Below, piece after piece: positions 1-64,000 of a stretch of 64,000 bases of DNA. Positions within the stretch are counted from its first letter, which is position 1. Each line of letters starts with the position of its first letter. The notes beneath the pieces are model-generated. The model was not told the origin of the DNA, did not search any database, and saw only the letters and a list, made by a program, of their open reading frames with translations. Made by a program: the position numbers and the translations under genes. The stretch is from Nocardioides marmorisolisilvae (GTDB lineage: Bacteria > Actinomycetota > Actinomycetes > Propionibacteriales > Nocardioidaceae), in NCBI RefSeq assembly GCF_003725775.1, contig NZ_RJSG01000002.1, positions 1,544,804-1,608,803 on the forward strand, written 5' to 3'.

Positions 1-2
1 CG

Positions 3-1127
3 GCCCCTGAGGGGATCATGCTCGAGCCCTCCGGCCTGGCCGGACTGGTCTCGGTCGACCGGGAGAAGCTCACCGCGACCGCCCGCGCCGGTACGCCGCT
101 GAAGGTGCTCAACGAGGCGCTCGCGGCCCAGGGACTGTCGTTGCACAACATGGGCGACATCGCCGAGCAGACCATCGCCGGCGCGACCTCGACCGGCACC
201 CGCGGCGTGGTGGCCTCGCTCAGCGCCCAGATCGCCGGCCTCGAGCTGGTCACCGGCACCGGCCAGGTCCTGCGGGCTGACGCGGAGACGAACCCGGACG
301 TGTTCGCGGTCGCCCGACTCGGACTCGGGGCGCTCGGGATCCTCACGGAGATCACCTTCGCCGTCGAGCCGGTCTTCACCCTCGAGGCGCACGAGTTCCC
401 GATGCTCTGGGACGAGGCGATGGAGCGTTTCGACGCGATGGCCAGGGAGAACCACCACGCGGAGATGTACTGGTTCCCGCACACCGACCGGATCCTCGCC
501 AAGGAGAACAACCGGGTGCTCGAGGACCCCGAACCCCTGGGCCGCTTCCGGCACTGGCTGGACGACGAGTTCCTGTCGAACACGATGTTCGGGGTGGTCA
601 ACCGGATCGGCAACGCGCGCCCCTCGCTCATCCCCAAGATCAGCAACCTGTCGGGGCAGATGCTCTCCGAGCGCACCTACTCCGACGTGCCGCACAAGGT
701 GTTCACGTCCTCACGGTCGGTGGTCTTCCGTGAGATGGAGTACGCCGTGCCGCGCGAGGTGGGCCTGGAGGCTCTGGCCGAGGTCCGGCGCTGGATCGAC
801 TCCTCGGGCATCATGATCAGCTTCCCGGTGGAGGTGCGCACCACGCCGGCCGACGACATCGCGCTGTCGACGTCCTCGGGCCGGGAGTCGATGTACCTGG
901 CGTTCCACATGAACGCCCAGACCGACCACACGGCTTACTTCAAGGGCGTCGAGGACATCCTGCGCGGCTACGACGGCCGGCCGCACTGGGGCAAGCTCAA
1001 CACCCGCACCGCGGCCGACCTGGCGCCGGCGTACCCGCGCTGGGATGAGTTCCAGGCCGTGCGCGACCGCCTCGACCCCGACCGGGTCTTCAGCAACACC
1101 TACCTGCGCCGGGTTCTGGGCGACTGA
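3..1127 (+). CDS. D-arabinono-1,4-lactone oxidase family FAD enzyme, 5' end cut by window
   Basis: FAD-linked sugar-lactone oxidase of the D-arabinono-/L-gulono-1,4-lactone oxidase family, which oxidises aldonolactones to ascorbate-type products. The reading frame is open to the window edge and the residues before the first ATG at 18 (APEGI) fit the family, so the true start and part of the FAD-binding domain lie upstream. GATSTGTRG (residues 55-63 from that ATG) is the PCMH-type FAD-binding loop. The C-terminal ALO domain carries the typical HWGK motif near residue 323 and the DPDRVF tail. The physiological substrate cannot be read from sequence. The gene converges on the TRIC gene with a hairpin between. 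Confidence 0.9.
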   Translation, partial: APEGIMLEPSGLAGLVSVDREKLTATARAGTPLKVLNEALAAQGLSLHNMGDIAEQTIAGATSTGTRGVVASLSAQIAGLELVTGTGQVLRADAETNPDVFAVARLGLGALGILTEITFAVEPVFTLEAHEFPMLWDEAMERFDAMARENHHAEMYWFPHTDRILAKENNRVLEDPEPLGRFRHWLDDEFLSNTMFGVVNRIGNARPSLIPKISNLSGQMLSERTYSDVPHKVFTSSRSVVFREMEYAVPREVGLEALAEVRRWIDSSGIMISFPVEVRTTPADDIALSTSSGRESMYLAFHMNAQTDHTAYFKGVEDILRGYDGRPHWGKLNTRTAADLAPAYPRWDEFQAVRDRLDPDRVFSNTYLRRVLGD

Positions 1128-1174
1128 CCCGTCGATCCTTACGCCTACTCGTCGAAAGAACGACGGGTGAGCGA

Positions 1175-1202
1175 CGGTTTCCCACGTGCTGATGGGAAAC
1201 CG
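1175..1202. terminator. Bidirectional hairpin between convergent genes
   Basis: Perfect 10-bp stem, CGGTTTCCCA at 1175-1184 and TGGGAAACCG at 1193-1202, with an 8-nt loop. It lies between the oxidase end (1127) and the end of the TRIC gene (1207). There is no strong T-tract, so it may be an actinobacterial U-less terminator. Confidence 0.55.
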
Positions 1203-1206
1203 CGCC

Positions 1207-1836
1207 CTACACGCTCGGCGAGCCGCTGGCGATCGGAGCCCGCCAGTTGCGCAGGATCGCCAGCACCCGCCAGCCGAAGCAGATCACCAGGCCCGGCAGT
1301 GCGACGAACGCGAGCGCCCAGCCCTGCTCGTGCGCGAACACGGCCCAGGCAGCACCGGCCAGGGCCGGGGTCGCGTAGAGCTCGGAGGAGAAGATCACCG
1401 GCACGCGGCCGGCCAGGAGGTCGCGCGCCATGCCGCCGCCGATCCCGGTGACCATGCCCATCAGCGCCGCCGGCACCGGACCCAGGCCGTAGTCCAGGGC
1501 CTTGAGCGCGCCGGTGACGCAGAACAGCCCGAGCCCGGCGGCGTCGAAGATGTTGACCACCCGCTCCAACCGCCCCAGCGCCGGGTGGAAGACGAAGGTG
1601 ATCAGCCCGGCCACCACCGGCACCAGCAGGTAGCGCCAGTCCGCGAGCGCCTTGGGCGGGGTGGCATCGATCAGCACGTCGCGCAGGAAGCCGCCCCCGA
1701 GTCCCGTCGTACCGGCCAGCACCAGCACGCCGAAGACGTCGAGCTGCTTGCGGACCGCCACCAGCGCCCCGGAGATCGCGAACACGAAGATCCCGGCGAG
1801 CTCCAGGGTCAGGAGCAAGGGAGAGTCGTCGATCAT
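1207..1836 (-). CDS. TRIC-type cation channel family membrane protein
   Basis: Predicted small inner-membrane channel of the prokaryotic TRIC/YadS (UPF0126) family, 209 residues, about seven transmembrane segments built from two repeats. Each repeat carries the signature glycine motif: GGGFLRD at residues 47-53 and GGGMARD at 133-139. Family members pass monovalent cations as trimers. The start is the ATG at 1836, which gives a family-length protein. The frame is open further upstream into sepH antisense sequence, but that extension is not family-like. No clear Shine-Dalgarno is visible. It is transcribed away from sepH with an 88-bp intergenic gap. Confidence 0.88.
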   Translation of the reverse strand: MIDDSPLLLTLELAGIFVFAISGALVAVRKQLDVFGVLVLAGTTGLGGGFLRDVLIDATPPKALADWRYLLVPVVAGLITFVFHPALGRLERVVNIFDAAGLGLFCVTGALKALDYGLGPVPAALMGMVTGIGGGMARDLLAGRVPVIFSSELYATPALAGAAWAVFAHEQGWALAFVALPGLVICFGWRVLAILRNWRAPIASGSPSV

Positions 1837-1924
1837 GCGCTGAGCGTAGGGCGGCGCGCCGCCCCAGCGACACGCCGGGGAAAGGTAGGCTCGCCCCACG
1901 CGGACCGAAGGAGTACTGGCAACG

Positions 1925-2878
1925 ATGCAGCACCTCACCCCGGTGGGGCTCAGCAAGGACGGCAAGAACCTGGTCCTGGTGAGCGAATCCGGAGAGGAGT
2001 TCGCCGTACCGGTCGACCATCGGCTGCGAACGGCCCTCAGGGGTGACCACGCTCGGCTCGGCCAGTTGGAGATGAAGATGGAAAGCGCTCTGCGACCGCG
2101 CGACATCCAGACCCGGATCAGGGCGGGTGAGTCCACGGACGACGTCGCCGCGGCCGCCCAGACCACGGTCGAGGCGATCATGCCGTTCGCTGCGCCGGTC
2201 CTTGCCGAGCGCGCCCACGTGGCCCAGACCGCCGTGAAGTCCTCGATCCGCCGTGCCTCCGCGGACTCCACGCCTGCCGGTCGCACCCTCGACGAAGCCT
2301 CCCTGCAGCACCTGATGTCGGTCTCGGTCCGTTCCGAGGACGTGGACTGGGACGCCTGGCGCCGCGAGGACGGCCGCTGGACCCTGGTCGGCACCTACGT
2401 CGTCCGCGGCACCGAGCACCGTGCCGAGTTCAGCTACGACCAGCCCGGCCGCTACGTGGTCGCGGACAACGACGAGGCTCGCCTGCTGACCGGTGAGGCG
2501 ACCGCCGCGAGCGAGGACGAGCCGACCGTGCCGACCCGGCGGCTGAGCGCGGTGCCCGGCACCGACGAGCTCCCGCTGGGCGACGATGCGATCGAGCTGG
2601 TCCGCGACGAGCCCGTCGAGGAGCAGGCCAGCCTGGACGACCTGGCGGCCGACCACGCCGACGCCGACTGGATCGCACCCACCGCGCACACCGACGAGGT
2701 CGAGGACGAGCCCGCCGAGGACGAGCTGGTCGAGACGCCTGCGCCCGAGCCGGAGGCCCCGGCAGCCGAGGTCGACATCGCTCCCGAGCCCACCGACGAG
2801 GCGCCGGCCCGCAAGAAGGGTCGCTCCTCGGTGCCGAGCTGGGACGAGATCATGTTCGGCGGCGGCAAGAACGACTGA
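1925..2878 (+). CDS. sepH: Septation protein SepH (DUF3071)
   Basis: SepH is the actinobacterial cell-division regulator that binds FtsZ and promotes filament assembly at the septum. The N-terminal 150 or so residues are the DUF3071 domain with its helix-turn-helix-like section (around residues 60-110). A long acidic Glu/Asp/Pro-rich linker follows, and the protein ends in the conserved tail SVPSWDEIMFG. Length 317 residues fits. GAAGGAG lies 12 nt before the ATG. Its location near parC and DUF5998 matches the order in other actinobacteria. Family assignment is firm; function is by homology. Confidence 0.9.
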   Translation: MQHLTPVGLSKDGKNLVLVSESGEEFAVPVDHRLRTALRGDHARLGQLEMKMESALRPRDIQTRIRAGESTDDVAAAAQTTVEAIMPFAAPVLAERAHVAQTAVKSSIRRASADSTPAGRTLDEASLQHLMSVSVRSEDVDWDAWRREDGRWTLVGTYVVRGTEHRAEFSYDQPGRYVVADNDEARLLTGEATAASEDEPTVPTRRLSAVPGTDELPLGDDAIELVRDEPVEEQASLDDLAADHADADWIAPTAHTDEVEDEPAEDELVETPAPEPEAPAAEVDIAPEPTDEAPARKKGRSSVPSWDEIMFGGGKND

Positions 2879-2891
2879 TTGGACAGCGCTC

Positions 2892-2907
2892 GTTACTCGC
2901 CAGTAAC
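2892..2907. promoter_or_regulatory. Palindromic operator GTTACT-CGCC-AGTAAC
   Basis: A 16-bp inverted repeat with perfect 6-bp arms and 4-bp spacer, 85 bp upstream of the double SDR gene. The same core (TTACT-N4-AGTAA) occurs once more in the window at 21983-21996, upstream of a secreted lipase. The form suits a TetR-family repressor; which one is unknown. Confidence 0.6.
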
Positions 2908-2992
2908 ATTTGGCGGGAACGTGACGCAACGGCGCGTTGCGAGTTGAATGACAGTCCAGCCCGCCCCCGCAACGCACCAGTGAAGAGGCGCC

Positions 2993-4999
2993 ATGTCCTA
3001 CTTCGTCACCGGCGCGACCGGATTCATCGGTCGCTACCTGGTCTCCGAGCTTCTCGCGAACCGTGAGGGCACGATCTACCTGCTCTGCCGGGGCGGTTCC
3101 CGCGCGCGGCTGGACGCCCTGATCACCCAGTGGGGCGGCAGCTCCCGCCTGGTCCCGGTCATCGGCGACCTGCGCGCCGACCAGCTCGGCGTCGACCCTG
3201 ACTGGATCGCCGAGCACGACGGCAAGATCGACCACTTCTTCCACCTCGCCGCGATCTACGACATGACCGCCTCGGACGAGATGAACGAGGAGCTCAACGT
3301 CGGCGGAACCCGGGCGGCCCTCTCCCTGGCCGGCGCCATCAACGCCGGGGTCTTCCACCAGGTCTCCTCGATCGCCGCCTCCGGTGACTACGCCGGCCTG
3401 TACGACGAGTCGATGTTCGACGAGGGCCAGGGCCTGCCGTCGGCGTACCACCGCACCAAGTTCGAGTCCGAGAAGATCGTCCGCGAGGAGTCGCCGGTCC
3501 CGTGGCGCGTCTACCGCCCGGCCGTCGTCGTGGGTCACTCCGAGACCGGCGCGATGGACAAGATCGACGGCCCGTACTACTTCTTCCCGCTGTTCAAGCG
3601 GATGCGTGACAACCTGCCGTCCTGGCTGCCGCTGGTCGGCGTCGACCTGGGCGACACCAACGTCGTGCCGGTCGACTACGTCGCCAAGGCGATGGACTAC
3701 CTCGGCCACGTGCCGGGCCACGACGGCGAGGCGTTCCACCTGGTCAACCCGGAGCCGCAGAACACCGTCGAGCTCTTCAACACCTTCGCTGCCGCCGCCA
3801 AGGCGCCGCAGTTCGCGGTGCCGATCGACCGGACCGTGACGAACCGGCTGCCCACCGCGCTGCTCCCCCGCCAGTTCCGCCCGGGCGCACTGTTCGGTGC
3901 CGCCCTGCGGACCGCGCCGGCCCACCTGGTGCTGAACCAGACGCTGGGTCGCTTCGGCATCCCGGCCGAGGTCCTCGAGCACGCCGCGTTCCCGACCGTC
4001 TACGCGTCGAAGTCGACCCAGAAGGCGCTGGCCGGCTCGGGTCTCGCCGTACCGGACCTTGAGTCGTACGCCGGCACGCTGTGGTCCTACTGGGAGGACA
4101 TGCTCGACGACTCGATCAAGTCCGACCGGGCCGCGACGTCCGCGCTCAAGGGCAAGACCGTCGTGATCACCGGCGCCTCCTCCGGCATCGGCCTGGTCAC
4201 GGCCGTCCAGGTCGCCAAGGCCGGGGCCATCCCGATCCTGGTCGCCCGCGGCAAGGACAAGCTGGAGCAGACCAAGGCGCTGATCGAGAGCCAGGGTGGC
4301 CAGGCCTACGCCTACGGCTGCGACCTGTCGGACCTGCAGGCGATCGACGCGCTGACGACCCAGCTCTCCGGCGACTTCGAGCACATCGACTACGTGGTCA
4401 ACAACGCCGGCCGCTCGATCCGCCGCTCGCTGAAGCTGTCCGAGGACCGCTTCCACGACTTCGAGCGCACCATGCAGCTGAACTACTTCGGCGCGATCCG
4501 GCTGATCATGGGCCTGCTGCCGAAGATGCGTGAGCAGAAGTCCGGCCACGTCGTGAACATCTCCTCGATCGGCGTGCTCACCAACCCGCCGCGGTTCAGC
4601 GCGTACGTCGCCTCGAAGGCCGCGCTGGACGCGTGGAGCAACGTGGTCTCCTCCGAGCTCGTCGGGGACGGCGTCTCCTTCACCAGCATCCACATGCCGC
4701 TGGTGCGGACCCCGATGATCGCCCCGACCAAGATGTACGACCGGTTCCCGACGATCAGCCCCGGGCAGGCCGCCTCGATGGTGGTCAGCGCGCTGGTCGA
4801 GCGGCCGCACGAGATCAACACCCTCACCGGCAACCTGGGCGCCCTCGCGCACACCCTGGCCCCGAAGGTGGCGTTCCGGATCCTCAACCTGGCCTACCAG
4901 GTGTTCCCGGACTCCGCGGCGGCCAAGGGCGAGACCGCGGCGGCGCCGACCAACGAGCAGGTCATGATGTCGCGCGTCCTCAAGGGCGTGCACTGGTAA
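2993..4999 (+). CDS. AcrA1-like two-domain SDR (acyl-CoA reductase type)
   Basis: Two oxidoreductase domains in one chain of 668 residues. Residues 1 to about 370 are an extended SDR with TGATGFIG at 6-13 and catalytic YHRTK (Tyr152, Lys156). Residues about 384-668 are a classical SDR with TGASSGIG at 393-400 and YVASK (Tyr538, Lys542). This layout and length match the mycobacterial AcrA1 (Rv3391) family, annotated as multifunctional fatty acyl-CoA reductases that make fatty aldehydes or alcohols. The substrate here is not proven. An operator-like palindrome lies 85 bp upstream, and the next gene overlaps the stop codon, so the two are probably co-translated. Confidence 0.88.
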   Translation: MSYFVTGATGFIGRYLVSELLANREGTIYLLCRGGSRARLDALITQWGGSSRLVPVIGDLRADQLGVDPDWIAEHDGKIDHFFHLAAIYDMTASDEMNEELNVGGTRAALSLAGAINAGVFHQVSSIAASGDYAGLYDESMFDEGQGLPSAYHRTKFESEKIVREESPVPWRVYRPAVVVGHSETGAMDKIDGPYYFFPLFKRMRDNLPSWLPLVGVDLGDTNVVPVDYVAKAMDYLGHVPGHDGEAFHLVNPEPQNTVELFNTFAAAAKAPQFAVPIDRTVTNRLPTALLPRQFRPGALFGAALRTAPAHLVLNQTLGRFGIPAEVLEHAAFPTVYASKSTQKALAGSGLAVPDLESYAGTLWSYWEDMLDDSIKSDRAATSALKGKTVVITGASSGIGLVTAVQVAKAGAIPILVARGKDKLEQTKALIESQGGQAYAYGCDLSDLQAIDALTTQLSGDFEHIDYVVNNAGRSIRRSLKLSEDRFHDFERTMQLNYFGAIRLIMGLLPKMREQKSGHVVNISSIGVLTNPPRFSAYVASKAALDAWSNVVSSELVGDGVSFTSIHMPLVRTPMIAPTKMYDRFPTISPGQAASMVVSALVERPHEINTLTGNLGALAHTLAPKVAFRILNLAYQVFPDSAAAKGETAAAPTNEQVMMSRVLKGVHW

Positions 5000-5457
5000 C
5001 CCCGCTCGACCTGCGCGAGGTCTTCGCCAGCCCCTGGGCCGGGCAGGCGACGACCCGGCTGCCCTGGTGGCTGCGCTGGATCCCGTTCCTGCCGACCCGG
5101 TTCGAGTTCCGCACCGTGGCCGTCCCCGACGGGCCGAGGGACGTCGTCGTCAACGACACCCAGACCTTTCCGAACGGCAAGGTGTGGGAGCGGACCATGC
5201 GCGGCGAGCTGCTCGAGCCCGGGCGCTGGCGGATGACGGCCGACGACATGCCCGGTGGTGCGCTCATCACCGTGGGCAGCGACGGCTACACGTTCACCTA
5301 CCGGATCTGGGTGCCGCTCCTCGGACCGCTCAAGGTGCCGTTGCGGTGCCACGACGAGGTTCGCTTCTCCGACGAGGCGACCCTCCTGGACACCATCGAG
5401 TTCCGCTTCCTGGGGATCCGGGTCGGCACGCTGACGATGCAGTTGCGCCGGGACTAA
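4996..5457 (+). CDS. Uncharacterised protein coupled to the AcrA1-like SDR (DUF4166-like); apparent GTA start
   Basis: A 153-residue soluble protein resembling DUF4166-type domains, but the assignment is tentative. It contains a Trp/Pro-rich N-terminus and a beta-rich remainder (RDVVVNDTQTFPNGKVWERT, then GRWRMTADDMPGG). No ATG, GTG or TTG occurs in frame before a GTG at 5116, which would remove about 40 residues of apparently real protein. The natural start would be the codon overlapping the SDR stop. Here the overlap reads GTAA (4996-4999) where neighbours use GTGA, so the start codon is GTA as written. The 3' end overlaps the sulfurtransferase stop on the other strand. Confidence 0.6.
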   Translation, partial: VTPLDLREVFASPWAGQATTRLPWWLRWIPFLPTRFEFRTVAVPDGPRDVVVNDTQTFPNGKVWERTMRGELLEPGRWRMTADDMPGGALITVGSDGYTFTYRIWVPLLGPLKVPLRCHDEVRFSDEATLLDTIEFRFLGIRVGTLTMQLRRD

Positions 5458-6269
5458 CCGGTCGCGATCGGCCGTTCCGGGTCGGTGATCCACTCGCTCC
5501 ACGAGCCCGGGTAGAGCGACGCGTCGATCCCCGCACTGGCCAGCGCCAGGATGTTGTGCACCGCCGTCACGCCGGATCCGCAGTAGACGCCCACCTCGGT
5601 CTCGGCCGTGGCGCCCTCGACGGCGTATAGGGCCTGGATCTCGGCCGGCGAGCGGAAGGTGCCGTCCACTCGCACGTTCGCGGTCGTGGGCACGTTCACC
5701 GCTCCCGGGATGCGTCCGGCGACCGGGTCGACCGGCTCGGTATCGCCACGGAAGCGCTCGGGTGCCCGGGCGTCGACGAGCACGCCGCGCTCGACGAACG
5801 CCGGGATCTCGTCGGCCGTCACCACCGGCATCACGCCGGGACCGGGCTGGAAGTCGCCGTCGATCGGCAGCCGCAACCCGTCCTCGACGGCTCCCCCGGC
5901 AGCGACCCAGGCGCTGAACCCACCGTCGAGCACCCGTACGTCGGGGTGCCCGTGGTGACGCAGCAGCCACCAGCACCGGGCGGCTGCCCGGCCCTGCCAG
6001 TCGTCGTAGACCACGACCGGCCGCTCGACCGAGACGCCGACCTTGCGCATCGCCGCACCGAAGACCTCCGGATCGGGTAGCGGGTGCCGACCACCGGCTC
6101 CAGGAGCCGCTGCCAGCGCTGTGTCCATGTCGACGTACTGGGCGAACGGGACGTGTCCCTCGAGGTAGAGAGCCATGCCGCCCGGCCCGCCCATCTGGTA
6201 CCGGACGTCGAGGATGGTGACCTTCCCGAGAAGGGCGTCGAGTTCAGCGGCTTGCACGAGCGGGCTCAT
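5454..6269 (-). CDS. sseA: Thiosulfate/3-mercaptopyruvate sulfurtransferase
   Basis: Rhodanese-type enzyme of 271 residues with two rhodanese domains; the second bears the catalytic loop CGSGVTA with the active Cys near residue 230. CGSGVTA is the version usual for 3-mercaptopyruvate sulfurtransferases, which move sulfane sulfur to cyanide, thiols or sulfur-carrier proteins in the cytoplasm. The first domain has the expected inactive-domain motifs (LDVRYQMGG, EGHVPFAQYVDMDTAL). The ATG at 6269 gives the standard length. The frame is open upstream into tdk antisense, which I reject. It diverges from tdk across only 16 bp, so the promoters must overlap coding sequence or transcripts are leaderless. 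Confidence 0.9.
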   Translation of the reverse strand: MSPLVQAAELDALLGKVTILDVRYQMGGPGGMALYLEGHVPFAQYVDMDTALAAAPGAGGRHPLPDPEVFGAAMRKVGVSVERPVVVYDDWQGRAAARCWWLLRHHGHPDVRVLDGGFSAWVAAGGAVEDGLRLPIDGDFQPGPGVMPVVTADEIPAFVERGVLVDARAPERFRGDTEPVDPVAGRIPGAVNVPTTANVRVDGTFRSPAEIQALYAVEGATAETEVGVYCGSGVTAVHNILALASAGIDASLYPGSWSEWITDPERPIATG

Positions 6270-6285
6270 GGCATGATCCTCCCCG

Positions 6286-6939
6286 ATGGCTGAACTCCAC
6301 TTCTTCACCGGGACCATGGATTCGGGGAAGAGCACGCTCGCGCTGCAGACGAACCACAACCACGCCGCGCGCGGCCGGGTCGGCCGGATCTTCACCACCC
6401 ACGACCGGGCCGGCGAGGCGATCCTGTCCTCGCGCCTGGGCCTGGAGCACGACGCCCTCGAGGTCACCGACGACTTCGACTTCTGGCGCTACGTCGTCGA
6501 CGCGCTGACCCACGGCGCCCGGATCGACTACCTGATCTGCGACGAGGCCCAGTTCTACGGCCCGCGCCAGATCGACCAGCTCGCCCGGATCGTCGACGAG
6601 CTCCAGATCGACGTCTTCGCCTTCGGGATCCTCTCCGACTTCCGTACCGAGCTCTTCGCCGGTTCACGCCGCCTGGTCGAGCTCGCCGACCGCACCCACG
6701 TGCTCCAGGTCGAGGCGCTGTGCTGGTGCGGCAAGCGGGCCACCCACAACGCCCGTACCGAGAACGGCGAGATGGTGACCGAGGGCGAGGTCATCGTCGT
6801 GGGTGACGTGGAGAACAAGAACGCCGAGCCGGCTGAGGTCGCCTACGAGGTCCTCTGCCGCCAGCACCACCGGCGTCGGATGACCGCGGCCCGCGCGAAG
6901 GCGATCTCCGCGGTCAGCGAACCGCTGCCGTTCGCATGA
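6286..6939 (+). CDS. tdk: Thymidine kinase (type II)
   Basis: Phosphorylates thymidine to dTMP in the salvage pathway. The Walker A loop GTMDSGKST is at residues 9-17, the Walker B-like DEAQF at 86-90, and the zinc lasso region includes CWCGKRATHNAR (about 146-157) and a later CRQHH. Length 217 is usual. The last codons overlap the start of the next ORF (ATG at 6936). The sequence encoding the C-terminal tail RAKAISAVSEPLPFA is duplicated at about 7267-7312, after the next ORF. Confidence 0.93.
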   Translation: MAELHFFTGTMDSGKSTLALQTNHNHAARGRVGRIFTTHDRAGEAILSSRLGLEHDALEVTDDFDFWRYVVDALTHGARIDYLICDEAQFYGPRQIDQLARIVDELQIDVFAFGILSDFRTELFAGSRRLVELADRTHVLQVEALCWCGKRATHNARTENGEMVTEGEVIVVGDVENKNAEPAEVAYEVLCRQHHRRRMTAARAKAISAVSEPLPFA

Positions 6940-7312
6940 TCCGGAAGGCCGCTGGAATCGGCGGCGGGATCCTTTTCCTCTTCGTCCGCGGAATCCTGCT
7001 GTGGCTGTTGCTGGCGTTCTCGGTACTCGTGTGGCTTGTCGGCCTCGTGCTCTGGCCGGCGATCCGGCTGTTCGGTGAACACGTACCTGTTTCCCAGCTT
7101 TACTACTCGCGTTGGGCGACCTACCTGCTCGACGCACTGCTGACGCGCGTGCTTCCTTGGGACAACGCACCGTGGCCCTGGCAGGTCGACGTGCGTCGTT
7201 CTCGGATCAACTCCTGGAGCGATGCGTTCGACTGGCCGCTCGCTTAGGAATCGCCGGTGGACCGGCCGGGCCAAGGTGATTTCCGCGGTCAGCGGACCGC
7301 TGCCGTTCGCCT
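6894..7312 (+). repeat. Duplicated tdk 3' end (direct repeat flanking the small ORF)
   Basis: The tdk tail at about 6894-6936 (ending CTGCCGTTCGC) recurs at 7269-7311 with few mismatches. Both copies would read as (A/G)RAK(A/V)ISAVS(E/G)PLPFA. The second copy lies outside any gene. The copies are about 375 bp apart and enclose the small membrane-protein ORF. Confidence 0.8.
6936..7247 (+). CDS. Small uncharacterised membrane protein
   Basis: A 103-residue protein with one or two strongly hydrophobic segments in residues 7-50 (ILFLFVRGILLWLLLAFSVL), followed by a Trp-rich soluble tail. It starts on an ATG that overlaps the tdk stop, implying translational coupling. I do not recognise the family. 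It is bracketed by two copies of the tdk 3' end, so it may have arrived by insertion or a local duplication. Confidence 0.55.
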   Translation: MIRKAAGIGGGILFLFVRGILLWLLLAFSVLVWLVGLVLWPAIRLFGEHVPVSQLYYSRWATYLLDALLTRVLPWDNAPWPWQVDVRRSRINSWSDAFDWPLA

Positions 7313-7333
7313 GCGACTGCGCGCCCGTCGCCG

Positions 7334-7352
7334 GGTTTCGACAAGCTCAACC
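7334..7352. repeat. REP-like half element, GGTTTCGACAAGCTCAACC type
   Basis: The string GTTTCGACAAGCTCAACCA lies in the convergent gap between the small ORF and the AP-superfamily gene. It resembles the arm of a dispersed palindromic repeat I associate with high-GC actinobacterial genomes. Only one arm is visible here, so this is tentative. Confidence 0.35.
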
Positions 7353-7362
7353 AGCATGGGCG

Positions 7363-8484
7363 TCAGCAGATCAGGATCGGGATCTCCATCTCGACCGCGG
7401 TCAGCGAGCCGTGGAATCCGACCAGCAGGTTCTCGTACGGGAAGTCGGCCATGCTGATCAGCGCGGTCTGACCGGCCGCTGCCACGACCACGTCGCCGAG
7501 CCGCGGGCGGACCTGCGGGGCGACGGTGCCGAACCAGCCGCGCTCGATGGCCTCGTCGCGCGCGAGCACCTGACCGCGGTCGCCGAGGAACTCGCGCCAG
7601 GTGGCCAGCACGTCGTCGACGGCACGACCCGAGCAGTACAGGTGCCGGAAGCGCGCCTCTCCGCCGATCAGCTGGACACCGGAGCGCAGCTCGGGGTGCT
7701 CGTCGATGTCGATCCGGAACTCGTTCGGGCAGTCGACCATGCCGTGGTCGGCCACGACGACCAATCGGACGCCCGGGTCGAGGGACTCGCGCAGCTGCTC
7801 GACCCCGGCGTCGATCGCCCCGAGCTGGGCCCGCCACTGCGCGGAGTCGACGCCGTAGCGGTGTCCCGTCCAGTCGAGGTCGCCGTCGTAGACGTAGGTG
7901 ACCGACGGGGACACCGCGGACTCGGTGACCGCAGCGGCGATCCGCTCGCCGATCTTGTCGCCGTCGACGAACTCGGCGCCGCGGAAGGCACTCAGCGTCA
8001 GACCCGAGTCGACGAACTCCTTCTTGCTGACGACGGTCGCATGCACCCCGGCTGACCGCAGGCGCGCGAAGGCGCTCGGGTTCGGCTGCCACTCGGCCGG
8101 ATCGACGACGTCCTTGTTCCAGAACAGCGCGTTGAGCAGCTTCTCGGTGCCGGGGATGCGGGAGGTGAAACCGACCAGGCCGTGCTCCCCCGGTGTCAGC
8201 GCCGTGCCGAGCGAGGTCAGGCTCGTCGCGGTGGTCGACGGAACCCCGGCGACCCCCGGCTCCTGCAGGAGCGCGTGCAGGTACGGCGCGTGCTCGGCGT
8301 GCTGCTCGATCAGCCGATGACCCAACCCGTCGACCAGGAACACCACGTAGCGCTGGGCGGGTGGGAGCACGAGCTCGGTGTCGTGGAAGCCGACGTCGAC
8401 GCCGAGTGCCGTCGCGATCGCCGGGAGCACGTCACCGAGGGTGCGGCCGCCGTACGAGGGCTCGACGAAGGAGAAGGAGGTCAC
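7363..8484 (-). CDS. Alkaline phosphatase superfamily nucleotide pyrophosphatase/phosphodiesterase-like protein
   Basis: Predicted metal-dependent phosphoesterase of 373 residues. Metal-site motifs of the superfamily are in order: VDGLG at about 51-55, the nucleophile loop STTATSL (Thr near 84), a mid motif YVYDGDLDWTGHRYG, ADHGMV, and a C-terminal FHGSL. It has no signal peptide, so it is probably cytoplasmic. The DUF5998 gene lies immediately upstream on the same strand, a pairing that I recall from other actinobacteria. Substrate is unknown. Confidence 0.85.
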   Translation of the reverse strand: MTSFSFVEPSYGGRTLGDVLPAIATALGVDVGFHDTELVLPPAQRYVVFLVDGLGHRLIEQHAEHAPYLHALLQEPGVAGVPSTTATSLTSLGTALTPGEHGLVGFTSRIPGTEKLLNALFWNKDVVDPAEWQPNPSAFARLRSAGVHATVVSKKEFVDSGLTLSAFRGAEFVDGDKIGERIAAAVTESAVSPSVTYVYDGDLDWTGHRYGVDSAQWRAQLGAIDAGVEQLRESLDPGVRLVVVADHGMVDCPNEFRIDIDEHPELRSGVQLIGGEARFRHLYCSGRAVDDVLATWREFLGDRGQVLARDEAIERGWFGTVAPQVRPRLGDVVVAAAGQTALISMADFPYENLLVGFHGSLTAVEMEIPILIC

Positions 8485-8497
8485 GGCGGCGTCGGGC

Positions 8498-9079
8498 TCA
8501 GGCCTGGGTGCTCGCCGACAGGATCTCGGCGAACGCGAGCAGCCGGTCGACCGCGTCCTGGCCGTCGGCGGCCGAGCTGACCCGGATCGAGAAGTCGTCG
8601 GAGGCGAGCACCCCGGTGTAGCCGTGGTCGGCCTCGCACTGCGGGTCCGAGCAGGCGGCCGGCTCGAGGTCGATCCGGTTGATGCCGCCCCAGCCGATCG
8701 TCAGCACGGCCTCGGCAGGTGCCGGGCTGCTGGTGACCTTGGCCGGGTTGGCGACCATCCGGTTCACCACCACGGACTTCACGCTGTCGAGCTTGACCGC
8801 CTCGGTCGAGGTCGAGGTGTACGGCTCCGGGAGCAGGTCGTCCGGCTCGTGCTCGTCGGTGTGGCACAGGATGAGGCGCGACGGGGTCAGCACCACCACG
8901 GTGATGTGCCGGCGTACCTCGTCGCGGTCGATCGTGGGCTCGTGGTGCACCAGGAAGGAGACGACGCGCTCACCGGCCACGGCGGCCTCGACGCCCGAAC
9001 GGACCACCGTCGGGTAGTAGCCGCTCTTCTCGATCGCAACACCGAGGTCGGCGGCCTGGTCTTCGGACGTCACGCTCAT
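8498..9079 (-). CDS. DUF5998 family protein
   Basis: A 193-residue cytoplasmic protein conserved in actinobacteria and of unknown function. Visible features are an N-terminal region that includes HHEPTIDRDEVRRHITVVVL, a beta-rich core, and CSDPQCEADHGYTG near residue 143, which may be a metal or redox motif. Only 13 bp separate it from the downstream AP-superfamily gene, and 24 bp separate it from the upstream acetyltransferase fusion, so all three are probably one operon. Confidence 0.82.
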   Translation of the reverse strand: MSVTSEDQAADLGVAIEKSGYYPTVVRSGVEAAVAGERVVSFLVHHEPTIDRDEVRRHITVVVLTPSRLILCHTDEHEPDDLLPEPYTSTSTEAVKLDSVKSVVVNRMVANPAKVTSSPAPAEAVLTIGWGGINRIDLEPAACSDPQCEADHGYTGVLASDDFSIRVSSAADGQDAVDRLLAFAEILSASTQA

Positions 9080-9103
9080 GGGTCGCAGTCTGTCACGCGC
9101 CCG

Positions 9104-11806
9104 TCAGTCGGGGAGGGTGTCCCCCGGGTGCACGTTGAGGCGGCGGGTGAACCAGTCCGAGCGCGGGTCGACGACCGGCTCGAAGCGGATCGCGGCGTCC
9201 AGCACGGCGACACCGTTCGTGGTCGCGTGCACCAGGCTGAGGTCGAGCGCAGCGACCTGCTGGAGGTCGTTCTTGAGGTGGGCGACCCGGCGGAACAGGT
9301 CCTCCACGGCGTCCACGTCGACGGCCTCGCTACCGCGGTGGCCGAAGAGCAACGGTGCCGCCTTGATCGAGCGCACCGCTTCGGCTGCGTCCTGACCGGT
9401 GATCGGCGGGATCCGGTAGGCCTTGTCCCCGACCAGCTCGGTGATCGCCCCCGAGATCGAGAACGAGACGGCCGGACCGAACAGCGGGTCCTCCAGGCCG
9501 TCCATCCGCACCGGTACGCCGGGCGGCGCGGTGCGCATCACCACGAAGGCCGCGTCGGTGATCGAGGGCACCGTCTTGGCCAGCGACTCGAAGGCGTGCC
9601 GCATCTCGTCGGCATCAGCGATGTTGCGCCAGACGTAGCCGAGGTCGGGGCGCTGGCGCAGCGGCTCCGCGGTCGCCTTGAGGACCGCGTCCCATCCGAG
9701 CAGGTCGGCGGCGCGCACGGCTTCCTCGGCGCTGTTGACCGCGATCCGGTCCCAGAGCGTGATGCCGTAGTGACCGAGCAGCTCCTTGCACTCGGCGAAG
9801 GTGAGGTCGCGGCCCTGCGGCGAGTGCATCAACAGCTCGGCGAGCATCCGGGCGGCCGCGTCGTGGTCGACGTCCTCGAGCAGCTCGTCGGCATCGGGCT
9901 GCCGGTCGAGCCAGTGGTTGTACTCGCAGACCCGGGACAGCGCCCGGACCGCCTGCTCGACGGCCGGGTAGGAGGGCACCGAGCCGCGGCCGGCGGTGTT
10001 GCCGGCCAGGTCGGGCACCCGCAGCAGCTCGGGAACGCCCTCGCGGCCGAGGAAGGTTGCCACGATCGGCTTGTCCGACTGCTCGGAGACCGCGGCCAAG
10101 GCGTTCGCGACCTCGGCGCCGCCGGCGTTGAGCGGCGGGATGTAGATGACCACGAGGCCGTCGACCTCGGGATCGTCGATGACCTTGTCCAGGGCGGTCT
10201 CGAAGTCCTCGGCGCCGGCCTCGGCGCCCAGGGCCACCGACCGGGTGACCTCCAGCCCGCTGGCAGCCGCGGCGTCGGCGGCGAGCAGGCCGAGCGCGTC
10301 GGAGTTCCCGACGACGGCGACGCGAGGTCCGCGCGGCAGCGGCTGGTGGGCGAGCAGCTGGGCGACGTCGAACATCTCGTCCAGGGTGTCGACCTGGATC
10401 ACGCCGGCCTGGCGGAACATCGCGTCGACCGCGGCCTGGGGTGCCTCGATGGATCGGACCACGTGGCCCATCGGGACACCTTGGGTGGTCCGACCCGAAC
10501 GCACCGCGATCACCGGCTTGTTGCGCGAGACCCGGCGGGCGATGCGGGAGAACTTGCGCGGGTTACCGATCGACTCCAGGTAGAGCAGGACGACCTCGGT
10601 GCTCTCGTCCTCCTCCCAGTACTGGAGCAGGTCGTTGCCCGAGACGTCGGCGCGGTTACCGGCGCTGACGAACGTCGACAGACCCAGGCCGCGGCCCTGG
10701 ACCTTCTCGAGGATGGCCGAGCCGAGCGCGCCGGACTGGCAGAAGAACCCGGCCCGTCCGCGCGGCGGCATGATCGGCGAGAGGGAGGCGTTCAGCGAGA
10801 CGTCGGCCGCGGTGTTGATGATGCCGAGCGCGTTCGGGCCGATCAGCCGCAGGCCGTACGAGCGGGCCAGGCCGACCAGGCGACGCTGGCGCTGCCGGCC
10901 GTCCTCACCGGTCTCGGCGAAGCCGGAGGAGATGACGATCAGGCCGTGCACGCCCTTGGCCGCACAGTCCAGGACGACGTCCTGCACCGCGTCTGCCGGG
11001 ACCGCCACGATCGCGACGTCGACGTCGTCGGGGATGTCGCCCACCCGCGCGTACGCCGGCATCCCGGCCACCGCGTCGGCGGTCGGGTTCACCACGTAGA
11101 CCTTGCCGGCGTAGTCACCGAGCACGAGGTTGCGCACCAGGGCGGCACCGATGGTGTCCGAGCGGCGGGAGGCTCCGATCACCGCGACGCTGCGCGCCGA
11201 GAGGAACGCCTCGATGGATGCAGCCTCGGCCCGGTGCTCGCGGGCGGCCATCACACCCATCGCGGTGTCGGTCGGGTCGATGTTGAACTCGAGGTGCATG
11301 ACGCCCTCGTCCCAACCGCCCATCACCTGGTAGCCCTGCTCGTAGAAGACCTGGAGCATCCGCTGGTTGTCCGGCAGCACCTCGGCGGTGAACCGGTGGA
11401 CGTCGCGCTCGCGGGCTGCCTGGGCGAGGTGCTCGAGCAGCAGCTGGCCCATGCCGCGGCCCTGGTGGGCGTCCTGGACCAGGAAGGCGACCTCGGCCTC
11501 ACCGGGTGCGACCAGCTCGTAGCTGGCGATCGCCAGGATCTTCTCGGCGACGGTCAGCACGAACGCGACCCGGCTGTGGTGGTCGACGTTGGTGATCCGG
11601 TGCAGGTCCTTCTCCGAGAGCGTCGGCATCGGGGAGAAGAACCGGAAGTACTTCGACTGGTCCGAGACGTCGGCGTAGAAGGTGACCAGACCCTCGGAAT
11701 CGCTGGGCATGATCGGGCGCATGTGCGCGGTCCGACCGTCGCGGAGCACGACATCGGCCTCCCAGTGGGCCGGCCAGGCCGGAGAGGTGGGTTCAGCCGC
11801 GGTCAC
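9104..11806 (-). CDS. GNAT acetyltransferase fused to NDP-forming acyl-CoA synthetase
   Basis: A 900-residue fusion. Residues 1 to about 180 are a GNAT lysine acetyltransferase with the acetyl-CoA loop QGRGMGQ near 113-119. About 196-330 is a CoA-binding Rossmann domain (VAVIGASRRSDTIG), about 330-480 a succinyl-CoA-ligase-like domain with FFCQSGALG, and about 670-900 an ATP-grasp domain. Known relatives are Pat-type protein acetyltransferases that modify acyl-CoA synthetases. In them the ligase-like part often acts as an acyl-CoA or nucleotide sensor. The putative target enzymes in this window include the ligases at 29869 and 53522, but that link is inference. Confidence 0.88.
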   Translation of the reverse strand: MTAAEPTSPAWPAHWEADVVLRDGRTAHMRPIMPSDSEGLVTFYADVSDQSKYFRFFSPMPTLSEKDLHRITNVDHHSRVAFVLTVAEKILAIASYELVAPGEAEVAFLVQDAHQGRGMGQLLLEHLAQAARERDVHRFTAEVLPDNQRMLQVFYEQGYQVMGGWDEGVMHLEFNIDPTDTAMGVMAAREHRAEAASIEAFLSARSVAVIGASRRSDTIGAALVRNLVLGDYAGKVYVVNPTADAVAGMPAYARVGDIPDDVDVAIVAVPADAVQDVVLDCAAKGVHGLIVISSGFAETGEDGRQRQRRLVGLARSYGLRLIGPNALGIINTAADVSLNASLSPIMPPRGRAGFFCQSGALGSAILEKVQGRGLGLSTFVSAGNRADVSGNDLLQYWEEDESTEVVLLYLESIGNPRKFSRIARRVSRNKPVIAVRSGRTTQGVPMGHVVRSIEAPQAAVDAMFRQAGVIQVDTLDEMFDVAQLLAHQPLPRGPRVAVVGNSDALGLLAADAAAASGLEVTRSVALGAEAGAEDFETALDKVIDDPEVDGLVVIYIPPLNAGGAEVANALAAVSEQSDKPIVATFLGREGVPELLRVPDLAGNTAGRGSVPSYPAVEQAVRALSRVCEYNHWLDRQPDADELLEDVDHDAAARMLAELLMHSPQGRDLTFAECKELLGHYGITLWDRIAVNSAEEAVRAADLLGWDAVLKATAEPLRQRPDLGYVWRNIADADEMRHAFESLAKTVPSITDAAFVVMRTAPPGVPVRMDGLEDPLFGPAVSFSISGAITELVGDKAYRIPPITGQDAAEAVRSIKAAPLLFGHRGSEAVDVDAVEDLFRRVAHLKNDLQQVAALDLSLVHATTNGVAVLDAAIRFEPVVDPRSDWFTRRLNVHPGDTLPD

Positions 11807-11842
11807 CCGAGAAATGTACCGGGCTCCGGTGACGGCTGCGTT

Positions 11843-12451
11843 TCAGCGGCGGACCCGGTAGCTCAGGTGCAGCACGCGGTCGCCCTGGACGACGACAGGA
11901 TCGTCGAGCAGGCCCTCGGGCAGGACCGCGTCACCGAAGTAGCGCTTGCCCTGACCGAGCAGCACCGGTGCGACGTCGATCGCCACCTCGTCGACGAGAC
12001 CTGCCGCGACCGCCTGACCGCCGACGTCGCCGGCGCAGACCGCGACCGCTCCGTCGCCAGCGAACTCGCGCGCTCGGGCGATCGCGTCCTCGATGCCCGT
12101 CGTCACGAACGTGAACGGCGCATCCTCGGCACTCAGGTGCTCGCTCGGTACCCAGTCGGTCGGTGCCTCGTGGGTGACCACGAAGTCGTGCTCACCGACT
12201 GACGGGACGCCGTTCCACCCGTTGGTGAGGTCGAAGAGGTGCCGACCCATGACGATGGCCCGGCAGGAGTCCCACCACGGCTGCACGTGGTCGGCCGAGG
12301 TCCGCGAGACGTGGAAGGTCCAGCTCCCGCCACCACCGACGAGCTCGATGTCGCCGTTCTCGTACCAGTCGAACAACGGTCCGACCGAGTCGTCCGGTCG
12401 AGCGATGAAGCCATCGAGCGACATGACTGCGTGGGTGAGGACCGTGGCCAT
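11843..12451 (-). CDS. Dihydrofolate reductase family protein (RibD C-terminal type)
   Basis: A 202-residue NADPH-dependent reductase-like protein. The N-terminus TVLTHAVMSLDGFIARPDD is the DHFR/RibD-C signature, followed by GRHLFDL and the C-terminal VDEVAIDVAPVLLGQGKRYF. It is likely a pterin or flavin-type reductase, not the essential DHFR. The ATG at 12451 is preceded by GGAGG at a 7-nt spacing, so I reject the 14-codon upstream extension. A 32-bp palindrome sits 13 bp upstream. Confidence 0.85.
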   Translation of the reverse strand: MATVLTHAVMSLDGFIARPDDSVGPLFDWYENGDIELVGGGGSWTFHVSRTSADHVQPWWDSCRAIVMGRHLFDLTNGWNGVPSVGEHDFVVTHEAPTDWVPSEHLSAEDAPFTFVTTGIEDAIARAREFAGDGAVAVCAGDVGGQAVAAGLVDEVAIDVAPVLLGQGKRYFGDAVLPEGLLDDPVVVQGDRVLHLSYRVRR

Positions 12452-12463
12452 CCGACTACCTCC

Positions 12464-12495
12464 GAGTGTATTCAACCAGTTAGTTGAATACACTC
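12464..12495. promoter_or_regulatory. 32-bp palindromic operator upstream of the DHFR-like gene
   Basis: Perfect 13-bp arms, GAGTGTATTCAAC (12464-12476) and GTTGAATACACTC (12483-12495), around a 6-bp spacer. It sits just upstream of the GGAGG ribosome site of the DHFR-like gene and 81 bp before parC. A dimeric repressor (ArsR, MarR or TetR type) is the likely ligand. No regulator gene is adjacent. Confidence 0.7.
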
Positions 12496-12575
12496 AACGC
12501 GATCCAGCGGGATCCGTCAAGGGTGACGGCGAGCCCCTGCCCCGGATCCCCTTGCCCTGTTGGAAGAATGCGCCC

Positions 12576-15029
12576 ATGGCACGGCGTACCGCAGCACCCC
12601 CTGAGGAATTCGAAGAACACATCGTCGACATCGACGTCGGCGACGAGATGAGGTCGAGCTTCCTCGAGTACGCCTACTCGGTCATCTACTCCCGCGCCCT
12701 CCCGGACGCCCGCGACGGGCTGAAGCCGGTGCAGCGCCGGATCCTCTTCTCGATGCACGACATGGGCCTGCGCCCCGACCGCGGCCACGTGAAGTCCTCC
12801 CGCGTCGTCGGCGAGACGATGGGTCGGTTCCACCCGCACGGCGACACCGCGATCTACGACGCGCTCGTGCGCCAGGCTCAGGCCTGGTCGCTGCGGCTGC
12901 CCACCATCGACGGCCACGGAAACTTCGGTTCGCCCGACGACCCGCCGGCGGCGATGCGATACACCGAGTGCCGGATGGCGCCGGCCGCGGTCGCGATGAC
13001 CGCCACCATCGACGAGGACACCGTCGACTTCCGGCCGAACTACGACGGCCGCGAGGTCGAGCCGTCGGTGCTCCCGGCCGCGATCCCGCACCTGATCGTG
13101 AACGGTGCCGCCGGCATCGCGGTCGGCATGGCCACCAACATCGCACCGCACAACCTGATCGAGGTGGTGCAGGCGCTGCGGCACCTGATCACCCGCCCGG
13201 ACGCCGACCTGGACGCGCTGATGCGGTTCATCCCCGGTCCCGACCTGCCCACCGGCGGCAAGATCATCGGCCTGGACGGCGTCCGCGACGCCTACGAGTC
13301 CGGCCGCGGCTCCTTCAAGATGCGCGCGACCGCCCGGATCGAGTCGGTGACGCCGCGTCGCAAGGGCATCGTGGTCACCGAGCTCCCCTACGGAGTCGGC
13401 ACCGAGCGCGTCATCGAGGCGATCAAGAAGCTGGTGCAGTCCAAGAAGCTCCAGGGCATCGCCGACGTGAAGGACCTCACCGACCGCGAGAAGGGCCTGC
13501 GGCTGGTCATCGAGGTCAAGAACGGCTTCCACCCCGAGGCGCTGCTCGAGCAGCTCTACAAGTCCACGCCGATGGAGGACTCGTTCGGCATCAACGCGGT
13601 CGCGCTGGTCGACGGCCAGCCGCGCACCCTCGGCCTCAAGGAGATGCTCGACGTCTTCCTCGGCCACCGGTTCGACGTGGTCCGCCGACGCTCGACGTAC
13701 CGGCGCGGCAAGGCGGCCGACCGGCTGCACCTGGTCGAGGGCCTGCTGCTGGCGATCCTCGACATCGACGAGGTGATCCAGCTGATCCGCGCCAGCGACA
13801 ACGCCGAGGCCGCGCGCGAGCGCCTGATGTCGGTCTTCGACCTGACCGAGATCCAGGCCAACTACATCCTCGACATGCCGCTGCGCCGCCTGACCAAGTT
13901 CTCCAAGATCGAGCTCGACAAGGAGCGCGACGAGCTGGTCGCCACGATCGCTGGTCTCGACGAGATCCTCGGCGACGAGTCGCGGCTGCGGAAGGTCGTC
14001 TCTGACGAGCTCGCCGACGTCGCCAAGACCTACGGCACGCCGCGCCGCACGGTCCTGCTGGAGTCGTCCGGGGTCACTGCGACCGCGACGGCGACCCCGC
14101 TCGAGGTGGCGGACGACCCGTGCTTCGTCTACCTCTCCTCCAGCGGTCTGCTCGCGCGCAGCACCGACGTGGAGGCGCCGGGCGCCGAGGGCGCCCGCAC
14201 CCGCCACGACGTGATCGTCTCGGCGGTGCGCAGCACGGCCCGCGGCGAGGTCGGCGTGCTGACCAGCGCGGGCCGGGTGATCAAGCTCGGGGTTCTCGAC
14301 CTGCCGACACTGCCGAGCACGGCCAGCCACCCGAACCTCCAGGGCGGCGCGCCGGTCGGCGAGTTCCTCACCCTCGACGGGGGTGAGCGGGTCCTCGGGC
14401 TGACCACGTTCGACACCGACTCCCCCGGCCTGGCCCTGGGGACGGCCCAAGGCGTGGTCAAGCGGGTGAACCCCGAGTACCTGTCCAACAAGGACGACTG
14501 GGACGTGATCGCCCTCAAGGACGGCGACGAGGTCGTCGGAGCGCTCCAGCTGAGCACCGGCGAGGAGACGTTGTGCTTCATCACCGATGACGCCCAACTG
14601 CTGCACTTCGGCGCCGCCGGCGTCCGGCCGCAGGGTCGTTCGGGCGGTGGCATCGCCGGCATCAAGCTCGGAGCCGGCGCGAAGGTCGCCTGGTTCGGCG
14701 CGGTCACCGCGGAGGACTCCGTGGTGGTCAGCATCTCCGGGGCTTCCTCGGCGCTGCCCGGCACCGAGTCCGGTTCGGTCAAGGTCACCCCGTTCAGCGA
14801 GTACCCGGCCAAGGGCCGCGCAACCGGCGGAGTCCGGTGCCACCGGTTCCTCAAGGGTGAGGACACCCTGGTCTTCGCCTGGGCCGGCACGGCGCCCGCC
14901 CGTGCTGCCGCCGCCAGCGGTGCCCCGGTCGACCTCCCCGAGGCGAACGGCCGCCGCGACGGCTCCGGTACGCCGGGCAGCCAGCCGGTCACCGCTGCCG
15001 CGGGCCCCGTCCCGACCATGGCAGGCTAG
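12576..15029 (+). CDS. parC: DNA topoisomerase IV subunit A (GyrA/ParC family)
   Basis: The cleavage subunit of a type IIA topoisomerase, 817 residues. The catalytic Tyr129 lies in AMRYTE; the winged-helix and tower elements HVKSSRVVGETMGRFHPHGD and GAAGIAVGMATNIAPHN are intact. The C-terminal half is a degenerate beta-propeller. I prefer ParC over GyrA because parE lies in the same window with the DUF7455 gene, as in the actinobacterial parC-parE-sigA neighbourhood. The start is the ATG at 12576; the frame is open upstream into the palindrome region and is not used. Confidence 0.88.
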   Translation: MARRTAAPPEEFEEHIVDIDVGDEMRSSFLEYAYSVIYSRALPDARDGLKPVQRRILFSMHDMGLRPDRGHVKSSRVVGETMGRFHPHGDTAIYDALVRQAQAWSLRLPTIDGHGNFGSPDDPPAAMRYTECRMAPAAVAMTATIDEDTVDFRPNYDGREVEPSVLPAAIPHLIVNGAAGIAVGMATNIAPHNLIEVVQALRHLITRPDADLDALMRFIPGPDLPTGGKIIGLDGVRDAYESGRGSFKMRATARIESVTPRRKGIVVTELPYGVGTERVIEAIKKLVQSKKLQGIADVKDLTDREKGLRLVIEVKNGFHPEALLEQLYKSTPMEDSFGINAVALVDGQPRTLGLKEMLDVFLGHRFDVVRRRSTYRRGKAADRLHLVEGLLLAILDIDEVIQLIRASDNAEAARERLMSVFDLTEIQANYILDMPLRRLTKFSKIELDKERDELVATIAGLDEILGDESRLRKVVSDELADVAKTYGTPRRTVLLESSGVTATATATPLEVADDPCFVYLSSSGLLARSTDVEAPGAEGARTRHDVIVSAVRSTARGEVGVLTSAGRVIKLGVLDLPTLPSTASHPNLQGGAPVGEFLTLDGGERVLGLTTFDTDSPGLALGTAQGVVKRVNPEYLSNKDDWDVIALKDGDEVVGALQLSTGEETLCFITDDAQLLHFGAAGVRPQGRSGGGIAGIKLGAGAKVAWFGAVTAEDSVVVSISGASSALPGTESGSVKVTPFSEYPAKGRATGGVRCHRFLKGEDTLVFAWAGTAPARAAAASGAPVDLPEANGRRDGSGTPGSQPVTAAAGPVPTMAG

Positions 15030-15034
15030 CGGTC

Positions 15035-15748
15035 ATGACGTTCTCGAAGCCTCGCCGGATCGCGCTCGCCCTGGCTGGCGCAGCCCTGCTCCTGACGACC
15101 GCCGCCTGCGGTGGGAGCGGCGACGGCGGGTCCAAGACCTCTGGCGCCGACATCCAGAAGGTGCTGACCGCGGCGAAGACCCAGTTCGACCAGGCCTCGA
15201 GCGTGAAGTTCACGATGGCCACCGGCTCGACCCCGACGAGCGGGAACGCGGTCCTCGGCGCGAAGGGGACGCTGACCCACCAGCCGGCGTTCAAGGGCGA
15301 CGTGAAGGTGCTCTTCAGCGGATTCAACACCAGCATCCCGGTGGTCTCGGTCGACGGGAAGGTCTACGCCAAGCTGCCGCTGACCCCGTCGTACTCGACG
15401 ATCGACCCGAGCGAGTACGGCGCGCCGGACCCGTCCGACTTCGCCGATCCGGCCAAGGGCATCTCCGGACTGCTGCTCAAGCTGGACGGCGCGAAGCAGA
15501 CCGGCCAGAAGCGGGACGGCAAGATCGTGGTGACCACGTACTCCGGGACCCTGTCCGGCTCGCTGGTCGCGCCGATCATCCCGAGCGCCGACGAGACCGG
15601 GACCTACAAGACGGTCGTCGGCATCGACGGCGACGGCCGCATCACGACCCTGTCGGTCACCGGAGACTTCTTCGCCGGGAGCGGAGACGTCACCTACGAC
15701 CTGACCTTCTACGACTACGGCAAGAACGTCACCATCAAGAAGCCGTGA
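15035..15748 (+). CDS. lprG: LprG/LppX family lipoprotein
   Basis: Exported lipoprotein of 237 residues. Its signal peptide ends in a lipobox (TTAAC) with Cys25, followed by a Gly/Ser linker and the LppX_LprAFG domain (GADIQKVLTAAKTQFDQASSV through the conserved core). Family members bind triacylated lipids in a hydrophobic pocket and shuttle them to the cell envelope. The stop overlaps the start of the MFS gene (GTGA at 15745), reproducing the mycobacterial lprG-p55 arrangement. It follows parC after 5 bp, so read-through from parC is likely. Confidence 0.88.
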   Translation: MTFSKPRRIALALAGAALLLTTAACGGSGDGGSKTSGADIQKVLTAAKTQFDQASSVKFTMATGSTPTSGNAVLGAKGTLTHQPAFKGDVKVLFSGFNTSIPVVSVDGKVYAKLPLTPSYSTIDPSEYGAPDPSDFADPAKGISGLLLKLDGAKQTGQKRDGKIVVTTYSGTLSGSLVAPIIPSADETGTYKTVVGIDGDGRITTLSVTGDFFAGSGDVTYDLTFYDYGKNVTIKKP

Positions 15749-17523
15749 GCGACCCGGTGGCACGACCGCGCGCTGCCCGCACCCTGCTGGCCCTGGCTGC
15801 GGTCGCCGTCGCGTTCGCCGCGGCCGACACCTACGTGGTCGTCCTGTCGCTGCCCGACATGATGGGCTCGGTCGGCCTGAGCGTCGAGGAGCTCCAGCGC
15901 GCGGCACCGATCATCTCCGGCTTCCTGCTCGGCTACGTGGCGATGCTGCCGCTGATCGGCCGGATCGCCGACCTGCGCGGCCGCCTCCCGGTGCTGGTGG
16001 GCTCGTTGCTGATCTTCGGGTTCGGCTCCTTGATCACGGCCGCCGCCTACGACCTGCCGAGCCTGGTGACCGGACGGTTCCTCCAGGGCGTCGGCGGCGG
16101 CGGCCTGGTGCCGGTCACACTGGCTCTGGTGGCCGACATCTACCCGGTCGAGAAGCGCGGGGTGCCGCTCGGCATCGTCGGCGCGGTCCAGGAGCTCGGC
16201 AGCGTCATCGGCCCGCTCTACGGCGCCGTCGTACTGGCGGTCGGCGACTGGCGCGACATCTTCTGGATCAACCTCGCGGTCGGGCTGGTGCTCGCCGCCG
16301 GCATCGCCGCGCTCCCCACCCCCGTGGCCGCACCCGTGGCCGAGTCCGAGCGGTCCCCGCGTCGCCTCGACCCGATCGGCCTGGTCCTCCTGGCCCTCTT
16401 CATCACGGCCCTCCTGCTGGTGATGCGCCAGCCGACCAGCCTGGTCACCTCGGTGCGCTGGGGCGGACCGTTCGTCCCCTTCGGTTCCTCGACGTCGATC
16501 TGGTGGTCCCAGGTCGGCCTGGCCACGATCGGCCTCGGACTGGTCCTGCTCGCCTGGTTGGTGCTCGCCCCGCGTCCGTTCGTCGACGTCCGCGACTGGT
16601 GGCGCACCGCACGGCAGGCCGACCTGACCGGCGCCGGCCTGCTGGCAGTCGCGCTCGGCGGCGTGATCCTCGCCTTCGCCACCGCCGATCCGCAGGTGCA
16701 GGTCTTCTCCGACGCCGGCCCGATCTACCTGGCCGTGGCGGCTGTCGCGGCGATCGGGTTCGGGTTACACCTGCGCCGCGCCGCGTCTCCGCTGATCCCC
16801 CGCGGTGCCTTCGCCCGGATGCCGGCCTGGGGTTCGCTGGCGGTGAGCTTCTTCGTCGGATCGGCGCTGATCGCCGCGCTCGTCGACATCCCGGTCTTCG
16901 CCCGCGTCACCATCTACGGCGATTCGCAGATCAAGGCCGCGCTGGTCCTGGTCGAATTCCTGATCGCACTCCCGGTCGGAGCCGTGGTCGGTGGCTACCT
17001 GAGCCGGAGCCTGCCGGTGGGAGCGATCGCCGCGGCCGGGATGGCGCTTTCGGCCCTCGGGTTCTGGCGGATGAGCGACTGGGGCGTCGACAGCCTGCAC
17101 CACCCGAGCAGCAGCGTCGTCCTGGTGATCGCCGGGCTCGGGTTCGGACTGGCCCTGGCCCCGGTCAACGCGGCGCTGCTCGCGACGACCGATTCCGCGG
17201 TGCACGGCGTCACCAGCGCCCTGCTCGTGGTCAGCCGGATGGTCGGCATGCTGATCGGCATCTCCGCGCTGACGACCATCGGGCTGCGGCGCTACTACGC
17301 GGTCTCGGCCGACTTCCCCGAACCGAGCCAGGTCTGCGGTGGCAAGACCCGCTGCGACGAGTACACCGACCTGCTCCAGGGCGCCGGCGTCCAGCAACTT
17401 CACGCGATCTTCGTCGGGGCGTCGCTGTGCGCGCTGCTCGCCGGCTTGCTCGCTCTCGTACTCTTCCGGGGTGCCGCGACCCGCGGCTCCTCGACCTCCG
17501 CCCTGATCGGGATCGGCTCATGA
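15745..17523 (+). CDS. MFS efflux transporter, P55-like
   Basis: A 592-residue major facilitator with about 14 transmembrane segments, DHA2-like. The loop motif GRIADLRGRLPVLVGS lies after the second helix, and ELGSVIGPLYGAVV is a motif C-like stretch. It partners the LprG-like lipoprotein, as Rv1410c (P55) does in mycobacteria, where the pair transports triacylglycerides to the envelope and affects drug susceptibility. The GTG at 15745 lies in a GTGA overlap with lprG. A later in-frame start would lose the coupling. Confidence 0.86.
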   Translation: MSDPVARPRAARTLLALAAVAVAFAAADTYVVVLSLPDMMGSVGLSVEELQRAAPIISGFLLGYVAMLPLIGRIADLRGRLPVLVGSLLIFGFGSLITAAAYDLPSLVTGRFLQGVGGGGLVPVTLALVADIYPVEKRGVPLGIVGAVQELGSVIGPLYGAVVLAVGDWRDIFWINLAVGLVLAAGIAALPTPVAAPVAESERSPRRLDPIGLVLLALFITALLLVMRQPTSLVTSVRWGGPFVPFGSSTSIWWSQVGLATIGLGLVLLAWLVLAPRPFVDVRDWWRTARQADLTGAGLLAVALGGVILAFATADPQVQVFSDAGPIYLAVAAVAAIGFGLHLRRAASPLIPRGAFARMPAWGSLAVSFFVGSALIAALVDIPVFARVTIYGDSQIKAALVLVEFLIALPVGAVVGGYLSRSLPVGAIAAAGMALSALGFWRMSDWGVDSLHHPSSSVVLVIAGLGFGLALAPVNAALLATTDSAVHGVTSALLVVSRMVGMLIGISALTTIGLRRYYAVSADFPEPSQVCGGKTRCDEYTDLLQGAGVQQLHAIFVGASLCALLAGLLALVLFRGAATRGSSTSALIGIGS

Positions 17524-18413
17524 TCGTTCCTCCGTGCTCGGACGCCAGCCTCGCCGCTGACGAGCCGCTGATCGGCTCCGCGCCGGATGCGATCGCGTGG
17601 GTCTGCCTGGAGCAGAACGGCCCGTGGGGAGCGAAAGCCTTCACCGACTCCCACCTCGACGCCGAGGTCGGGCGGAGCATCGAGGCGGCGGCCGCCGAGC
17701 ACGGTGTCCGTCCATCGCTGGTACGGCGCCCCGGCCGGCACGCCGACCCGGGCACGGCCGAGCACCGCGCCGTCCTGATCGCCTACACCTACCCGGGACG
17801 CACCTGGCTGCTCACCGGAACCGTCACCGACCCGGCCGCCCTCCTCGACCTCGACTGGGCAGCTCTCGCGGCGGGCGACCTGGAGACGACGCGCGCATCC
17901 CTGCCTGGGCTGTCCGTCGCGCCGGACCCTGTCCTGCTCGTGTGTACCAACGGCACCCGCGACACCTGCTGCGCGCGGCTCGGGCGCCCGATCGCCCTCA
18001 CCGCCGCCGGGATCGACCCCGAGCACGTCTGGGAGGTGACCCACACCTCCGGCCACCGGCTCGCCGCGACCACCGTGCTGCTTCCTTCCGGCGTGCTGCA
18101 CGGACGGGTGCTCAACGGCACCGGGCTGCTCACCGCCGCGCGCCGCGGACAGCTCACCCTCGAGGGCTACCGCGGTCGGTCTTCGTACTCCCCCGGCGCC
18201 CAGGTCGCCGAGGACCACGTACGCCGCACCGAGGGCGTCCTCGGCCTGGACGACCTCGAGGTCGTTCCCGAGGTCGACGCTTGGCGGGTCCGCCACCGCG
18301 ACGGCCGCAGCTGGTGGGTCGCAGTCAGCTCCGCCGAGTCCGGGGAACGCCCAGAGTCCTGCGGCAAGGAGTCCAAGCCGGTGAAGCGGTTCGAGGCCCG
18401 GATCGTCCGCTGA
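17520..18413 (+). CDS. Sucrase/ferredoxin-like family protein
   Basis: A 297-residue thioredoxin-fold protein of the sucrase-ferredoxin (Suc_Fer-like) family. Visible motifs are the N-terminal CSD and CLEQNGPWG stretch, then CTNGTRDTCCARLG around residue 141, which carries the candidate 2Fe-2S ligands, followed by HTSGHRLAATTVLLPSG. Electron-transfer function is presumed from the family. It starts on an ATGA overlap with the MFS gene, so lprG, transporter and this gene form one coupled operon. Confidence 0.85.
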   Translation: MIVPPCSDASLAADEPLIGSAPDAIAWVCLEQNGPWGAKAFTDSHLDAEVGRSIEAAAAEHGVRPSLVRRPGRHADPGTAEHRAVLIAYTYPGRTWLLTGTVTDPAALLDLDWAALAAGDLETTRASLPGLSVAPDPVLLVCTNGTRDTCCARLGRPIALTAAGIDPEHVWEVTHTSGHRLAATTVLLPSGVLHGRVLNGTGLLTAARRGQLTLEGYRGRSSYSPGAQVAEDHVRRTEGVLGLDDLEVVPEVDAWRVRHRDGRSWWVAVSSAESGERPESCGKESKPVKRFEARIVR

Positions 18414-18439
18414 AACCGGTGAGGACTAGCCTTCTGGTC

Positions 18440-18934
18440 GTGAGTGACTTCGACGACCTGCTGGCCGCGAACCGCGAGTTCGCGAACGACTTCAACCTCT
18501 CCGGGTTCGACGGCGTCGCCCACGCGGGCATCGCGATCGTCACCTGCATGGACTCGCGCATCGACCCGCTGCGCATGCTCGGCCTCAAGCCGGGCGACGC
18601 GAAGATCTTCCGCAACCCCGGGGGCCGCGTCACCGAGGCCGCGCTCGAGGCCCTGGTCCTCGGCGTGCACCTGCTCAAGGTCGAGCGGATCCTCGTGGTG
18701 CCGCACACCCGCTGCGCGATGGCCTCGGCCAGCGAGACCGAGATCCAGGAGCGCGTCGGCGCCTCGGCCGGTCAGGACGCGTCCTGGCACGCCTTCCACG
18801 TGATCGAGAACCAGGAAGTCGCGCTGAAGACCGACGTGCACAAGGTCCAGGCGCACCCGCTGATCCCGGACACGATCAAGGTCGGCGGATTCATCTACGA
18901 CGTCGACACCGGCCTGCTCAACCAGCTCGTCTAG
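18440..18934 (+). CDS. Beta-carbonic anhydrase
   Basis: Interconverts CO2 and bicarbonate in the cytoplasm. The zinc site is complete: Cys36, Asp38 and Arg40 in CMDSR, then His89 and Cys92 in PHTRC. At 164 residues it belongs to the short actinobacterial beta class (similar to mycobacterial Rv1284). The GTG at 18440 is chosen because it gives the conserved N-terminus SDFDDLLAANREFA. It lies 26 bp after the preceding gene. Confidence 0.92.
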   Translation: MSDFDDLLAANREFANDFNLSGFDGVAHAGIAIVTCMDSRIDPLRMLGLKPGDAKIFRNPGGRVTEAALEALVLGVHLLKVERILVVPHTRCAMASASETEIQERVGASAGQDASWHAFHVIENQEVALKTDVHKVQAHPLIPDTIKVGGFIYDVDTGLLNQLV

Positions 18935-18941
18935 AGCCGGC

Positions 18942-19808
18942 TCAGAACCCCAGCCGCTCGGCGCAGGCCGACAGCTCGTCCTTGGCCTGGTCGAGGTCCG
19001 CGGCGTCCGACATCGCCAGCACGACCCGGGTCGCGCCGACCTCCGCGAGTCGTTCGGCCTTGCCCTGGTCGATCCGGGTCACCAGGTGGCCCAGGTTGAG
19101 CTCGAGCTTCGCGGGGTCACGCCCAGCGTCCTCGGCCGCGCGCGCCATCTCGGCCCGCAGCGCTTGCAGGTCCTCGCCGGCGACGCCGAGCGGCTGTAGC
19201 CCGTCACCGAGTCGTCCGGCTCGGCGGGCGGCCGCCTTGCTGTGCCCCCCGATGTGGATCGGGATCGAGCGTTCTCCCGGCGCCGGACGGCAGACCGCGT
19301 GCTCGAAGCGGAAGAACTCGCCCTCGTACGAGGTGGGGTCACCCGACCAGAGCGCGCGCATCACCTGGATCTGCTCGTCGGCGCGCCGACCGCGGGTGTC
19401 GAAGTCGGCGCCACAGGCCTCGACCTCCTCGCGCATCCAGCCCATCCCGACGCAGAGGCGGAACCGCCCACCGGACAACGCGTCCAGGGTCGCGATCCGC
19501 TTGGCCAGCACGACCGGATTGTGGTCGGGCAGCACCAGGACGCCCGTGGCCAGGCCGAGCGTCGAGGTCGACCCGGCGATGAACGCCAGCAGCTCCAACG
19601 GATCCGGGACCGGGCAGTCGGCGGCGAGTTCGACGCGGCCCGACGCGTCGTACGGGTAGGTCGAGGCGTACTCGGCGAACATGACCGCGTGCTCGACCAC
19701 CACCAGAGAGCCGAAGCCGCACGACTCGACGTGCTGGGCGAGCCCGACCATCCAGTCCGGATCGGCGGTGAGGCCGCTGCCGACCGGGGCGATGACGTCG
19801 AACTCCAT
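18942..19808 (-). CDS. LLM class F420-dependent oxidoreductase
   Basis: A 288-residue TIM-barrel enzyme of the luciferase-like monooxygenase superfamily, in the F420-dependent subgroup by motif. GVLVLPDHNPVVLAKRIATLD and GGRFRLCVGMGWMREE are the usual cofactor-binding segments. A coenzyme F420 dependence would fit an actinobacterium but is inferred. It is followed on the same strand by nothing before the convergent carbonic anhydrase. The upstream SnoaL gene starts close by, so the three minus-strand genes may be co-transcribed. Confidence 0.88.
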   Translation of the reverse strand: MEFDVIAPVGSGLTADPDWMVGLAQHVESCGFGSLVVVEHAVMFAEYASTYPYDASGRVELAADCPVPDPLELLAFIAGSTSTLGLATGVLVLPDHNPVVLAKRIATLDALSGGRFRLCVGMGWMREEVEACGADFDTRGRRADEQIQVMRALWSGDPTSYEGEFFRFEHAVCRPAPGERSIPIHIGGHSKAAARRAGRLGDGLQPLGVAGEDLQALRAEMARAAEDAGRDPAKLELNLGHLVTRIDQGKAERLAEVGATRVVLAMSDAADLDQAKDELSACAERLGF

Positions 19809-19824
19809 GGGCAGACCGTACTGG

Positions 19825-20241
19825 TCAGGGACGCGGTTGCTTCTCGATCCGGGCGAGCGTGAGCCTGCGGGTCGCGAACCGCCACCCGGCCTCCGTCCGG
19901 ACGGCGTCGTCGCGGTACTCGACGTACCAGACCCAGGAGTGCGGCTCAGGACCGTCGACGTGGTGGTGGGCCTGGCCGATCGTCAGCCCGGACGCGGCGC
20001 TGCCGTCGACCTGCCAGTGCGTGGAATCGACGACGTGGTCCGTGCCGGCGAACCCCTCGACCTTCCGCACCGTCGCCACGATCGCGTCGCGACCGATCGA
20101 GGCGATGACCGGCTCCAGCGAGCGCGGCGGATCCGGGGTGATCAGCGCACCGTCCTCGACGAAGAGATCCGCGAGTGCGACCCAGTCCCGGGCGTCCACC
20201 GCCGCGGCGTACGCCGTGACGAGGTCCTCCGGACCGCTCAC
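19825..20241 (-). CDS. SnoaL/NTF2-like protein
   Basis: A 138-residue cone-fold protein (nuclear transport factor 2-like, SnoaL type). The start YAAAVDARDWVALADLFVEDGALI and the Trp-rich middle are typical of the family. Such proteins include small isomerases, dehydratases and binding modules. The gene starts on an ATGA overlap with the SDR stop (20238-20241), which suggests they work together on the same substrate, with the LLM enzyme downstream. Confidence 0.82.
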   Translation of the reverse strand: MSGPEDLVTAYAAAVDARDWVALADLFVEDGALITPDPPRSLEPVIASIGRDAIVATVRKVEGFAGTDHVVDSTHWQVDGSAASGLTIGQAHHHVDGPEPHSWVWYVEYRDDAVRTEAGWRFATRRLTLARIEKQPRP

Positions 20242-21095
20242 CCGTCGGCCTTCGAGGCCAGGTCCGCGGCGAGCTTGGGGGCCCAGATGGTCTTGCCGAG
20301 GAACCGCTCGGCCTCCGGGCTGGTCGCGAGCCAGGCGATGACCTGACCGGAAGCGGCTGGGTCGGCTGAGGGGTAGCCACCGCTGGACGCGATCGCGTCG
20401 GCTCCCCCGCGAGCCACCGCCGACTCGGTGACCACGAAGCCGGGGTCGACGTTGAACGCCCGCACGCCCTGTCCACCGAACTCGGCATTGATGCTCCCGG
20501 CGATCCGGCCGAAGGCCGCCTTCGACGCCGCGTACGCGAGGCCCCAGCCGCCGTCGCCGGGACCGGCCGGAGGGTCGTTGGTCGCGGAGCTCGAGGCCAT
20601 GTTCACGATCGTGCCCCGACCGCGCTCGAGCATCGGCGCGAGGACCTCATGGGTCAGCAGGAGCTGGTGGTAGAAGTTGCCCTGCCAGGTGCGGACCAGG
20701 GCGTCCTCGGTGAGATCGAGGAACCGCTGCTGGGGCAGGTGCACGAAGCCGTTGTTCACCACGAGGTCGAGCGCCTGCCACTCGGCATGGACCAGGGCGA
20801 CCGCCTCGACCACGCTGGTGCGTTGGGCGAGGTCCATCTGCACCGGCAGGCAACGAGCACCCAACGCCTCGACCTCGGCAGCCGTGGCCTGCAGGCTGCC
20901 CTGCACCGGCAGGACGGTCTGGTCGCTGGCCTCGTCCTCGCTGACCCGGGGCGCGATGGTCCCTGCGCCCTCGACCAGGGTCCTGCCCGCGATCGCCACG
21001 TCGAAACCGGCACCGGCCAGAGCGAGCGCTGTCGCTCTGCCGATGCCGCGCGTCGCACCGGTCACCAGTGCGCGCGGACGTAGGGGTTCGACCAC
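20238..21095 (-). CDS. Short-chain dehydrogenase/reductase
   Basis: Classical NAD(P)-dependent SDR of 285 residues. The cofactor motif TGATRGIG is at 12-19, NNG at about 114-116 replaces the usual NNAG, and the catalytic Ser and YAASK follow (Ser near 169, Tyr near 188). There is an unusual long insert between the cofactor strand and the next helix. The gene overlaps SnoaL by 4 bp and heads the SDR/SnoaL/LLM group. Substrate unknown. Confidence 0.85.
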   Translation of the reverse strand: MVEPLRPRALVTGATRGIGRATALALAGAGFDVAIAGRTLVEGAGTIAPRVSEDEASDQTVLPVQGSLQATAAEVEALGARCLPVQMDLAQRTSVVEAVALVHAEWQALDLVVNNGFVHLPQQRFLDLTEDALVRTWQGNFYHQLLLTHEVLAPMLERGRGTIVNMASSSATNDPPAGPGDGGWGLAYAASKAAFGRIAGSINAEFGGQGVRAFNVDPGFVVTESAVARGGADAIASSGGYPSADPAASGQVIAWLATSPEAERFLGKTIWAPKLAADLASKADG

Positions 21096-21114
21096 GGGCA
21101 GGATCCTAGGGCGA

Positions 21115-21921
21115 TCAGACGAGCAGCGGGCTCACGAGCGGGTAGTAGCCCGAGGCGTGCCCGGTGACGTTCGGGTGGTAGCTCTCCGAGATCGGGTTCG
21201 ACAGGCCGTTGAGCCACTCGGGGTCACCGCAGACGGCGTGCCCGATGAACCGGCTGGTCGGGTTGGCGAACGTGAAGCCCTTGGCCGAGGCGGCCGCGGA
21301 GATCTTGGAGTTGATCAGGTCCGCGGTGGCGTTGAGCCGGGACTCGTCGTCCGGGCTGAACCAGGTGGCGGCGTTGCAGTCCTCGCCGTTGAAGATCCGC
21401 GGGTAGCCGACAACGACGACCTTGGCGTTCGGCGCCTTCGTCTTGATGCTCGCGTACAGGGTGTTCAGCCGCCCGGGCAGCGTGTTGGTGATGAACGAGT
21501 TGGCGGTGTTGACCTTGCCGGAGCAGTCGCTGGCCCACGCCGGCTTGGCGCACTCGGTGATCACGTCGGAGAACCCGGCGTCGTTGCCACCGATCGAGAT
21601 CGTGACGTAGCGGGTCGAGGTGTTCAGCGCCCCGAGCTGGTTCGCGGTGACGTCGGCCGTCTTCGCACCCGAGCAGGCCTGGAAGTTCAGGGTGTACCCG
21701 CGGGCCTGGGCGATCAGGTACGGGTAGGCCTTCGTGGAGCGCTGGCAGCTGGTCCCGTCGCTGATGTAGGTCCGGGTGCCGACGCCCGAGGAGTAGGAGT
21801 CACCCAGAGCTACGTACGCCGGCCCGGCGGCTCCTGCGGGAGCGGTGGCGAGTGCTCCTCCGATGATGGACAGCACGGCTGCTACTGAACCGAGCACAGA
21901 CAGACGGAAGCGGTGAGTCAT
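21115..21921 (-). CDS. Secreted SGNH/GDSL lipase-esterase
   Basis: A 268-residue secreted hydrolase. The signal peptide ends at about AGA (30-32). The SGNH blocks are in order: GDSYSSG (Ser42), SIGGND, and the catalytic Asp/His block DPEWLN with SYHPNVTGH near the C-terminus. Six or so Cys suggest disulfides, as in the Streptomyces coelicolor secreted lipases of this family. The ATG at 21921 has AAGGAG upstream at about 12 nt. The palindrome TTACT-N4-AGTAA lies 61 bp upstream, shared with the SDR at 2993. Confidence 0.88.
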   Translation of the reverse strand: MTHRFRLSVLGSVAAVLSIIGGALATAPAGAAGPAYVALGDSYSSGVGTRTYISDGTSCQRSTKAYPYLIAQARGYTLNFQACSGAKTADVTANQLGALNTSTRYVTISIGGNDAGFSDVITECAKPAWASDCSGKVNTANSFITNTLPGRLNTLYASIKTKAPNAKVVVVGYPRIFNGEDCNAATWFSPDDESRLNATADLINSKISAAASAKGFTFANPTSRFIGHAVCGDPEWLNGLSNPISESYHPNVTGHASGYYPLVSPLLV

Positions 21922-21982
21922 CCGAGAGATCTCCTTGCTGGGAGGAACGGCCACCCCACGTGACCTGGGTCACAGCAAAGCG

Positions 21983-21996
21983 TTACTCGGCAGTAA
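21983..21996. promoter_or_regulatory. Operator TTACT-CGGC-AGTAA upstream of the secreted lipase
   Basis: Perfect inverted repeat with 5-bp arms. It differs from the site at 2892-2907 only in the spacer and outer bases. Located 61 bp before the lipase ATG. Confidence 0.6.
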
Positions 21997-22028
21997 TGTC
22001 CAGCACCAGCGAGCGCGCGGGAAGCCGT

Positions 22029-22676
22029 TCAGGCGGTGCGGACCGTCCTCTTCCTGAACCAGTCCGACAGGAGCACCGCGACGACCACGTGCGAGACCAT
22101 CAGGACAAATAGTCCGACCACGAGCGCTGAGCCGAGAAACGCCGGCCAGGACTGCCCGAAGGCGACGCCGACCGGGAAGGCCACCAGGAAGAAGATCCAC
22201 GCGCCCCGCTGCACCCCGTCAGCACGCCGCACCCATCGCGGCACCACCGGCTCAGGAACGGATCCGGCCGGCAGCAGCACGAGGGCTCTCATCCCGGGCA
22301 CGGACCGGGCAAGGTGACCATGCCAGAACCCCACCTCCCAGTCCCGGAACGGCAACGAGAGCGCACGGTGGACGACCTTGTACGCCAGCACCGGAGCCAT
22401 CACGAAACCAAGAGCGGCGCAGAGGAAGAACCAGGGAACCGGGCGGAGGTCGAGGCGTTTGAGCCAGGGCAGCGCCAGTGCCCACGGTGCCAGGTAGACG
22501 GCCATGCGGATCGCATCGCTACCTGTTCCGCGCTCACCGGTGAACAACACGACCGGGACGAACGCTGCGACTGCCGCCACGACGGGCAGCAGGCTCCGCA
22601 GAACCGCCGGGCGCCGGCGCGGCAGCGCGTCGACGGCCTCCTCGGCCAGCTCAGGGACTCCGGTAGTGACGCTCAC
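22029..22676 (-). CDS. Uncharacterised multi-pass membrane protein
   Basis: A 215-residue integral membrane protein with about five hydrophobic segments (for example LPVVAAVAAFVPVVLF and FFLVAFPVGVAFGQSW). I do not recognise the family. It begins on a GTG at 22676 that overlaps the esterase stop (GTGA), so both are translated together. The ORF is open much further upstream into esterase antisense reading; this is rejected. Confidence 0.7.
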   Translation of the reverse strand: MSVTTGVPELAEEAVDALPRRRPAVLRSLLPVVAAVAAFVPVVLFTGERGTGSDAIRMAVYLAPWALALPWLKRLDLRPVPWFFLCAALGFVMAPVLAYKVVHRALSLPFRDWEVGFWHGHLARSVPGMRALVLLPAGSVPEPVVPRWVRRADGVQRGAWIFFLVAFPVGVAFGQSWPAFLGSALVVGLFVLMVSHVVVAVLLSDWFRKRTVRTA

Positions 22677-23485
22677 GCTCTGAGGATAGGGCCGAGGAAC
22701 CGCAGCTGGGCCGGAACCATCCGACGCCAGTAGTCCTTGTTGTGGGCCCCTTCGGTGAATCCACCGGCCGGCTTGGGCGAGAGCCGCCCCGCCAGGTTCT
22801 TGGTCGCGGCGTAGAACGGATCTTGGAGGCCGCAGTCCATCAGCAGCCGGACGCCGCGCAACCACTCCGGGTGGCCGTGGACGTTGTTGGCGTCGAAGTC
22901 CGCCGGGCTGTCGAAAGCTCCTGCCGCGGTCGCACCCGGGCTGGTGAACAGCGCCGGGCTCGAGACCGCCACCGCCTTGACCGGCAGCTTCTGCTTGCCG
23001 GCCATCAGGAGGGCGCCGTACCCGCCCATCGACCAGCCGAAGAGCCCCAGCCGTTCGGTGTCGAGGCCCCGCTCAGCCAGCAGAGGCAGGAACTCGTCAC
23101 GCACCATCGCTGACGCGTCGGTCCCGTCCGTACGCCGGTGCCAGTAGCTGTGGTCGCCACCGTCGACCGACGCGATCGCGAACGCCGGGGTCCCGGCCTT
23201 CACGACCTGGTCGAGGTAGGTGTCCAGCCCGAGCGAGCTGAAGCTCGTCCGATGGGTCCCGCCGCGCCCGTGCAGACTGACCACCACCGGCAGCTTGTCC
23301 CCCGCCCCATGCCCATCGGGGTAGGCGATCGTCCAGCCCGTCTGCGTCCTCATCCAGCGCGTGTGGAACGACCCGCTGACCATCCGGGCGGGCTTCCCAC
23401 CCGGCTCTGCCGGACTCCTCCCGCACCCGGCTAGCAGCGTGCCACCGCCGCCGAGCAGCAGAGCTCGCCGCGAGATCGTGGTCAC
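22673..23485 (-). CDS. Lipoprotein alpha/beta-hydrolase (putative esterase)
   Basis: A 270-residue exported esterase. The N-terminus SRRALLLGGGGTLLAGC has both a twin-arginine-like pair and a lipobox with Cys21, so it is probably a membrane-anchored lipoprotein. The nucleophile elbow GWSMGG is near 148-153. A conserved VSLHGRGG oxyanion segment precedes it, and AHNKDYW near 250 holds the likely catalytic His. It resembles the esterase D/antigen 85-type fold. It is coupled to the membrane protein downstream. Confidence 0.85.
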   Translation of the reverse strand: MTTISRRALLLGGGGTLLAGCGRSPAEPGGKPARMVSGSFHTRWMRTQTGWTIAYPDGHGAGDKLPVVVSLHGRGGTHRTSFSSLGLDTYLDQVVKAGTPAFAIASVDGGDHSYWHRRTDGTDASAMVRDEFLPLLAERGLDTERLGLFGWSMGGYGALLMAGKQKLPVKAVAVSSPALFTSPGATAAGAFDSPADFDANNVHGHPEWLRGVRLLMDCGLQDPFYAATKNLAGRLSPKPAGGFTEGAHNKDYWRRMVPAQLRFLGPILRA

Positions 23486-23607
23486 GCCGGGGACGCTATC
23501 CGCTCTGCTAAGCCACGGCTGCGAATCACCGAATGACCTGCGCAGCCGCCAGAACTCGATCGCCCCCGGCGGCGTAATGAACGGGCCGTCTCGTCAGTCA
23601 TGAGGAC

Positions 23608-24378
23608 ATGGCAATCCGGAGAGCTCTAGCGGTCCTTACCACGGCGCTCGCAATTTCCACGCTCATCATTCCTGCTGCAAACGCCGACGAATGGGTCCAA
23701 GTTGGGTCGAGACAACCCACAACGGTGGTGGGGTGGGGAGTCGCGATCGGAACGACGATCACTGTTGACGATGTCTACTCGTACAACTACACCTACAAGA
23801 CGGACCGGTTCTACTGGGTCGGCGCGACCTTCTCGAACGACTATTTCTTCCAGGTGGGCTTCAAGGACGCTGGGGCCACGTCAGGTTGCCAGGGGCTCGA
23901 GTACTTCGTGGCTGAAATCGACGACAGCAACAACCTTGTGCAATACGTCACGCAGAGTTGCGTGCCTGTCGGAGAAACCCACTACTTCAACATGATCAAC
24001 ACTGGAACGCCTTACGGAGACGGCCGGAAGTATTGGCAGGCGAGGGTTGGAACGACCAACATCGGCAATGCCGTTCCGTTGCCGAACTCGTTCCCCTTGC
24101 GTGGAGCGAACGCGGTCTCCGAGGTCTCAACGGTTGGCACCTTTGGCGGCGGAAGTCCCATCATCCCGCGAACTTCTTACGATCCTGCGGTCCGGCTGAT
24201 GTATTTAGACGGCAGCTGGCACGATCAAGCATCTGGCCTCGTCTACCGAGCAACGCCGGGTGGTGGCTACTTTTCGCAATGCCCGCCATATCGAGTGGGT
24301 TCGGGAACGGCAAACGCGCTCGTCACGTCACAAGACCCATCCATTACGTGCAAGGCGGACGGAGTAGCGCTGTGGTGA
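23608..24378 (+). CDS. Secreted protein of unknown function (lower-GC cassette)
   Basis: A 256-residue exported protein. The signal peptide is cleaved near ANA (24-26). The mature part is rich in Tyr, Thr, Gly and aromatic residues (VYSYNYTYKTDRFYWVGATF) and has four Cys, suggesting a beta-sandwich with disulfides. I do not recognise it. Its codon usage includes many A/T-ending codons, unlike the surrounding genes, which points to horizontal acquisition. The following lipoprotein gene overlaps its stop. Confidence 0.68.
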   Translation: MAIRRALAVLTTALAISTLIIPAANADEWVQVGSRQPTTVVGWGVAIGTTITVDDVYSYNYTYKTDRFYWVGATFSNDYFFQVGFKDAGATSGCQGLEYFVAEIDDSNNLVQYVTQSCVPVGETHYFNMINTGTPYGDGRKYWQARVGTTNIGNAVPLPNSFPLRGANAVSEVSTVGTFGGGSPIIPRTSYDPAVRLMYLDGSWHDQASGLVYRATPGGGYFSQCPPYRVGSGTANALVTSQDPSITCKADGVALW

Positions 24379-25040
24379 CTAGGAACCTAACCAAAATCAT
24401 CGGAGGCCTTGTCGCCGCGTCGGCGCTCCTGGCTGGATGCGGTAGCGGTCAGACCTCTGGGGCGCCGGCGAACGCGGCGCCGAAACACGAGCTGCCTTCA
24501 CCTGCGCCCGCCGCAAACAAGCAACCGGTCGCCGCTCGTCCCCCAACTTCATGCGGCGGAAAAAGCACCGTCGCAGAACTAGTGGGAACCAGCCCCGAGG
24601 GCACCATTGCGGTCACCGCCGAGGTGCCCGTAAGGGCACCCCAGGTGACCAAGCTCGAGGGCGTCGAAGTCCAGGCGGTCTATCCGCTGATCAACGTCAA
24701 ACAGGTAGCGGGACATCAAACCTCGTCCCTCCCCCGAGAGATCTCAAGTCCCATGTCTGCAAAGAGTGTTCCGGTCTACCTCCCACCCGGACGCTACGTC
24801 CTGTTGGTCTACCCAGACACCGGCAAGTGGACCGTGCTGGGCGGATGGCGCGGAATGTTCGAGATCGTCAATTCCGACATGGCTCGAGAGCGCTGCCTTC
24901 CCACAGCGCTGGGCTTTGATGCAACCGAAGCGGACGTCCTCAAAGCAGCACAAGAGGCCCCTCGCGGCCCTGTTGAACAGCTCGCAGACGTGATCGCAGT
25001 GATGAAAGACCAGTTGTCAGTGGCAAACGGCGGCCAGTAG
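24375..25040 (+). CDS. Lipoprotein of unknown function (partner of the secreted protein)
   Basis: A 221-residue lipoprotein: signal peptide, lipobox LLAGC with Cys22, then a Pro/Ala-rich linker. The mature domain has two further Cys (SCGGKSTVAELVG and ERCLP) and an Ig-like beta pattern (VPVYLPPGRYVLLVYPDTGKW). The GTG at 24375 lies in a GTGA overlap with the preceding gene; GTG 24372 is also possible. It shares the lower-GC composition of the preceding gene, so the two probably arrived together. No family recognised. Confidence 0.65.
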   Translation: MTRNLTKIIGGLVAASALLAGCGSGQTSGAPANAAPKHELPSPAPAANKQPVAARPPTSCGGKSTVAELVGTSPEGTIAVTAEVPVRAPQVTKLEGVEVQAVYPLINVKQVAGHQTSSLPREISSPMSAKSVPVYLPPGRYVLLVYPDTGKWTVLGGWRGMFEIVNSDMARERCLPTALGFDATEADVLKAAQEAPRGPVEQLADVIAVMKDQLSVANGGQ

Positions 25041-25052
25041 ACGGGCAAACCG

Positions 25053-27113
25053 CTAGGCGTCGATCGTGTCCTGGTCGACCTCGTAGGCACCCGCGACGAT
25101 GAAGTCCTTGCGCGGTGCGACCTCCGACCCCATCAACAACTCGAAGACATCCGAGGCGGCCGCGGCATCGTCGACGGTCAGCTTGCGCAGGGTCCGGTGC
25201 CGCGGGTCCATCGTGGTCTCGGCCAGCTGGTCGGCGTCCATCTCGCCCAGACCCTTGTAGCGCTGCACCGGGTCCTTCCAGCGGATGCCCTTCTTGGTCA
25301 GCTCGGCCAGCTTCCGCTGCAGCTCCGGGTCGGAGTAGGTGTAGACGTACTTCTCCATCCCCTTCTTGGGGTTGGAGAGCTCGATCCGGTGCAGCGGCGG
25401 GACGGCGGTGTAGACCCGCCCCTGGGTGACCAGGTCGGGCATGTACTTGAAGAACAGGGTGGCCAGCAGGCAGCGGATGTGCGCGCCGTCGGAGTCCGCG
25501 TCAGCCATGAAGATGATCCGGCCGTAGCGGGCGGCGTCGATGTCGAAGGTGCGTCCCGAGCCGGCGCCGACGACCTGGATGATCGAGGCGCACTCGGTGT
25601 TCTTGAGGACGTCGGCGACCTGGGCCTTCTGGACGTTCAGGATCTTGCCGCGGATCGGCAGCAGCGCCTGGAACTCCGAGTTCCGGGCCAGCTTCGCGGT
25701 TCCGAGTGCCGAATCACCCTCGACGATGAACAGCTCGGACTTCTCCACGTCGCTGGAGCGGCAGTCGGCGAGCTTGGCCGGCAGGGCGGAGGACTCCAAC
25801 GCGTTCTTGCGACGCTGGGTGTCGCGCTGCTGGCGGGCGACGATCCGGGTCTTGGCCGCTCCGGCGACCTTCTCCATCACGAGCTTGGCCTGGGCCTTCT
25901 CGGCGCGCTTGGTCGAGGTGAGGAACTTCTTCAGCTCCGCCGCGACGACCTTGCGGACGATGCCACGTGCTGCCGGCGTACCGAGGATCTCCTTGGTCTG
26001 ACCCTCGAACTGCGGCTCGGCCAGGCGCACGGTGACGACCGCTGTCATGCCCTCGAGCACGTCGTCCTTGACGACGTCGGCGTCGTTGACCTTGAGCACC
26101 CGTCCGGCGCGCATCGCGTCGTTGAAGGTCTTGGTCAGCGCGGCCTCGAAGCCGGAGACGTGGGTGCCGCCCTTCGGAGTGGCGATCACGTTCACGTAGG
26201 AACGCATCTCGCTCTCGTACCCGACGCTCCAGCGCACGGCGACGTCGACGGTCAGCTCGCGCTCGACGTCCTGGGGGGTCATGTGGCCCTTGTCGTCGAG
26301 CAGCGGCACGGTCTCGGTGAAGGTCTCCGCGCCCTGGAGGCGGAGGACGTCGGTGACCGGCTCGCCCTCGGAGAGGAACTCGGCGAACTCCGAGATGCCA
26401 CCGGCGTGCTTGAAGCTCTCCACCACCGGGACGTCGCCGCGGTCGTCACGGATGACCAGCTCGAGGCCGGGCACGATGAACGAGGTCTGCCGGGCGCGCC
26501 CGATCAGCCCGTCCAGCTCGAACTTGGCGTCCTTGGTGAAGATCTGCCGGTCCGGCCAGAACCGGATCCGGGTGCCGGTCTTGCCCTTGGCCACCCGGGC
26601 GCCCTTGCGGGACAGCCCCGAGGAGGCCTTGAAGTCCACCGTCGGGCCGTCGCCCTTGAAGACGCCCGGTACGCCGCGCTGGAAGCTCATTCCCTGCACC
26701 GACGGCGAGCGCTCGACGTCGATGTCCATCCGGGCCGAGAGCGCGTTGACCACCGAGAGGCCGACGCCGTGCAGACCGCCGGTGGCCACGTAGGAACCGC
26801 CGCCGAACTTGCCGCCGGCGTGCAGCTTGGTGGCCACCACCTCGACGCCGGGGAGCCCGGTCTTGGGCTCCTTGTCGGTCGGGATGCCGCGACCGTTGTC
26901 GTGGACCTCGACGGAACCGTCCGGGTGCAGGATCACCTCGACCTTGGTGGCCGCGCCCGCGAGGGCCTCGTCCACGCCGTTGTCGATGATCTCCCAGAGG
27001 CAGTGCATCAGGCCCCGGGTGTCGGTCGAGCCGATGTACATGCCGGGCCGCTTGCGCACCGCCTCGAGGCCTTCGAGGACCAGGAGGTGCTGCGCGTTGT
27101 ACGTGTTGTCGAT
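25053..27113 (-). CDS. parE: DNA topoisomerase IV subunit B; apparent ATC start
   Basis: The ATPase subunit partnering ParC, about 686 residues. The GHKL ATPase motifs are intact: EIIDNGVDEALAG, DNGRGIPTD and GLHGVGLSVVNALS. The TOPRIM domain has FIVEGDSALG and ADADSDGAHIR, followed by the C-terminal QRYKGLGEMDADQL. The conserved N-terminus IDNTYNAQHLLVLEGLEAVRKRPGMYIG begins on ATC at 27113, with GAGGAAAG 4 nt before it. The nearest in-frame GTG, 40 codons upstream, gives a low-complexity extension over the promoter region. I therefore call the ATC start, or a base change at ATG. Confidence 0.87.
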   Translation of the reverse strand: MDNTYNAQHLLVLEGLEAVRKRPGMYIGSTDTRGLMHCLWEIIDNGVDEALAGAATKVEVILHPDGSVEVHDNGRGIPTDKEPKTGLPGVEVVATKLHAGGKFGGGSYVATGGLHGVGLSVVNALSARMDIDVERSPSVQGMSFQRGVPGVFKGDGPTVDFKASSGLSRKGARVAKGKTGTRIRFWPDRQIFTKDAKFELDGLIGRARQTSFIVPGLELVIRDDRGDVPVVESFKHAGGISEFAEFLSEGEPVTDVLRLQGAETFTETVPLLDDKGHMTPQDVERELTVDVAVRWSVGYESEMRSYVNVIATPKGGTHVSGFEAALTKTFNDAMRAGRVLKVNDADVVKDDVLEGMTAVVTVRLAEPQFEGQTKEILGTPAARGIVRKVVAAELKKFLTSTKRAEKAQAKLVMEKVAGAAKTRIVARQQRDTQRRKNALESSALPAKLADCRSSDVEKSELFIVEGDSALGTAKLARNSEFQALLPIRGKILNVQKAQVADVLKNTECASIIQVVGAGSGRTFDIDAARYGRIIFMADADSDGAHIRCLLATLFFKYMPDLVTQGRVYTAVPPLHRIELSNPKKGMEKYVYTYSDPELQRKLAELTKKGIRWKDPVQRYKGLGEMDADQLAETTMDPRHRTLRKLTVDDAAAASDVFELLMGSEVAPRKDFIVAGAYEVDQDTIDA

Positions 27114-27393
27114 CGGACTTTCCTCAATCTGGGCAGGGCCGGGTGCGGTACCGAAAAATCTACTAGGTATCGATCTGACAAATTCCCCGCAACACGGCGG
27201 CCTAGATGCCGATGATGAGGACGTGGGGTGAGTCACACTCAATCCACCCACTCGTCTCAGGCGCTGAAAATGGGTCGGGCGGGAAGCAAATGGCGTGATT
27301 CGATGTTGAGCCCGGTAACAGTCCGGGGCGGGGGAACTTCTCCCTCGACTCCCGAGTTGGAACCAGGGAACTGCCGAAGAGAGAGAGGCGAAC
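27114..27393. promoter_or_regulatory. Divergent promoter region of parE and DUF7455
   Basis: A 280-bp gap with the highest AT content locally. On the minus strand TTGCGG and TACCTA (17-bp spacing) near 27160-27190 are a possible parE promoter. On the plus strand AGAGAGAGG precedes the DUF7455 GTG. No strong palindrome is seen. Confidence 0.4.
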
Positions 27394-27627
27394 GTGAACA
27401 CTGCGACTGCCCCTAGTGAGACCCCGCTGACCGCGGTGGACCGTTGCGACCGTTGTGGCGCCCAGGCTTACCTGCGCGTATCGCTCAAGTCCGGCGGCGA
27501 GCTCCTCTTCTGCGCCCACCACGCCCGCGAGCACGGCGACAAGCTCCGTGAGATCGCGGCCTACGTGCACGACGAGACCGAGAAGCTGGCCGACACTCCG
27601 ACCATCGCCACGGACGACGAGCACTGA
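27394..27627 (+). CDS. DUF7455 family small zinc-ribbon-like protein
   Basis: A 77-residue acidic protein conserved beside parE and the principal sigma factor in actinobacteria. The sequence VDRCDRCGAQAYLRV then LLFCAHHAREH supplies a CxxC and a CxxH pair consistent with a single zinc site. GTG start at 27394 with AGAGAGAGG upstream. Function unknown. It ends at a strong terminator. Confidence 0.88.
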   Translation: MNTATAPSETPLTAVDRCDRCGAQAYLRVSLKSGGELLFCAHHAREHGDKLREIAAYVHDETEKLADTPTIATDDEH

Positions 27628-27650
27628 CCACTCGCTGACGTCAGCACGGT

Positions 27651-27682
27651 GCCCCGGTCTGCGACCGGGGCATCTGCCTTTT
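27651..27682 (+). terminator. Intrinsic terminator after the DUF7455 gene
   Basis: Perfect 9-bp stem GCCCCGGTC (27651-27659) and GACCGGGGC (27663-27671) with a 3-nt loop, then ATCTGCCTTTT. Confidence 0.85.
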
Positions 27683-27699
27683 CGTAGGAGACTCCTCCC

Positions 27700-28176
27700 A
27701 TGCTCCTCCTGGACCTGCTGATCGCTCTGGCCATCGCGGTCGGCCTGGTCGGCGTGCTGATCCCGATGCTGCCCGGGAGCGCGCTCGTGCTGGCCGCTGT
27801 CCTCGTCTGGGCCGCGGTCGTCGGCGAGAGCGGCGGCTGGCTGGTCGCCGCGATCGCGACCGCGTTGCTGGCGGTCGGCGTGGTGGTGAAGTACCTGGTG
27901 CCCGGACGGCGGCTGCAGCGCAGCGGGATCCCGAACCGGACCCTGCTGATCGGCGGGGTGCTCGGCATCGTCGGCTTCTTCGTGGTTCCGGTCGTCGGGC
28001 TGCCGCTCGGTTTCGTGCTCGGCATCTACCTGGCTGAGCTCGAGCGGACCGGCCGCGACCGGGCTTGGCCGGCCACCGTGGAGGCACTCAAGGCGGTCGG
28101 GCTGGGCATGCTCATCGAGCTCACCTTCGCGTCGCTGGCCGCCGTGACCTGGCTGATCGGCGCCATCGCGATATGA
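27700..28176 (+). CDS. DUF456 domain membrane protein
   Basis: A 158-residue protein with four or five hydrophobic segments, matching DUF456 in length and in LLLDLLIALAIAVGLVGVLIPMLPGS, which holds the conserved GLxGxxxPxLPG-type motif. GTAGGAG precedes the ATG at 27700. The EamA transporter start overlaps its stop (ATGA at 28173). Function unknown. Confidence 0.87.
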   Translation: MLLLDLLIALAIAVGLVGVLIPMLPGSALVLAAVLVWAAVVGESGGWLVAAIATALLAVGVVVKYLVPGRRLQRSGIPNRTLLIGGVLGIVGFFVVPVVGLPLGFVLGIYLAELERTGRDRAWPATVEALKAVGLGMLIELTFASLAAVTWLIGAIAI

Positions 28177-29003
28177 CGGTGGCGCTGGCGTTGGTCGCCG
28201 CCTTCTTCTACGGCCTCTCCGACTTCCTCGGCGGGGTCTTCTCCCGGCGTACGTCGGTCTGGCCGGTCGGCCTGCTGGCCTGCGTCGGGGCGACCTTCGG
28301 CTCGGTCGTGATCGCCACCTTCACCTCCGGTGACCCCACCGGCCACGACTTCGCGTGGGCGCTGCTCGCAGGCGTCGGCAGCGGCTCGGGCACCGCGTTT
28401 CTGTACCGGGGCCTGGCCTCAGGCCGGATGGGAGTGGTCGCCCCGGTCTCAGCGGTCGGCGCCGTGGTGGTGCCGCTGGTCGCCGGGGTCGCGACGGGCG
28501 AACGCCCGCCTATCGCCAGCTGGATCGGCATTGCGCTCGCCCTGCCGGGCATCTGGCTCGTGTCCCGTGAGGACGATGCGGCGCCGTCCGGGTCCAGCGG
28601 CCTGCTCGACGGCATCTTCGCCGGGCTCGGCTTCGGACTCCTGTTCGCCGCGCTCGGGCAGGTTCCGACCGAGGAAGCCGGCTACTGGCCGCTCGTCGCT
28701 ACGAACACGGTGTCCGTGCTCTCGCTGGTCGTCGTCGCTCTGGCCGTCGGCGGCAGCCTGGTCCCCCGGAACCGCGTCGACCTCGGTGGCCTGCTCGCCG
28801 GCGGACTGGCCAGCCTCGCGGTTCTGTTCTTCGCCCTGGCCAACAGTCACGGCCTGCTGAGCATCGCGGCGGTGATCACCTCGCTCTACCCGGCCTTCAC
28901 CGTGATCTTCGCGGTCGGCCTGCTCCGCGAGCACGTGCACCGGGCGCAGGCGGTCGGCCTGGCGTTCTGCGCTGCATCCGTCGTGCTGGTGTCGTTGCCC
29001 TGA
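28173..29003 (+). CDS. EamA/DMT family transporter
   Basis: A 276-residue permease of the drug/metabolite transporter superfamily. It has ten predicted membrane helices in two EamA repeats, with the second repeat ending in LYPAFTVIFAVGLLREHVHRAQAVG, a typical EamA sequence. The substrate is unknown. Starts on ATGA overlapping DUF456, so the pair is co-translated. Confidence 0.86.
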   Translation: MTVALALVAAFFYGLSDFLGGVFSRRTSVWPVGLLACVGATFGSVVIATFTSGDPTGHDFAWALLAGVGSGSGTAFLYRGLASGRMGVVAPVSAVGAVVVPLVAGVATGERPPIASWIGIALALPGIWLVSREDDAAPSGSSGLLDGIFAGLGFGLLFAALGQVPTEEAGYWPLVATNTVSVLSLVVVALAVGGSLVPRNRVDLGGLLAGGLASLAVLFFALANSHGLLSIAAVITSLYPAFTVIFAVGLLREHVHRAQAVGLAFCAASVVLVSLP

Positions 29004-29060
29004 CTCGATCCCCAGAAACTGGACAGGTGTCCAACACGTGGTCCGGACTCCTGCCCAAGA

Positions 29061-29080
29061 ACTGAAACGCGTTCTAGTAT
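29061..29080 (+). promoter_or_regulatory. KstR-type box overlapping a leaderless promoter
   Basis: TGAAACGCGTTCTA (29063-29076) fits the mycobacterial KstR consensus TnnAACnnGTTnnA exactly and lies inside an 18-bp imperfect palindrome (29061-29078). TAGTAT (29075-29080) is a good -10. It would place the transcription start on the ATG at 29087, so the message is probably leaderless. Binding protein inferred, not in this window. Confidence 0.6.
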
Positions 29081-29086
29081 CGGCGC

Positions 29087-29872
29087 ATGAGCCTCCTCAT
29101 CCACGACGAGAACCGGGTCCGCACCCTGACCCTGGACCGGCCCGACGCGCTGAACGCCTTCAACGAGGCCCTGTACGACGCGACCGCGGAGGCTCTCCTC
29201 GACGCTGCCGCGGACCCCACCGTCGCGGTGGTGCTGCTCACCGGCAACGGACGCGCGTTCAGCGCCGGAACCGACCTGCTCGAGATGCACCAGCTCGCCA
29301 CCAACCCGGACTTCGCGCGCGGCAAGCACGGGTTCCTCGGCCTGATCGACGCCCTGGTGGCGTTCCCCAAGCCGCTGGTCTGCGCGGTCAACGGGCTCGG
29401 CCTGGGCATCGGCGCCACCATCCTCGGGTTCGCCGACCTCGCCTTCATGTCGACCACGGCGAAGCTCAAGTGCCCGTTCACCAGCCTCGGCGTGGCTCCC
29501 GAGGCGGCGTCGAGCTATCTGTTCCCGCAGCTGCTCGGCCGCCAGAACGCCGCCTGGATGCTCCTCTCCGCCGAGTGGGTCGGTGCGGCCGAGGCACACG
29601 AGATGGGCCTGGTCTGGAAGGTCTGCGAGCCCGACGACCTCCTGCCCACCGCACGGAAGCACGCCGAGCTCCTCGCTGCCCGCCCGATCTCCAGCCTGAT
29701 CGCCGTCAAGCGGACGATGGTCGAGCCGGTGCGGGCCGAGATCGCGGCTGCGCGCGAGCGTGAGAACGCTGCGTTCGCCGAGCTGATGGGCGGACCGGCC
29801 AACCTCGAGGCCCTGACCGCGTTCGCCGAGGGCCGCGAACCCGACTTCACCAACCTGCCCGAGGGTTGGTGA
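29087..29872 (+). CDS. Enoyl-CoA hydratase/isomerase (crotonase family)
   Basis: A 261-residue crotonase acting on CoA thioesters. The oxyanion-hole segments RAFSAGTDLLEM (near 60-71) and VNGLGLGIGAT are intact; the position of a catalytic Glu is unclear, so isomerase or hydratase cannot be separated. The KstR-like box over its promoter and the adjacent FadD19-like ligase parallel the echA19/fadD19 pair of mycobacterial sterol side-chain degradation, which is inference. The ligase start overlaps its stop. Confidence 0.87.
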   Translation: MSLLIHDENRVRTLTLDRPDALNAFNEALYDATAEALLDAAADPTVAVVLLTGNGRAFSAGTDLLEMHQLATNPDFARGKHGFLGLIDALVAFPKPLVCAVNGLGLGIGATILGFADLAFMSTTAKLKCPFTSLGVAPEAASSYLFPQLLGRQNAAWMLLSAEWVGAAEAHEMGLVWKVCEPDDLLPTARKHAELLAARPISSLIAVKRTMVEPVRAEIAAARERENAAFAELMGGPANLEALTAFAEGREPDFTNLPEGW

Positions 29873-31515
29873 ACGACGTGGTGGAGTTCAACCTCTCTCG
29901 GGTCTTCGCCACCGTCGCCGCCGCGGTCCCGGACCAGGAGGCGCTGATCTGGCGCGACCGCCGGCTCACCTACGGCCAGATGGACGCCCGCATCGACGGG
30001 GTCGCGCACCACCTCGCCGGCCTCGGCCTGGGTCGCACCACCGCACGCAGCGGGCTCGCGGGCCACGAGATCGGCCAGGACACCGTCGGCCTGTACCTGC
30101 GCAACGGCAACGAGTACCCCGAGGCCATGATCGCGGCGTACCGGGCCAGGGCCGCCTCGTTCAACATCAACTACATGTACGTCGAGGAGGAGCTCGTCTA
30201 CCTCCTCAACGACGCCGGCGCGAAGGCCGTGTTCTTCCACGCCGAGTTCGCCCCGAGGATGGCCGCGATCCTCGACCAGGTGCCGACCCTGACCCATCTG
30301 ATCCAGGTCGCCGACGACTCCGGCAACGAGCTGCTGCCCGGCGCCGTGGACTACGAGACGATCGTCGGCACTCCCCCGGTCCCGCTGCCCGAGGCCCTCG
30401 GCGAGGACGCGTTCCTGCTCTACACCGGTGGGACGACCGGGATGCCCAAGGGCGTCATCTGGCGCCAGCACGACGTGTACGTCGCCGCCATGGGCGGCCG
30501 TCCGTTCGGCTCGCCGGACCCGTTCACCTCCTACGAGGAGATCGCGGAGGCCGCGCGCAATGCGAACGGGGGCATCCGACTGCTGATGACGGCCCCGTTC
30601 ATGCACGGCGCTGCGCAATGGTCGACCTTCCACATGTTCACCGGCGGCGGCAAGGTCGTTCTCCCGGACAACATCAGGAGCATGGACGCCGCCGACTGGC
30701 TGCGCACCACCGAGCGCGAGGGCGTGATGAGCATCCCGGTCGTCGGCGATGCGATGGCGCGGCCGCTGATCGACGAGATCGAGCGCGGCGACTACGACCT
30801 GTCCGGCCTGGCGGCGATCAACAACGGCGGCGCCCCGATCACCCCCGGCGTCCGGCACCGCATCCACGAGGCGCTGCCGAACATCCTGATCCTGGACGCC
30901 GTCGGCTCCTCCGAGACCGGCATCCAGATGAACCACTACTCGATGGCCGGCGCGGAGGCCGAGACGGCGGTGTTCAACCCCGAGCCCGACACCGGGGTCG
31001 TCGACGACGACCGCACCCGCTTGCTCGAGCCGGGCGAGGGCGGCGGTTGGCTCGCCCGCCGAGGCCTGGTGCCGCTGGGTTACCTCGGCGATGCCGCCAA
31101 GACCGCTGCCACCTTCCCGGTCATCGACGGGGTCCGCTACTCGGTCCCGGGCGACCGCGCCGAGCTGCTCGAGGACGGTCGGATCCGGCTCCTGGGGCGT
31201 GACGCGGTGACGATCAACTCCGGCGGGGAGAAGATCTTCGCCGAGGAGGTGGAGCGCGCGATCGCGGCGCACCCGGACATCGCCGACGTCGTCGTGGCCG
31301 GCCGCCCCTCCGAGCGCTGGGGCAGCGAGGTCATCGCGATCGTCGCTGTGCGCGCCGGGGCCGACCCGAGCGACGAGGAGCTGCTGGACGAGGCTGCCAA
31401 GCACGTGGCCCGGTACAAGCTGCCCAAGGCGATCGTGCGGCGGACCGAGATCAAGCGGTCGCCGAGCGGCAAGGCCGACTATCGATGGGCAAAGGACCAA
31501 GCCCAAGGCACCTGA
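29869..31515 (+). CDS. Acyl-CoA synthetase, FadD19-like
   Basis: An ANL-superfamily acyl-AMP/CoA ligase of 548 residues. The P-loop YTGGTTGMPKG is at about 185-195, the second motif DAVGSSETG near 345, and the hinge and lysine motif KRSPSGKADYRW at the C-terminus. The length and the C-terminal sequence agree closely with FadD19, which activates C24 sterol side-chain acids. GTG at 29869 overlaps the crotonase stop (GTGA). Its last codons lie within the first copy of the 43-bp tandem repeat described next. Confidence 0.87.
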   Translation: MNDVVEFNLSRVFATVAAAVPDQEALIWRDRRLTYGQMDARIDGVAHHLAGLGLGRTTARSGLAGHEIGQDTVGLYLRNGNEYPEAMIAAYRARAASFNINYMYVEEELVYLLNDAGAKAVFFHAEFAPRMAAILDQVPTLTHLIQVADDSGNELLPGAVDYETIVGTPPVPLPEALGEDAFLLYTGGTTGMPKGVIWRQHDVYVAAMGGRPFGSPDPFTSYEEIAEAARNANGGIRLLMTAPFMHGAAQWSTFHMFTGGGKVVLPDNIRSMDAADWLRTTEREGVMSIPVVGDAMARPLIDEIERGDYDLSGLAAINNGGAPITPGVRHRIHEALPNILILDAVGSSETGIQMNHYSMAGAEAETAVFNPEPDTGVVDDDRTRLLEPGEGGGWLARRGLVPLGYLGDAAKTAATFPVIDGVRYSVPGDRAELLEDGRIRLLGRDAVTINSGGEKIFAEEVERAIAAHPDIADVVVAGRPSERWGSEVIAIVAVRAGADPSDEELLDEAAKHVARYKLPKAIVRRTEIKRSPSGKADYRWAKDQAQGT

Positions 31516-31600
31516 GGTGCCGGGGGTGGGGGCAAAGGACCAAGCCCAGGGCACCTGAGGTGCCGGGGGTGGGGGCCAAAGACCAAGCCCAGGGCTGACC
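31487..31600 (+). repeat. About 2.6 copies of a 43-bp tandem repeat, first copy inside the FadD19-like 3' end
   Basis: Units start at 31487, 31530 and 31573 (period 43-44 bp); the third is partial and diverged. Copy 1 encodes the ligase tail KDQAQGT and the stop. Each unit contains the reverse of GGTCCTTTGCC or a close variant, which resembles the two boxes that follow. Confidence 0.8.
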
Positions 31601-31601
31601 A

Positions 31602-31635
31602 GGGACCTTTGGCCGCCAGGACGGGGCCTTTGGCC
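31602..31635 (+). promoter_or_regulatory. Two DosR/DevR-like boxes in phase
   Basis: GGGACCTTTGGCC (31602-31614) and GGGGCCTTTGGCC (31623-31635) start 21 bp apart, two helical turns, directly upstream of a promoter-like TAGTCT. The shape resembles tandem boxes of DosR/DevR-type hypoxia regulators of actinobacteria (GGGAC-centred half-sites). The regulator identity is inference. Confidence 0.45.
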
Positions 31636-31660
31636 TAGTGACCCCGCATAACGCCGCTAC

Positions 31661-31666
31661 TAGTCT
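31661..31666 (+). promoter_or_regulatory. -10 box of the candidate small RNA
   Basis: TAGTCT, with AGTGAC about 18 bp upstream as a weak -35. It predicts a start at about 31672. Confidence 0.4.
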
Positions 31667-31671
31667 GGGCA

Positions 31672-31762
31672 CAGGGAGGAACCGAGCCGCCGCGTCCCCT
31701 TACGCGAAGCTCGCCCAGCGCCCCGCACCGCCTGTACGCCAGGCTGCGGGGCGCTTCCCTTT
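31672..31762 (+). ncRNA. Candidate small RNA with C-rich hairpin loop (6C-like?)
   Basis: About 90 nt between a promoter-like TAGTCT and a strong terminator. Hairpin 1: CGAGC (31683-31687) pairs with GCTCG (31709-31713), and an inner CGCGT/ACGCG stem closes a CCCCTT loop. Hairpin 2, the terminator: AGCGCCCCGCA (31717-31727) with TGCGGGGCGCT (31745-31755), inner GCCTG/CAGGC, then TTCCCTTT. The GGGAGGAA leader and C-rich loop recall the actinobacterial 6C RNA family, but hairpin 2 does not show a second C-rich loop, so I cannot confirm the family. Confidence 0.5.
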
Positions 31763-31991
31763 CCCAGGCCGACGCTAACGCCGAAGGTGGCCGAGCCCAC
31801 ACCCGATCGGCCCCGATTGAGGATGATTCAGCCCGTTTGGGTCGATAAGGTCGAAGCGGCGCGACTCCCCCCAGCGCGCCACTGCGTACCGCCTCGTCCG
31901 TGCCCTGTAACCCCCGATCAGGACATGTCGACGAGGCGGTGCCTGTATCCAGACAGGAACCGCAGGAACTCCGGCGTACGCGCCGGGTGCG

Positions 31992-32078
31992 TCAGCGCGG
32001 TGAGCGTGGCTCCGAGAGCGTGCGGTGCAGCTGGGTGAACCCGAGAATGATGAGCACGATGCCGATGGTGAGGCCCAT
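31992..32078 (-). CDS. Possible 28-residue membrane peptide
   Basis: ATG at 32078 with AAGGAG at a suitable spacing opens a 28-codon frame reading MGLTIGIVLIILGFTQ and so on: one hydrophobic helix and a short basic tail. It resembles the start of short actinobacterial membrane proteins (DUF6131-like), possibly truncated. It lies in an otherwise gene-free stretch. Confidence 0.35.
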   Translation of the reverse strand: MGLTIGIVLIILGFTQLHRTLSEPRSPR

Positions 32079-32342
32079 GTCGGTTCTCCTTGGTCGCAGG
32101 AATCGCTTCCTGGCTACCCAGAGTAGGAACCCGGGTAACAGATACCGGGGAGGCGCGACCTGTCCAGACCAGAATTTGTACATCAGATGACTTCGTCGCC
32201 AATTGGCTCACAGATTCACTACCGTCACACCTGTGGTGCAACCGGTCCACCGTTCCCGCCTTCTCAACGGTTTTCGGGGATCACACTGACGCCGCCGGGT
32301 CCTGGACCCGTCGACGACTTTGGGGGGCGCACGACATCCGAT
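32079..32342. other. Gene-free stretch
   Basis: No coding frame is convincing. The stretch ends in a plus-strand terminator (32343-32384) that no known gene needs, so an unrecognised RNA is possible. Confidence 0.4.
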
Positions 32343-32384
32343 CGCCCGGCCTGCTGAGAAGCAGCCCGGGCGGTCTGCTTTTCC
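32343..32384 (+). terminator. Plus-strand intrinsic terminator without an assigned transcript
   Basis: CGCCCGG (32343-32349) and CCGGGCG (32366-32372) with an inner CTGCT/AGCAG stem and GAGA loop, then GTCTGCTTTTCC. The T-tract is on the plus strand. The stem could also slow the convergent MFS transcript. Confidence 0.65.
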
Positions 32385-32400
32385 GGCCGGACCCAGGCGC

Positions 32401-33627
32401 TCAGACCGAGGGGTCGAAGGCCCGCTCCACGCCCTCCGGCGCCAGCTCCTCGTCGGCCTCCCCCGCGCGTCGGCGCTGGGTGGCGGCGATCAGACCGAGG
32501 ACCGCGCTGGCGAACCCGATGGCACCGGCGAGCTCGAACCCGCCCTGCCAGCCGTTGTTGTCGATGGCCGCACCGATGACCGGCGCGCCGATGGCTCCGC
32601 CGAGGGTCAGCGCCGACCCGTGCCAGCCCATCGCTTCGCCGCGCACACCTGCCGGGACGGCCCGGGACAGGTCGTCGATGGTCGCGGTGATCGTCGGGGC
32701 GCAGAAGACGCCGGAGATGAAGAGCAGCAGCACGAACATCGGCCGCCCGTGGCTCAGCGCCACCAACGCTGTCGAGGCCGCCAGGAGGGCCAGCAGCACT
32801 CCGGCCGGCGGGTGCCGGTGCAGCGCTCCGTAAACGATGCCTCCGACGGCCGAGCCGCCGCCCCACAGGGCGAGGACCCACCCGATCGAGCTGGTGTGGC
32901 CCATCTCGCGCATGGCGGCGACGATGCCGAGGTCCTCACCGGTCAGGATCACCGTCGCGGTGGCGCAGATCAGCAGGATCGCGACCACCGCGGGAGTCAG
33001 CCAGTCCCGGACGCGGGCGCCGGCCGCTGCGTCTGTGTCCGCCTTGTCGATGCCCAGGGACGGGTTGGCGATCCAGAGCACCACGCCGCCGACGACGCAG
33101 GCGAGCTGGCAGATCAGCAGCGCGACCGGGGTCGGCAGGTAGACCGCGGCGAGGACGCCGAGGATCGGGCCGATCATGAACGAGAACTCCACGACGACCG
33201 AGTCGACCGAGAGCACGGCCGTGCGCTGCTCGTCGGGGACAGCGCCGATCAGCACCTGCCTCACGATCGAGAACCCGGGGATCATGAACAGGCCGACGAC
33301 GCCCACGAGGATCAGCAGCGGCCAGTACCCGACCCAGGGAGCGACCAGCCAGCAGGCGGTCATCACGACCAGCGACGGGATCAAGGAGGTCCGCAGCCCC
33401 ACCCGGTCCAGGCGACGGCCACGCCACGGGCCGCTGATCGCCAGCGCGAGCGAGTAGACCATCTCGAGGATGCCGGCCTGGGTGTAGGAGCGGTCGAGGT
33501 GCTGGACGACGTGCAGGGTCAGCACGATGTTGCCGGCCCAGAGCGGGATCCGGATGATCAGACCGAGGATGAGGATGCGACGTACAGCCGGGTTCCTGAA
33601 GAGGTCGGCGTACGTGGTGAAGCGCAT
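32401..33627 (-). CDS. MFS transporter
   Basis: A 408-residue permease with about 12 membrane helices. Loop 2-3 motif GPWRGRRLDRVGLRTSLIPS and the mid-loop WLTPAVV are typical of MFS exporters. The substrate is unknown. The ATG at 33627 gives the usual short N-terminus before helix 1. It is a single-gene unit in the gene-poor region. Confidence 0.86.
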   Translation of the reverse strand: MRFTTYADLFRNPAVRRILILGLIIRIPLWAGNIVLTLHVVQHLDRSYTQAGILEMVYSLALAISGPWRGRRLDRVGLRTSLIPSLVVMTACWLVAPWVGYWPLLILVGVVGLFMIPGFSIVRQVLIGAVPDEQRTAVLSVDSVVVEFSFMIGPILGVLAAVYLPTPVALLICQLACVVGGVVLWIANPSLGIDKADTDAAAGARVRDWLTPAVVAILLICATATVILTGEDLGIVAAMREMGHTSSIGWVLALWGGGSAVGGIVYGALHRHPPAGVLLALLAASTALVALSHGRPMFVLLLFISGVFCAPTITATIDDLSRAVPAGVRGEAMGWHGSALTLGGAIGAPVIGAAIDNNGWQGGFELAGAIGFASAVLGLIAATQRRRAGEADEELAPEGVERAFDPSV

Positions 33628-33684
33628 CGGGCCAGCAAATCACGGCGGGGCTCGACCGAGCACCGCCTTTTCGCACCGCCGCTT

Positions 33685-33733
33685 CCGGGCATGAAAGAAC
33701 CCCGTGGCGTCTCGGGTCACCACGGGGTTCGGA
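33685..33733. repeat. Direct repeat, copy 1 (contains a perfect hairpin)
   Basis: A 49-bp sequence repeated at 34602-34648 with about 85% match. In this copy the arms GAACCCCGTGG (33697-33707) and CCACGGGGTTC (33720-33730) form a perfect 11-bp hairpin. On the minus strand TTCTTTC follows, so it may terminate the DUF3263 transcript. Confidence 0.7.
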
Positions 33734-33788
33734 GTAAAGGATGACACGCGTTGTGCCGGGATGTCAGCACTTCTGGCGAAACCCGAAC

Positions 33789-33806
33789 GAGTGCTCTAGA
33801 ACACTC
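33789..33806. promoter_or_regulatory. Weak palindrome GAGTG-N-TCTAGA-N-CACTC
   Basis: 18 bp, symmetric except for one pair. No promoter is obvious beside it. Listed as a possible operator only. Confidence 0.3.
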
Positions 33807-34005
33807 CGCCGCACTCGTAACCGGGCACCAACGACAGCGTTGATCCAGGTTGGCGGAGCGCTCCCCCCACCCTGCGTTCCGCCGCGACGGCCGGTTTCTC
33901 CCAGGATCTGCCGTCAGCGCGGCCCGGCAATCGGTGTGAACCCATTGCACGACGGGGGTCGGGCCGCGCACCTCCTGGGGCGCGCACCGGAACGGTGGTC
34001 AGGCG
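33807..34005. other. Gene-free stretch with one small minus-strand reading frame
   Basis: A minus-strand frame closing at 33796 reads to a C-terminus LSLVPGYECGGVF. It has no clear ribosome site, and no maturation genes are nearby, so I do not call it a gene. Confidence 0.35.
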
Positions 34006-34305
34006 TCATGCGCCGTCCGCCTGCTGGTCCCCCGGCTCTTCTGGCGGCGCGACGGACCTGCGGGACTTGTGGAGCATCCCTCGTCGCCGACGCAGCACGG
34101 CTGGGGCCAGCCCCTCGGCTTCGGGGTGTTCCAACGCCCCGTCGAGGATGTCGATGTACGCCGGCACGCCCATCCCGAACCGCTGCCGGATCACGGTCTT
34201 CCGGTCCGACGGTCGACCTCGGGTCGTGCGCCAGGTCGCCTCGAACAGCAAGATCTCACGCTCGAGACGCGTCAGTGGCCTGACTGACCGTTCCTCCGGA
34301 TCCAT
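34006..34305 (-). CDS. DUF3263 family DNA-binding-like protein
   Basis: A 99-residue basic protein containing the DUF3263 winged-helix-like region: LTRLEREILLFEATWRTT, then KTVIRQRFGMGVPAYIDILD and ALEHPEAEGLAPAVLRRRR. Such proteins are actinobacterial, small, and probably transcription regulators. The ATG at 34305 is preferred over the upstream 34365 because it begins just before the conserved domain; neither has a good ribosome site. It lies between two 45-bp direct repeats. Confidence 0.72.
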   Translation of the reverse strand: MDPEERSVRPLTRLEREILLFEATWRTTRGRPSDRKTVIRQRFGMGVPAYIDILDGALEHPEAEGLAPAVLRRRRGMLHKSRRSVAPPEEPGDQQADGA

Positions 34306-34601
34306 CGCCCAAACCAGCCTCGTCCTGTCGCCCGGACGTGGTGGCGTTCGCCGTGCCCGGACCACCCACGCTCACACGAAGCACCAGAGGGGACGACCGC
34401 GCAGGGCACACCTACGGCGTGGACTCGGTCACAGGCAGGCAGCCTGCGAACGTCGCTGGGTCGGAACCCGGCTCAGTCGAGGTTCGTCGCCGGTCTCGCC
34501 CACGAAACGTCGCCGCGGGCACAGATAAGGCTGGAGCTGTCGAGTCACGCGGAGAGCAGCGCCCCTCGGAGACTGCACGCAGTCAACCCTGGAGCGGTAG
34601 G
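34306..34601. other. Gene-free stretch
   Basis: Nothing recognisable. Frames here are short and biased to Arg and Pro. Confidence 0.4.
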
Positions 34602-34648
34602 CCGGACGTGAACGAACCCTTGGCGTCTCGGGTTACCACGGGGCTCGA
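34602..34648. repeat. Direct repeat, copy 2
   Basis: Diverged copy of 33685-33733, in the same orientation, 917 bp downstream. The hairpin is partly lost. The two copies bracket the DUF3263 gene. Confidence 0.7.
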
Positions 34649-34698
34649 GACACGGTTGTCAGCGGTGACAGAACGGTTCCATAGTGCGATCTGACTAG

Positions 34699-34737
34699 GC
34701 AGCGCCCCTGCCGAAGCAAAGTAGGCAGGGGCGCTGC
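34699..34737. terminator. Strong hairpin after the secreted-protein gene
   Basis: Perfect 14-bp stem GCAGCGCCCCTGCC (34699-34712) with GGCAGGGGCGCTGC (34724-34737) and an 11-nt loop. It follows the minus-strand gene ending at 34763. No T-tract. Confidence 0.7.
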
Positions 34738-34762
34738 GCGGCGCGACCTCGGTCGGCGCCCG

Positions 34763-35728
34763 CTAGTTCCAAGCGATATTCATGGTTGTCTGGGTAAGCG
34801 ATCCTCGAGAATTGCAGGACCCACTCGCTCTGTCGAGATAGAAGCTCGGATCAACTTGCTGGTACGCCCCGTTGGTAACGACGACGGAGGAGAACTGGAT
34901 CCAGCCGCTTGCCGGCAGCATCGTGCACGACGAAACGCCGTAGTTCTCCATGACGCCGCTCTGGGCATTTGTCCATGCTGCTGGCGTGCTCACGTCCAAG
35001 CTGGTCCCGTATCCGCGCGTGTTATCCCACAAATGGATGTATCCCTCGCAATTGCCTCCATCACTGGCGCAGGTACCCAGAGCGACCTTGCCCGTGAGGC
35101 TGTCGCCCGAGTAGGCCCGGCTGAGGGTCGAGTAGTAGGAGGAATTCCCGGTTACGTACCACGAGCCGATCGACCAGTATTGCCCGCCGCCCGCCGCAGA
35201 TGCGCCCCATTGAAGTACCGGTTGAACGATGCTCTTGGCTGTTTCAGTCTCCAAGGACGGGAAGAAAAACAGAGTTTGGTCTACCCGGTCGGTTGGGGCT
35301 GAGGGCACGCTCCAGTTCGCACTAATGCCGCTGAGCCAACTGTGGTGCCACCAACTGTCGATCCACCAACCGCCAGTCGAAGGCGTCCGGGCATCGGGAC
35401 GGGCGGACTTTGGCGAGTTGGCTGGGCGAACCGGTCCCGCGTAGGGGCATCGCTTGACCCGTGTGACCACATCCCCATCGATAATGCTGCCGTCCGCTGC
35501 CACGGTGGCACCAGGCGGGACCCTGTGGACGCAACTCTTGTTGACCAAGCCGGACGGCGTCTCAATCCAGTCGGGGTCCTTCGTGGCTTGGGCGTACGTC
35601 GGTGACGGCAGGGATCGACTCCGGGTCGCCTCCGCACCAGCCGGAGGGCTGACGACCCCAACAAGCACTGCCGACACGAGCGACAAGAAGAGAATTCCGG
35701 TGAACTTCGGCACGTTGGCGAGCTTCAT
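34763..35728 (-). CDS. Secreted protein of unknown function, Trp-rich beta-sandwich-like
   Basis: A 321-residue exported protein with a signal peptide (about 1-33). A Trp-rich block GGWWIDSWWHHSW is followed by ANWSVPSAPTD and QPVLQWG, then a six-Cys C-terminal half. The pattern recalls glutamic-peptidase or neprosin-like secreted sandwich proteins, but I cannot identify a catalytic pair, so no activity is claimed. Codon use has a lower GC than flanking genes. ATG at 35728 is chosen over an upstream start because it begins the signal peptide. Confidence 0.7.
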   Translation of the reverse strand: MKLANVPKFTGILFLSLVSAVLVGVVSPPAGAEATRSRSLPSPTYAQATKDPDWIETPSGLVNKSCVHRVPPGATVAADGSIIDGDVVTRVKRCPYAGPVRPANSPKSARPDARTPSTGGWWIDSWWHHSWLSGISANWSVPSAPTDRVDQTLFFFPSLETETAKSIVQPVLQWGASAAGGGQYWSIGSWYVTGNSSYYSTLSRAYSGDSLTGKVALGTCASDGGNCEGYIHLWDNTRGYGTSLDVSTPAAWTNAQSGVMENYGVSSCTMLPASGWIQFSSVVVTNGAYQQVDPSFYLDRASGSCNSRGSLTQTTMNIAWN

Positions 35729-36296
35729 GACTGCCCCGGTCCGAAATAGAGTTCGACGATCAATTGGTGCCACGAGACATCCACCTCCGAGAATGAAAGC
35801 CGTCGAGCAGTTCGACGCTTGGACACGCTCGCACACATGTCACCTGATCTGCCCTTGATAATGAGACTGGTCTAGCAAGATCAGTACCGCTGGCCGGCGG
35901 TCCGTGTCCAGGTCGGCTCGACAACCCCTGCCTGCGGGAACAGAACCGCAAGACCGAACCCATCTCTTTGTCTGAAGCCTGCGCGAAATACCTCGCCTGG
36001 CGCGAGGTCACCTCGTCGCCGGTCAACTTCGTCAACTAACGCCGCGCGCTCACAGGACCAGAAGCCCTGTAACGGTTAGCGTGTCGGCGAGAACCAGCCT
36101 CTACAGGCTCTCGACCTGCACAAACGGCCCTAGGGCGAATTGGACGTCAGTCCAGGTAGGCGCGAACTCTAAACGCCTGAACGCTGTGCGATGACGCGGG
36201 CCGAGCCAGCAGGAAGCGAGCATTGTGCGCTGCAATATTCTGGACTGAGTTCCTCGGTCGTAGCCACGCGCACCTGAGAACCGCTCTTCGCTGAAG
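35729..36296. other. 568-bp gene-free stretch, possible relic coding sequence
   Basis: No credible gene. On the plus strand a frame near 35925-36040 reads EQNRKTEPISLSEACAKYLA and on to a stop, with gene-like composition but no start, suggesting a decayed fragment. The composition is lower in GC. Confidence 0.45.
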
Positions 36297-36629
36297 TCAG
36301 CGGTAGAAGATCTCCAGCTGGGTGATCGTTCCGGCGGTGTTCAGGGCGAACACGTCAGCGGCGTGGACACTTCGAGCGTTCGGGTCCAGCGGGCTGGTCG
36401 CCTCGAGGACTGCGATCTCGACACCGTCGAGCGCGTAGTGGTTGACGATCTCGGTCCGAGCCTGACCGAGGAACACGATGTCCCGGTAGAACCCACCGAT
36501 CGCGTCCTTGCCCTCGAACTGTCCCACCGGGTGCAGCAGCACGGCGTCGTCCGCGAACAGCGCCATCAGGTCGTCGGCAGCCTGGGCGTTGATCGCCGCG
36601 ACGTAGCGGTGGGCGACTGAGTCAGTCAT
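36297..36629 (-). CDS. SnoaL-like/NTF2-fold protein (steroid isomerase type)
   Basis: A 110-residue cone-fold protein of the SnoaL-like/ketosteroid isomerase type. AINAQAADDLMALFADDAVLLHPVGQFEG is the family N-terminal motif. It begins inside the end of the P450 gene (8-bp overlap), so they are co-translated. It probably acts on the P450 product or substrate. The assignment to steroid isomerisation is inference. Confidence 0.8.
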   Translation of the reverse strand: MTDSVAHRYVAAINAQAADDLMALFADDAVLLHPVGQFEGKDAIGGFYRDIVFLGQARTEIVNHYALDGVEIAVLEATSPLDPNARSVHAADVFALNTAGTITQLEIFYR

Positions 36630-37878
36630 CTCGTTTCACCATCCTGACCGGCATCCGGCGTACCCCGGAATGCTTGTTGCTACGGCTGTACTCGACCGGA
36701 CCGGTCTGCTCGATGCGCTCGACCGACTCCAGGAGTGCTTCGAGCACCAGGGTCATCTCGAGCCGAGCGAGCGGAGCGCCGAGGCAGAAGTGCCCGCCGC
36801 GGCCGAACGCGAGGTGAGGGTTCGGGTTGCGGGTCGGATCGAAGACGTCGGGCCGGGCGAACACTGCTTCGTCCCGGTTGGCCGACGCCCACCAGACCGT
36901 CACCTTGTCCCCCGCTGCGATCGTCTCGCCGCCCAGGTGGTGCGTGCGGGTCGCCGAACGCCGGTTGTACGGGGTCGAGGACGCGAAGCGCAGCATCTCC
37001 TCCACAGCCCCGGGAACCAGGGACGGGTCCTCCGCCAACCGCTGCCACATCCCCTCGTGGGCCAGGATGCCGAGGAGCCCCAGGGTGATCGAGTTGCGGG
37101 TCGTCTCGCTGCCCGCAGCCATCAGCAGGTTGAACAGCATCTGGATCTCGAACTCCGACAGCGGCTGGCCGTCGATGGTCGCTTGGGCAACCACCGAGAT
37201 CAGGTCCGAACCAGGACTCTCTCGTTTGCTGGCCAGGAGCTCAGCCCCGTAGGCGTACATCTCAGCAGCGGCCTGCATGCTCCGCTCGGTGGCCTGGCCG
37301 AGCTCACGACCGTCGTAGTCGAGGGTGGCGTTGGCCCACCCGAACAGGCGGTGCCGATCCTCCTGCGGGACGCCGATGAGCTGGGACACCGCTTGGAGCG
37401 GAAGCTCAGCGGCCACGTCGAGAACGAAATCGCACTCCCCCTTCTCGAGCGCGTCATCGACGATACTGCGCGACCTCGACCGGAGATCGTCCTCGATCGT
37501 GCGCAGCGCCTTCGGCAGCACGCTCGGGGTCAACAGCTTGCGGAACTGCGAGTGCCGCGGGTCGTCGCTCATGTTCAGCAGCACCCCGGGGCCGAGCCCG
37601 ACGGGCAGGTCCTCGATCAGGGTCCCGCCACCCTCCTGTCCAGGCGCGGCAGCGGACGAGTAGAGGCCGGGATCGGCAGCGACCTCGCGGGCGAGCTCGT
37701 GGGTGGTGACCACCCAGAATCCGACACCGTCCGGAGTGTGCTCGGTGGGCGGATGCCAGAAGAGCGGAGTCTCGCGACGCAGGTCCGCGAACACCTCGTG
37801 CGGAAAGCCGTCGTCAAACAGGTCGAGGTCGGTCAGGTCGGGAGTCGTCGGCCCTCCAGGAGCACCAGTCTCAAGCAC
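36622..37878 (-). CDS. Cytochrome P450 (CYP125/CYP142-like)
   Basis: A 418-residue soluble P450. I-helix AGSETTRNS, the ExxR motif EMLR, and the heme loop FGRGGHFCLGAPLARLE with Cys365 are all intact. The AGSETTRNSITLG segment and the C-terminal NKHSGVRRMP resemble bacterial sterol- and lipid-oxidising P450s of the CYP125/142 groups; the exact subfamily is uncertain. It overlaps the TetR gene by 8 bp and the SnoaL gene by 8 bp. Electron partners are not in the window. Confidence 0.88.
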   Translation of the reverse strand: MLETGAPGGPTTPDLTDLDLFDDGFPHEVFADLRRETPLFWHPPTEHTPDGVGFWVVTTHELAREVAADPGLYSSAAAPGQEGGGTLIEDLPVGLGPGVLLNMSDDPRHSQFRKLLTPSVLPKALRTIEDDLRSRSRSIVDDALEKGECDFVLDVAAELPLQAVSQLIGVPQEDRHRLFGWANATLDYDGRELGQATERSMQAAAEMYAYGAELLASKRESPGSDLISVVAQATIDGQPLSEFEIQMLFNLLMAAGSETTRNSITLGLLGILAHEGMWQRLAEDPSLVPGAVEEMLRFASSTPYNRRSATRTHHLGGETIAAGDKVTVWWASANRDEAVFARPDVFDPTRNPNPHLAFGRGGHFCLGAPLARLEMTLVLEALLESVERIEQTGPVEYSRSNKHSGVRRMPVRMVKRDD

Positions 37879-38485
37879 CGGTACGAGCGCCCGTCACCAG
37901 CATGGCGCCGACCCAGCGACGCAGGAAGGCACGCAGGTCCGGACCCGAGCGCGCCGGATCTCCGGGATCCCGTACGAACGAGACCAGCAGTCGCAGCATC
38001 ACCTCGGCGAGCTCGGCCCGATCGGAGTCGTCGATCCCGAGCGCCGACCAGTCGATCGGGAAGCGGTCGAGGATCGCACCACCCAGCGTGCGCGCCGGCT
38101 CGGAGGTGATCCCGCGGACCATCGCGTCATCGTGACCGACAGCGAGCAGCACGCCGAGGTAGCGCTCCTTGGGAAGCCGGTCCAGCGTCCAGACCATCGC
38201 CTCGGCCAGGATGTCCGCCGGATCGTCGAGGTCATCGACATGGGCGACGAGGCGGTCCAGGAACTCAGCAGCCGACGAGAGCGCAGCAGCGCGGAGCAGG
38301 TCCTCGGTGTTCTTGAAGTACCGGTACACCGTCTGCCGGGTGACGCCTAGATCGCTCGCGACATCGGCGAGGGTCGTCTTCTCCGGGCCGTAGCGATCGA
38401 GCACCGCCTTGGCCGCGACGATGATCCGGTCACGGGCCTCGGCGTCGTCGCTCGGCGGTCGACCACCCCAGCCGTGCGTCCTCAT
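37871..38485 (-). CDS. TetR family transcriptional regulator
   Basis: A 204-residue repressor. The TetR_N helix-turn-helix spans about 20-64 (RDRIIVAAKAVLDRYGPEKT, then LGVTRQTVYRYF). The C-terminal domain binds an unknown ligand. It lies between the P450 and FAD-oxidoreductase genes with short overlaps on both sides, so it is probably in the same operon. It is the natural candidate to bind the CATACG palindrome at 39969-39993. Confidence 0.88.
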   Translation of the reverse strand: MRTHGWGGRPPSDDAEARDRIIVAAKAVLDRYGPEKTTLADVASDLGVTRQTVYRYFKNTEDLLRAAALSSAAEFLDRLVAHVDDLDDPADILAEAMVWTLDRLPKERYLGVLLAVGHDDAMVRGITSEPARTLGGAILDRFPIDWSALGIDDSDRAELAEVMLRLLVSFVRDPGDPARSGPDLRAFLRRWVGAMLVTGARTGA

Positions 38486-39978
38486 CGGGCGAGCCTATCC
38501 GCCGTGGGCGAGTGGATGGTGGCCGGCGGAGCGGATCGCGGTCCGGGGTACGCCGGGAGGCGGGTGCGCCCGGTCGCCCGCTTGATCGCGTAGAACAGCA
38601 GCCCAGCCAGCACCCGCGGCCGCCGGAGCATCCCGGTCATGCTCTGCTCCAGGTTGAACACGGCGCTGAACTCGGCCGCGATCACGTCGTCCTCCCGTGA
38701 GGACTGGGAGATCAGTCCGAAGACAGGCCAGGTCAGGCGGTTCAGCAGCCGCTTCCGCAGACCGTCCGGCAGCGTCTCGGTGCCGGTCGCGTGGTCGTAG
38801 ACCTGGTCGCGGGTGACCGCCAGCGACCACGGGATGTCGAGGAACGCCGCCTGCCGCCGGTGGTACTGGGAAACCATGGCGCGGTCGATGTCGGCGTGGT
38901 CCCGGATCGCCTCGCCAAGCAGCTGCGCACTCACAGCGGCGGCCGACATTCCCTGTCCGTACAGCGGGTTGAAGGCGCAGGCCGCGTCACCGACGCTGAC
39001 CAGGCCGAGCGGCAGTGCGTCATAACGGTCGTAACGTCGCCAGATGTTCGCGGTCGCCCGGGTGACGTGGATGTCCGAGAGCGGCTCGGAGGCACGGATC
39101 GCCTCGAGGAACAGCGGCGTGCGCAGGTTCGCTGCCCGGTGCTCGAACTCCTCCGGGGTGGTCGGCATGTCGTGGCCCCAGGACCCGAGGAACGCGATCC
39201 AGCGACCACCCTCGACCGGGAAGATCGTCGCCATGTAGTCGTCCTCTTCACGCGCCGCCGCGGGCAGCGGCAGCAGGGCGAGGTGCTCCCACCACCACTC
39301 GACAGGACGCTCCTTCCCGCTCGGCGGTTGGTACCAGCGCGAGGAGTACATCACCTTGGCGTTCAGAGTCTGCTCGGGAACGGGCGTGCCAACGGCGTCG
39401 CCCACCCAGCGCGGCACCCCGGAGCCCCGTCCCAGGGCGTCGACAACCAGGTCCACGTCGAGCAGCGCCGCTTCGCTCTGCACCGAGTAGCCGACACCGT
39501 CGACGCGCTTCGATGAACCGTCCGTGGTGAACCTCAGGCCTTCGACGTCGGCACGTTCCACGACGCGCACATTGACCAGCCCGGCCACCTGCTCTCGCAG
39601 AACGTGTTCCAGCAGGATGCGCGAGGTGTACAGCATCGTGAGTGGGCCGGGCTTTCGAGGGGCCCAGCCGTGCGGTTCGCAGTAGGCCGTCAGCAGCGCC
39701 GGGTCGAACTCCCGGGCACCTGCCGCGAGCAGCTCCTTGGTCGTGCCCGGCAGCAGGTTCTCGATCGCCGACCGACCGGCATTGAGCAGGAAGTGCGGGT
39801 GCCGACTCTGCGGTGTCCCTCGGCGGTGCTCCGGACCGGCTGGCAGCTCGTCCCGCTCGAGGACGACCACCTCGTCGAAGAACGGCGCAACCGCCGCAGC
39901 CGAGCACAACCCCGCCACGCTGCCGCCCAGGACGACCGCGAGGGCTCCGCGCCGTGGGGGTGTACGACCATACGTCAT
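38482..39978 (-). CDS. FAD-dependent oxidoreductase (PHBH/geranylgeranyl reductase-like)
   Basis: A 498-residue flavoenzyme. The Rossmann motif GGSVAGLCSAA is at about 18-28 and the second FAD motif VSVGDAACAFNPLYGQGMS at about 320. This is the fold of group A flavin monooxygenases and geranylgeranyl reductase-type enzymes; the reaction is unknown. The ATG at 39978 is inside the divergent operator, 12 bp from the opposite gene. The ORF open beyond it is rejected. Confidence 0.85.
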   Translation of the reverse strand: MTYGRTPPRRGALAVVLGGSVAGLCSAAAVAPFFDEVVVLERDELPAGPEHRRGTPQSRHPHFLLNAGRSAIENLLPGTTKELLAAGAREFDPALLTAYCEPHGWAPRKPGPLTMLYTSRILLEHVLREQVAGLVNVRVVERADVEGLRFTTDGSSKRVDGVGYSVQSEAALLDVDLVVDALGRGSGVPRWVGDAVGTPVPEQTLNAKVMYSSRWYQPPSGKERPVEWWWEHLALLPLPAAAREEDDYMATIFPVEGGRWIAFLGSWGHDMPTTPEEFEHRAANLRTPLFLEAIRASEPLSDIHVTRATANIWRRYDRYDALPLGLVSVGDAACAFNPLYGQGMSAAAVSAQLLGEAIRDHADIDRAMVSQYHRRQAAFLDIPWSLAVTRDQVYDHATGTETLPDGLRKRLLNRLTWPVFGLISQSSREDDVIAAEFSAVFNLEQSMTGMLRRPRVLAGLLFYAIKRATGRTRLPAYPGPRSAPPATIHSPTADRLAR

Positions 39979-39993
39979 ACGTTGTAGCGTATG
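39969..39993. promoter_or_regulatory. Divergent operator with CATACG repeats over both start codons
   Basis: CATACG at 39969-39974 and 39976-39981, and its inverse CGTATG at 39988-39993. The inner pair forms CATACG-N6-CGTATG. Both ATG codons (minus 39978, plus 39991) lie inside it, so a bound repressor would block both transcripts, which are then probably leaderless or nearly so. Confidence 0.6.
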
Positions 39994-41145
39994 GCCGTGG
40001 ACACGTGCACACAAGAGTTCGAGCACCTCGCTCGTGCGGTCGGCGGCCTGAGGTGCAACGCGAACCCGTTCGTCGAGTTCCACGACCCGTTCACCCTGGA
40101 CAACTGGACGATGCCGTTGATCGAGCTGACACTGGTGGTGGGCGCAGTCGCGTGCCTCGTCCACGCCCTGCGCTGGCGCAAGGCTCACGGCGATGCGGCC
40201 CCGCTGGTGATCTGGTTCTCAGGGATCTTCTGCCTACTGCTGATCGAGCCAGTCGCGTACTTCCCGCAGTGGTGGGGCCTCGAGGACTCGATGGGCCTGA
40301 CCTTCCTGCACAACCAGTTCTCGGTGCAGTTCCTCTACGGCCGCCTGCCGCTCTACATCGTCGCGATGTACCCGGCGTACGGATACGTCAGCTACATGCT
40401 GGTCCAGCGCACGGGCATCTTCGAGCGACGCCATGTCCTGGTCGGAGCGACGTGCGCGGCGCTCGCCTTCCACGTCACCTACATGTTCATCGACATGATC
40501 GGGCCGCAGTGGCACTGGTGGGTGTGGGCAACGGACGTCCCGTCAGCGAAGCCGGCGATCGGTTCCAGCCCCTACCTGAACGTCCAGGCCTTCTCGATTG
40601 CACTGCCCTTCGCGATGACCCTGCTCGCACAGCTGACCAAGCGCTGGTCGTCTCGCGGGAACTCGGGTGTCGTTGCGTCGGTGGCGGTGATCGCCGTAGG
40701 CGTCTGGCCGATCATCTTCTTCTCCGACGTGCCCTGGATCGTGCCGGACCTGCTCGGCATGAGCACCGTGGATGCGCGCCGGATCGGAACCTGGGCCCTG
40801 ATCGTCGCTGTGGCGACGATCGGCGGTCGAGCACTCTTCCGAGCCTGGAACCAGCGCGCGATCGGCTCGGCCGGTGCAGATCCTGCATCCCAGGGCGACT
40901 CGTTCGCACTCAGGGCCGTCATGATCTACCTCGTCGTCGGCCTGATCATCTGGGTGCCCGCTCTCCCGGACTACTTCGACGCCGTCGCCGGAATTGCGCC
41001 GGACGGAGGCCAGACCGGATCGCTGACCTACGCCATCATCATGCTCGTCGGCTCGATCGCCGTACTGGTCGGCTGTTACGCACACACACTCTCGCCGGTT
41101 GGCGCGGCGGATGTGACTGCTACGGCTGCTGCTGCTACCGATTAG
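39991..41145 (+). CDS. Uncharacterised multi-pass membrane protein divergent from the P450 cluster
   Basis: A 384-residue protein with about eight membrane helices and an N-terminal [21 protein letters not shown] with two Cys. Aromatic- and His-rich segments, such as [13 protein letters not shown] and [12 protein letters not shown], recur between helices, suggesting a heme, carotenoid or lipid-binding membrane protein. I do not recognise the family. It shares a 12-bp divergent start region with the FAD oxidoreductase, so it is probably co-regulated. The stop overlaps the sigA stop. Confidence 0.72.
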
Positions 41146-42485
41146 TCGAGATAGTCGCGCAGGACCTGGGACCGGCTCGGGTGCCGCAGCTTCGACATCG
41201 TCTTCGACTCGATCTGACGGATCCGCTCGCGGGTCACGCCGTAGACCTTGCCGATCTCGTCCAGGGTCTTCGGCTGGCCGTCGGTCAGACCGAAGCGCAT
41301 CGAGACCACGCCGGCCTCGCGCTCGGAGAGCGTGTCGAGCACCGCGTGCAGCTGCTCCTGCAGCAGGGTGAAGCTGACCGCGTCAGCCGGCACGATGGCC
41401 TCGGAGTCCTCGATCAGGTCACCGAACTCGGAGTCGCCGTCCTCGCCGAGCGGGGTGTGCAGCGAGATCGGCTCGCGGCCGTACTTCTGGACCTCGATGA
41501 CCTTCTCCGGGGTCATGTCGAGCTCCTTGGCCAGCTCCTCCGGGGTGGGCTCGCGGCCCAGGTCCTGGAGCATCTGCCGCTGGACGCGGGCGAGCTTGTT
41601 GATGACCTCGACCATGTGCACCGGGATACGGATGGTGCGGGCCTGGTCGGCCATCGCGCGGGTGATCGCCTGTCGGATCCACCACGTCGCGTACGTCGAG
41701 AACTTGTAACCCTTGGTGTAGTCGAACTTCTCGACCGCACGGATCAGACCGAGGTTGCCCTCCTGGATCAGGTCCAGGAACAGCATGCCGCGGCCGGTGT
41801 AGCGCTTGGCCAGCGAGACCACGAGGCGCAGGTTGGCCTCGAGCAGGTGGTTCTTGGCGCGCTTGCCGTCCTCCGCGATCCACTGGAGCTCGTCCAGCAT
41901 CTTGACGCTGATCTTGCCGCCCTTGCCGAGCTTCTCCTCCGAGAACAGGCCGGCCTCGATCCGCTTGGCGAGCTCGACCTCCATCTCGGCGTTGAGCAGC
42001 GGGACCTTGCCGATCTGCTTGAGGTAGTCCTTGACCGGGTCGGCAGTCGCGCCGGCGACCATGACCTGCTGCTCGGGCTCGTCGGTGTCGTCCGCGGCGG
42101 AGACGGTGAACGCCTGCTTCTCGTCCTCGACGATGGTCGGGTCGGCGGCGACGTCCGCCTCGAACTGCTCGTCGGAGACGTCGGGCAGCACCTTCTTGCC
42201 GTCAGGACCGATCACCACGGTCTCTTCGGCCGCGGCCTCGGCGACAGCCGGAGCGGCCTTCTTGGCGGGAGCCTTCTTCGCTGCGGCGGGCGCGGCCTTC
42301 TTGGCGGGCGCGGCCTTCTTCGCGGCGGGGGCAGCCTTCTTCGCGGCCGGAGCCGCTGCCTTCTTCGCCGGGGCAGCCTTCTTCGCGGGAGCCTTGGCGG
42401 TGGTCTTCGCAGGTGCCTTCTTGGCCGCGGCCGGAGCGCTCTTGGCGGTGGACTTCCGGGTTGCGGTGGACGAGCTCGAGGACAC
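41142..42485 (-). CDS. sigA: Principal sigma factor (RpoD/SigA/HrdB)
   Basis: The housekeeping sigma-70 factor, 447 residues. The first 85 or so residues are a Lys/Ala/Pro-rich low-complexity tail. Then follow [16 protein letters not shown] (region 1.2), [16 protein letters not shown] and [19 protein letters not shown] (2.1-2.2), [16 protein letters not shown] (2.3-2.4), region 3, and [20 protein letters not shown] (4.2). GTG start at 42485 with AGAGG upstream. An actinobacterial HrdB-type factor is typical of this neighbourhood. Confidence 0.95.
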
Positions 42486-42624
42486 GAACTACCTCTCGGT
42501 GGATCTTCGAAGGGGCTTCTCGGGCGCGGCAAAGCCCGTACCTGTCAACAGCCGCGCAGACATTCTGGCACGGCCCCGGTGAAAACCGCTGATCGGCCTG
42601 GCATTCGTCCAGACCGATACCACC

Positions 42625-43197
42625 TCAGCCGTCCGCAGGTGCCTTCGCAGCAGCCTTCTTCTCCTTCTTGTACGCCCTCACCTTGCCCAGCGAATCCGGA
42701 TCGACAACATCCGCGACCGAGCGGTACCCGTCCAGGCTGTAGTCCCCCACCGCCTTCTCCCAGCCCTCAGGGCGTACGCCGAGCTGCTTGGCCACCAGGG
42801 CCGTGAAGATCTGGGCCTTCTGCTTGCCGAAGCCCTGCAGTGCCATCACCCGCTTGACCAGGTCGGCACCGCTGGAGGCCTCGGTCCAGATCCGAGCGGC
42901 ATCGCCGTCGTACTGGTCGACCACGTCGGTAGCGACCGCCTGGATCTTCGTGGCCATCGACCCCGGGAACCGGTGCACGGCCGGCGTCACGGCGCACAGG
43001 GCCGCGAACTCGGTCGGGTCCGCAGCGGCGATCTTGGCCGGGTCCAGCGTGCCGAAGCGCTCGAGCAGCTTCGCCGGACCACGGAAGGCGTGCTCCATCG
43101 GGTACTGCTGGTCGAGAAGCATCCCGAGAAGCAGCGCGAACGGGTCGTCGGAGAGAACCTGGTCGGCGGCCGGGTCGCCGGTGATCTGGATGGTCAT
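42625..43197 (-). CDS. HhH-GPD family DNA glycosylase-like protein
   Basis: A 190-residue base-excision repair-like protein. The N-terminal DDPFALLLGMLLDQQYPMEHAFRGP and GFGKQKAQIFTALVAKQLG carry the helix-hairpin-helix and GPD-like core. No obvious catalytic Lys or Asp is identifiable, so it may be a single-domain variant. The Lys-rich tail KKEKKAAAK may bind DNA. ATG at 43197 gives the family length. Confidence 0.8.
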   Translation of the reverse strand: MTIQITGDPAADQVLSDDPFALLLGMLLDQQYPMEHAFRGPAKLLERFGTLDPAKIAAADPTEFAALCAVTPAVHRFPGSMATKIQAVATDVVDQYDGDAARIWTEASSGADLVKRVMALQGFGKQKAQIFTALVAKQLGVRPEGWEKAVGDYSLDGYRSVADVVDPDSLGKVRAYKKEKKAAAKAPADG

Positions 43198-43284
43198 GGC
43201 CCAAGGATGCCGCAGGACACCGACTCCCCCAACGCCTGTGGAGCGCCGCTGCGCCGCAACCAGGTGCTGGGTGACCCTGGACCG

Positions 43285-43707
43285 ATGACCCACAGGCTCG
43301 ATCTCGCCGAGGTTGCCGGCCTCCTCCGCGTCGCCCTGACCGAGCACGTCTCGGCAGCCGGGACCAAGCGCGCGCTGCCGACCGTCATGCACGTCGGTAC
43401 TCCGGGAGTCGAGGCGGTTGCCGTCCCGGACGCACCCGACCTCGACCCAGGTCTTCGCGCCGACCTGATGGAGCGCGCACTGGACGGCCTCGACCTGAGC
43501 CGCACCCCCCTGCCGTGGCTCACCCGCATCGGCGAGCTGGCACCCGGGGACGTCGACCTGGCCTGGTTCGCCGCCACCCGGGAGGCCTACGGACGGCACT
43601 CGCTGGACCTGCCCGGGTTCTTCGTGATGACCCGCTACGGCTGGCTCGACCTGGCCACCGACGAGCTGATCAGGTGGAGCAGGGTTCGGGCGACCAAGGG
43701 CGCGTGA
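43285..43707 (+). CDS. Uncharacterised 140-residue protein
   Basis: A soluble protein with no recognised domain. It ends exactly where the convergent glutamate-cysteine ligase gene ends (43707 and 43708), so there is no spacer for a terminator. The ATG at 43285 is 88 bp from the divergent glycosylase start. The sequence is rich in acidic and hydrophobic residues and has no signal peptide. Confidence 0.6.
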   Translation: MTHRLDLAEVAGLLRVALTEHVSAAGTKRALPTVMHVGTPGVEAVAVPDAPDLDPGLRADLMERALDGLDLSRTPLPWLTRIGELAPGDVDLAWFAATREAYGRHSLDLPGFFVMTRYGWLDLATDELIRWSRVRATKGA

Positions 43708-45174
43708 TCACCAGGAGTGCACCGGCTCGTTGCTGTGCATCCGCTCGCGGTAGTCGAGCAGGGTGAGGCGCAGCGCCTCCCCGCGGGTGGCCCCGTCGGC
43801 AGTACGCCGCTGCACCTGGCCGCGGTACCAGCTCGCGCCGTTCTGCCCGACCCGGCAGCGTTCCTCGATGATGCCGAGCAGACGGTCGATCTCATCGGTG
43901 TCGACTCCCCACGCCTCCAACCCGGTGCGCGCCATCGGCAGCAGCCGGCGGATCGTGAGCTCGGTGGCCGGCACCTGGCCCAGGCCGGGCCAGTAGAGCT
44001 GGGCGTCGATGCCGTCACGGGCACCGACGTGGAAGTTCTCCTCCGCGGCGGAGAACGACATCTGCGACCACAGCGGCCGTTCGTCGGTGGCCAGTGCCCG
44101 GGTCAGACCGAAGTAGAAGGCCGCATTCGCCATCGTGTCCACGACCGTCGGGCCGGCGGCGAGCACCCGGTTCTCGACCCGCACGTGCGGCCGGCCGTCG
44201 ACCACGTCGTAGACCGGCCGGTTCCAGCGGTAGATGGTCCCGTTGTGCAGGCGCAGCTCGTGCAGCATCGGCGTACCGCCACTCTGGAGCACCTCGAGCG
44301 GATCCTCGTCCTCGGTGATCGGCAGCAGCGCCGGGAAGTAGCGGACGTTCTCCTCGAACAGGTCGAAGATCGAGTTGATCCAGCGCTCGCCGAACCAGAC
44401 GCGCGGTCGGACACCCTGGGCCTTGAGCTCGTCGCTGCGGGTGTCGGTCGCCTGCTCGAACAGCGGGATCCGGGTCTCGTTCCACAGATCCTTGCCGAGC
44501 AGGTACGGGGAGTTCGCACAGAGGGCCAACTGGACGCCGGCGATCGCTTGGGAGGCGTTCCAGTACGGCGCGAACTCGTCCGGGCTGACCTGGATGTGCA
44601 GCTGCGTGCTGGTGCACGCTGCCTCCGGCATGATCGAGTCAGCCGTGGTGCTCAGGCGCTCGACCCCGTTGATTGAGATCGCGATGTCCTCTCCGCGTGC
44701 GTTGAGGATCTGGTCGCTCAGCAGCTGGTAGCGCGGGTTGGGACTCAGCGTCGAAGGGCTCAGGTGGCCGGGCTCGAGGGTCGGCAGGATCCCGATCATC
44801 ACCAGGTGGGCGCCGACCTTGCTGGCCCGGGCCTCGGCGTCGTTCAGGCTGGCGCGCAGGTCCTGCTCGAAGCCGGTGGCGCCCCGACTGCCCAGACGTC
44901 GAGGGGCCACGTTGATCTCGAGGTTGAACTGGCCGAGCTCGGTCTGGAAGGACGGATTCGCGATCGCCTCGAGCGCCTCGGCGTTCTTCAGAGCCGGGTG
45001 ACCGTCCTCGTCGACGAGGTTGAACTCGATCTCGAGCCCGGTCATCGGGTCCTCGGCATCGAAGCTGGACTGGCGCAGCATCAGGGCCAGCACGTCCAGG
45101 CAGCGGCGGACCTTCTCCCGGTGCTTGGTCCGGTCGGCTCGGCTGAACTCCTGGTGGTCCACTTCCTGGCCCAT
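43708..45174 (-). CDS. Glutamate-cysteine ligase family protein
   Basis: A 488-residue GCS2-type ATP-dependent carboxylate-amine ligase. Family motifs GLEIEFNLVDEDGHPAL, TELGQFNLEINVAPRRL and VRVENRVLAAGPTVVDTMAN are present. Such enzymes join Glu with Cys, but many actinobacterial members have no known substrate, since the thiol used there is usually mycothiol. It is therefore a gamma-glutamyl ligase of unproven partner. Near the end YWPGLGQVPATELTIRRLLP is conserved. Confidence 0.85.
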   Translation of the reverse strand: MGQEVDHQEFSRADRTKHREKVRRCLDVLALMLRQSSFDAEDPMTGLEIEFNLVDEDGHPALKNAEALEAIANPSFQTELGQFNLEINVAPRRLGSRGATGFEQDLRASLNDAEARASKVGAHLVMIGILPTLEPGHLSPSTLSPNPRYQLLSDQILNARGEDIAISINGVERLSTTADSIMPEAACTSTQLHIQVSPDEFAPYWNASQAIAGVQLALCANSPYLLGKDLWNETRIPLFEQATDTRSDELKAQGVRPRVWFGERWINSIFDLFEENVRYFPALLPITEDEDPLEVLQSGGTPMLHELRLHNGTIYRWNRPVYDVVDGRPHVRVENRVLAAGPTVVDTMANAAFYFGLTRALATDERPLWSQMSFSAAEENFHVGARDGIDAQLYWPGLGQVPATELTIRRLLPMARTGLEAWGVDTDEIDRLLGIIEERCRVGQNGASWYRGQVQRRTADGATRGEALRLTLLDYRERMHSNEPVHSW

Positions 45175-45225
45175 GGACCGACGATAGGGCAGCCGGGCGG
45201 TGATGGCACCGGGTCGGCGAGTAGA

Positions 45226-46290
45226 TCACGACACCGCGCTCCCCTCCTCGCTCTCCCGCGGAGTCTCGTCCGTCGGCTCGGACCCGATGGTGAAGACCCG
45301 CAGCGCGCTCTGCGGGATCGGCGCCCACACCGTCGGTGGCGTCGCCGATTCCAGGAGCGCGACCACCTGGCGGGCCATCCGGTCCTCGGGGTCCGTCCCG
45401 AAGCAGCGGTCCAGTGCGCAACAGGCCAACGCACCGTCGCCGGCGAGCCACGCGGCGAAGGCCAGCAGCCCACCCGCACCACTGCGCAGGTCGGCCGGCG
45501 CACGCCGTGTCAGGTCCCGCCAGAGCTCCACGTGCAGGTGCGCCTGCCCTCGCGTCATCTCCGCCCAGGCGACCTCGCGCAACGCGTCGAAGGCCACCAG
45601 GACCAGCACCCGTCCGGCCACGAGTGGGGCGAGAGGCCGGGGTGATCGCAGGTAGGAGCGGATGCGACGCTGCAGCCAGCGCGCTTCTCCCCGGAGGAGC
45701 TCACCCAGGCGGCCGTGGGTGTGACCTGAGGCGAGCAGCTCGTCGACGTAGGTGTCGGCGACCCGACCCAGGGCCTCGCTGTCCGCCTCGTCCTCGCCGA
45801 TCAGGCTGTCCATCAGGGCGGCCCGGTTCTGGTGCACGACCCGTCCGCTCAGCACCTGCCGCGCGGTGAAGGGATGGCTGCTCAGGTCGTAGGGCACCCC
45901 GGGGTCGCTCGGATCACCGAGCGCGTAGAACCGGTCCGGACCGACACGGAGGACATCGACCACGACCACGCCTGCAGCGACCAGCTGCGGCACGAAGAGG
46001 TCGGCGAAGAGCACGGACTCCGCGATGTCCTCGGTGTAGACGAGGAGCCCGACCATGCCGACGCGGTGGCGTCGAACAACGTTGATCAGCAGCTGGGCGA
46101 CCTCGTCGCGGTGCTCGTCGGTCCGGGGCAGATCGACGCGCGCGTGGAACGTCTCGCCCCGGCGGGCCGGAGCCCCCGGCATCTGAGCATCGAACGCGAG
46201 CAGCACGACGGAGTCCTCGGGATGGAATCCGATCGCGATCGGAACGACGGCGAGCAGGTCGACAGGGCTCTGGGCGATGAACGGGTGCAT
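45226..46290 (-). CDS. DUF4192 domain protein
   Basis: A 354-residue protein with the DUF4192 signature PVDLLAVVPIAIGFHPEDSVVLLAF at the N-terminus. An actinobacterial cytoplasmic family of unknown function. It is divergent from the Pol IV gene, with the start regions about 110 bp apart. Confidence 0.85.
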   Translation of the reverse strand: MHPFIAQSPVDLLAVVPIAIGFHPEDSVVLLAFDAQMPGAPARRGETFHARVDLPRTDEHRDEVAQLLINVVRRHRVGMVGLLVYTEDIAESVLFADLFVPQLVAAGVVVVDVLRVGPDRFYALGDPSDPGVPYDLSSHPFTARQVLSGRVVHQNRAALMDSLIGEDEADSEALGRVADTYVDELLASGHTHGRLGELLRGEARWLQRRIRSYLRSPRPLAPLVAGRVLVLVAFDALREVAWAEMTRGQAHLHVELWRDLTRRAPADLRSGAGGLLAFAAWLAGDGALACCALDRCFGTDPEDRMARQVVALLESATPPTVWAPIPQSALRVFTIGSEPTDETPRESEEGSAVS

Positions 46291-46403
46291 GTCCCGAACA
46301 GTGGTTGCCAGGTCCCCCGTTCCGCGGGCGTGCCGGACGTACCTGTGGACAGCCGACCGGAAAGCCCGACTGTGGATGCGAACTGTCGCCGTACGATGCC
46401 CGG

Positions 46404-47726
46404 GTGCGTGCCGAGCCGACGATCCTCCACGTCGACCTGGACGCCTTCTTCGCCTCGGTGGAGCAGCGCGACAAACCGTCGTTGCGCGGGAAGCCGGTCG
46501 TCGTCGGTGGGATCGGTGGACGTGGCGTGGTCGCCACCGCGTCGTACGAGGCTCGGGCTTTCGGGGTGCACTCGGCGATGCCGACCGCCGAGGCTCGCCG
46601 TCGCTGTCCGAACGCTGCCTTCCTGGCGGGGCGCTTTCACGCCTACCGCGAGACCAGCCGTGCGGTGATGGAGCTGTTGCGTGGCATCAGCCCGCTGGTC
46701 GAGCCCTTGTCGCTGGACGAGGCGTTCGTCGACCTGAGCGCCGCCGACCTGGCCGACGCCTCGGTCGCCGGTGTGAGCGCGCTGGCCCACGAGCTGAAGG
46801 AGAAGGTCACCGAGGTCACCGGCGGTCTGACGGGCTCGGTCGGGATCGGCAGCTCCAAGTTCATCGCCAAGATCGCGAGCGAGCTGGACAAGCCGAACGG
46901 CCTGGTGGTGATCGCCCCCGGCATGGAGCAGGACCTGCTCCGGCCGATGCAGGTCACCGTGATCCCGGGCGTTGGTCCCGCCACCGCTGAGAACCTGCGA
47001 CGGATCGGCGTGCACACGGTCGCCGACCTCGAGGCGGTCAGCGAGGACGAGCTGGTCCGGGTGCTCGGCAAGGCCCAGGGCCACGGCCTGTACCTGCTGG
47101 CGCGGGCCGAGGACGACCGTCCCGTCGTCTCCGAGCGCGAAGCCAAGTCGATCAGCGTCGAGGACACCTACGACGTCGACCACGTGGACCGGCGCATCCT
47201 CGATGCGCTCGTCGATCGTCAGGCGACGAAGGTGACCGAGCGGCTGCGCAAGGCGCGGTCCTCGGGGCGGACCGTGACCTTGAAGGTGCGGCTGCACGAC
47301 TTCTCCACCCACACCCGGTCCGCGACGCTCCCCGGACCGACCGACGATGCCCGCACGATCTCGCGCGTGGCGCGCACCCTGCTCGCGGAGCTGGACACCT
47401 CGGGCGGCGTGCGGCTGCTCGGCGTCGGCGTCTCGGCGTTGGCGGACTGGATCCAGGACGACCTGTTCAGCGACGCAGAGGACATCGAGGAGGAGGCACC
47501 CGAGCCCGAGGACGTGGTGGCGCTGGCCCGGCTCGGTGAGCGGCGGTACTGGCTCCCCGGGCTCGACGTCGTGCACACCGAGCACGGCCAGGGCTGGGTC
47601 TGGGGATCGGGGCGCGGGGTCGTGACCGTGCGGTTCGAGACGGCTGCGACCGGGCCCGGGCGGGTGCTCAGCTTCGCGGCCGACGATCCCGCTCTGCAGC
47701 AGCTCCGCCCACCACCCGAAGCGTGA
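46404..47726 (+). CDS. dinB: DNA polymerase IV with C-terminal extension
   Basis: A Y-family translesion polymerase of 440 residues. Catalytic acidic residues are Asp11 (HVDLDAFFASVEQ) and Asp105/Glu106 in SLDEAFVDLS. The little-finger domain follows. The last 70 or so residues form an acidic linker and a small beta domain (GWVWGSGRGVVTVRFE) found in many actinobacterial Pol IV proteins. GTG start at 46404. No SOS box is visible. It converges with pxpC, overlapping by 59 bp. Confidence 0.9.
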   Translation: MRAEPTILHVDLDAFFASVEQRDKPSLRGKPVVVGGIGGRGVVATASYEARAFGVHSAMPTAEARRRCPNAAFLAGRFHAYRETSRAVMELLRGISPLVEPLSLDEAFVDLSAADLADASVAGVSALAHELKEKVTEVTGGLTGSVGIGSSKFIAKIASELDKPNGLVVIAPGMEQDLLRPMQVTVIPGVGPATAENLRRIGVHTVADLEAVSEDELVRVLGKAQGHGLYLLARAEDDRPVVSEREAKSISVEDTYDVDHVDRRILDALVDRQATKVTERLRKARSSGRTVTLKVRLHDFSTHTRSATLPGPTDDARTISRVARTLLAELDTSGGVRLLGVGVSALADWIQDDLFSDAEDIEEEAPEPEDVVALARLGERRYWLPGLDVVHTEHGQGWVWGSGRGVVTVRFETAATGPGRVLSFAADDPALQQLRPPPEA

Positions 47727-48558
47727 GTCGGTCGCCCGGACGCGCCTGCGCGCACACCGGCAGGTCCGCCTCGCGCACGACGCCGATCACCGGGTAGCCA
47801 CCGGTCGTCGGGTGGTCGGCCAGGAACACGACGGGCTGTCCGCTCGGCGGGACCTGGACGGCGCCCAGCACCATCGGCTCGGTCGGCAGCTCACCGCCTC
47901 GTTCCCGCTCGACGGGGGCACCGGTCAGGCGCAGGCCGATCCGGTTGGATGCCGACCCGACCTCGTACGTCGCCCCTTCCAGCGCCGCCAGGGCGTCAGC
48001 GCTGAACCAGTCGGCGCGCGGTCCGAGGTCGAGGTGGAGAACCGCGTCCCGCACCCGGGGAACCGCTGACCCCTCGTCGGGGGCGTCGCCTGCGAGGCCG
48101 AGCGGCAGCACCGCGCCCGCTGTCAACGGAGGCGGTCCGAGGCCCGAGAGAAGATCGGTGGACCGCGAGCCGAGAACAGCCTCGACCTCGATGCCGCCAG
48201 CGACGGCGACATAGGAGCGCAGGCCGCGGAGCGCAGGTCCGACGACAACCTCCGCGCCCGCTGGCACGGGAACTGCGCTCCCCCAGGCGATCGCGCGGCC
48301 GGCGACCGTGACCAACGCCTCGGCACCTGTCACGGCGATCCGGCAGCTCTGCATGGCCCGGAGACCGACACCGTCGAGCGTGGTCTCGAGGCCGGCGGCG
48401 TCCTCGGCGTTCCCGACGAGCCGGTTCGCCAGCCGCAGGGCCGGGCGGTCGAGCGCTCCGGAGCGCGTCACCCCGAGGTGGGCGTACCCCGGTCGGCCGA
48501 GGTCCTGGACGGTCGTCAGCGCGCCAGGTGCGAGAACCTCCAGGGATCGCTCACTCAT
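47668..48558 (-). CDS. pxpC: 5-oxoprolinase subunit C (biotin-dependent carboxyltransferase family)
   Basis: With PxpA and PxpB this hydrolyses 5-oxoproline to glutamate using ATP. The family motifs TTVQDLGRPGYAHLGVTRSGALD and TTGGYPVIGVV are present. Length 296 is usual. It overlaps pxpB by 8 bp (48551-48558), so translation is coupled. The last 59 bp run convergently into dinB. Confidence 0.9.
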   Translation of the reverse strand: MSERSLEVLAPGALTTVQDLGRPGYAHLGVTRSGALDRPALRLANRLVGNAEDAAGLETTLDGVGLRAMQSCRIAVTGAEALVTVAGRAIAWGSAVPVPAGAEVVVGPALRGLRSYVAVAGGIEVEAVLGSRSTDLLSGLGPPPLTAGAVLPLGLAGDAPDEGSAVPRVRDAVLHLDLGPRADWFSADALAALEGATYEVGSASNRIGLRLTGAPVERERGGELPTEPMVLGAVQVPPSGQPVVFLADHPTTGGYPVIGVVREADLPVCAQARPGDRLTLRVVGGAAAERDRRPRS

Positions 48559-49159
48559 CGACGAACCGGATCCGGGTCCCCGGCGTGAGCAGCGCCGGTT
48601 CTTCAGCGTCGAGGCGCCACAGCTCGATCCCGGTGGTGCCGATCAGCTGCCACCCGCCGGGCGATGCGGACGGGTAGACGCTGGTGTACTCACCGGCCAG
48701 GGCGACCGCACCCGCCGGCACCTTCGGCCGCGGGTCCGGGCGCCGGCTCACCGTCAACCCGTCCGGGAGGCCGGTGCAGTAGGCGAACCCCGGGGCGAAG
48801 CCGCAGAACAGGACCGTGAACGTCGCGGCCTGGTGTATCCGCACCACGTCGGCAGTGCTGACCTCCCACTGGCGGGCGACCTCGTCGAGGTCCTCCCCGT
48901 CGTACCGGGTCGGGATCTCGACCAACCGCGCCGGCACCTCCTGTCCGGCTCCCGCGGGCACCTGGAGGTCAGCGATCGCGGTCAGCGCCGCGGACACGTC
49001 CACGAGGCCGTCGAGAAGGACCGTGCGCGCGGCCGGGACGACCTCCACCGCGCCCAGGTCCGAGGCTCGCAGCCGGATCTCGGCGTAGGTGGCCCTCACG
49101 TCCGCGGCGTCGTCACACTCGACGAGCACCGCGTGCTCACCGACCGGACGTGCCCGCAT
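48551..49159 (-). CDS. pxpB: 5-oxoprolinase subunit B
   Basis: The ATPase subunit homologue (KipI/PxpB), 202 residues. VLFCGFAPGFAYCTGLPDGL and PGGWQLIGTTGIELW are the family motifs. GAGGAG lies 5 nt before the ATG. Upstream on the same strand lies pxpA, but 486 bp away, which breaks the usual tight pxpBCA order. Confidence 0.9.
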   Translation of the reverse strand: MRARPVGEHAVLVECDDAADVRATYAEIRLRASDLGAVEVVPAARTVLLDGLVDVSAALTAIADLQVPAGAGQEVPARLVEIPTRYDGEDLDEVARQWEVSTADVVRIHQAATFTVLFCGFAPGFAYCTGLPDGLTVSRRPDPRPKVPAGAVALAGEYTSVYPSASPGGWQLIGTTGIELWRLDAEEPALLTPGTRIRFVDE

Positions 49160-49297
49160 GACGTCTCCTCACCCACAAGCCCGCCCACAAGCGGTCTCGG
49201 CCCGTGCACCACCGAGAAGAAATGCTTCGAAGCCGCTTTTCCGGGGCATTTTCGGTGAGCAACCGGGCGCCCGCAAGAAATACATTCTGAAATAGAT

Positions 49298-49334
49298 GTA
49301 GGGCCCGCGAAAGTATGAGTTTCACGGGCCCTAC
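49298..49334. terminator. Long inverted repeat between pxpA and pxpB
   Basis: 15-bp arms GTAGGGCCCGCGAAA (49298-49312) and TTTCACGGGCCCTAC (49320-49334) with one mismatch and a 7-nt loop. On the minus strand AT-rich ACATCTATTTC follows, so it could terminate pxpA or act as a leader attenuator before pxpB. The role is unclear. Confidence 0.5.
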
Positions 49335-49560
49335 GGGTGGATCAGCGGTGATGCTCCGATCCTGACCTGCCGTCCTCCTTGGCTCCGATCTCCCCACCAC
49401 CGGGCGATCTTCCTGCGAGTTTCCCCGCCGGATGGAACCGAGTTCTTCGGCCGATCCCCGCCTCCCTTGCGGGCTGCGGTGAGAGATTTCTACGCCGCCC
49501 GGAAGGGGTCGCGCAAGAGCTTCTGGCAACATTTTTTGAGTTTTTTTCCGGGACCCCGGG
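49335..49560. other. Gene-free stretch between pxpA and pxpB, with AT-rich end
   Basis: I see no credible gene here. The right end (about 49528-49552) is an AT-rich run with T6 and T7 tracts, unusual for this chromosome, directly beside the DnaA-box-like cluster. Confidence 0.45.
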
Positions 49561-49637
49561 TTGTCCACCGAACCGGCATATCGCTCCACAGGATTACCTG
49601 CTTTTCCACAGCCGAACCCACAGGCCGCTGTGGACAA
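49561..49637. other. Cluster of DnaA-box-like sites
   Basis: TTGTCCACC at 49561-49569, a weak CGCTCCACA near 49582-49590, TTTTCCACA at 49602-49610, and a perfect inverted TTGTCCACA at 49629-49637. The actinobacterial box is TTGTCCACA. The cluster is next to an AT-rich run. Whether DnaA binds here is inference. Confidence 0.5.
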
Positions 49638-49645
49638 CTCGGCCG

Positions 49646-50365
49646 TCACACCCACCCTCGGACCGCGTACCCGGCGGCCTGGAGGGCATCGCGGACGGCA
49701 CCGGCAGCTGCCACCGCGCCCGGGGAGTCGCCGTGCACGCAGACGGTGCGGATCTCGTCTCGCGCGGCGAGCGCCACCGCGTTGGCGGCGATCTCGTCCG
49801 GGTCGGTGACCAGGGCGCCGGGCTGGCTCCGCGGGACCAACCTCCCGTCCGCGGTGTACCCGCGGTCGGGGAAGCCTTCCCCCACGGCCAGGCGTCCGGC
49901 AGCGGCCGCGAGCGCGAGGACCGAGGAACCCGGCAGCCCGAGGACTGGGAGGCTGCCGCTGCCGGCGAGCACGGCCCGTGCCTGCTCCTCGTCGTCGACG
50001 ATCCGGTTGTAGAGGGCTCCGTGCGCCTTGACGTACTCGACCGAGGTGCCAGCCGCCCGGGCGATCTCCGTCAGCACCTCGACCTGTTCGAGGACCCAGC
50101 TGGTGAGCAGCTCGGCCGGCGGGTCCATCGCTCGCCGCCCGAACCCCTCGCGGTCGGCGTAGGAGACCTGGGCGCCGACGACCACCCCGAGCTCCGCAGC
50201 CTGTCCGCAGACCGCGGCCATCACCCGTGCGTCCCCGGCGTGGAAGCCGCAGGCGACGTTCGCGCTGGTCACGACGGCGAGCAGCGCCGGGTCGTCGGTG
50301 ACGCCCTCGCCGAGGTCGGCATTCAGGTCGACCACGGCGCCCATCTGCGCGTTCCCGGACCCCAT
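49646..50365 (-). CDS. pxpA: 5-oxoprolinase subunit A (LamB/YcsF family)
   Basis: The catalytic subunit homologue, 239 residues. The signature VVDLNADLGEG at 11-21 and ANVACGFHAGD identify it. ATG at 50365 (MGSGNAQMG) is favoured over the ATG seven codons later. It diverges from the sigma factor gene at 50567. The 3' end abuts the DnaA-box-like cluster. Confidence 0.9.
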   Translation of the reverse strand: MGSGNAQMGAVVDLNADLGEGVTDDPALLAVVTSANVACGFHAGDARVMAAVCGQAAELGVVVGAQVSYADREGFGRRAMDPPAELLTSWVLEQVEVLTEIARAAGTSVEYVKAHGALYNRIVDDEEQARAVLAGSGSLPVLGLPGSSVLALAAAAGRLAVGEGFPDRGYTADGRLVPRSQPGALVTDPDEIAANAVALAARDEIRTVCVHGDSPGAVAAAGAVRDALQAAGYAVRGWV

Positions 50366-50566
50366 GGAGCCAGTCTGCCCGGCCACGGACCCATAACGGC
50401 GATCTGAGAAGTAACTGAGAACCGTTGGAAGTCGGCAACTTCGGGTAACCCCTGATCGTCCTACATCACGTAGGGCGAGCCGATCGGTGGGAATCCTCCA
50501 CCCGGGCCACGCGTTGAGATGAGTGGAACCAGAACCACCGGTTCCGGGTAGCAGAGGGAGGCACAA

Positions 50567-51514
50567 GTGACTGTACGTCGCACGGAGCGTGAGATCGAGG
50601 GCCGCGACAGCGTCGGGCTCTACCTCGACGAGATCGCTCGCACGCCGCTGCTCGACGCCATCACCGAGGTCGAGCTGTCCAAGACGATCGAGGCGGGCCT
50701 GTTCGCAGCCCAGCTCCTCGAGGAGGGCCGGGTCGGACGCCGCAAGGGCGGTGCCCCCGGGTTCGCCACCCAGGCCGAGCTCGAGTGGATGGTCGAGGAG
50801 GGCGAGCGCGCGGTCCAGCGCTTCATCCAGGCCAACCTGCGGCTGGTGGTCTCCATCGCCCGCAAGTACGGCCGCAGCGCGATGCCGATGCTCGACCTGA
50901 TCCAGGAGGGCAACACCGGCCTGATCCGCGCGGTCGAGAAGTTCGACTACGCGAAGGGCTACAAGTTCTCCACGTACGCGACCTGGTGGGTCCGCCAGGC
51001 CATCACCCGCGGCATCGCCCAGCAGGCCCGCGTGGTCCGGCTGCCGGTGCACGTGGTCGAGGAGCTGAACCAGGTCTCGTCGGCGCGCCGCACGCTGGAG
51101 CGCCAGATCGGCCGCGAGCCGGAGCCGGCGGAGATCGCCGCCGAGCTCGGCATGGACGTCGACCGGGTCATCGACCTGATCGGCTGGGGCCGCGACCACG
51201 TCAGCCTGGACAGCCCGCTCGACGTCGACGGGGACACCTCGCTGGGCGACCTGATCGCCCAGGAGAGCTCGCCCGGACCCGACCTGACCGTGCTCGACGT
51301 CGAGGCGCGCGACCGGCTCAACACCCTGGTCGAGCTGCTCGACGAGCGGTCCGCAGACATCATCCGCAGCCGCTACGGCCTGGTCGACGGACGCCAGCAC
51401 AAGCTGGCCGACATCGGAGCCGCGCACGGCATCTCGGCCGAGCGGGTCCGTCAGCTCGAGCGCGAGGCGATCGCCAAGCTGCGCCGCCTGGCCGACCCCG
51501 ACCTGGCCGCCTGA
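50567..51514 (+). CDS. Group 2 sigma-70 family factor
   Basis: A 315-residue RpoD-like factor without the Lys/Ala tail. Regions: DSVGLYLDEIARTPLLD (1.2), [35 protein letters not shown] (2), [17 protein letters not shown], region 3 and DIGAAHGISAERVRQLE (4.2). Most likely a non-essential principal-like factor such as SigB/HrdA. GTG start at 50567 with GGGAGG before it. A short palindrome CCTAC-N5-GTAGG (50460-50474) lies in its leader, role unknown. Confidence 0.9.
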   Translation: MTVRRTEREIEGRDSVGLYLDEIARTPLLDAITEVELSKTIEAGLFAAQLLEEGRVGRRKGGAPGFATQAELEWMVEEGERAVQRFIQANLRLVVSIARKYGRSAMPMLDLIQEGNTGLIRAVEKFDYAKGYKFSTYATWWVRQAITRGIAQQARVVRLPVHVVEELNQVSSARRTLERQIGREPEPAEIAAELGMDVDRVIDLIGWGRDHVSLDSPLDVDGDTSLGDLIAQESSPGPDLTVLDVEARDRLNTLVELLDERSADIIRSRYGLVDGRQHKLADIGAAHGISAERVRQLEREAIAKLRRLADPDLAA

Positions 51515-51516
51515 CC

Positions 51517-51560
51517 TCGGGTCTCGGCCCGCCGGCCCCCAGGCGTCAGCCGAGACCCGA
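51517..51560. terminator. Bidirectional hairpin between sigma factor and coaE
   Basis: Perfect 12-bp stem TCGGGTCTCGGC (51517-51528) and GCCGAGACCCGA (51549-51560), 20-nt loop. The right arm lies in the last codons of coaE. Confidence 0.6.
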
Positions 51561-52142
51561 CAACTCTTCGAAGACCTCCGTCACCCGGCGACGGAGGTCT
51601 TCGATCGTCCCGGTGTTCTCAATCAGGTGGGTCGCGATCGCGTTGCGGTCCTCGCGCGTGGCCTGGGCCCCCATCCGGGACTCGGCGTCCTCCTGCGTCC
51701 ACCCGCGGTCGCGCAGCATCCGCTCCAGCTGGAGCTCGGCCGGCGCGTCGACCACGATGACCGCGTCGAAGGTGTCGGCGCGACCGCTCTCGGCCAGCAG
51801 CGGGATGTCGTGGACGACCAGCGCTCCGGGCGGTGCATGGGTCTCCAGGTCGACGATTCGCTCGAACACCAGCGGGTGCACGATCGCCTCCAGGCGTTTG
51901 CGCGCGGCCGGGTCGTTGAACACCAGCGCGCCCATCGCCGGGCGATCGAGGTCACCCTCGGAGGTGAGCAGTCCGTCACCGAACTCCGCCACCACAGCCG
52001 CGAGACCCGGGGTGCCCTTCTCGACGACCTCGCGCGCCAGAGCGTCCGCGTCGATGATGACCGCGCCCAGCTCGGCGAGGATCGCCGAGACCGTGCTCTT
52101 GCCCGATGCGATGCCGCCGGTCAGCCCTACGCGCTTGGTCAC
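51546..52142 (-). CDS. coaE: Dephospho-CoA kinase
   Basis: Catalyses the last step of coenzyme A synthesis, phosphorylating dephospho-CoA. Walker A loop GGIASGKST is at 9-17, DADALAREVV follows, and the lid region DRGWTQEDAESRM is present. Length 198 is typical. A perfect 14-bp hairpin (51569-51582 with 51590-51603) lies in its 3' coding region in addition to the terminator. Confidence 0.93.
   Translation of the reverse strand: MTKRVGLTGGIASGKSTVSAILAELGAVIIDADALAREVVEKGTPGLAAVVAEFGDGLLTSEGDLDRPAMGALVFNDPAARKRLEAIVHPLVFERIVDLETHAPPGALVVHDIPLLAESGRADTFDAVIVVDAPAELQLERMLRDRGWTQEDAESRMGAQATREDRNAIATHLIENTGTIEDLRRRVTEVFEELSGLG
51569..51603. other. Perfect 14-bp hairpin inside the 3' coding region of coaE
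   Basis: CGAAGACCTCCGTC at 51569-51582 pairs with GACGGAGGTCTTCG at 51590-51603 around a 7-nt loop. It may stabilise the 3' end or act with the next hairpin. Confidence 0.5.
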
Positions 52143-52164
52143 GCGGCGAGTATCGCAGGCGCGT

Positions 52165-52824
52165 TCACGAGCACTGGTGACGCCCGGAGACGCGGAGGTT
52201 CATCACCGACGTCCCGGACGCACTCGCGTCGCTGTAGGAGAAGGCGATGCCGTTGAAGCGGCCACCGACCGCAACCGTGACGCGGACGAAGAAGGTGTAG
52301 TTCTTGCCCTTCTCGAGCATCGCGCCGGCCAACGGCTTGCGGGCAGCCCACTCCTGCTTCTCGAGCTTGGACATGCCGGGCACTCCTTCAGCGAACGCGC
52401 CACCCAGGGCAACCCCGCCGGGCGGTTGGACGGCGTACCAGGCGCCCGAGGAGCTCGCGTCCTGCGGGTCGCGCAGGACGGCGCCGGTCATCACGATGTC
52501 CCGCTCGGGCGTCACGGATTCCATCATGACGACGGTGCGGGACGGGTCGCCCAAGCACATCGTGCCGTCGTCGCCCATCGGGATCGGGTTGGCCCTCGGG
52601 CCACCGGTCAGCGGAGCCGGAGAAGGCTCGTCGTTGCTCAGGGTGCGACTGAGCACGACACCGCCCCCGACGACGGCGAGGACCGCCGCAGCCGCCACCG
52701 CGGGAACGAACCAGTGGCGCTCACCGGGAGCGTCCTGGAGAGGCAGGGCTGCCCGTAGCCGGTCGCGCTGCAGCGGGGTCAGGGGCCGCTCAGGCGGCGG
52801 GACGAGGTCCGGGAAGTCGTTCAT
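52165..52824 (-). CDS. Single-pass membrane protein paired with ECF sigma (possible anti-sigma)
   Basis: A 219-residue protein. Residues 1-38 are cytoplasmic (MNDFPDLVPPPERPLTPLQ), residues about 39-58 a membrane helix, and the rest a Cys-containing extracytoplasmic domain. It starts on an ATGA overlap with the ECF gene. This is the usual place of an anti-sigma factor, but I see no HxxxCxxC motif, so the function is inferred from position. The N-terminal fragment matches the CU044_5270-like families beside ECF factors. Confidence 0.72.
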   Translation of the reverse strand: MNDFPDLVPPPERPLTPLQRDRLRAALPLQDAPGERHWFVPAVAAAAVLAVVGGGVVLSRTLSNDEPSPAPLTGGPRANPIPMGDDGTMCLGDPSRTVVMMESVTPERDIVMTGAVLRDPQDASSSGAWYAVQPPGGVALGGAFAEGVPGMSKLEKQEWAARKPLAGAMLEKGKNYTFFVRVTVAVGGRFNGIAFSYSDASASGTSVMNLRVSGRHQCS

Positions 52825-53441
52825 GCTCCTGCTCCTTCGGTGCTGGAGAGCCGCGCACGGGCGCGGGCGAGTCGTGATCGGACCGTGCCGACCGGGATGT
52901 CGAGAGCTGCTGCGGCGTCGGCGTAGCTGAGCCCGGACCAGACGACGAGGGCGAGCACGTCCTGCTCGCCGCGCGAGAGCGTGCGGACCTGGTCCAGCAA
53001 CGCCCGCATCCGCTGCTCGTCGGCGAGGCGATCGGTCACCCCGTCGGCGGGATCGGGCGCTTCCCCGTCGTCGATCGAGCCGGCCTTCGCGACCACCCGC
53101 AGGTGCCGGCGGCGGCCGCGCTCCAGGTTGCGGCACACGTTCGTCGCGACCCCGAACAGCCACGGCGCCGCGGAACCCTCGTGCAGCTGGATGCGCTGGC
53201 GACGGTTCCAGACGGTGAGGAAGACCGTCGAGACCGCGTCCTCGGCGTCCGCGTAGTCACCCAGGCGCCGGAAGCAGTGGTTGTACAGCCGGTCGGCGTA
53301 CTGCTCGAACAGGGCGGCGAGCGCCTCGCGCTCCCCGCGCCGCACCGACTCGACGGTTGCTGCGTCGGAGACCACGTCCGGCACGTCCGCATCCTGTCCT
53401 GTCGGTTCGACCAGTGGCCGAGTGACCACGTTCGCTCTCAT
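52821..53441 (-). CDS. ECF RNA polymerase sigma factor
   Basis: A 206-residue ECF factor. Region 2 is EREALAALFEQYADRLYNHCFRRLGDYADAEDAVSTVFLTVW and region 4 LSRGEQDVLALVVWSGLSYADAAAALDIPVGTVRSRLARARARL. It probably directs transcription of its own operon with the downstream membrane partner. The ORF is open upstream, but ATG at 53441 gives the family length. Confidence 0.9.
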   Translation of the reverse strand: MRANVVTRPLVEPTGQDADVPDVVSDAATVESVRRGEREALAALFEQYADRLYNHCFRRLGDYADAEDAVSTVFLTVWNRRQRIQLHEGSAAPWLFGVATNVCRNLERGRRRHLRVVAKAGSIDDGEAPDPADGVTDRLADEQRMRALLDQVRTLSRGEQDVLALVVWSGLSYADAAAALDIPVGTVRSRLARARARLSSTEGAGA

Positions 53442-53521
53442 GCTCCTTCATGTCCGGCTCGCAGAGGCGAGTTCCCGATTCGGTCCGACCTTTTTTCTCG
53501 AGCCCGTCGGCGCCTGCGAGG

Positions 53522-54796
53522 ATGGCCGGCGTGAGCCCGGCCGACCTGTCCCCCGGTGACCGCGTCGCGCTGCTGGTCCCCGGCTCGGCCCGGTACGTCG
53601 ACGTGGTGCTGTCCCTGCTGGTGCGCGGCATCATCCCGATCCCGATGGACCCCCGCCTCACCGAGAGCGAGCGTGCCGGGATCCTCGCCGACCTCGAGCC
53701 GACGCTGGTGGTCACCGATCCGAGCGAGCTCGAGGCACTGGCGCTCGGCTGGGCACCCGGCGACGTCCCGCTGGCCCGGCCGATGCACGTCACCAGCGGT
53801 ACGACCGGTGCGCCCAAGGGCGTCTACAGCGGCGTGCTCGACGTCCAAGCTGCAGCCGCGCTGCTCGCCGAGGAGCGCTTGCTCTGGGGCTTCAACGCGG
53901 GCGACGTGAACCTGGTGGTCAGTCCGCTCTACCACTCGGCTCCGCTGCGCTTCGCGATCGGGACGCTGCTCGCGGGTGGCCGGATCGTGGCCCCGGGAGC
54001 GTTCGAACCTGCCGCCATGACGGCGGCGATCGCGGAGCACCGACCGACCTCGATGTTCGTCGCCCCGGCCCACCTGCAGCGGCTCTTCGAGCACTGGGAC
54101 GAGCACGCCTGGCCGGACCTGGACTCGTTCCGGCTGGTCGCTCACGCCGGCGCCCCCTGCCCCGACCCGCTCAAGCGTCGCCTGATCCGGGTCTTCCCGG
54201 AGGGGTCGACCTGGGAGTTCTACGGATCGACCGAGGGCCAGTTCACCGCCTGCCGCAGCGAGGAGTGGCTGCTGCACCCCGGCACCGTCGGACGGGCCCG
54301 TCCCGGGCGCACGCTGGCGGTCGACGAGGACGGCCTGATCTGGTGCGCCGTCCCGGAGCACGCCCGCTTCACCTACTTCAACGCGCCCGCGAAGACACAG
54401 GCCGCGTGGCGCGGCGACGCGTTCACCGTGGGCGACCTCGGCCACCTCGACGAGGAGGGCTACCTCTACCTCGACGCCCGTCGCGAGGACCTGGTGATCA
54501 CCGGCGGGGTCAACGTGTACCCGGCCGAGGTCGAGAACGCGCTGGCCGAGCACCCGGGGGTCACCGACGTCGCCGTGTTCGGCGTACCGGACGAGCGCTG
54601 GGGCCAGCGGGTCTGCGCGGCCTACGTCGGGCCGGCAACGGCCGAGGAGCTGACCGCGTGGGCACGCGAACGGCTCTCACCGCCGAAGCGGCCGAAGGAC
54701 TACCAGCGACTCGAGGCGATCCCGAGGACCCTGACGGGGAAGATCCTGCGTCGGTCGCTCACGCAGGTCGCCCCATCTCCTCCTCCGAGCAGCTGA
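53522..54796 (+). CDS. AMP-forming acyl-CoA synthetase (short form)
   Basis: A 424-residue ANL ligase. P-loop is HVTSGTTGAPKGV (near 91-103), then YGSTEGQ, VGDLGHLDEEGYLYLDARREDLVITGGVNVYP, and the C-terminal lysine RTLTGKILRR. It lacks the first 60 or so residues usually found before SPGDRVALL, so it is a short form or the start is wrong. ATG at 53522 is the closest; ATG at 53450 adds 24 low-complexity residues. Its 3' end overlaps the AraC gene. Confidence 0.82.
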   Translation: MAGVSPADLSPGDRVALLVPGSARYVDVVLSLLVRGIIPIPMDPRLTESERAGILADLEPTLVVTDPSELEALALGWAPGDVPLARPMHVTSGTTGAPKGVYSGVLDVQAAAALLAEERLLWGFNAGDVNLVVSPLYHSAPLRFAIGTLLAGGRIVAPGAFEPAAMTAAIAEHRPTSMFVAPAHLQRLFEHWDEHAWPDLDSFRLVAHAGAPCPDPLKRRLIRVFPEGSTWEFYGSTEGQFTACRSEEWLLHPGTVGRARPGRTLAVDEDGLIWCAVPEHARFTYFNAPAKTQAAWRGDAFTVGDLGHLDEEGYLYLDARREDLVITGGVNVYPAEVENALAEHPGVTDVAVFGVPDERWGQRVCAAYVGPATAEELTAWARERLSPPKRPKDYQRLEAIPRTLTGKILRRSLTQVAPSPPPSS

Positions 54797-55727
54797 ACGA
54801 CTGGCGGTAGCCCTGCGGGCTCACGCCGCGCACCCGGGTGAAGTGCTGGCGCATGGTCGCCGCATTGCCGAAGCCGACCTCGTCGGCGATCCACTCGATC
54901 GAGGCGTCGCTGGCCTCGAGCAGCTCCTCGGCGGCAAGCACCCGCTGCTTCGTCACCCAGGCGTGCGGCGTGGCACCGGTCTCGGCCCGGAACCGGCGGG
55001 CGAACGTGCGCGGCGACATGTGGGAGCGACGCGCGAGCGCCTCGACGCTGTGGTCCTCGCCCAGGTTCTCGGTGATCCAGGTCAGCAACGGGCCGAGCGT
55101 CGGCGCATCGCAGTCCGGCACCGGGCGGGCGATGTACTGGGCCTGCCCTCCGTCGCGCTGGGGCGGCACGACCATGCGGCGCGCGACCATCGAGGCGACC
55201 TTCGCGCCGTACTCCTTGCGCCACAGGTGCAGGCAGGCATCGAGGCCGGCCGCGGATCCGGCGGAGGTGATCACCGGGTCCTCGTCGACGTAGAGCACCT
55301 CGGGGATCACCCGGGCCCGCGGGTAGCGCGCCTGGAGATCCTCGGCGTGCATCCAGTGGGTGGTGCAGTCGCGGCCGTCGAGCAGCCCCGCCTCCCCGAG
55401 CACGAACGATCCCGAGCAGACCGACAGCACCCGGGCGCCGCGGGCAACCGCGTCGCGGAGCAGCTGCAGGACCTCCTGCGGCACCGAGTCGACGCCCTTC
55501 ACGGCGGGGACGCAGATCAGGTCGGCCTGGGCGGCCCGGTCCAGTCCGTGCTCCACGTGCAGGTCGAAGCCCATGCTGGTGCGCACCCGGGGCGTGGCGG
55601 CGCAGACGGCGAACTCCAGGGCCGGGACGCCGTGCTCGGTCCGGTCGATCCCCCAGGCCTCGCAGACGACTCCCAGCTCGAACGGGGCGACCCCGTCGAA
55701 GACGATCACGGCAACGTTCTTGAGCAT
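54759..55727 (-). CDS. GlxA family AraC-type transcriptional regulator
   Basis: A 322-residue regulator. Residues 1 to about 180 are a DJ-1/PfpI-like amidase-type ligand domain (VAVIVFDGVAPFELGVVCEAWG, VLSVCSGSFVLGEAGLLDG). Residues about 215-322 are the AraC helix-turn-helix pair with DHSVEALARRSHMSPRTFARRF and IADEVGFGNAATMRQHF. ATG at 55727 is preferred to the upstream frame. A perfect 12-bp-arm palindrome 44 bp upstream is a likely operator. Confidence 0.88.
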   Translation of the reverse strand: MLKNVAVIVFDGVAPFELGVVCEAWGIDRTEHGVPALEFAVCAATPRVRTSMGFDLHVEHGLDRAAQADLICVPAVKGVDSVPQEVLQLLRDAVARGARVLSVCSGSFVLGEAGLLDGRDCTTHWMHAEDLQARYPRARVIPEVLYVDEDPVITSAGSAAGLDACLHLWRKEYGAKVASMVARRMVVPPQRDGGQAQYIARPVPDCDAPTLGPLLTWITENLGEDHSVEALARRSHMSPRTFARRFRAETGATPHAWVTKQRVLAAEELLEASDASIEWIADEVGFGNAATMRQHFTRVRGVSPQGYRQSFSCSEEEMGRPA

Positions 55728-55771
55728 CTGCCCAGGGTCGCACGAACATGGCAGAAAAGCGAGGGTAGGTG

Positions 55772-55799
55772 TCATTCCTGCCACTGTTGGCAGGAATGA
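55772..55799. promoter_or_regulatory. Perfect operator between GlxA regulator and the small membrane gene
   Basis: TCATTCCTGCCA (55772-55783) and TGGCAGGAATGA (55788-55799) with a 4-bp spacer. A third half-site TGGCAGAAA lies at about 55749-55757. It sits in the divergent gap. Confidence 0.72.
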
Positions 55800-55820
55800 G
55801 ATGAGCGCAGGATTACTGCC

Positions 55821-55997
55821 ATGAACGAGATCATCACTTCAGCCATCGCCATCATCGCCATGGTCAGCGGCCTGGTGTCGCTGGTCGTGTTCGTCCGCCG
55901 CGACAACTTCGCCGGCCCGGGGACCGGGTACACCGACGTGGACGACCTCGGAGCCGTCGTCCGCGGCCGCCGTCAGCCGGTGCCGACGCTGCGTTGA
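55821..55997 (+). CDS. 58-residue membrane protein, divergent from the GlxA regulator
   Basis: Short gene starting on ATG 55821, just after the palindrome. One membrane helix in the first 25 residues (IITSAIAIIAMVSGLVSLVVFV), then RRDNFAGPG and a polar tail. No family recognised. Position, coding composition and shared operator support it as real. It is probably the target of the regulator. Confidence 0.6.
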   Translation: MNEIITSAIAIIAMVSGLVSLVVFVRRDNFAGPGTGYTDVDDLGAVVRGRRQPVPTLR

Positions 55998-56058
55998 GCC
56001 GTTAGTCCCCAACAATCCGGCTGCTTTCCGACGCAGAAACGGTGCGGATCGCCCGGGA

Positions 56059-56550
56059 CTATCTGCGCGTGTCGAGGATCTGCTCGCGCAGGATCTCGGC
56101 GTGGCCGCAGTGCTGGGCCAGCTCGCGCAGGACGTGCAGGTACACCCAGCGCAGCGGAAGCGGTCCGCGGCGGTTGCCGAGGATCAGGTCGTCCAGACCG
56201 AGCGGCGCAGTCGCCGCCCGGGACGCCGCGCAGGCCTCCAGGTGGGCCTGACGCACCGAGGCGATGGTGTCCTCCTCGGTGAGCTCGAAGGACTCGTCCG
56301 GGGTGGACGGGATCCCGATCTCCTCCCGGGAGCGGCAGCTGATCCCCTCGTCGAACCAGACCTTCTCGACGAAAGCGGCGTGCTTGACCAGGCCGAGCAG
56401 CGTGGTCTTCGAGGACACCAGCGAGCGACGCGCCTCCTCCTCGGTGAGCCCGTCGAGGCAGCCGGTCAGGCCGGCCCTGTGTTCGTCGATGAACGTCTCG
56501 AACTGGTCGCGAAGCGGGGCGTCGAAGATGCCGGGATCAACCGAGGACAT
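56059..56550 (-). CDS. DinB/DUF664 family protein
   Basis: A 163-residue four-helix DinB-fold protein, of the DUF664 type common in actinobacteria. Three His residues (VKHAAFVEKVWFDEG, YLHVLRELAQHCGHAE) probably bind a metal. Family members may be thiol (mycothiol) transferases; the substrate here is unknown. Confidence 0.85.
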   Translation of the reverse strand: MSSVDPGIFDAPLRDQFETFIDEHRAGLTGCLDGLTEEEARRSLVSSKTTLLGLVKHAAFVEKVWFDEGISCRSREEIGIPSTPDESFELTEEDTIASVRQAHLEACAASRAATAPLGLDDLILGNRRGPLPLRWVYLHVLRELAQHCGHAEILREQILDTRR

Positions 56551-56562
56551 GGCAGCAGGGTG

Positions 56563-58356
56563 TCACGCGGTGATCCGGCTGGACCCGGAGACCCCGCCGG
56601 GGGCGTCCTGGTCGTAGGGGCGGATCCGGAAGGCGTAGGACTTGCCCGCGGTCAGGCTCGGACTGAGGTAGCTGGTCCGCGACGTCCAGGCCAGCGTCCG
56701 CCAGGCCCCGTAGCCGTTGCGGATCTGCACCTGGTAACGCGTCGCTCCGTGAACCGAGTGCCAGGAGATCCGGACCCGGTGGGCGGACTCGCGCACCAGC
56801 GAGGGCCGCGCCGGAACCGTGGTGATGTAGCCGCGCGGGGTAACGGTCACCGGGTCGGCGTACGGACCGGCAGGCGCGGCCCCCGTCGCACGCACCCGGA
56901 AGTCGTAGGCCCGGCCGGCGACCAGGTTGCTCACCGATCCGCTCGTGCCGGTCACGGACTTGGTGCTGTACGCCGCGGTGCTCCCGTGCTTGCGCCAGTA
57001 GACGATGTACTGCTCGGCGTCGCTGACGGCGTTCCAGGTCAGCGTGACCCGGTGCGCCCCGGCCGAACCTGAGAGGCCCTGGACCCGCGCAAGCTGGATC
57101 GGCACAGTGACGGCGACGGTGTTGGAGAGGATGTCGTTCGCCACCGCGCGCACCTTCGCCGCGCGGACGGCGAACTCGTACCCGTGGCCCTGGCTCAGGG
57201 TCGGGCCGCCCGGGGCGCACTCGGTGAGGACCACGCTGTTGCCGTGGACGACACCGGAGCTGTCGACGGTGCGGTCCACGTCCGGCAGACGGTTCCACGT
57301 CGAGGACACCGCCGGATCCCGGCAGTAGACCAGCATCCGGGTCTCCCCCGGCACCGGCTTCCAGAACAGGGCGACCGAGCGCAACCGGCCCTGGCCGGTG
57401 AGCTGCGGGACCGTGCGCGGACCGAGCGGCATCACGGGCAGCGGGAGCGTCGCCGCCTGCCCGATCCCGAGCTGGGCGAACGCGTCCGCCATGCCGGCCG
57501 CCAGGTCGACCTCGCCCTGGGCGTTCGGGTGCGCCCCGTCGTAGGTGTCGGCATACCCGCGCCAGTACGACGGGTTGGCGACGTCGGCCAGCACCACCTT
57601 GCTCTGCGCGGTCGACCAGGTCGGCACCTTGGCCGCCAGCTTGCTGTTGTAGTCCGGCGCCTCGGAGACCAGCAGCTTGTTCTGCGCGGATCCGTTCGGC
57701 ACCTCGGCGTAGGCCAGGTTCGCCATCACGATCGTCGCGTCCGGCTTCGCGGCCCGGACCTCGTCGATGTACTTCTTCGCGTTCGCGATCAGCTCGTCGA
57801 CCGTGTACGGCGCGCTCGTCAGGTCACTGCGGTCGCGCGGCTTGGTCAGGTCGTTGTACCCGAAGAACTCGACCACCACGGCGGGGTCGTAGGTCTCGGT
57901 CGCCCAGCGGATCCGGCTGTGCCCGTCGGGGCTGAGCGTCGAGGGCTCGAGCTGCTCGGCGAGCTGGGCTCCCCCGCGCGCGTCGTGGTCCTGGTCGAAG
58001 TCGCAGTCCGCGTACTCGTGGTGACCCCACTCGAAGGTGGTGTAGTCGATGAGGTCGCTCCACGGCCCGACGAAGTCGAAGTTCACCCCGGCAGCGCGCA
58101 ACCGGTGGTCGAAGAAGTACCGCCAGGTGTAGTCACCCGAGGTGCCGTTGGTGATCGAGTCCCCGGTCAGCAGGATCTTCACCGGATCGGACGCCGGGTC
58201 CGGGGCCGCCGCAGGCGGGCAGGCCGGGTCGTACTGGGTCGGGTCGTTGACCGCCGAGGCCGCGGTGGCCCCCAGGCCCGCACTCAGGGCAGCGCTCACC
58301 GTCACCCCGAGCACCAGGCCCAGGGCGCGGCTCACCAGCGAACGGCCGTACCCCAC
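56563..58356 (-). CDS. Secreted SGNH/GDSL hydrolase with fibronectin type III domains
   Basis: A 597-residue exported enzyme. The signal peptide is about 1-35. The SGNH domain (about 58-295) has GDS (65-67) with Ser67, a GYND-like segment, and DGAHPN near 272. It is followed by three fibronectin-III-like modules (about 310-410, 415-505, 510-597). The combination suggests an esterase or lipase tethered to a polymer or the envelope. The ORF also begins at ATG 58356 directly. Confidence 0.85.
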   Translation of the reverse strand: MGYGRSLVSRALGLVLGVTVSAALSAGLGATAASAVNDPTQYDPACPPAAAPDPASDPVKILLTGDSITNGTSGDYTWRYFFDHRLRAAGVNFDFVGPWSDLIDYTTFEWGHHEYADCDFDQDHDARGGAQLAEQLEPSTLSPDGHSRIRWATETYDPAVVVEFFGYNDLTKPRDRSDLTSAPYTVDELIANAKKYIDEVRAAKPDATIVMANLAYAEVPNGSAQNKLLVSEAPDYNSKLAAKVPTWSTAQSKVVLADVANPSYWRGYADTYDGAHPNAQGEVDLAAGMADAFAQLGIGQAATLPLPVMPLGPRTVPQLTGQGRLRSVALFWKPVPGETRMLVYCRDPAVSSTWNRLPDVDRTVDSSGVVHGNSVVLTECAPGGPTLSQGHGYEFAVRAAKVRAVANDILSNTVAVTVPIQLARVQGLSGSAGAHRVTLTWNAVSDAEQYIVYWRKHGSTAAYSTKSVTGTSGSVSNLVAGRAYDFRVRATGAAPAGPYADPVTVTPRGYITTVPARPSLVRESAHRVRISWHSVHGATRYQVQIRNGYGAWRTLAWTSRTSYLSPSLTAGKSYAFRIRPYDQDAPGGVSGSSRITA

Positions 58357-58391
58357 GCCCCCATGCTAGGAGTGCCGACCTTGAGGAACGA

Positions 58392-58425
58392 CGAAGGGCC
58401 CCGACCTGCTGGTCGGGGCCCTTCG
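58392..58425. terminator. Strong hairpin between rpsA and the SGNH gene
   Basis: Perfect 15-bp stem: CGAAGGGCCCCGACC (58392-58406) with GGTCGGGGCCCTTCG (58411-58425), 4-nt loop. It follows the rpsA stop at 58436. Confidence 0.8.
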
Positions 58426-58435
58426 ATCGTTGGCG

Positions 58436-59887
58436 TCAGTTGCCGCCGGTCAGCTTCTCGCGGAGCGCCTGCAGCGCCTCGTCCGAGGCGAGCGAGCCGC
58501 CCTCGGCCTCGGGAGCCTCGCTGCTGTACGAGGTGGCCTCGCCAGCCTCGACCTCGGCAACCTTCGCCTCGGCCTGCTGCTTGACGTGGGCCTCCCAGCG
58601 GGCGTGCGCCTTGGCGTACTGGTCCTCCCAGACCTTGCGCTGGTCGTCGTAGCCCTCGAGCCACTCGCCCGTGTCCGGGTCGAAGCCCTCCGGGTAGATG
58701 TAGTTGCCGGCCTCGTCGTACGACGCGCTCATGCCGTACAGCGTCGGGTCGAAGTCCTCGGCCTCGGCCGCGGTCGACGTCTCGTTCGCCTGCTTCAGCG
58801 AGAGCGAGATCCGGCGACGCTCGAGGTCGATGTCGATGATCTTGACCATGACGTCGTCGTTGACCTGGACGACCTGCTCCGGGATCTCCACGTGGCGCTC
58901 GGCCAGCTCGGAGATGTGCACCAGGCCCTCGATGCCCTCCTCGACGCGGACGAACGAGCCGAAGGGCACCAGCTTGGTGACCTTGCCCGGCACGATCTGG
59001 CCGATCTGGTGGGTCCGGGCGAAGTGCTGCCACGGGTCCTCCTGCGTCGCCTTGAGCGACAGCGACACGCGCTCGCGCTCCATGTCGACGTCGAGAACCT
59101 CGACGGTGACCTCGTCACCGACCGTGACGACCTCGGACGGGTGGTCGATGTGCTTCCAGGACAGCTCCGAGACGTGCACCAGACCGTCGACGCCGCCCAG
59201 GTCCACGAACGCACCGAAGTTGACGATCGAGGAGACGACGCCCTTGCGGATCTGGCCCTTCTGGAGCTGGGTCAGGAAGCCGTGGCGAACCTCGGACTGG
59301 GTCTGCTCGAGCCACGCACGGCGGGAGAGCACGACGTTGTTGCGGTTCTTGTCCAGCTCGATGATCTTCGCCTCGAGCTCCTTGCCGACGTACGGCTGGA
59401 GGTCGCGGACGCGACGCATCTCGACCAGCGACGCGGGCAGGAAGCCGCGCAGGCCGATGTCCAGGATCAGGCCGCCCTTGACGACCTCGATGACCGTGCC
59501 GGTGACGACGCCGTCCTCTTCCTTGACCTGCTCGATGGTGCCCCAGGCGCGCTCGTACTGGGCGCGCTTCTTGGACAGGATCAGGCGGCCTTCCTTGTCC
59601 TCCTTCTGGAGGACCAGGGCCTCGACCGAGTCGCCGACCTGGACGACCTCGTTGGGGTCGACGTCGTGCTTGATGGAGAGCTCGCGGGACGGGATGACGC
59701 CCTCGGTCTTGTAGCCGATGTCGAGGAGGACCTCGTCGCGGTCGACCTTGACGATGACGCCCTCGACGATGTCGCCGTCGTTGAAGAACTTGATGGTCGC
59801 GTCGATCGCGGCGAGGAAGTCTTCCTCGGAGCCGATGTCGTTGATCGCGACCTGGGGGGCGTCGGAAAGGATGGGGGTGGTGGTCAT
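58436..59887 (-). CDS. rpsA: 30S ribosomal protein S1
   Basis: A 483-residue ribosomal protein with four S1 RNA-binding domains (about 36-105, 123-188, 209-277, 294-363), for example GDIVEGVIVKVDRDEVLLDIG and GQIRKGVVSSIVNFGAFVDLGG. The acidic C-terminus is typical of actinobacterial S1. ATG at 59887 with AAGGA upstream at about 12 nt. A divergent 231-bp region carries its promoter. Confidence 0.95.
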   Translation of the reverse strand: MTTTPILSDAPQVAINDIGSEEDFLAAIDATIKFFNDGDIVEGVIVKVDRDEVLLDIGYKTEGVIPSRELSIKHDVDPNEVVQVGDSVEALVLQKEDKEGRLILSKKRAQYERAWGTIEQVKEEDGVVTGTVIEVVKGGLILDIGLRGFLPASLVEMRRVRDLQPYVGKELEAKIIELDKNRNNVVLSRRAWLEQTQSEVRHGFLTQLQKGQIRKGVVSSIVNFGAFVDLGGVDGLVHVSELSWKHIDHPSEVVTVGDEVTVEVLDVDMERERVSLSLKATQEDPWQHFARTHQIGQIVPGKVTKLVPFGSFVRVEEGIEGLVHISELAERHVEIPEQVVQVNDDVMVKIIDIDLERRRISLSLKQANETSTAAEAEDFDPTLYGMSASYDEAGNYIYPEGFDPDTGEWLEGYDDQRKVWEDQYAKAHARWEAHVKQQAEAKVAEVEAGEATSYSSEAPEAEGGSLASDEALQALREKLTGGN

Positions 59888-60118
59888 AAGGGATGGGATC
59901 CTTGGTGGACAGATGTTGTTGTGGGCGCACGCAGAACGTCCTGTTTCACCATCACGAAATGTTTTTCGCTTACCCGCTACGTTCACCGGGCTGACAGCGA
60001 GCTAGAGACTGCTACGTCTGAGACTCAGGCAGACTTCTGGCGCAACGCACAGAATACGGCGGAATTGGGGCCTGAGTCCAACCAGCGCCTCCCCCGCGGA
60101 CCTGCCATCATCAGCCCC
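59888..60118. promoter_or_regulatory. Divergent promoter region of rpsA and the methyltransferase gene
   Basis: A 231-bp gap with T-rich stretches (CGAAATGTTTTTCGC near 59955). A short palindrome CTGAGACTCAG lies at about 60018-60028. No specific operator is assigned. Confidence 0.4.
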
Positions 60119-60931
60119 ATGTTCGAGCACAGGCCGGTGCGGCCCGAGCGCAGGCCGGTCGACGAGCGCGACTCGCTGCTGGCCAACCGGGCCGACTGGG
60201 ACCGCTACGCCGACGAGTACCAGGCCACCCACGGCGAATTCCTCGGGGACGACGGGTTCCTCTGGGGGCCTGAGGGCGTCCGCGAGGACCACGTCGGTGC
60301 GCTCGGCGATGTCACCGGGAAGGACGTCCTGGAGCTCGGCTGCGGGGCGGGACAGTGCTCCCGGTGGGTGCTGGCCCGCGGCGGACGCCCGGTGGGCCTC
60401 GACGTCTCGATGCGCCAGCTGCAGCACAGCCGCCGGATCGACCTCGAGCACGACGTCCGGGTGCCGGTGGTGTGCGCCGGCGCGGCGGCGATCCCCTTCG
60501 CGGACGACGCGTTCGACGTGGTCTTCTCCGCGTTCGGCGCGCTCCAGTTCATCGCCGACGCGGACGCGCTGGTCGGCGAGATGGCCCGGGTCACGCGGGC
60601 CGGGGGCAGGCTGGCGTTCTCGGTGACCCACCCGACCCGTTGGATGTTCCAGGACGACCCTGGCGAGGGCGGCCTGCTGGCCAACCAGTCCTACTGGGAC
60701 CGCACGCCGTACGTCGAGGTCGACGACGAGACCGGCGAGACCTCCTACGTGGAGCACCACCGGACCCTGGGCGACTGGGTCCGGGCGTTGTCCACCCACG
60801 GCTACCGGATCGTCGACCTGGTCGAGCCGGAGTGGCCGGCGGACCACGACCGGGTCTGGGGCGGCTGGAGCCGCACCCGGGGCCGACTGACCCCGGGCAC
60901 GGCTCTCTACGTGGCCGATCTGGCCCAGTAG
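60119..60931 (+). CDS. Class I SAM-dependent methyltransferase
   Basis: A 270-residue methyltransferase. The SAM loop LELGCGAGQCSRW is at about 72-84, then GLDVSMRQL, and the later DVVFSAFGALQFI. The C-terminal PEWPADHDRVWGGWSRTRG is not a known substrate motif. The substrate is unknown. The gene begins on ATG 60119 with no strong ribosome site, and converges on the surface-protein operon after 6 bp. Confidence 0.85.
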   Translation: MFEHRPVRPERRPVDERDSLLANRADWDRYADEYQATHGEFLGDDGFLWGPEGVREDHVGALGDVTGKDVLELGCGAGQCSRWVLARGGRPVGLDVSMRQLQHSRRIDLEHDVRVPVVCAGAAAIPFADDAFDVVFSAFGALQFIADADALVGEMARVTRAGGRLAFSVTHPTRWMFQDDPGEGGLLANQSYWDRTPYVEVDDETGETSYVEHHRTLGDWVRALSTHGYRIVDLVEPEWPADHDRVWGGWSRTRGRLTPGTALYVADLAQ

Positions 60932-60937
60932 TCCGGG

Positions 60938-63223
60938 CTAGGCGGCGACCATCCGGCGGCGCAGCACCGAGACGCCGGTGGCCAGTGCCACCAGGGCCAG
61001 GGCCGCTGCGGACCGGGTGACGTTGCGGCTCGACTCGCCGTCGTCGCCACGGATGACGAACGAGTAGGCGGTCAGACCCTCGGCGCCGGCCGGGGCACCG
61101 AACGCCATCGACTCGGTCTGGGCCCGCTTGGCACCGGCGGCGAGCTCGGCGTAGAGCTGGCCGTAGTTCGCGACCGTCTCCTTGCCGGAGGTCACGATCT
61201 TGCTGGTGCCCTCCTTCGAGAGCCGGTTGGCGCCGTCCGGGATCTCCGGCGCCTTGCCGGAGGCCTGCTTGAGCCCGTCGGCGATCTGGCCGGAGCCGTC
61301 CGCCGCCGTGCCCAGACCGTCCGCCAGGTCTCCGGCGCCGCCGGAGACCTGCGATGCGCCGGAGGACAGCTTGGCGGTGCCGTCGGCGAGGTCACCGGTG
61401 CCGGCGTCCAGCTGGCCGAGCCCGCTGGCGAGGTCGCCCGAGCCGGCGTAGGCGTCGGCAGCACCGGAGTTGAGCTGGAGCACGCCCGCGATCGCCGCCG
61501 CGAGCTTCCCCTTGAGCTCGGTCAGCCCGTCAGCCACCTGCTGGTTGCCCGCCTTCAGCTGGGCCGCGCCGGCCTTGGCCGCTGCTGCACCACCCTCGAG
61601 CTGGGTCAGACCCGGCACGATCTGGCCGTTGAGGCCGTCGAGCACCTGCTGGAGGCCACCGGAGACCAGGCCCAGCCCGGCGTACGCCGTGGACAGGTCG
61701 GTCTTGCTCTGCTGCACGCCGGGAATGACGCCCGCCGCGAGCGTGCCCTGGCACACCGGACCGCAGTCCATGCCGGGCAGGGCGTTGTTCTTGATCGCGT
61801 TCAGGCCGGCGAGCAACTGGTCGATGGAACCACCCGCAGTCACGGCGGCGTTCAGACCGGCGCGTACCTGGTCGACCCCGGCCTTGGCCTGGCCGATGCC
61901 CGGGGCCACCTGACCGGTCAGACCGGTCTTCAGCGCGGTCGCACCCGCGTTCAGCTGGGTCAGGCCGTCGATCAGCGTGCCGGCCTGGCCGGCCGCGCCG
62001 AAACCGGCGGTGATCTGGTTGACGCCGTCGATCAACTGCTGGATGCCGGGACCGGCGGCCGGCAGCTGGTCGGCGAGCTGACTCAGACCGCCGCTGATCT
62101 GACCGAGGCCGTCCTTGAGCTGGTCCGCGCCCGCAAGGGCGTCCGAGGTGCCCTGGTGCAGCTGACCGGCACCGTCGTTGACCTGGCTCGCACCGCTGGA
62201 CAGCTGCTTGGCGCCCGCGGCGAGCTTGCGCGCACCAGGAGCGGCATCGTCGGCGAGACCGCTGTGCAGCTGGTCGGCACCGTCGCTCAGCTTGAGCAGA
62301 CCGGCGACCAGGGTGGACGCGCCGTCGCGCAGCTTGAGCAGGTTGCTGTCGATCTGGGACGCACCCGAGACCAGCTCGGCACCGGTGGTCGCACCCGTGC
62401 TGTAGCCGTCCGAGGCGGTCTTGAACGTCGGGCTGGCCAGCGGGTCCACCGGCAGCAGGCCGACCTCGACGCGCGGCACGACACCGTTCTTGATGGTGGC
62501 CGAGTAGCCGAACGTGGTGGTGGTCTCGCCGATCGGCGGGAACAGCGTCATGTTGTAGGTCAGCGCGGTGCCACCGGTGCCATCACCCGCGGCGCTGGCC
62601 ACGGCGTCCGGCTTCACCTCGGTGAAGCTCTTCGGCAGCGTGGTGGTCAGCTGACCGACCAGCGGGACCGGGACGTTGACGGTCTTGGTGATGGTGCCGC
62701 CGGCACCGTCGTCGAAGGTGAGCTCCTTCGGGGTGACGGTCTTGTTGGCCACCGTGAAGTCGACCCGGAGCTTGCCGGACTTGCCGACGACGTCGCCGGG
62801 CTTCACGGTCTTGCCGTCCAGCGTGTACGTGGGCGTCACCGATACCGGCAGCGCGCCGTCGTAGTTGCTGACCGAGCGGTACTGCTTGGTGCCGTCGACG
62901 GTGGTCTTGATGACCTGCTTGCTGCCGTCGAGCTTGAAGCCGCCGAAGCCGTCGATGTTGCGCAGGCCGTCGGTGGAGACCGGGTTGAGCAGGTCGACGG
63001 GGCCGTGGCCGGTCAGGGCCAGCTGCTCGTAGACGCGCTTGCTCTCCAGGTGGCCGTCGGCGCCGAGGTAGACCTGGATGGTCTCGGTGTTGACGACGTC
63101 GACCCCGGAACCCTCGGTGGTCGCGGCCGCCGCGAGCGACGGGCTGATGGCGAGGCCGGCCAGCGTGATCGCGGCCGCGGTGGCCCCGATCCGGCGGGCG
63201 CGCCGGGCGCTCAGGGCGCTCAT
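60938..63223 (-). CDS. Exported repeat-rich membrane protein (YhgE/Pip-like)
   Basis: A 761-residue protein: signal peptide (about 1-35), a beta-rich N-terminal domain, then about 370 residues of 11-residue SGA-SQL-DGAGQL-type repeats predicted to be coiled or helical, and one C-terminal membrane helix (ALALVALATGVSVLRRR). The repeats match the extracellular parts of YhgE/Pip phage-infection-type and MMPL-associated proteins. Function unknown. ATG at 63223 overlaps the upstream gene (ATGA). Confidence 0.78.
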   Translation of the reverse strand: MSALSARRARRIGATAAAITLAGLAISPSLAAAATTEGSGVDVVNTETIQVYLGADGHLESKRVYEQLALTGHGPVDLLNPVSTDGLRNIDGFGGFKLDGSKQVIKTTVDGTKQYRSVSNYDGALPVSVTPTYTLDGKTVKPGDVVGKSGKLRVDFTVANKTVTPKELTFDDGAGGTITKTVNVPVPLVGQLTTTLPKSFTEVKPDAVASAAGDGTGGTALTYNMTLFPPIGETTTTFGYSATIKNGVVPRVEVGLLPVDPLASPTFKTASDGYSTGATTGAELVSGASQIDSNLLKLRDGASTLVAGLLKLSDGADQLHSGLADDAAPGARKLAAGAKQLSSGASQVNDGAGQLHQGTSDALAGADQLKDGLGQISGGLSQLADQLPAAGPGIQQLIDGVNQITAGFGAAGQAGTLIDGLTQLNAGATALKTGLTGQVAPGIGQAKAGVDQVRAGLNAAVTAGGSIDQLLAGLNAIKNNALPGMDCGPVCQGTLAAGVIPGVQQSKTDLSTAYAGLGLVSGGLQQVLDGLNGQIVPGLTQLEGGAAAAKAGAAQLKAGNQQVADGLTELKGKLAAAIAGVLQLNSGAADAYAGSGDLASGLGQLDAGTGDLADGTAKLSSGASQVSGGAGDLADGLGTAADGSGQIADGLKQASGKAPEIPDGANRLSKEGTSKIVTSGKETVANYGQLYAELAAGAKRAQTESMAFGAPAGAEGLTAYSFVIRGDDGESSRNVTRSAAALALVALATGVSVLRRRMVAA

Positions 63224-63867
63224 CGGACGGTCTCCTTCATGAACTCGGACAGGGTGGTGAACTCGCGCTCGTCGGTCGCTGCGGCGCTGGTCGCGACCGG
63301 AGCCTCGACCGGCGCGTCGACGTGGTCGCCCTCGGGGGCGTCCGGGGTCGGACGGCCACGGCGCATCCCCTGCGCACCGGCGACGACCGGACCGGCCACG
63401 ACGCCGGCCAGGAAGCCGAGCGCGACGTTGAACGCCATCGTGGTGGCGGTGCTCACCGAGGTCGACAGGATCTCCGGCGGAGCCTGGTTGTAGGCGAACT
63501 CGTAGGCGCCGGCGAAGGCGCCCGCGCCCAGGATCACGGTCCACAGCGTGATGCGGTCGTTGGTCAGGAACGCGACCGCGACGCAGGCCATCACCACGAA
63601 GCCGACCGCGACCGCGCGTCCGGCGGTCGTGTCGGGCATGAACTGGGCCCTGAAGATGTAGCCGGACCAGCCGATCACGAACCCGGCGGCGAAACCGGCC
63701 AGCTGGGTCGTCGGCGTGCGGTCCGGGACCAGCGCCACGACAGCACCCATGGCCGCGCCCAGCAGGGCGACGGACTCGAGCTCGAGACCGAGAGCCGACC
63801 CAGCCATGACCGCGCCCATCGCGGCCAGGGCCAGGACGGCACCGGCGTACAAAGTTTGTCTACGCAT
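63220..63867 (-). CDS. Multi-pass membrane protein coupled to the repeat-rich protein
   Basis: A 215-residue protein with about five membrane segments and a polar C-terminal tail (residues about 170-215). No family recognised. It is the first gene of a two-gene unit: its stop overlaps the start of the repeat protein. Its start at 63867 is 133 bp before the window end, so an upstream gene cannot be excluded. Confidence 0.7.
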   Translation of the reverse strand: MRRQTLYAGAVLALAAMGAVMAGSALGLELESVALLGAAMGAVVALVPDRTPTTQLAGFAAGFVIGWSGYIFRAQFMPDTTAGRAVAVGFVVMACVAVAFLTNDRITLWTVILGAGAFAGAYEFAYNQAPPEILSTSVSTATTMAFNVALGFLAGVVAGPVVAGAQGMRRGRPTPDAPEGDHVDAPVEAPVATSAAATDEREFTTLSEFMKETVR

Positions 63868-64000
63868 AGCTGCGCATCTCCTCCCACAGACAAGTTCCGG
63901 ACCGGCCTCCCAACCGGTTCATTCCGGAACATTTGCGCACAAAGTAGCGCATCTCCACGTGTATCTCTTAAACGAGACGCGTGGGGCGGGAAATCATGAC
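63868..64000 (-). promoter_or_regulatory. Promoter region of the surface-protein operon
   Basis: Contains nested inverted sequences (GTTCCGG and CCGGAAC arms near 63894-63930; TTTGTGCGCAAA near 63933-63944) that may bind a regulator. The sequence is cut by the window. Confidence 0.4.

Follow-up and report, generated by a model that had tools for sequence, protein, structure and literature searches.

A clade-specific candidate small RNA behind a fadD gene, preceded by paired DosR-type boxes and most likely under DosR-family control

The locus studied here lies in a 64-kb window (the whole stretch of DNA that was analysed), and its first gene is a plus-strand open reading frame at 29866..31515 that encodes an acyl-CoA synthetase of the NCBIfam PRK07798 subfamily (678 bits), herein called fadD, with orthologues at 80–86% identity in seven other genomes of the same genus. 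A preliminary description of this DNA had placed a 43-bp repeat across the fadD stop codon, and TRF analysis agreed with this, finding at 31487–31595 the strongest tandem array of the window (period 43, 2.5 copies, 95% match, score 197). Read on the plus strand, repeat copy 1 (31487..31529) consists of the last fadD codons, the stop codon, here enclosed in a palindrome GGCACC-TGA-GGTGCC (31507–31521), and then GGGGGTGG; copy 2 (31530..31572) is 98% identical to it, and copy 3 (31573..31595), recognized by TRF and sequence comparison, is degenerate and shortened. With regard to repeat numbers in relatives, a homologous 42-bp repeat occupies this position in two of them, as two identical copies in G012 and as one copy plus part of another in G016, making three species that carry it, and the four genomes G004, G017, G019 and G021, which contain the small RNA described below, had none. 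The core of the repeat did not occur elsewhere in the three repeat-bearing genomes, and a single copy of the core was seen on another contig of G017.

Repeat copies from one genome were 96–100% alike, both here and in G012, as would follow from repeated local duplication or from concerted evolution; between species, the coding part of the repeat was 65–73% alike. As a separate observation, the 13–14 bp 3′ of the fadD stop codon (GTGCCGGGGGTGG, 31516–31529, with homologous places at L034 and L037) were 93–100% alike between the three species, above the likeness of the codons before the stop. Because species lacking the repeat end with the same FadD C-terminus (WAK-x-QA...), copy 1 represents the original gene end, with the fadD end plus spacer duplicated outwards; this is the reverse of the direction proposed in the preliminary description, where a control array had grown into the coding gene. 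The ‘inverse GGTCCTTTGCC’ motifs that it had noted within the repeat fit the DosR pattern at only 6 of 10 positions and were ruled out as DosR boxes, since they encode the conserved C-terminal residues of FadD (...WAKDQA in this genome). The fadD tree does not settle whether the duplication was a single event. The 43-bp repeat is a duplicated fadD end that left the promoter intact, and probably a by-product rather than a part of the switch.

Downstream of the repeat, also on the plus strand, we found a putative small RNA of ~90 nt (31673..31762), herein called RNA1, whose start was placed at a conserved A before GGGAGGAACC. It would begin with a 5′ tail AGGGAGGAAC (31673..31682), having an invariant GGGAGGAAC part, followed by stems P1 (CGAGC/GCTCG) and P2 (CGCGT/ACGCG) at 31683..31713, both with compensatory changes and together enclosing a C-rich loop CCCCTT (31696–31701), and then by a terminator-type hairpin AGCGCCCCGCA...TGCGGGGCGCT at 31717..31755, with two compensatory pairs. 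The segment 31665–31765 folds at −55.6 kcal/mol (z −4.6 versus shuffles). The long hairpin has a weak T tract and was not listed by the terminator scan. A small ORF within RNA1 was considered and ruled out, since no start codon follows the Shine-Dalgarno-like 5′ tail.

RNA1 stands directly behind fadD, on the same strand, in six of the eight genomes having a fadD orthologue, namely this genome, G004, G012, G017, G019 and G021. All six copies share an invariant 5′ GGGAGGAACCGRGC, a hairpin of two stems enclosing a C-rich loop, and the terminator-type hairpin. Compensatory changes were seen in three stems, six pairs together showing 13 double changes; the named structure had 92.9% of cells paired versus at most 52.4–63% in slid controls, its covariation score was 0.314 versus 0.157 in shuffles, and none of 500 shuffles reached either the pairing or the covariation score. 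Comparison across the related genomes shows the earlier suggested RNA of ~90 nt, with its terminator-type hairpin, to be real as a conserved element and to make up one unit with the boxes and the −10 described below. The loop itself varies between species (CCCCTT, TCTCCCGG or ACCCCAC), which we counted against the main model presented below. A covariance-model search of 341 genomes, in which the named records were Marmoricola and Propionibacteriales assemblies, found RNA1 in exactly six, all of one genus; that search ran with stricter filters, by which weak copies may be missed. An exact-pattern scan of contigs gave 10 stretches, four of which were true RNA1 members (L078, L079, L083 and L086), and the other six were rejected because the covariance model gave them ≤25 bits.

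Two further conserved RNA-like units follow on the plus strand. RNA2 (31844..31943) combines a −10 element GATAAGGT with two hairpins whose loops are C-rich; it was detected, with modest covariation, in seven genomes of the clade that has RNA1. In G016, fadD and RNA2 are present and RNA1 is absent, RNA2 there being located behind fadD. RNA3 (32217..32378) ends in a terminator hairpin, and its layout of GTGCAWCCGGTCCACCG..GCCTTCTCACGGTTT..terminator hairpin is kept in six genomes, with a GTCCAGACCA-like conserved element upstream. As judged by such comparisons, the region behind fadD is a small cluster of predicted RNA genes. It was also seen that the minus strand at ~32000–32079 could encode a small membrane peptide, MGLTIGIVLIILGFTQLHRTLGATL, with a good ribosome-binding site and a similar peptide in G016 (MGLTICLTIGIVLIVLGFTTMQVTQSERRIRN).

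Between the repeat and RNA1 we located, again on the plus strand, a distal palindrome GGGACCTTTGGCCG (box 1, 31602..31615, centred about −64 from the inferred start), a proximal palindrome GGGGCCTTTGGCCT (box 2, 31623..31636) that abuts the −35 region, a weak −35 element GTGACC (31638..31643; CAGACC or CAGACA, thus CAGACA-like, in relatives) and a −10 element TAGTCT (31661..31666), which is TANNNT in all six species. The earlier reading of two boxes spaced 21 bp apart before a −10 was thereby upheld, the box sequences being GGGACCTTTGGCC (31602) and GGGGCCTTTGGCC (31623). The spacer between −35 and −10 is 17 nt here and 17–18 nt over the six species, and the pair ends 7–9 nt before GGGAGG; the joint −35/−10 score at fixed offset was 42, which none of 1000 column permutations reached. 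Likewise, a GGGAC-NNNN-GTCCC-type palindrome, fitting at 8–9 of 10 positions, was found at −72 to −77 from RNA1 in 6/6 species, and the joint score of the boxes, which reached 49 at −74 and peaked again at −52/−53, was not matched in any of 3000 column permutations. In both cases the permutations preserve the relatedness of the sequences. Conservation of the boxes upstream of the RNA, lack of which had been named as grounds for abandoning the idea, was thus found for box 1 in all six species and clearly for box 2 in four; in G012 and G019 box 2 is weak or missing, which we also counted against the main model. The poor −35 is as expected of an activated promoter, and we consider it very likely that RNA1 has a promoter of its own.

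Within the 3.83-Mb genome there are three sites within one mismatch of the 13-mer GGGACCTTTGGCC, two of them being the boxes at 31602 and 31623. The third (GGGACCTTTGACC, L070:1501-1513, G000:C4:395095) lies ~140 bp before a lipoprotein-type gene and is a possible second target. A genome-wide count of the looser pattern GGGNCNNNNGNCCC gave 165 sites versus 323 for the reversed control pattern and so carried no information.

In the sister species, similarly paired palindromes, 20–23 bp apart, were found before cydA, CBS-domain and stress genes, these genes being named by inspection of translations, with Pfam matches only for Usp and cydA in G012 and for cydA in G021. Before cydA, such a pair was seen in G021 (GGGGCCAAGGTCCC with GGGACCTTTGGTCC) and also in G012 and G017; the G012 pair GGGACCATCGGCCC/GGGCCGGTCGGACC was found among sister dosR neighbourhoods and cydA upstream regions, paired boxes also precede a CBS-domain gene in G012 and a universal-stress-type gene in G004, and both G004 and G017 have GGGACCTTTGGCCT in their dosR clusters. 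Box pairs in dosR loci, with coding regions included, numbered 15 versus 6–16 in shuffled sequence and were therefore not above expectation, so that it is the position and conservation of the boxes, and not their number, that argues for the DosR type. It has been reported that the Streptomyces OsdR consensus AGGGCCGATCGGCCCT conforms to the Mycobacterium tuberculosis DevR/DosR consensus (PMC5069765), and that DosR of M. tuberculosis shows cooperative binding at multiple sites, of which the proximal overlaps the −35 (PMC5360333). By these comparisons, the boxes of the window are of the DosR type.

A DosR-family regulator is encoded in all six RNA1 species, in either of two types that both keep the recognition-helix stretch EKTVKN. 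DosR proper, with TVKNYVS or TVKNYTS, shows 53–60% identity to DosR of M. tuberculosis; the other type, a paralogue with TVKNHVT located near flagellar-type ORFs (named by inspection), shows 48–54% (52% for the paralogue of this genome). Three species (G004, G017 and G021) have both types, G012 has DosR proper twice and no paralogue at the threshold used, and this genome and G019 have the paralogue only. In these last two, DosR proper, Usp proteins and cydA were not found (G012 has eight Usp), so that these two genomes retain the operator without the usual regulon, which is reduced or gone there. Autoregulation of the paralogue through a box was considered and rejected, as no DosR-type box was found upstream of its own gene. 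Taken together, control of RNA1 by the DosR family appears likely, and the candidate reader of the boxes in this genome is most likely the conserved DosR paralogue; either that protein reads them here, or the signal has changed. We would tentatively suggest that RNA1 may have outlived the regulon, with the paralogue, in this species and in G019 that lack DosR proper, Usp and cytochrome bd, having kept the operator pair before a single RNA gene, and with RNA1 as one of its very few targets.

We infer a mechanism in which RNA1 is transcribed, DosR or its paralogue activates its promoter in response to low oxygen, and the RNA works by loop pairing. RNA1 would be transcribed from 31673 at a sigma-A-type promoter with a poor −35, and a DosR-family response regulator, in this genome most likely the paralogue and in sister species DosR proper, would bind the two palindromes (centres about −64 and −43), most likely switching the promoter on, the proximal box abutting the −35 in the same arrangement as in mycobacterial DosR-activated promoters. 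The transcript would end at the strong hairpin, at 31755–31762, and most likely act in trans, with the C-rich loop pairing with G-rich ribosome-binding sites and the invariant Shine-Dalgarno-like tail possibly making a second contact. Such pairing by the loop is conceivable, at a little below even chances. A report that the box before the DosR-dependent M. tuberculosis sRNA DrrS added no promoter activity in reporter tests (PMC5360333) was also counted against this model, as were the missing DosR proper, Usp and cydA in this genome and G019 and the lack of a box before the paralogue gene. All considered, the model as a whole, of a ~90-nt regulatory RNA at 31673–31762 having its own promoter, activated by the DosR family and acting in trans, is in our view moderately probable.

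Three other readings were weighed against it. RNA1 and its promoter could be real and the boxes could here serve a signal other than low oxygen, for example through the paralogue, as would suit the finding of a paralogue only, near flagellar-type ORFs and with Usp and cydA absent, in this genome and G019; we think this unlikely, since G012, having only DosR-proper genes (two), keeps a good box GGGACCAAAGTCAC, and the lack of a paralogue there at the threshold used makes DosR proper the likely reader in that species. It is quite improbable that the RNA1 hairpins only close the fadD transcript on its 3′ side, as terminator and stabilizing 3′ UTR, and have no promoter of their own: their position directly behind fadD on the same strand in 6/6 species, with a strong terminal hairpin, would agree with that, and read-through from fadD into the RNA1 hairpin is likely in any case, but a conserved −10/−35 of fixed spacing and two palindromes separate the stop codon from RNA1, and G016 keeps fadD without RNA1, with RNA2 behind it instead. 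Finally, that the repeat forms part of the operator, its palindromes at the stop codon being extra regulator sites and its copy number tuning RNA1, seems very improbable even though the stop codon of G004 and G017 lies inside the good distal box (GGGACC-TAG-GTCA), the second copy in G012 has a palindrome GGCACCTGAGTGCC 21 bp before box 1 and the three repeat-bearing species carry the repeat only at this place, because the palindromes of the window (GGCACCTGAGGTGCC) fit 7/10 box positions with the third G changed, a change that halves OsdR binding (PMC5069765), and lie ~52 bp from box 1, not 21 or 42, and because four species have RNA1 without the repeat.

The preferred reading, in which DosR-family control acts on RNA1, would add to the very few DosR-linked small RNAs an RNA family that is missing from Rfam and has covariation, promoter and operator evidence. 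As the species of this clade differ in having DosR proper, the paralogue only or both, they also provide a natural test as to the protein that reads a DosR box, and this in soil-type bacteria outside the mycobacteria.

Compared with known RNAs, RNA1 was matched by no Rfam family. The suggested check with RF01066 (6C) found nothing in the window at the gathering threshold, nothing around RNA1 at the relaxed limits E≤10 and E≤5, and nothing at gathering in the relatives; 6C, like RNA1, is an sRNA of actinobacteria whose hairpin loop is rich in C, but it has two such loops, whereas RNA1 has one, its second hairpin being the terminator, together with the invariant 5′ GGGAGGAACC, and we thus rejected RNA1 as a 6C RNA. 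Scr3202 (RF02833), a Streptomyces sRNA, has two hairpins with C-rich loops and in this resembles RNA2, not RNA1, although RNA2 scored 22.7 bits at a gathering cut-off of 52 and is not a member by Rfam's rule. RNA1 has no Rfam entry and is most likely a regulatory RNA specific to one clade and under DosR-family control. The DosR-dependent DrrS/MTS1338 of M. tuberculosis is, like RNA1, intergenic, with a DosR box at the −35 (overlapping it in DrrS) and stable stem-loops (PMC5360333); compared by description, DrrS carries a single clear box and its transcript is longer and processed, and RNA1 has two boxes, with the palindrome abutting the −35 present (weak in G012 and G019) and the second box upstream, at a spacing of 21, present in 6/6. 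The operators of DosR/DevR and OsdR share with the boxes described here the paired GGGAC-NNNN-GTCCC-type palindromes, with the proximal one at the −35, but those studied here stand before an RNA gene, persist in species without DosR proper and, in G004 and G017, have a distal palindrome that overlaps the fadD stop codon.
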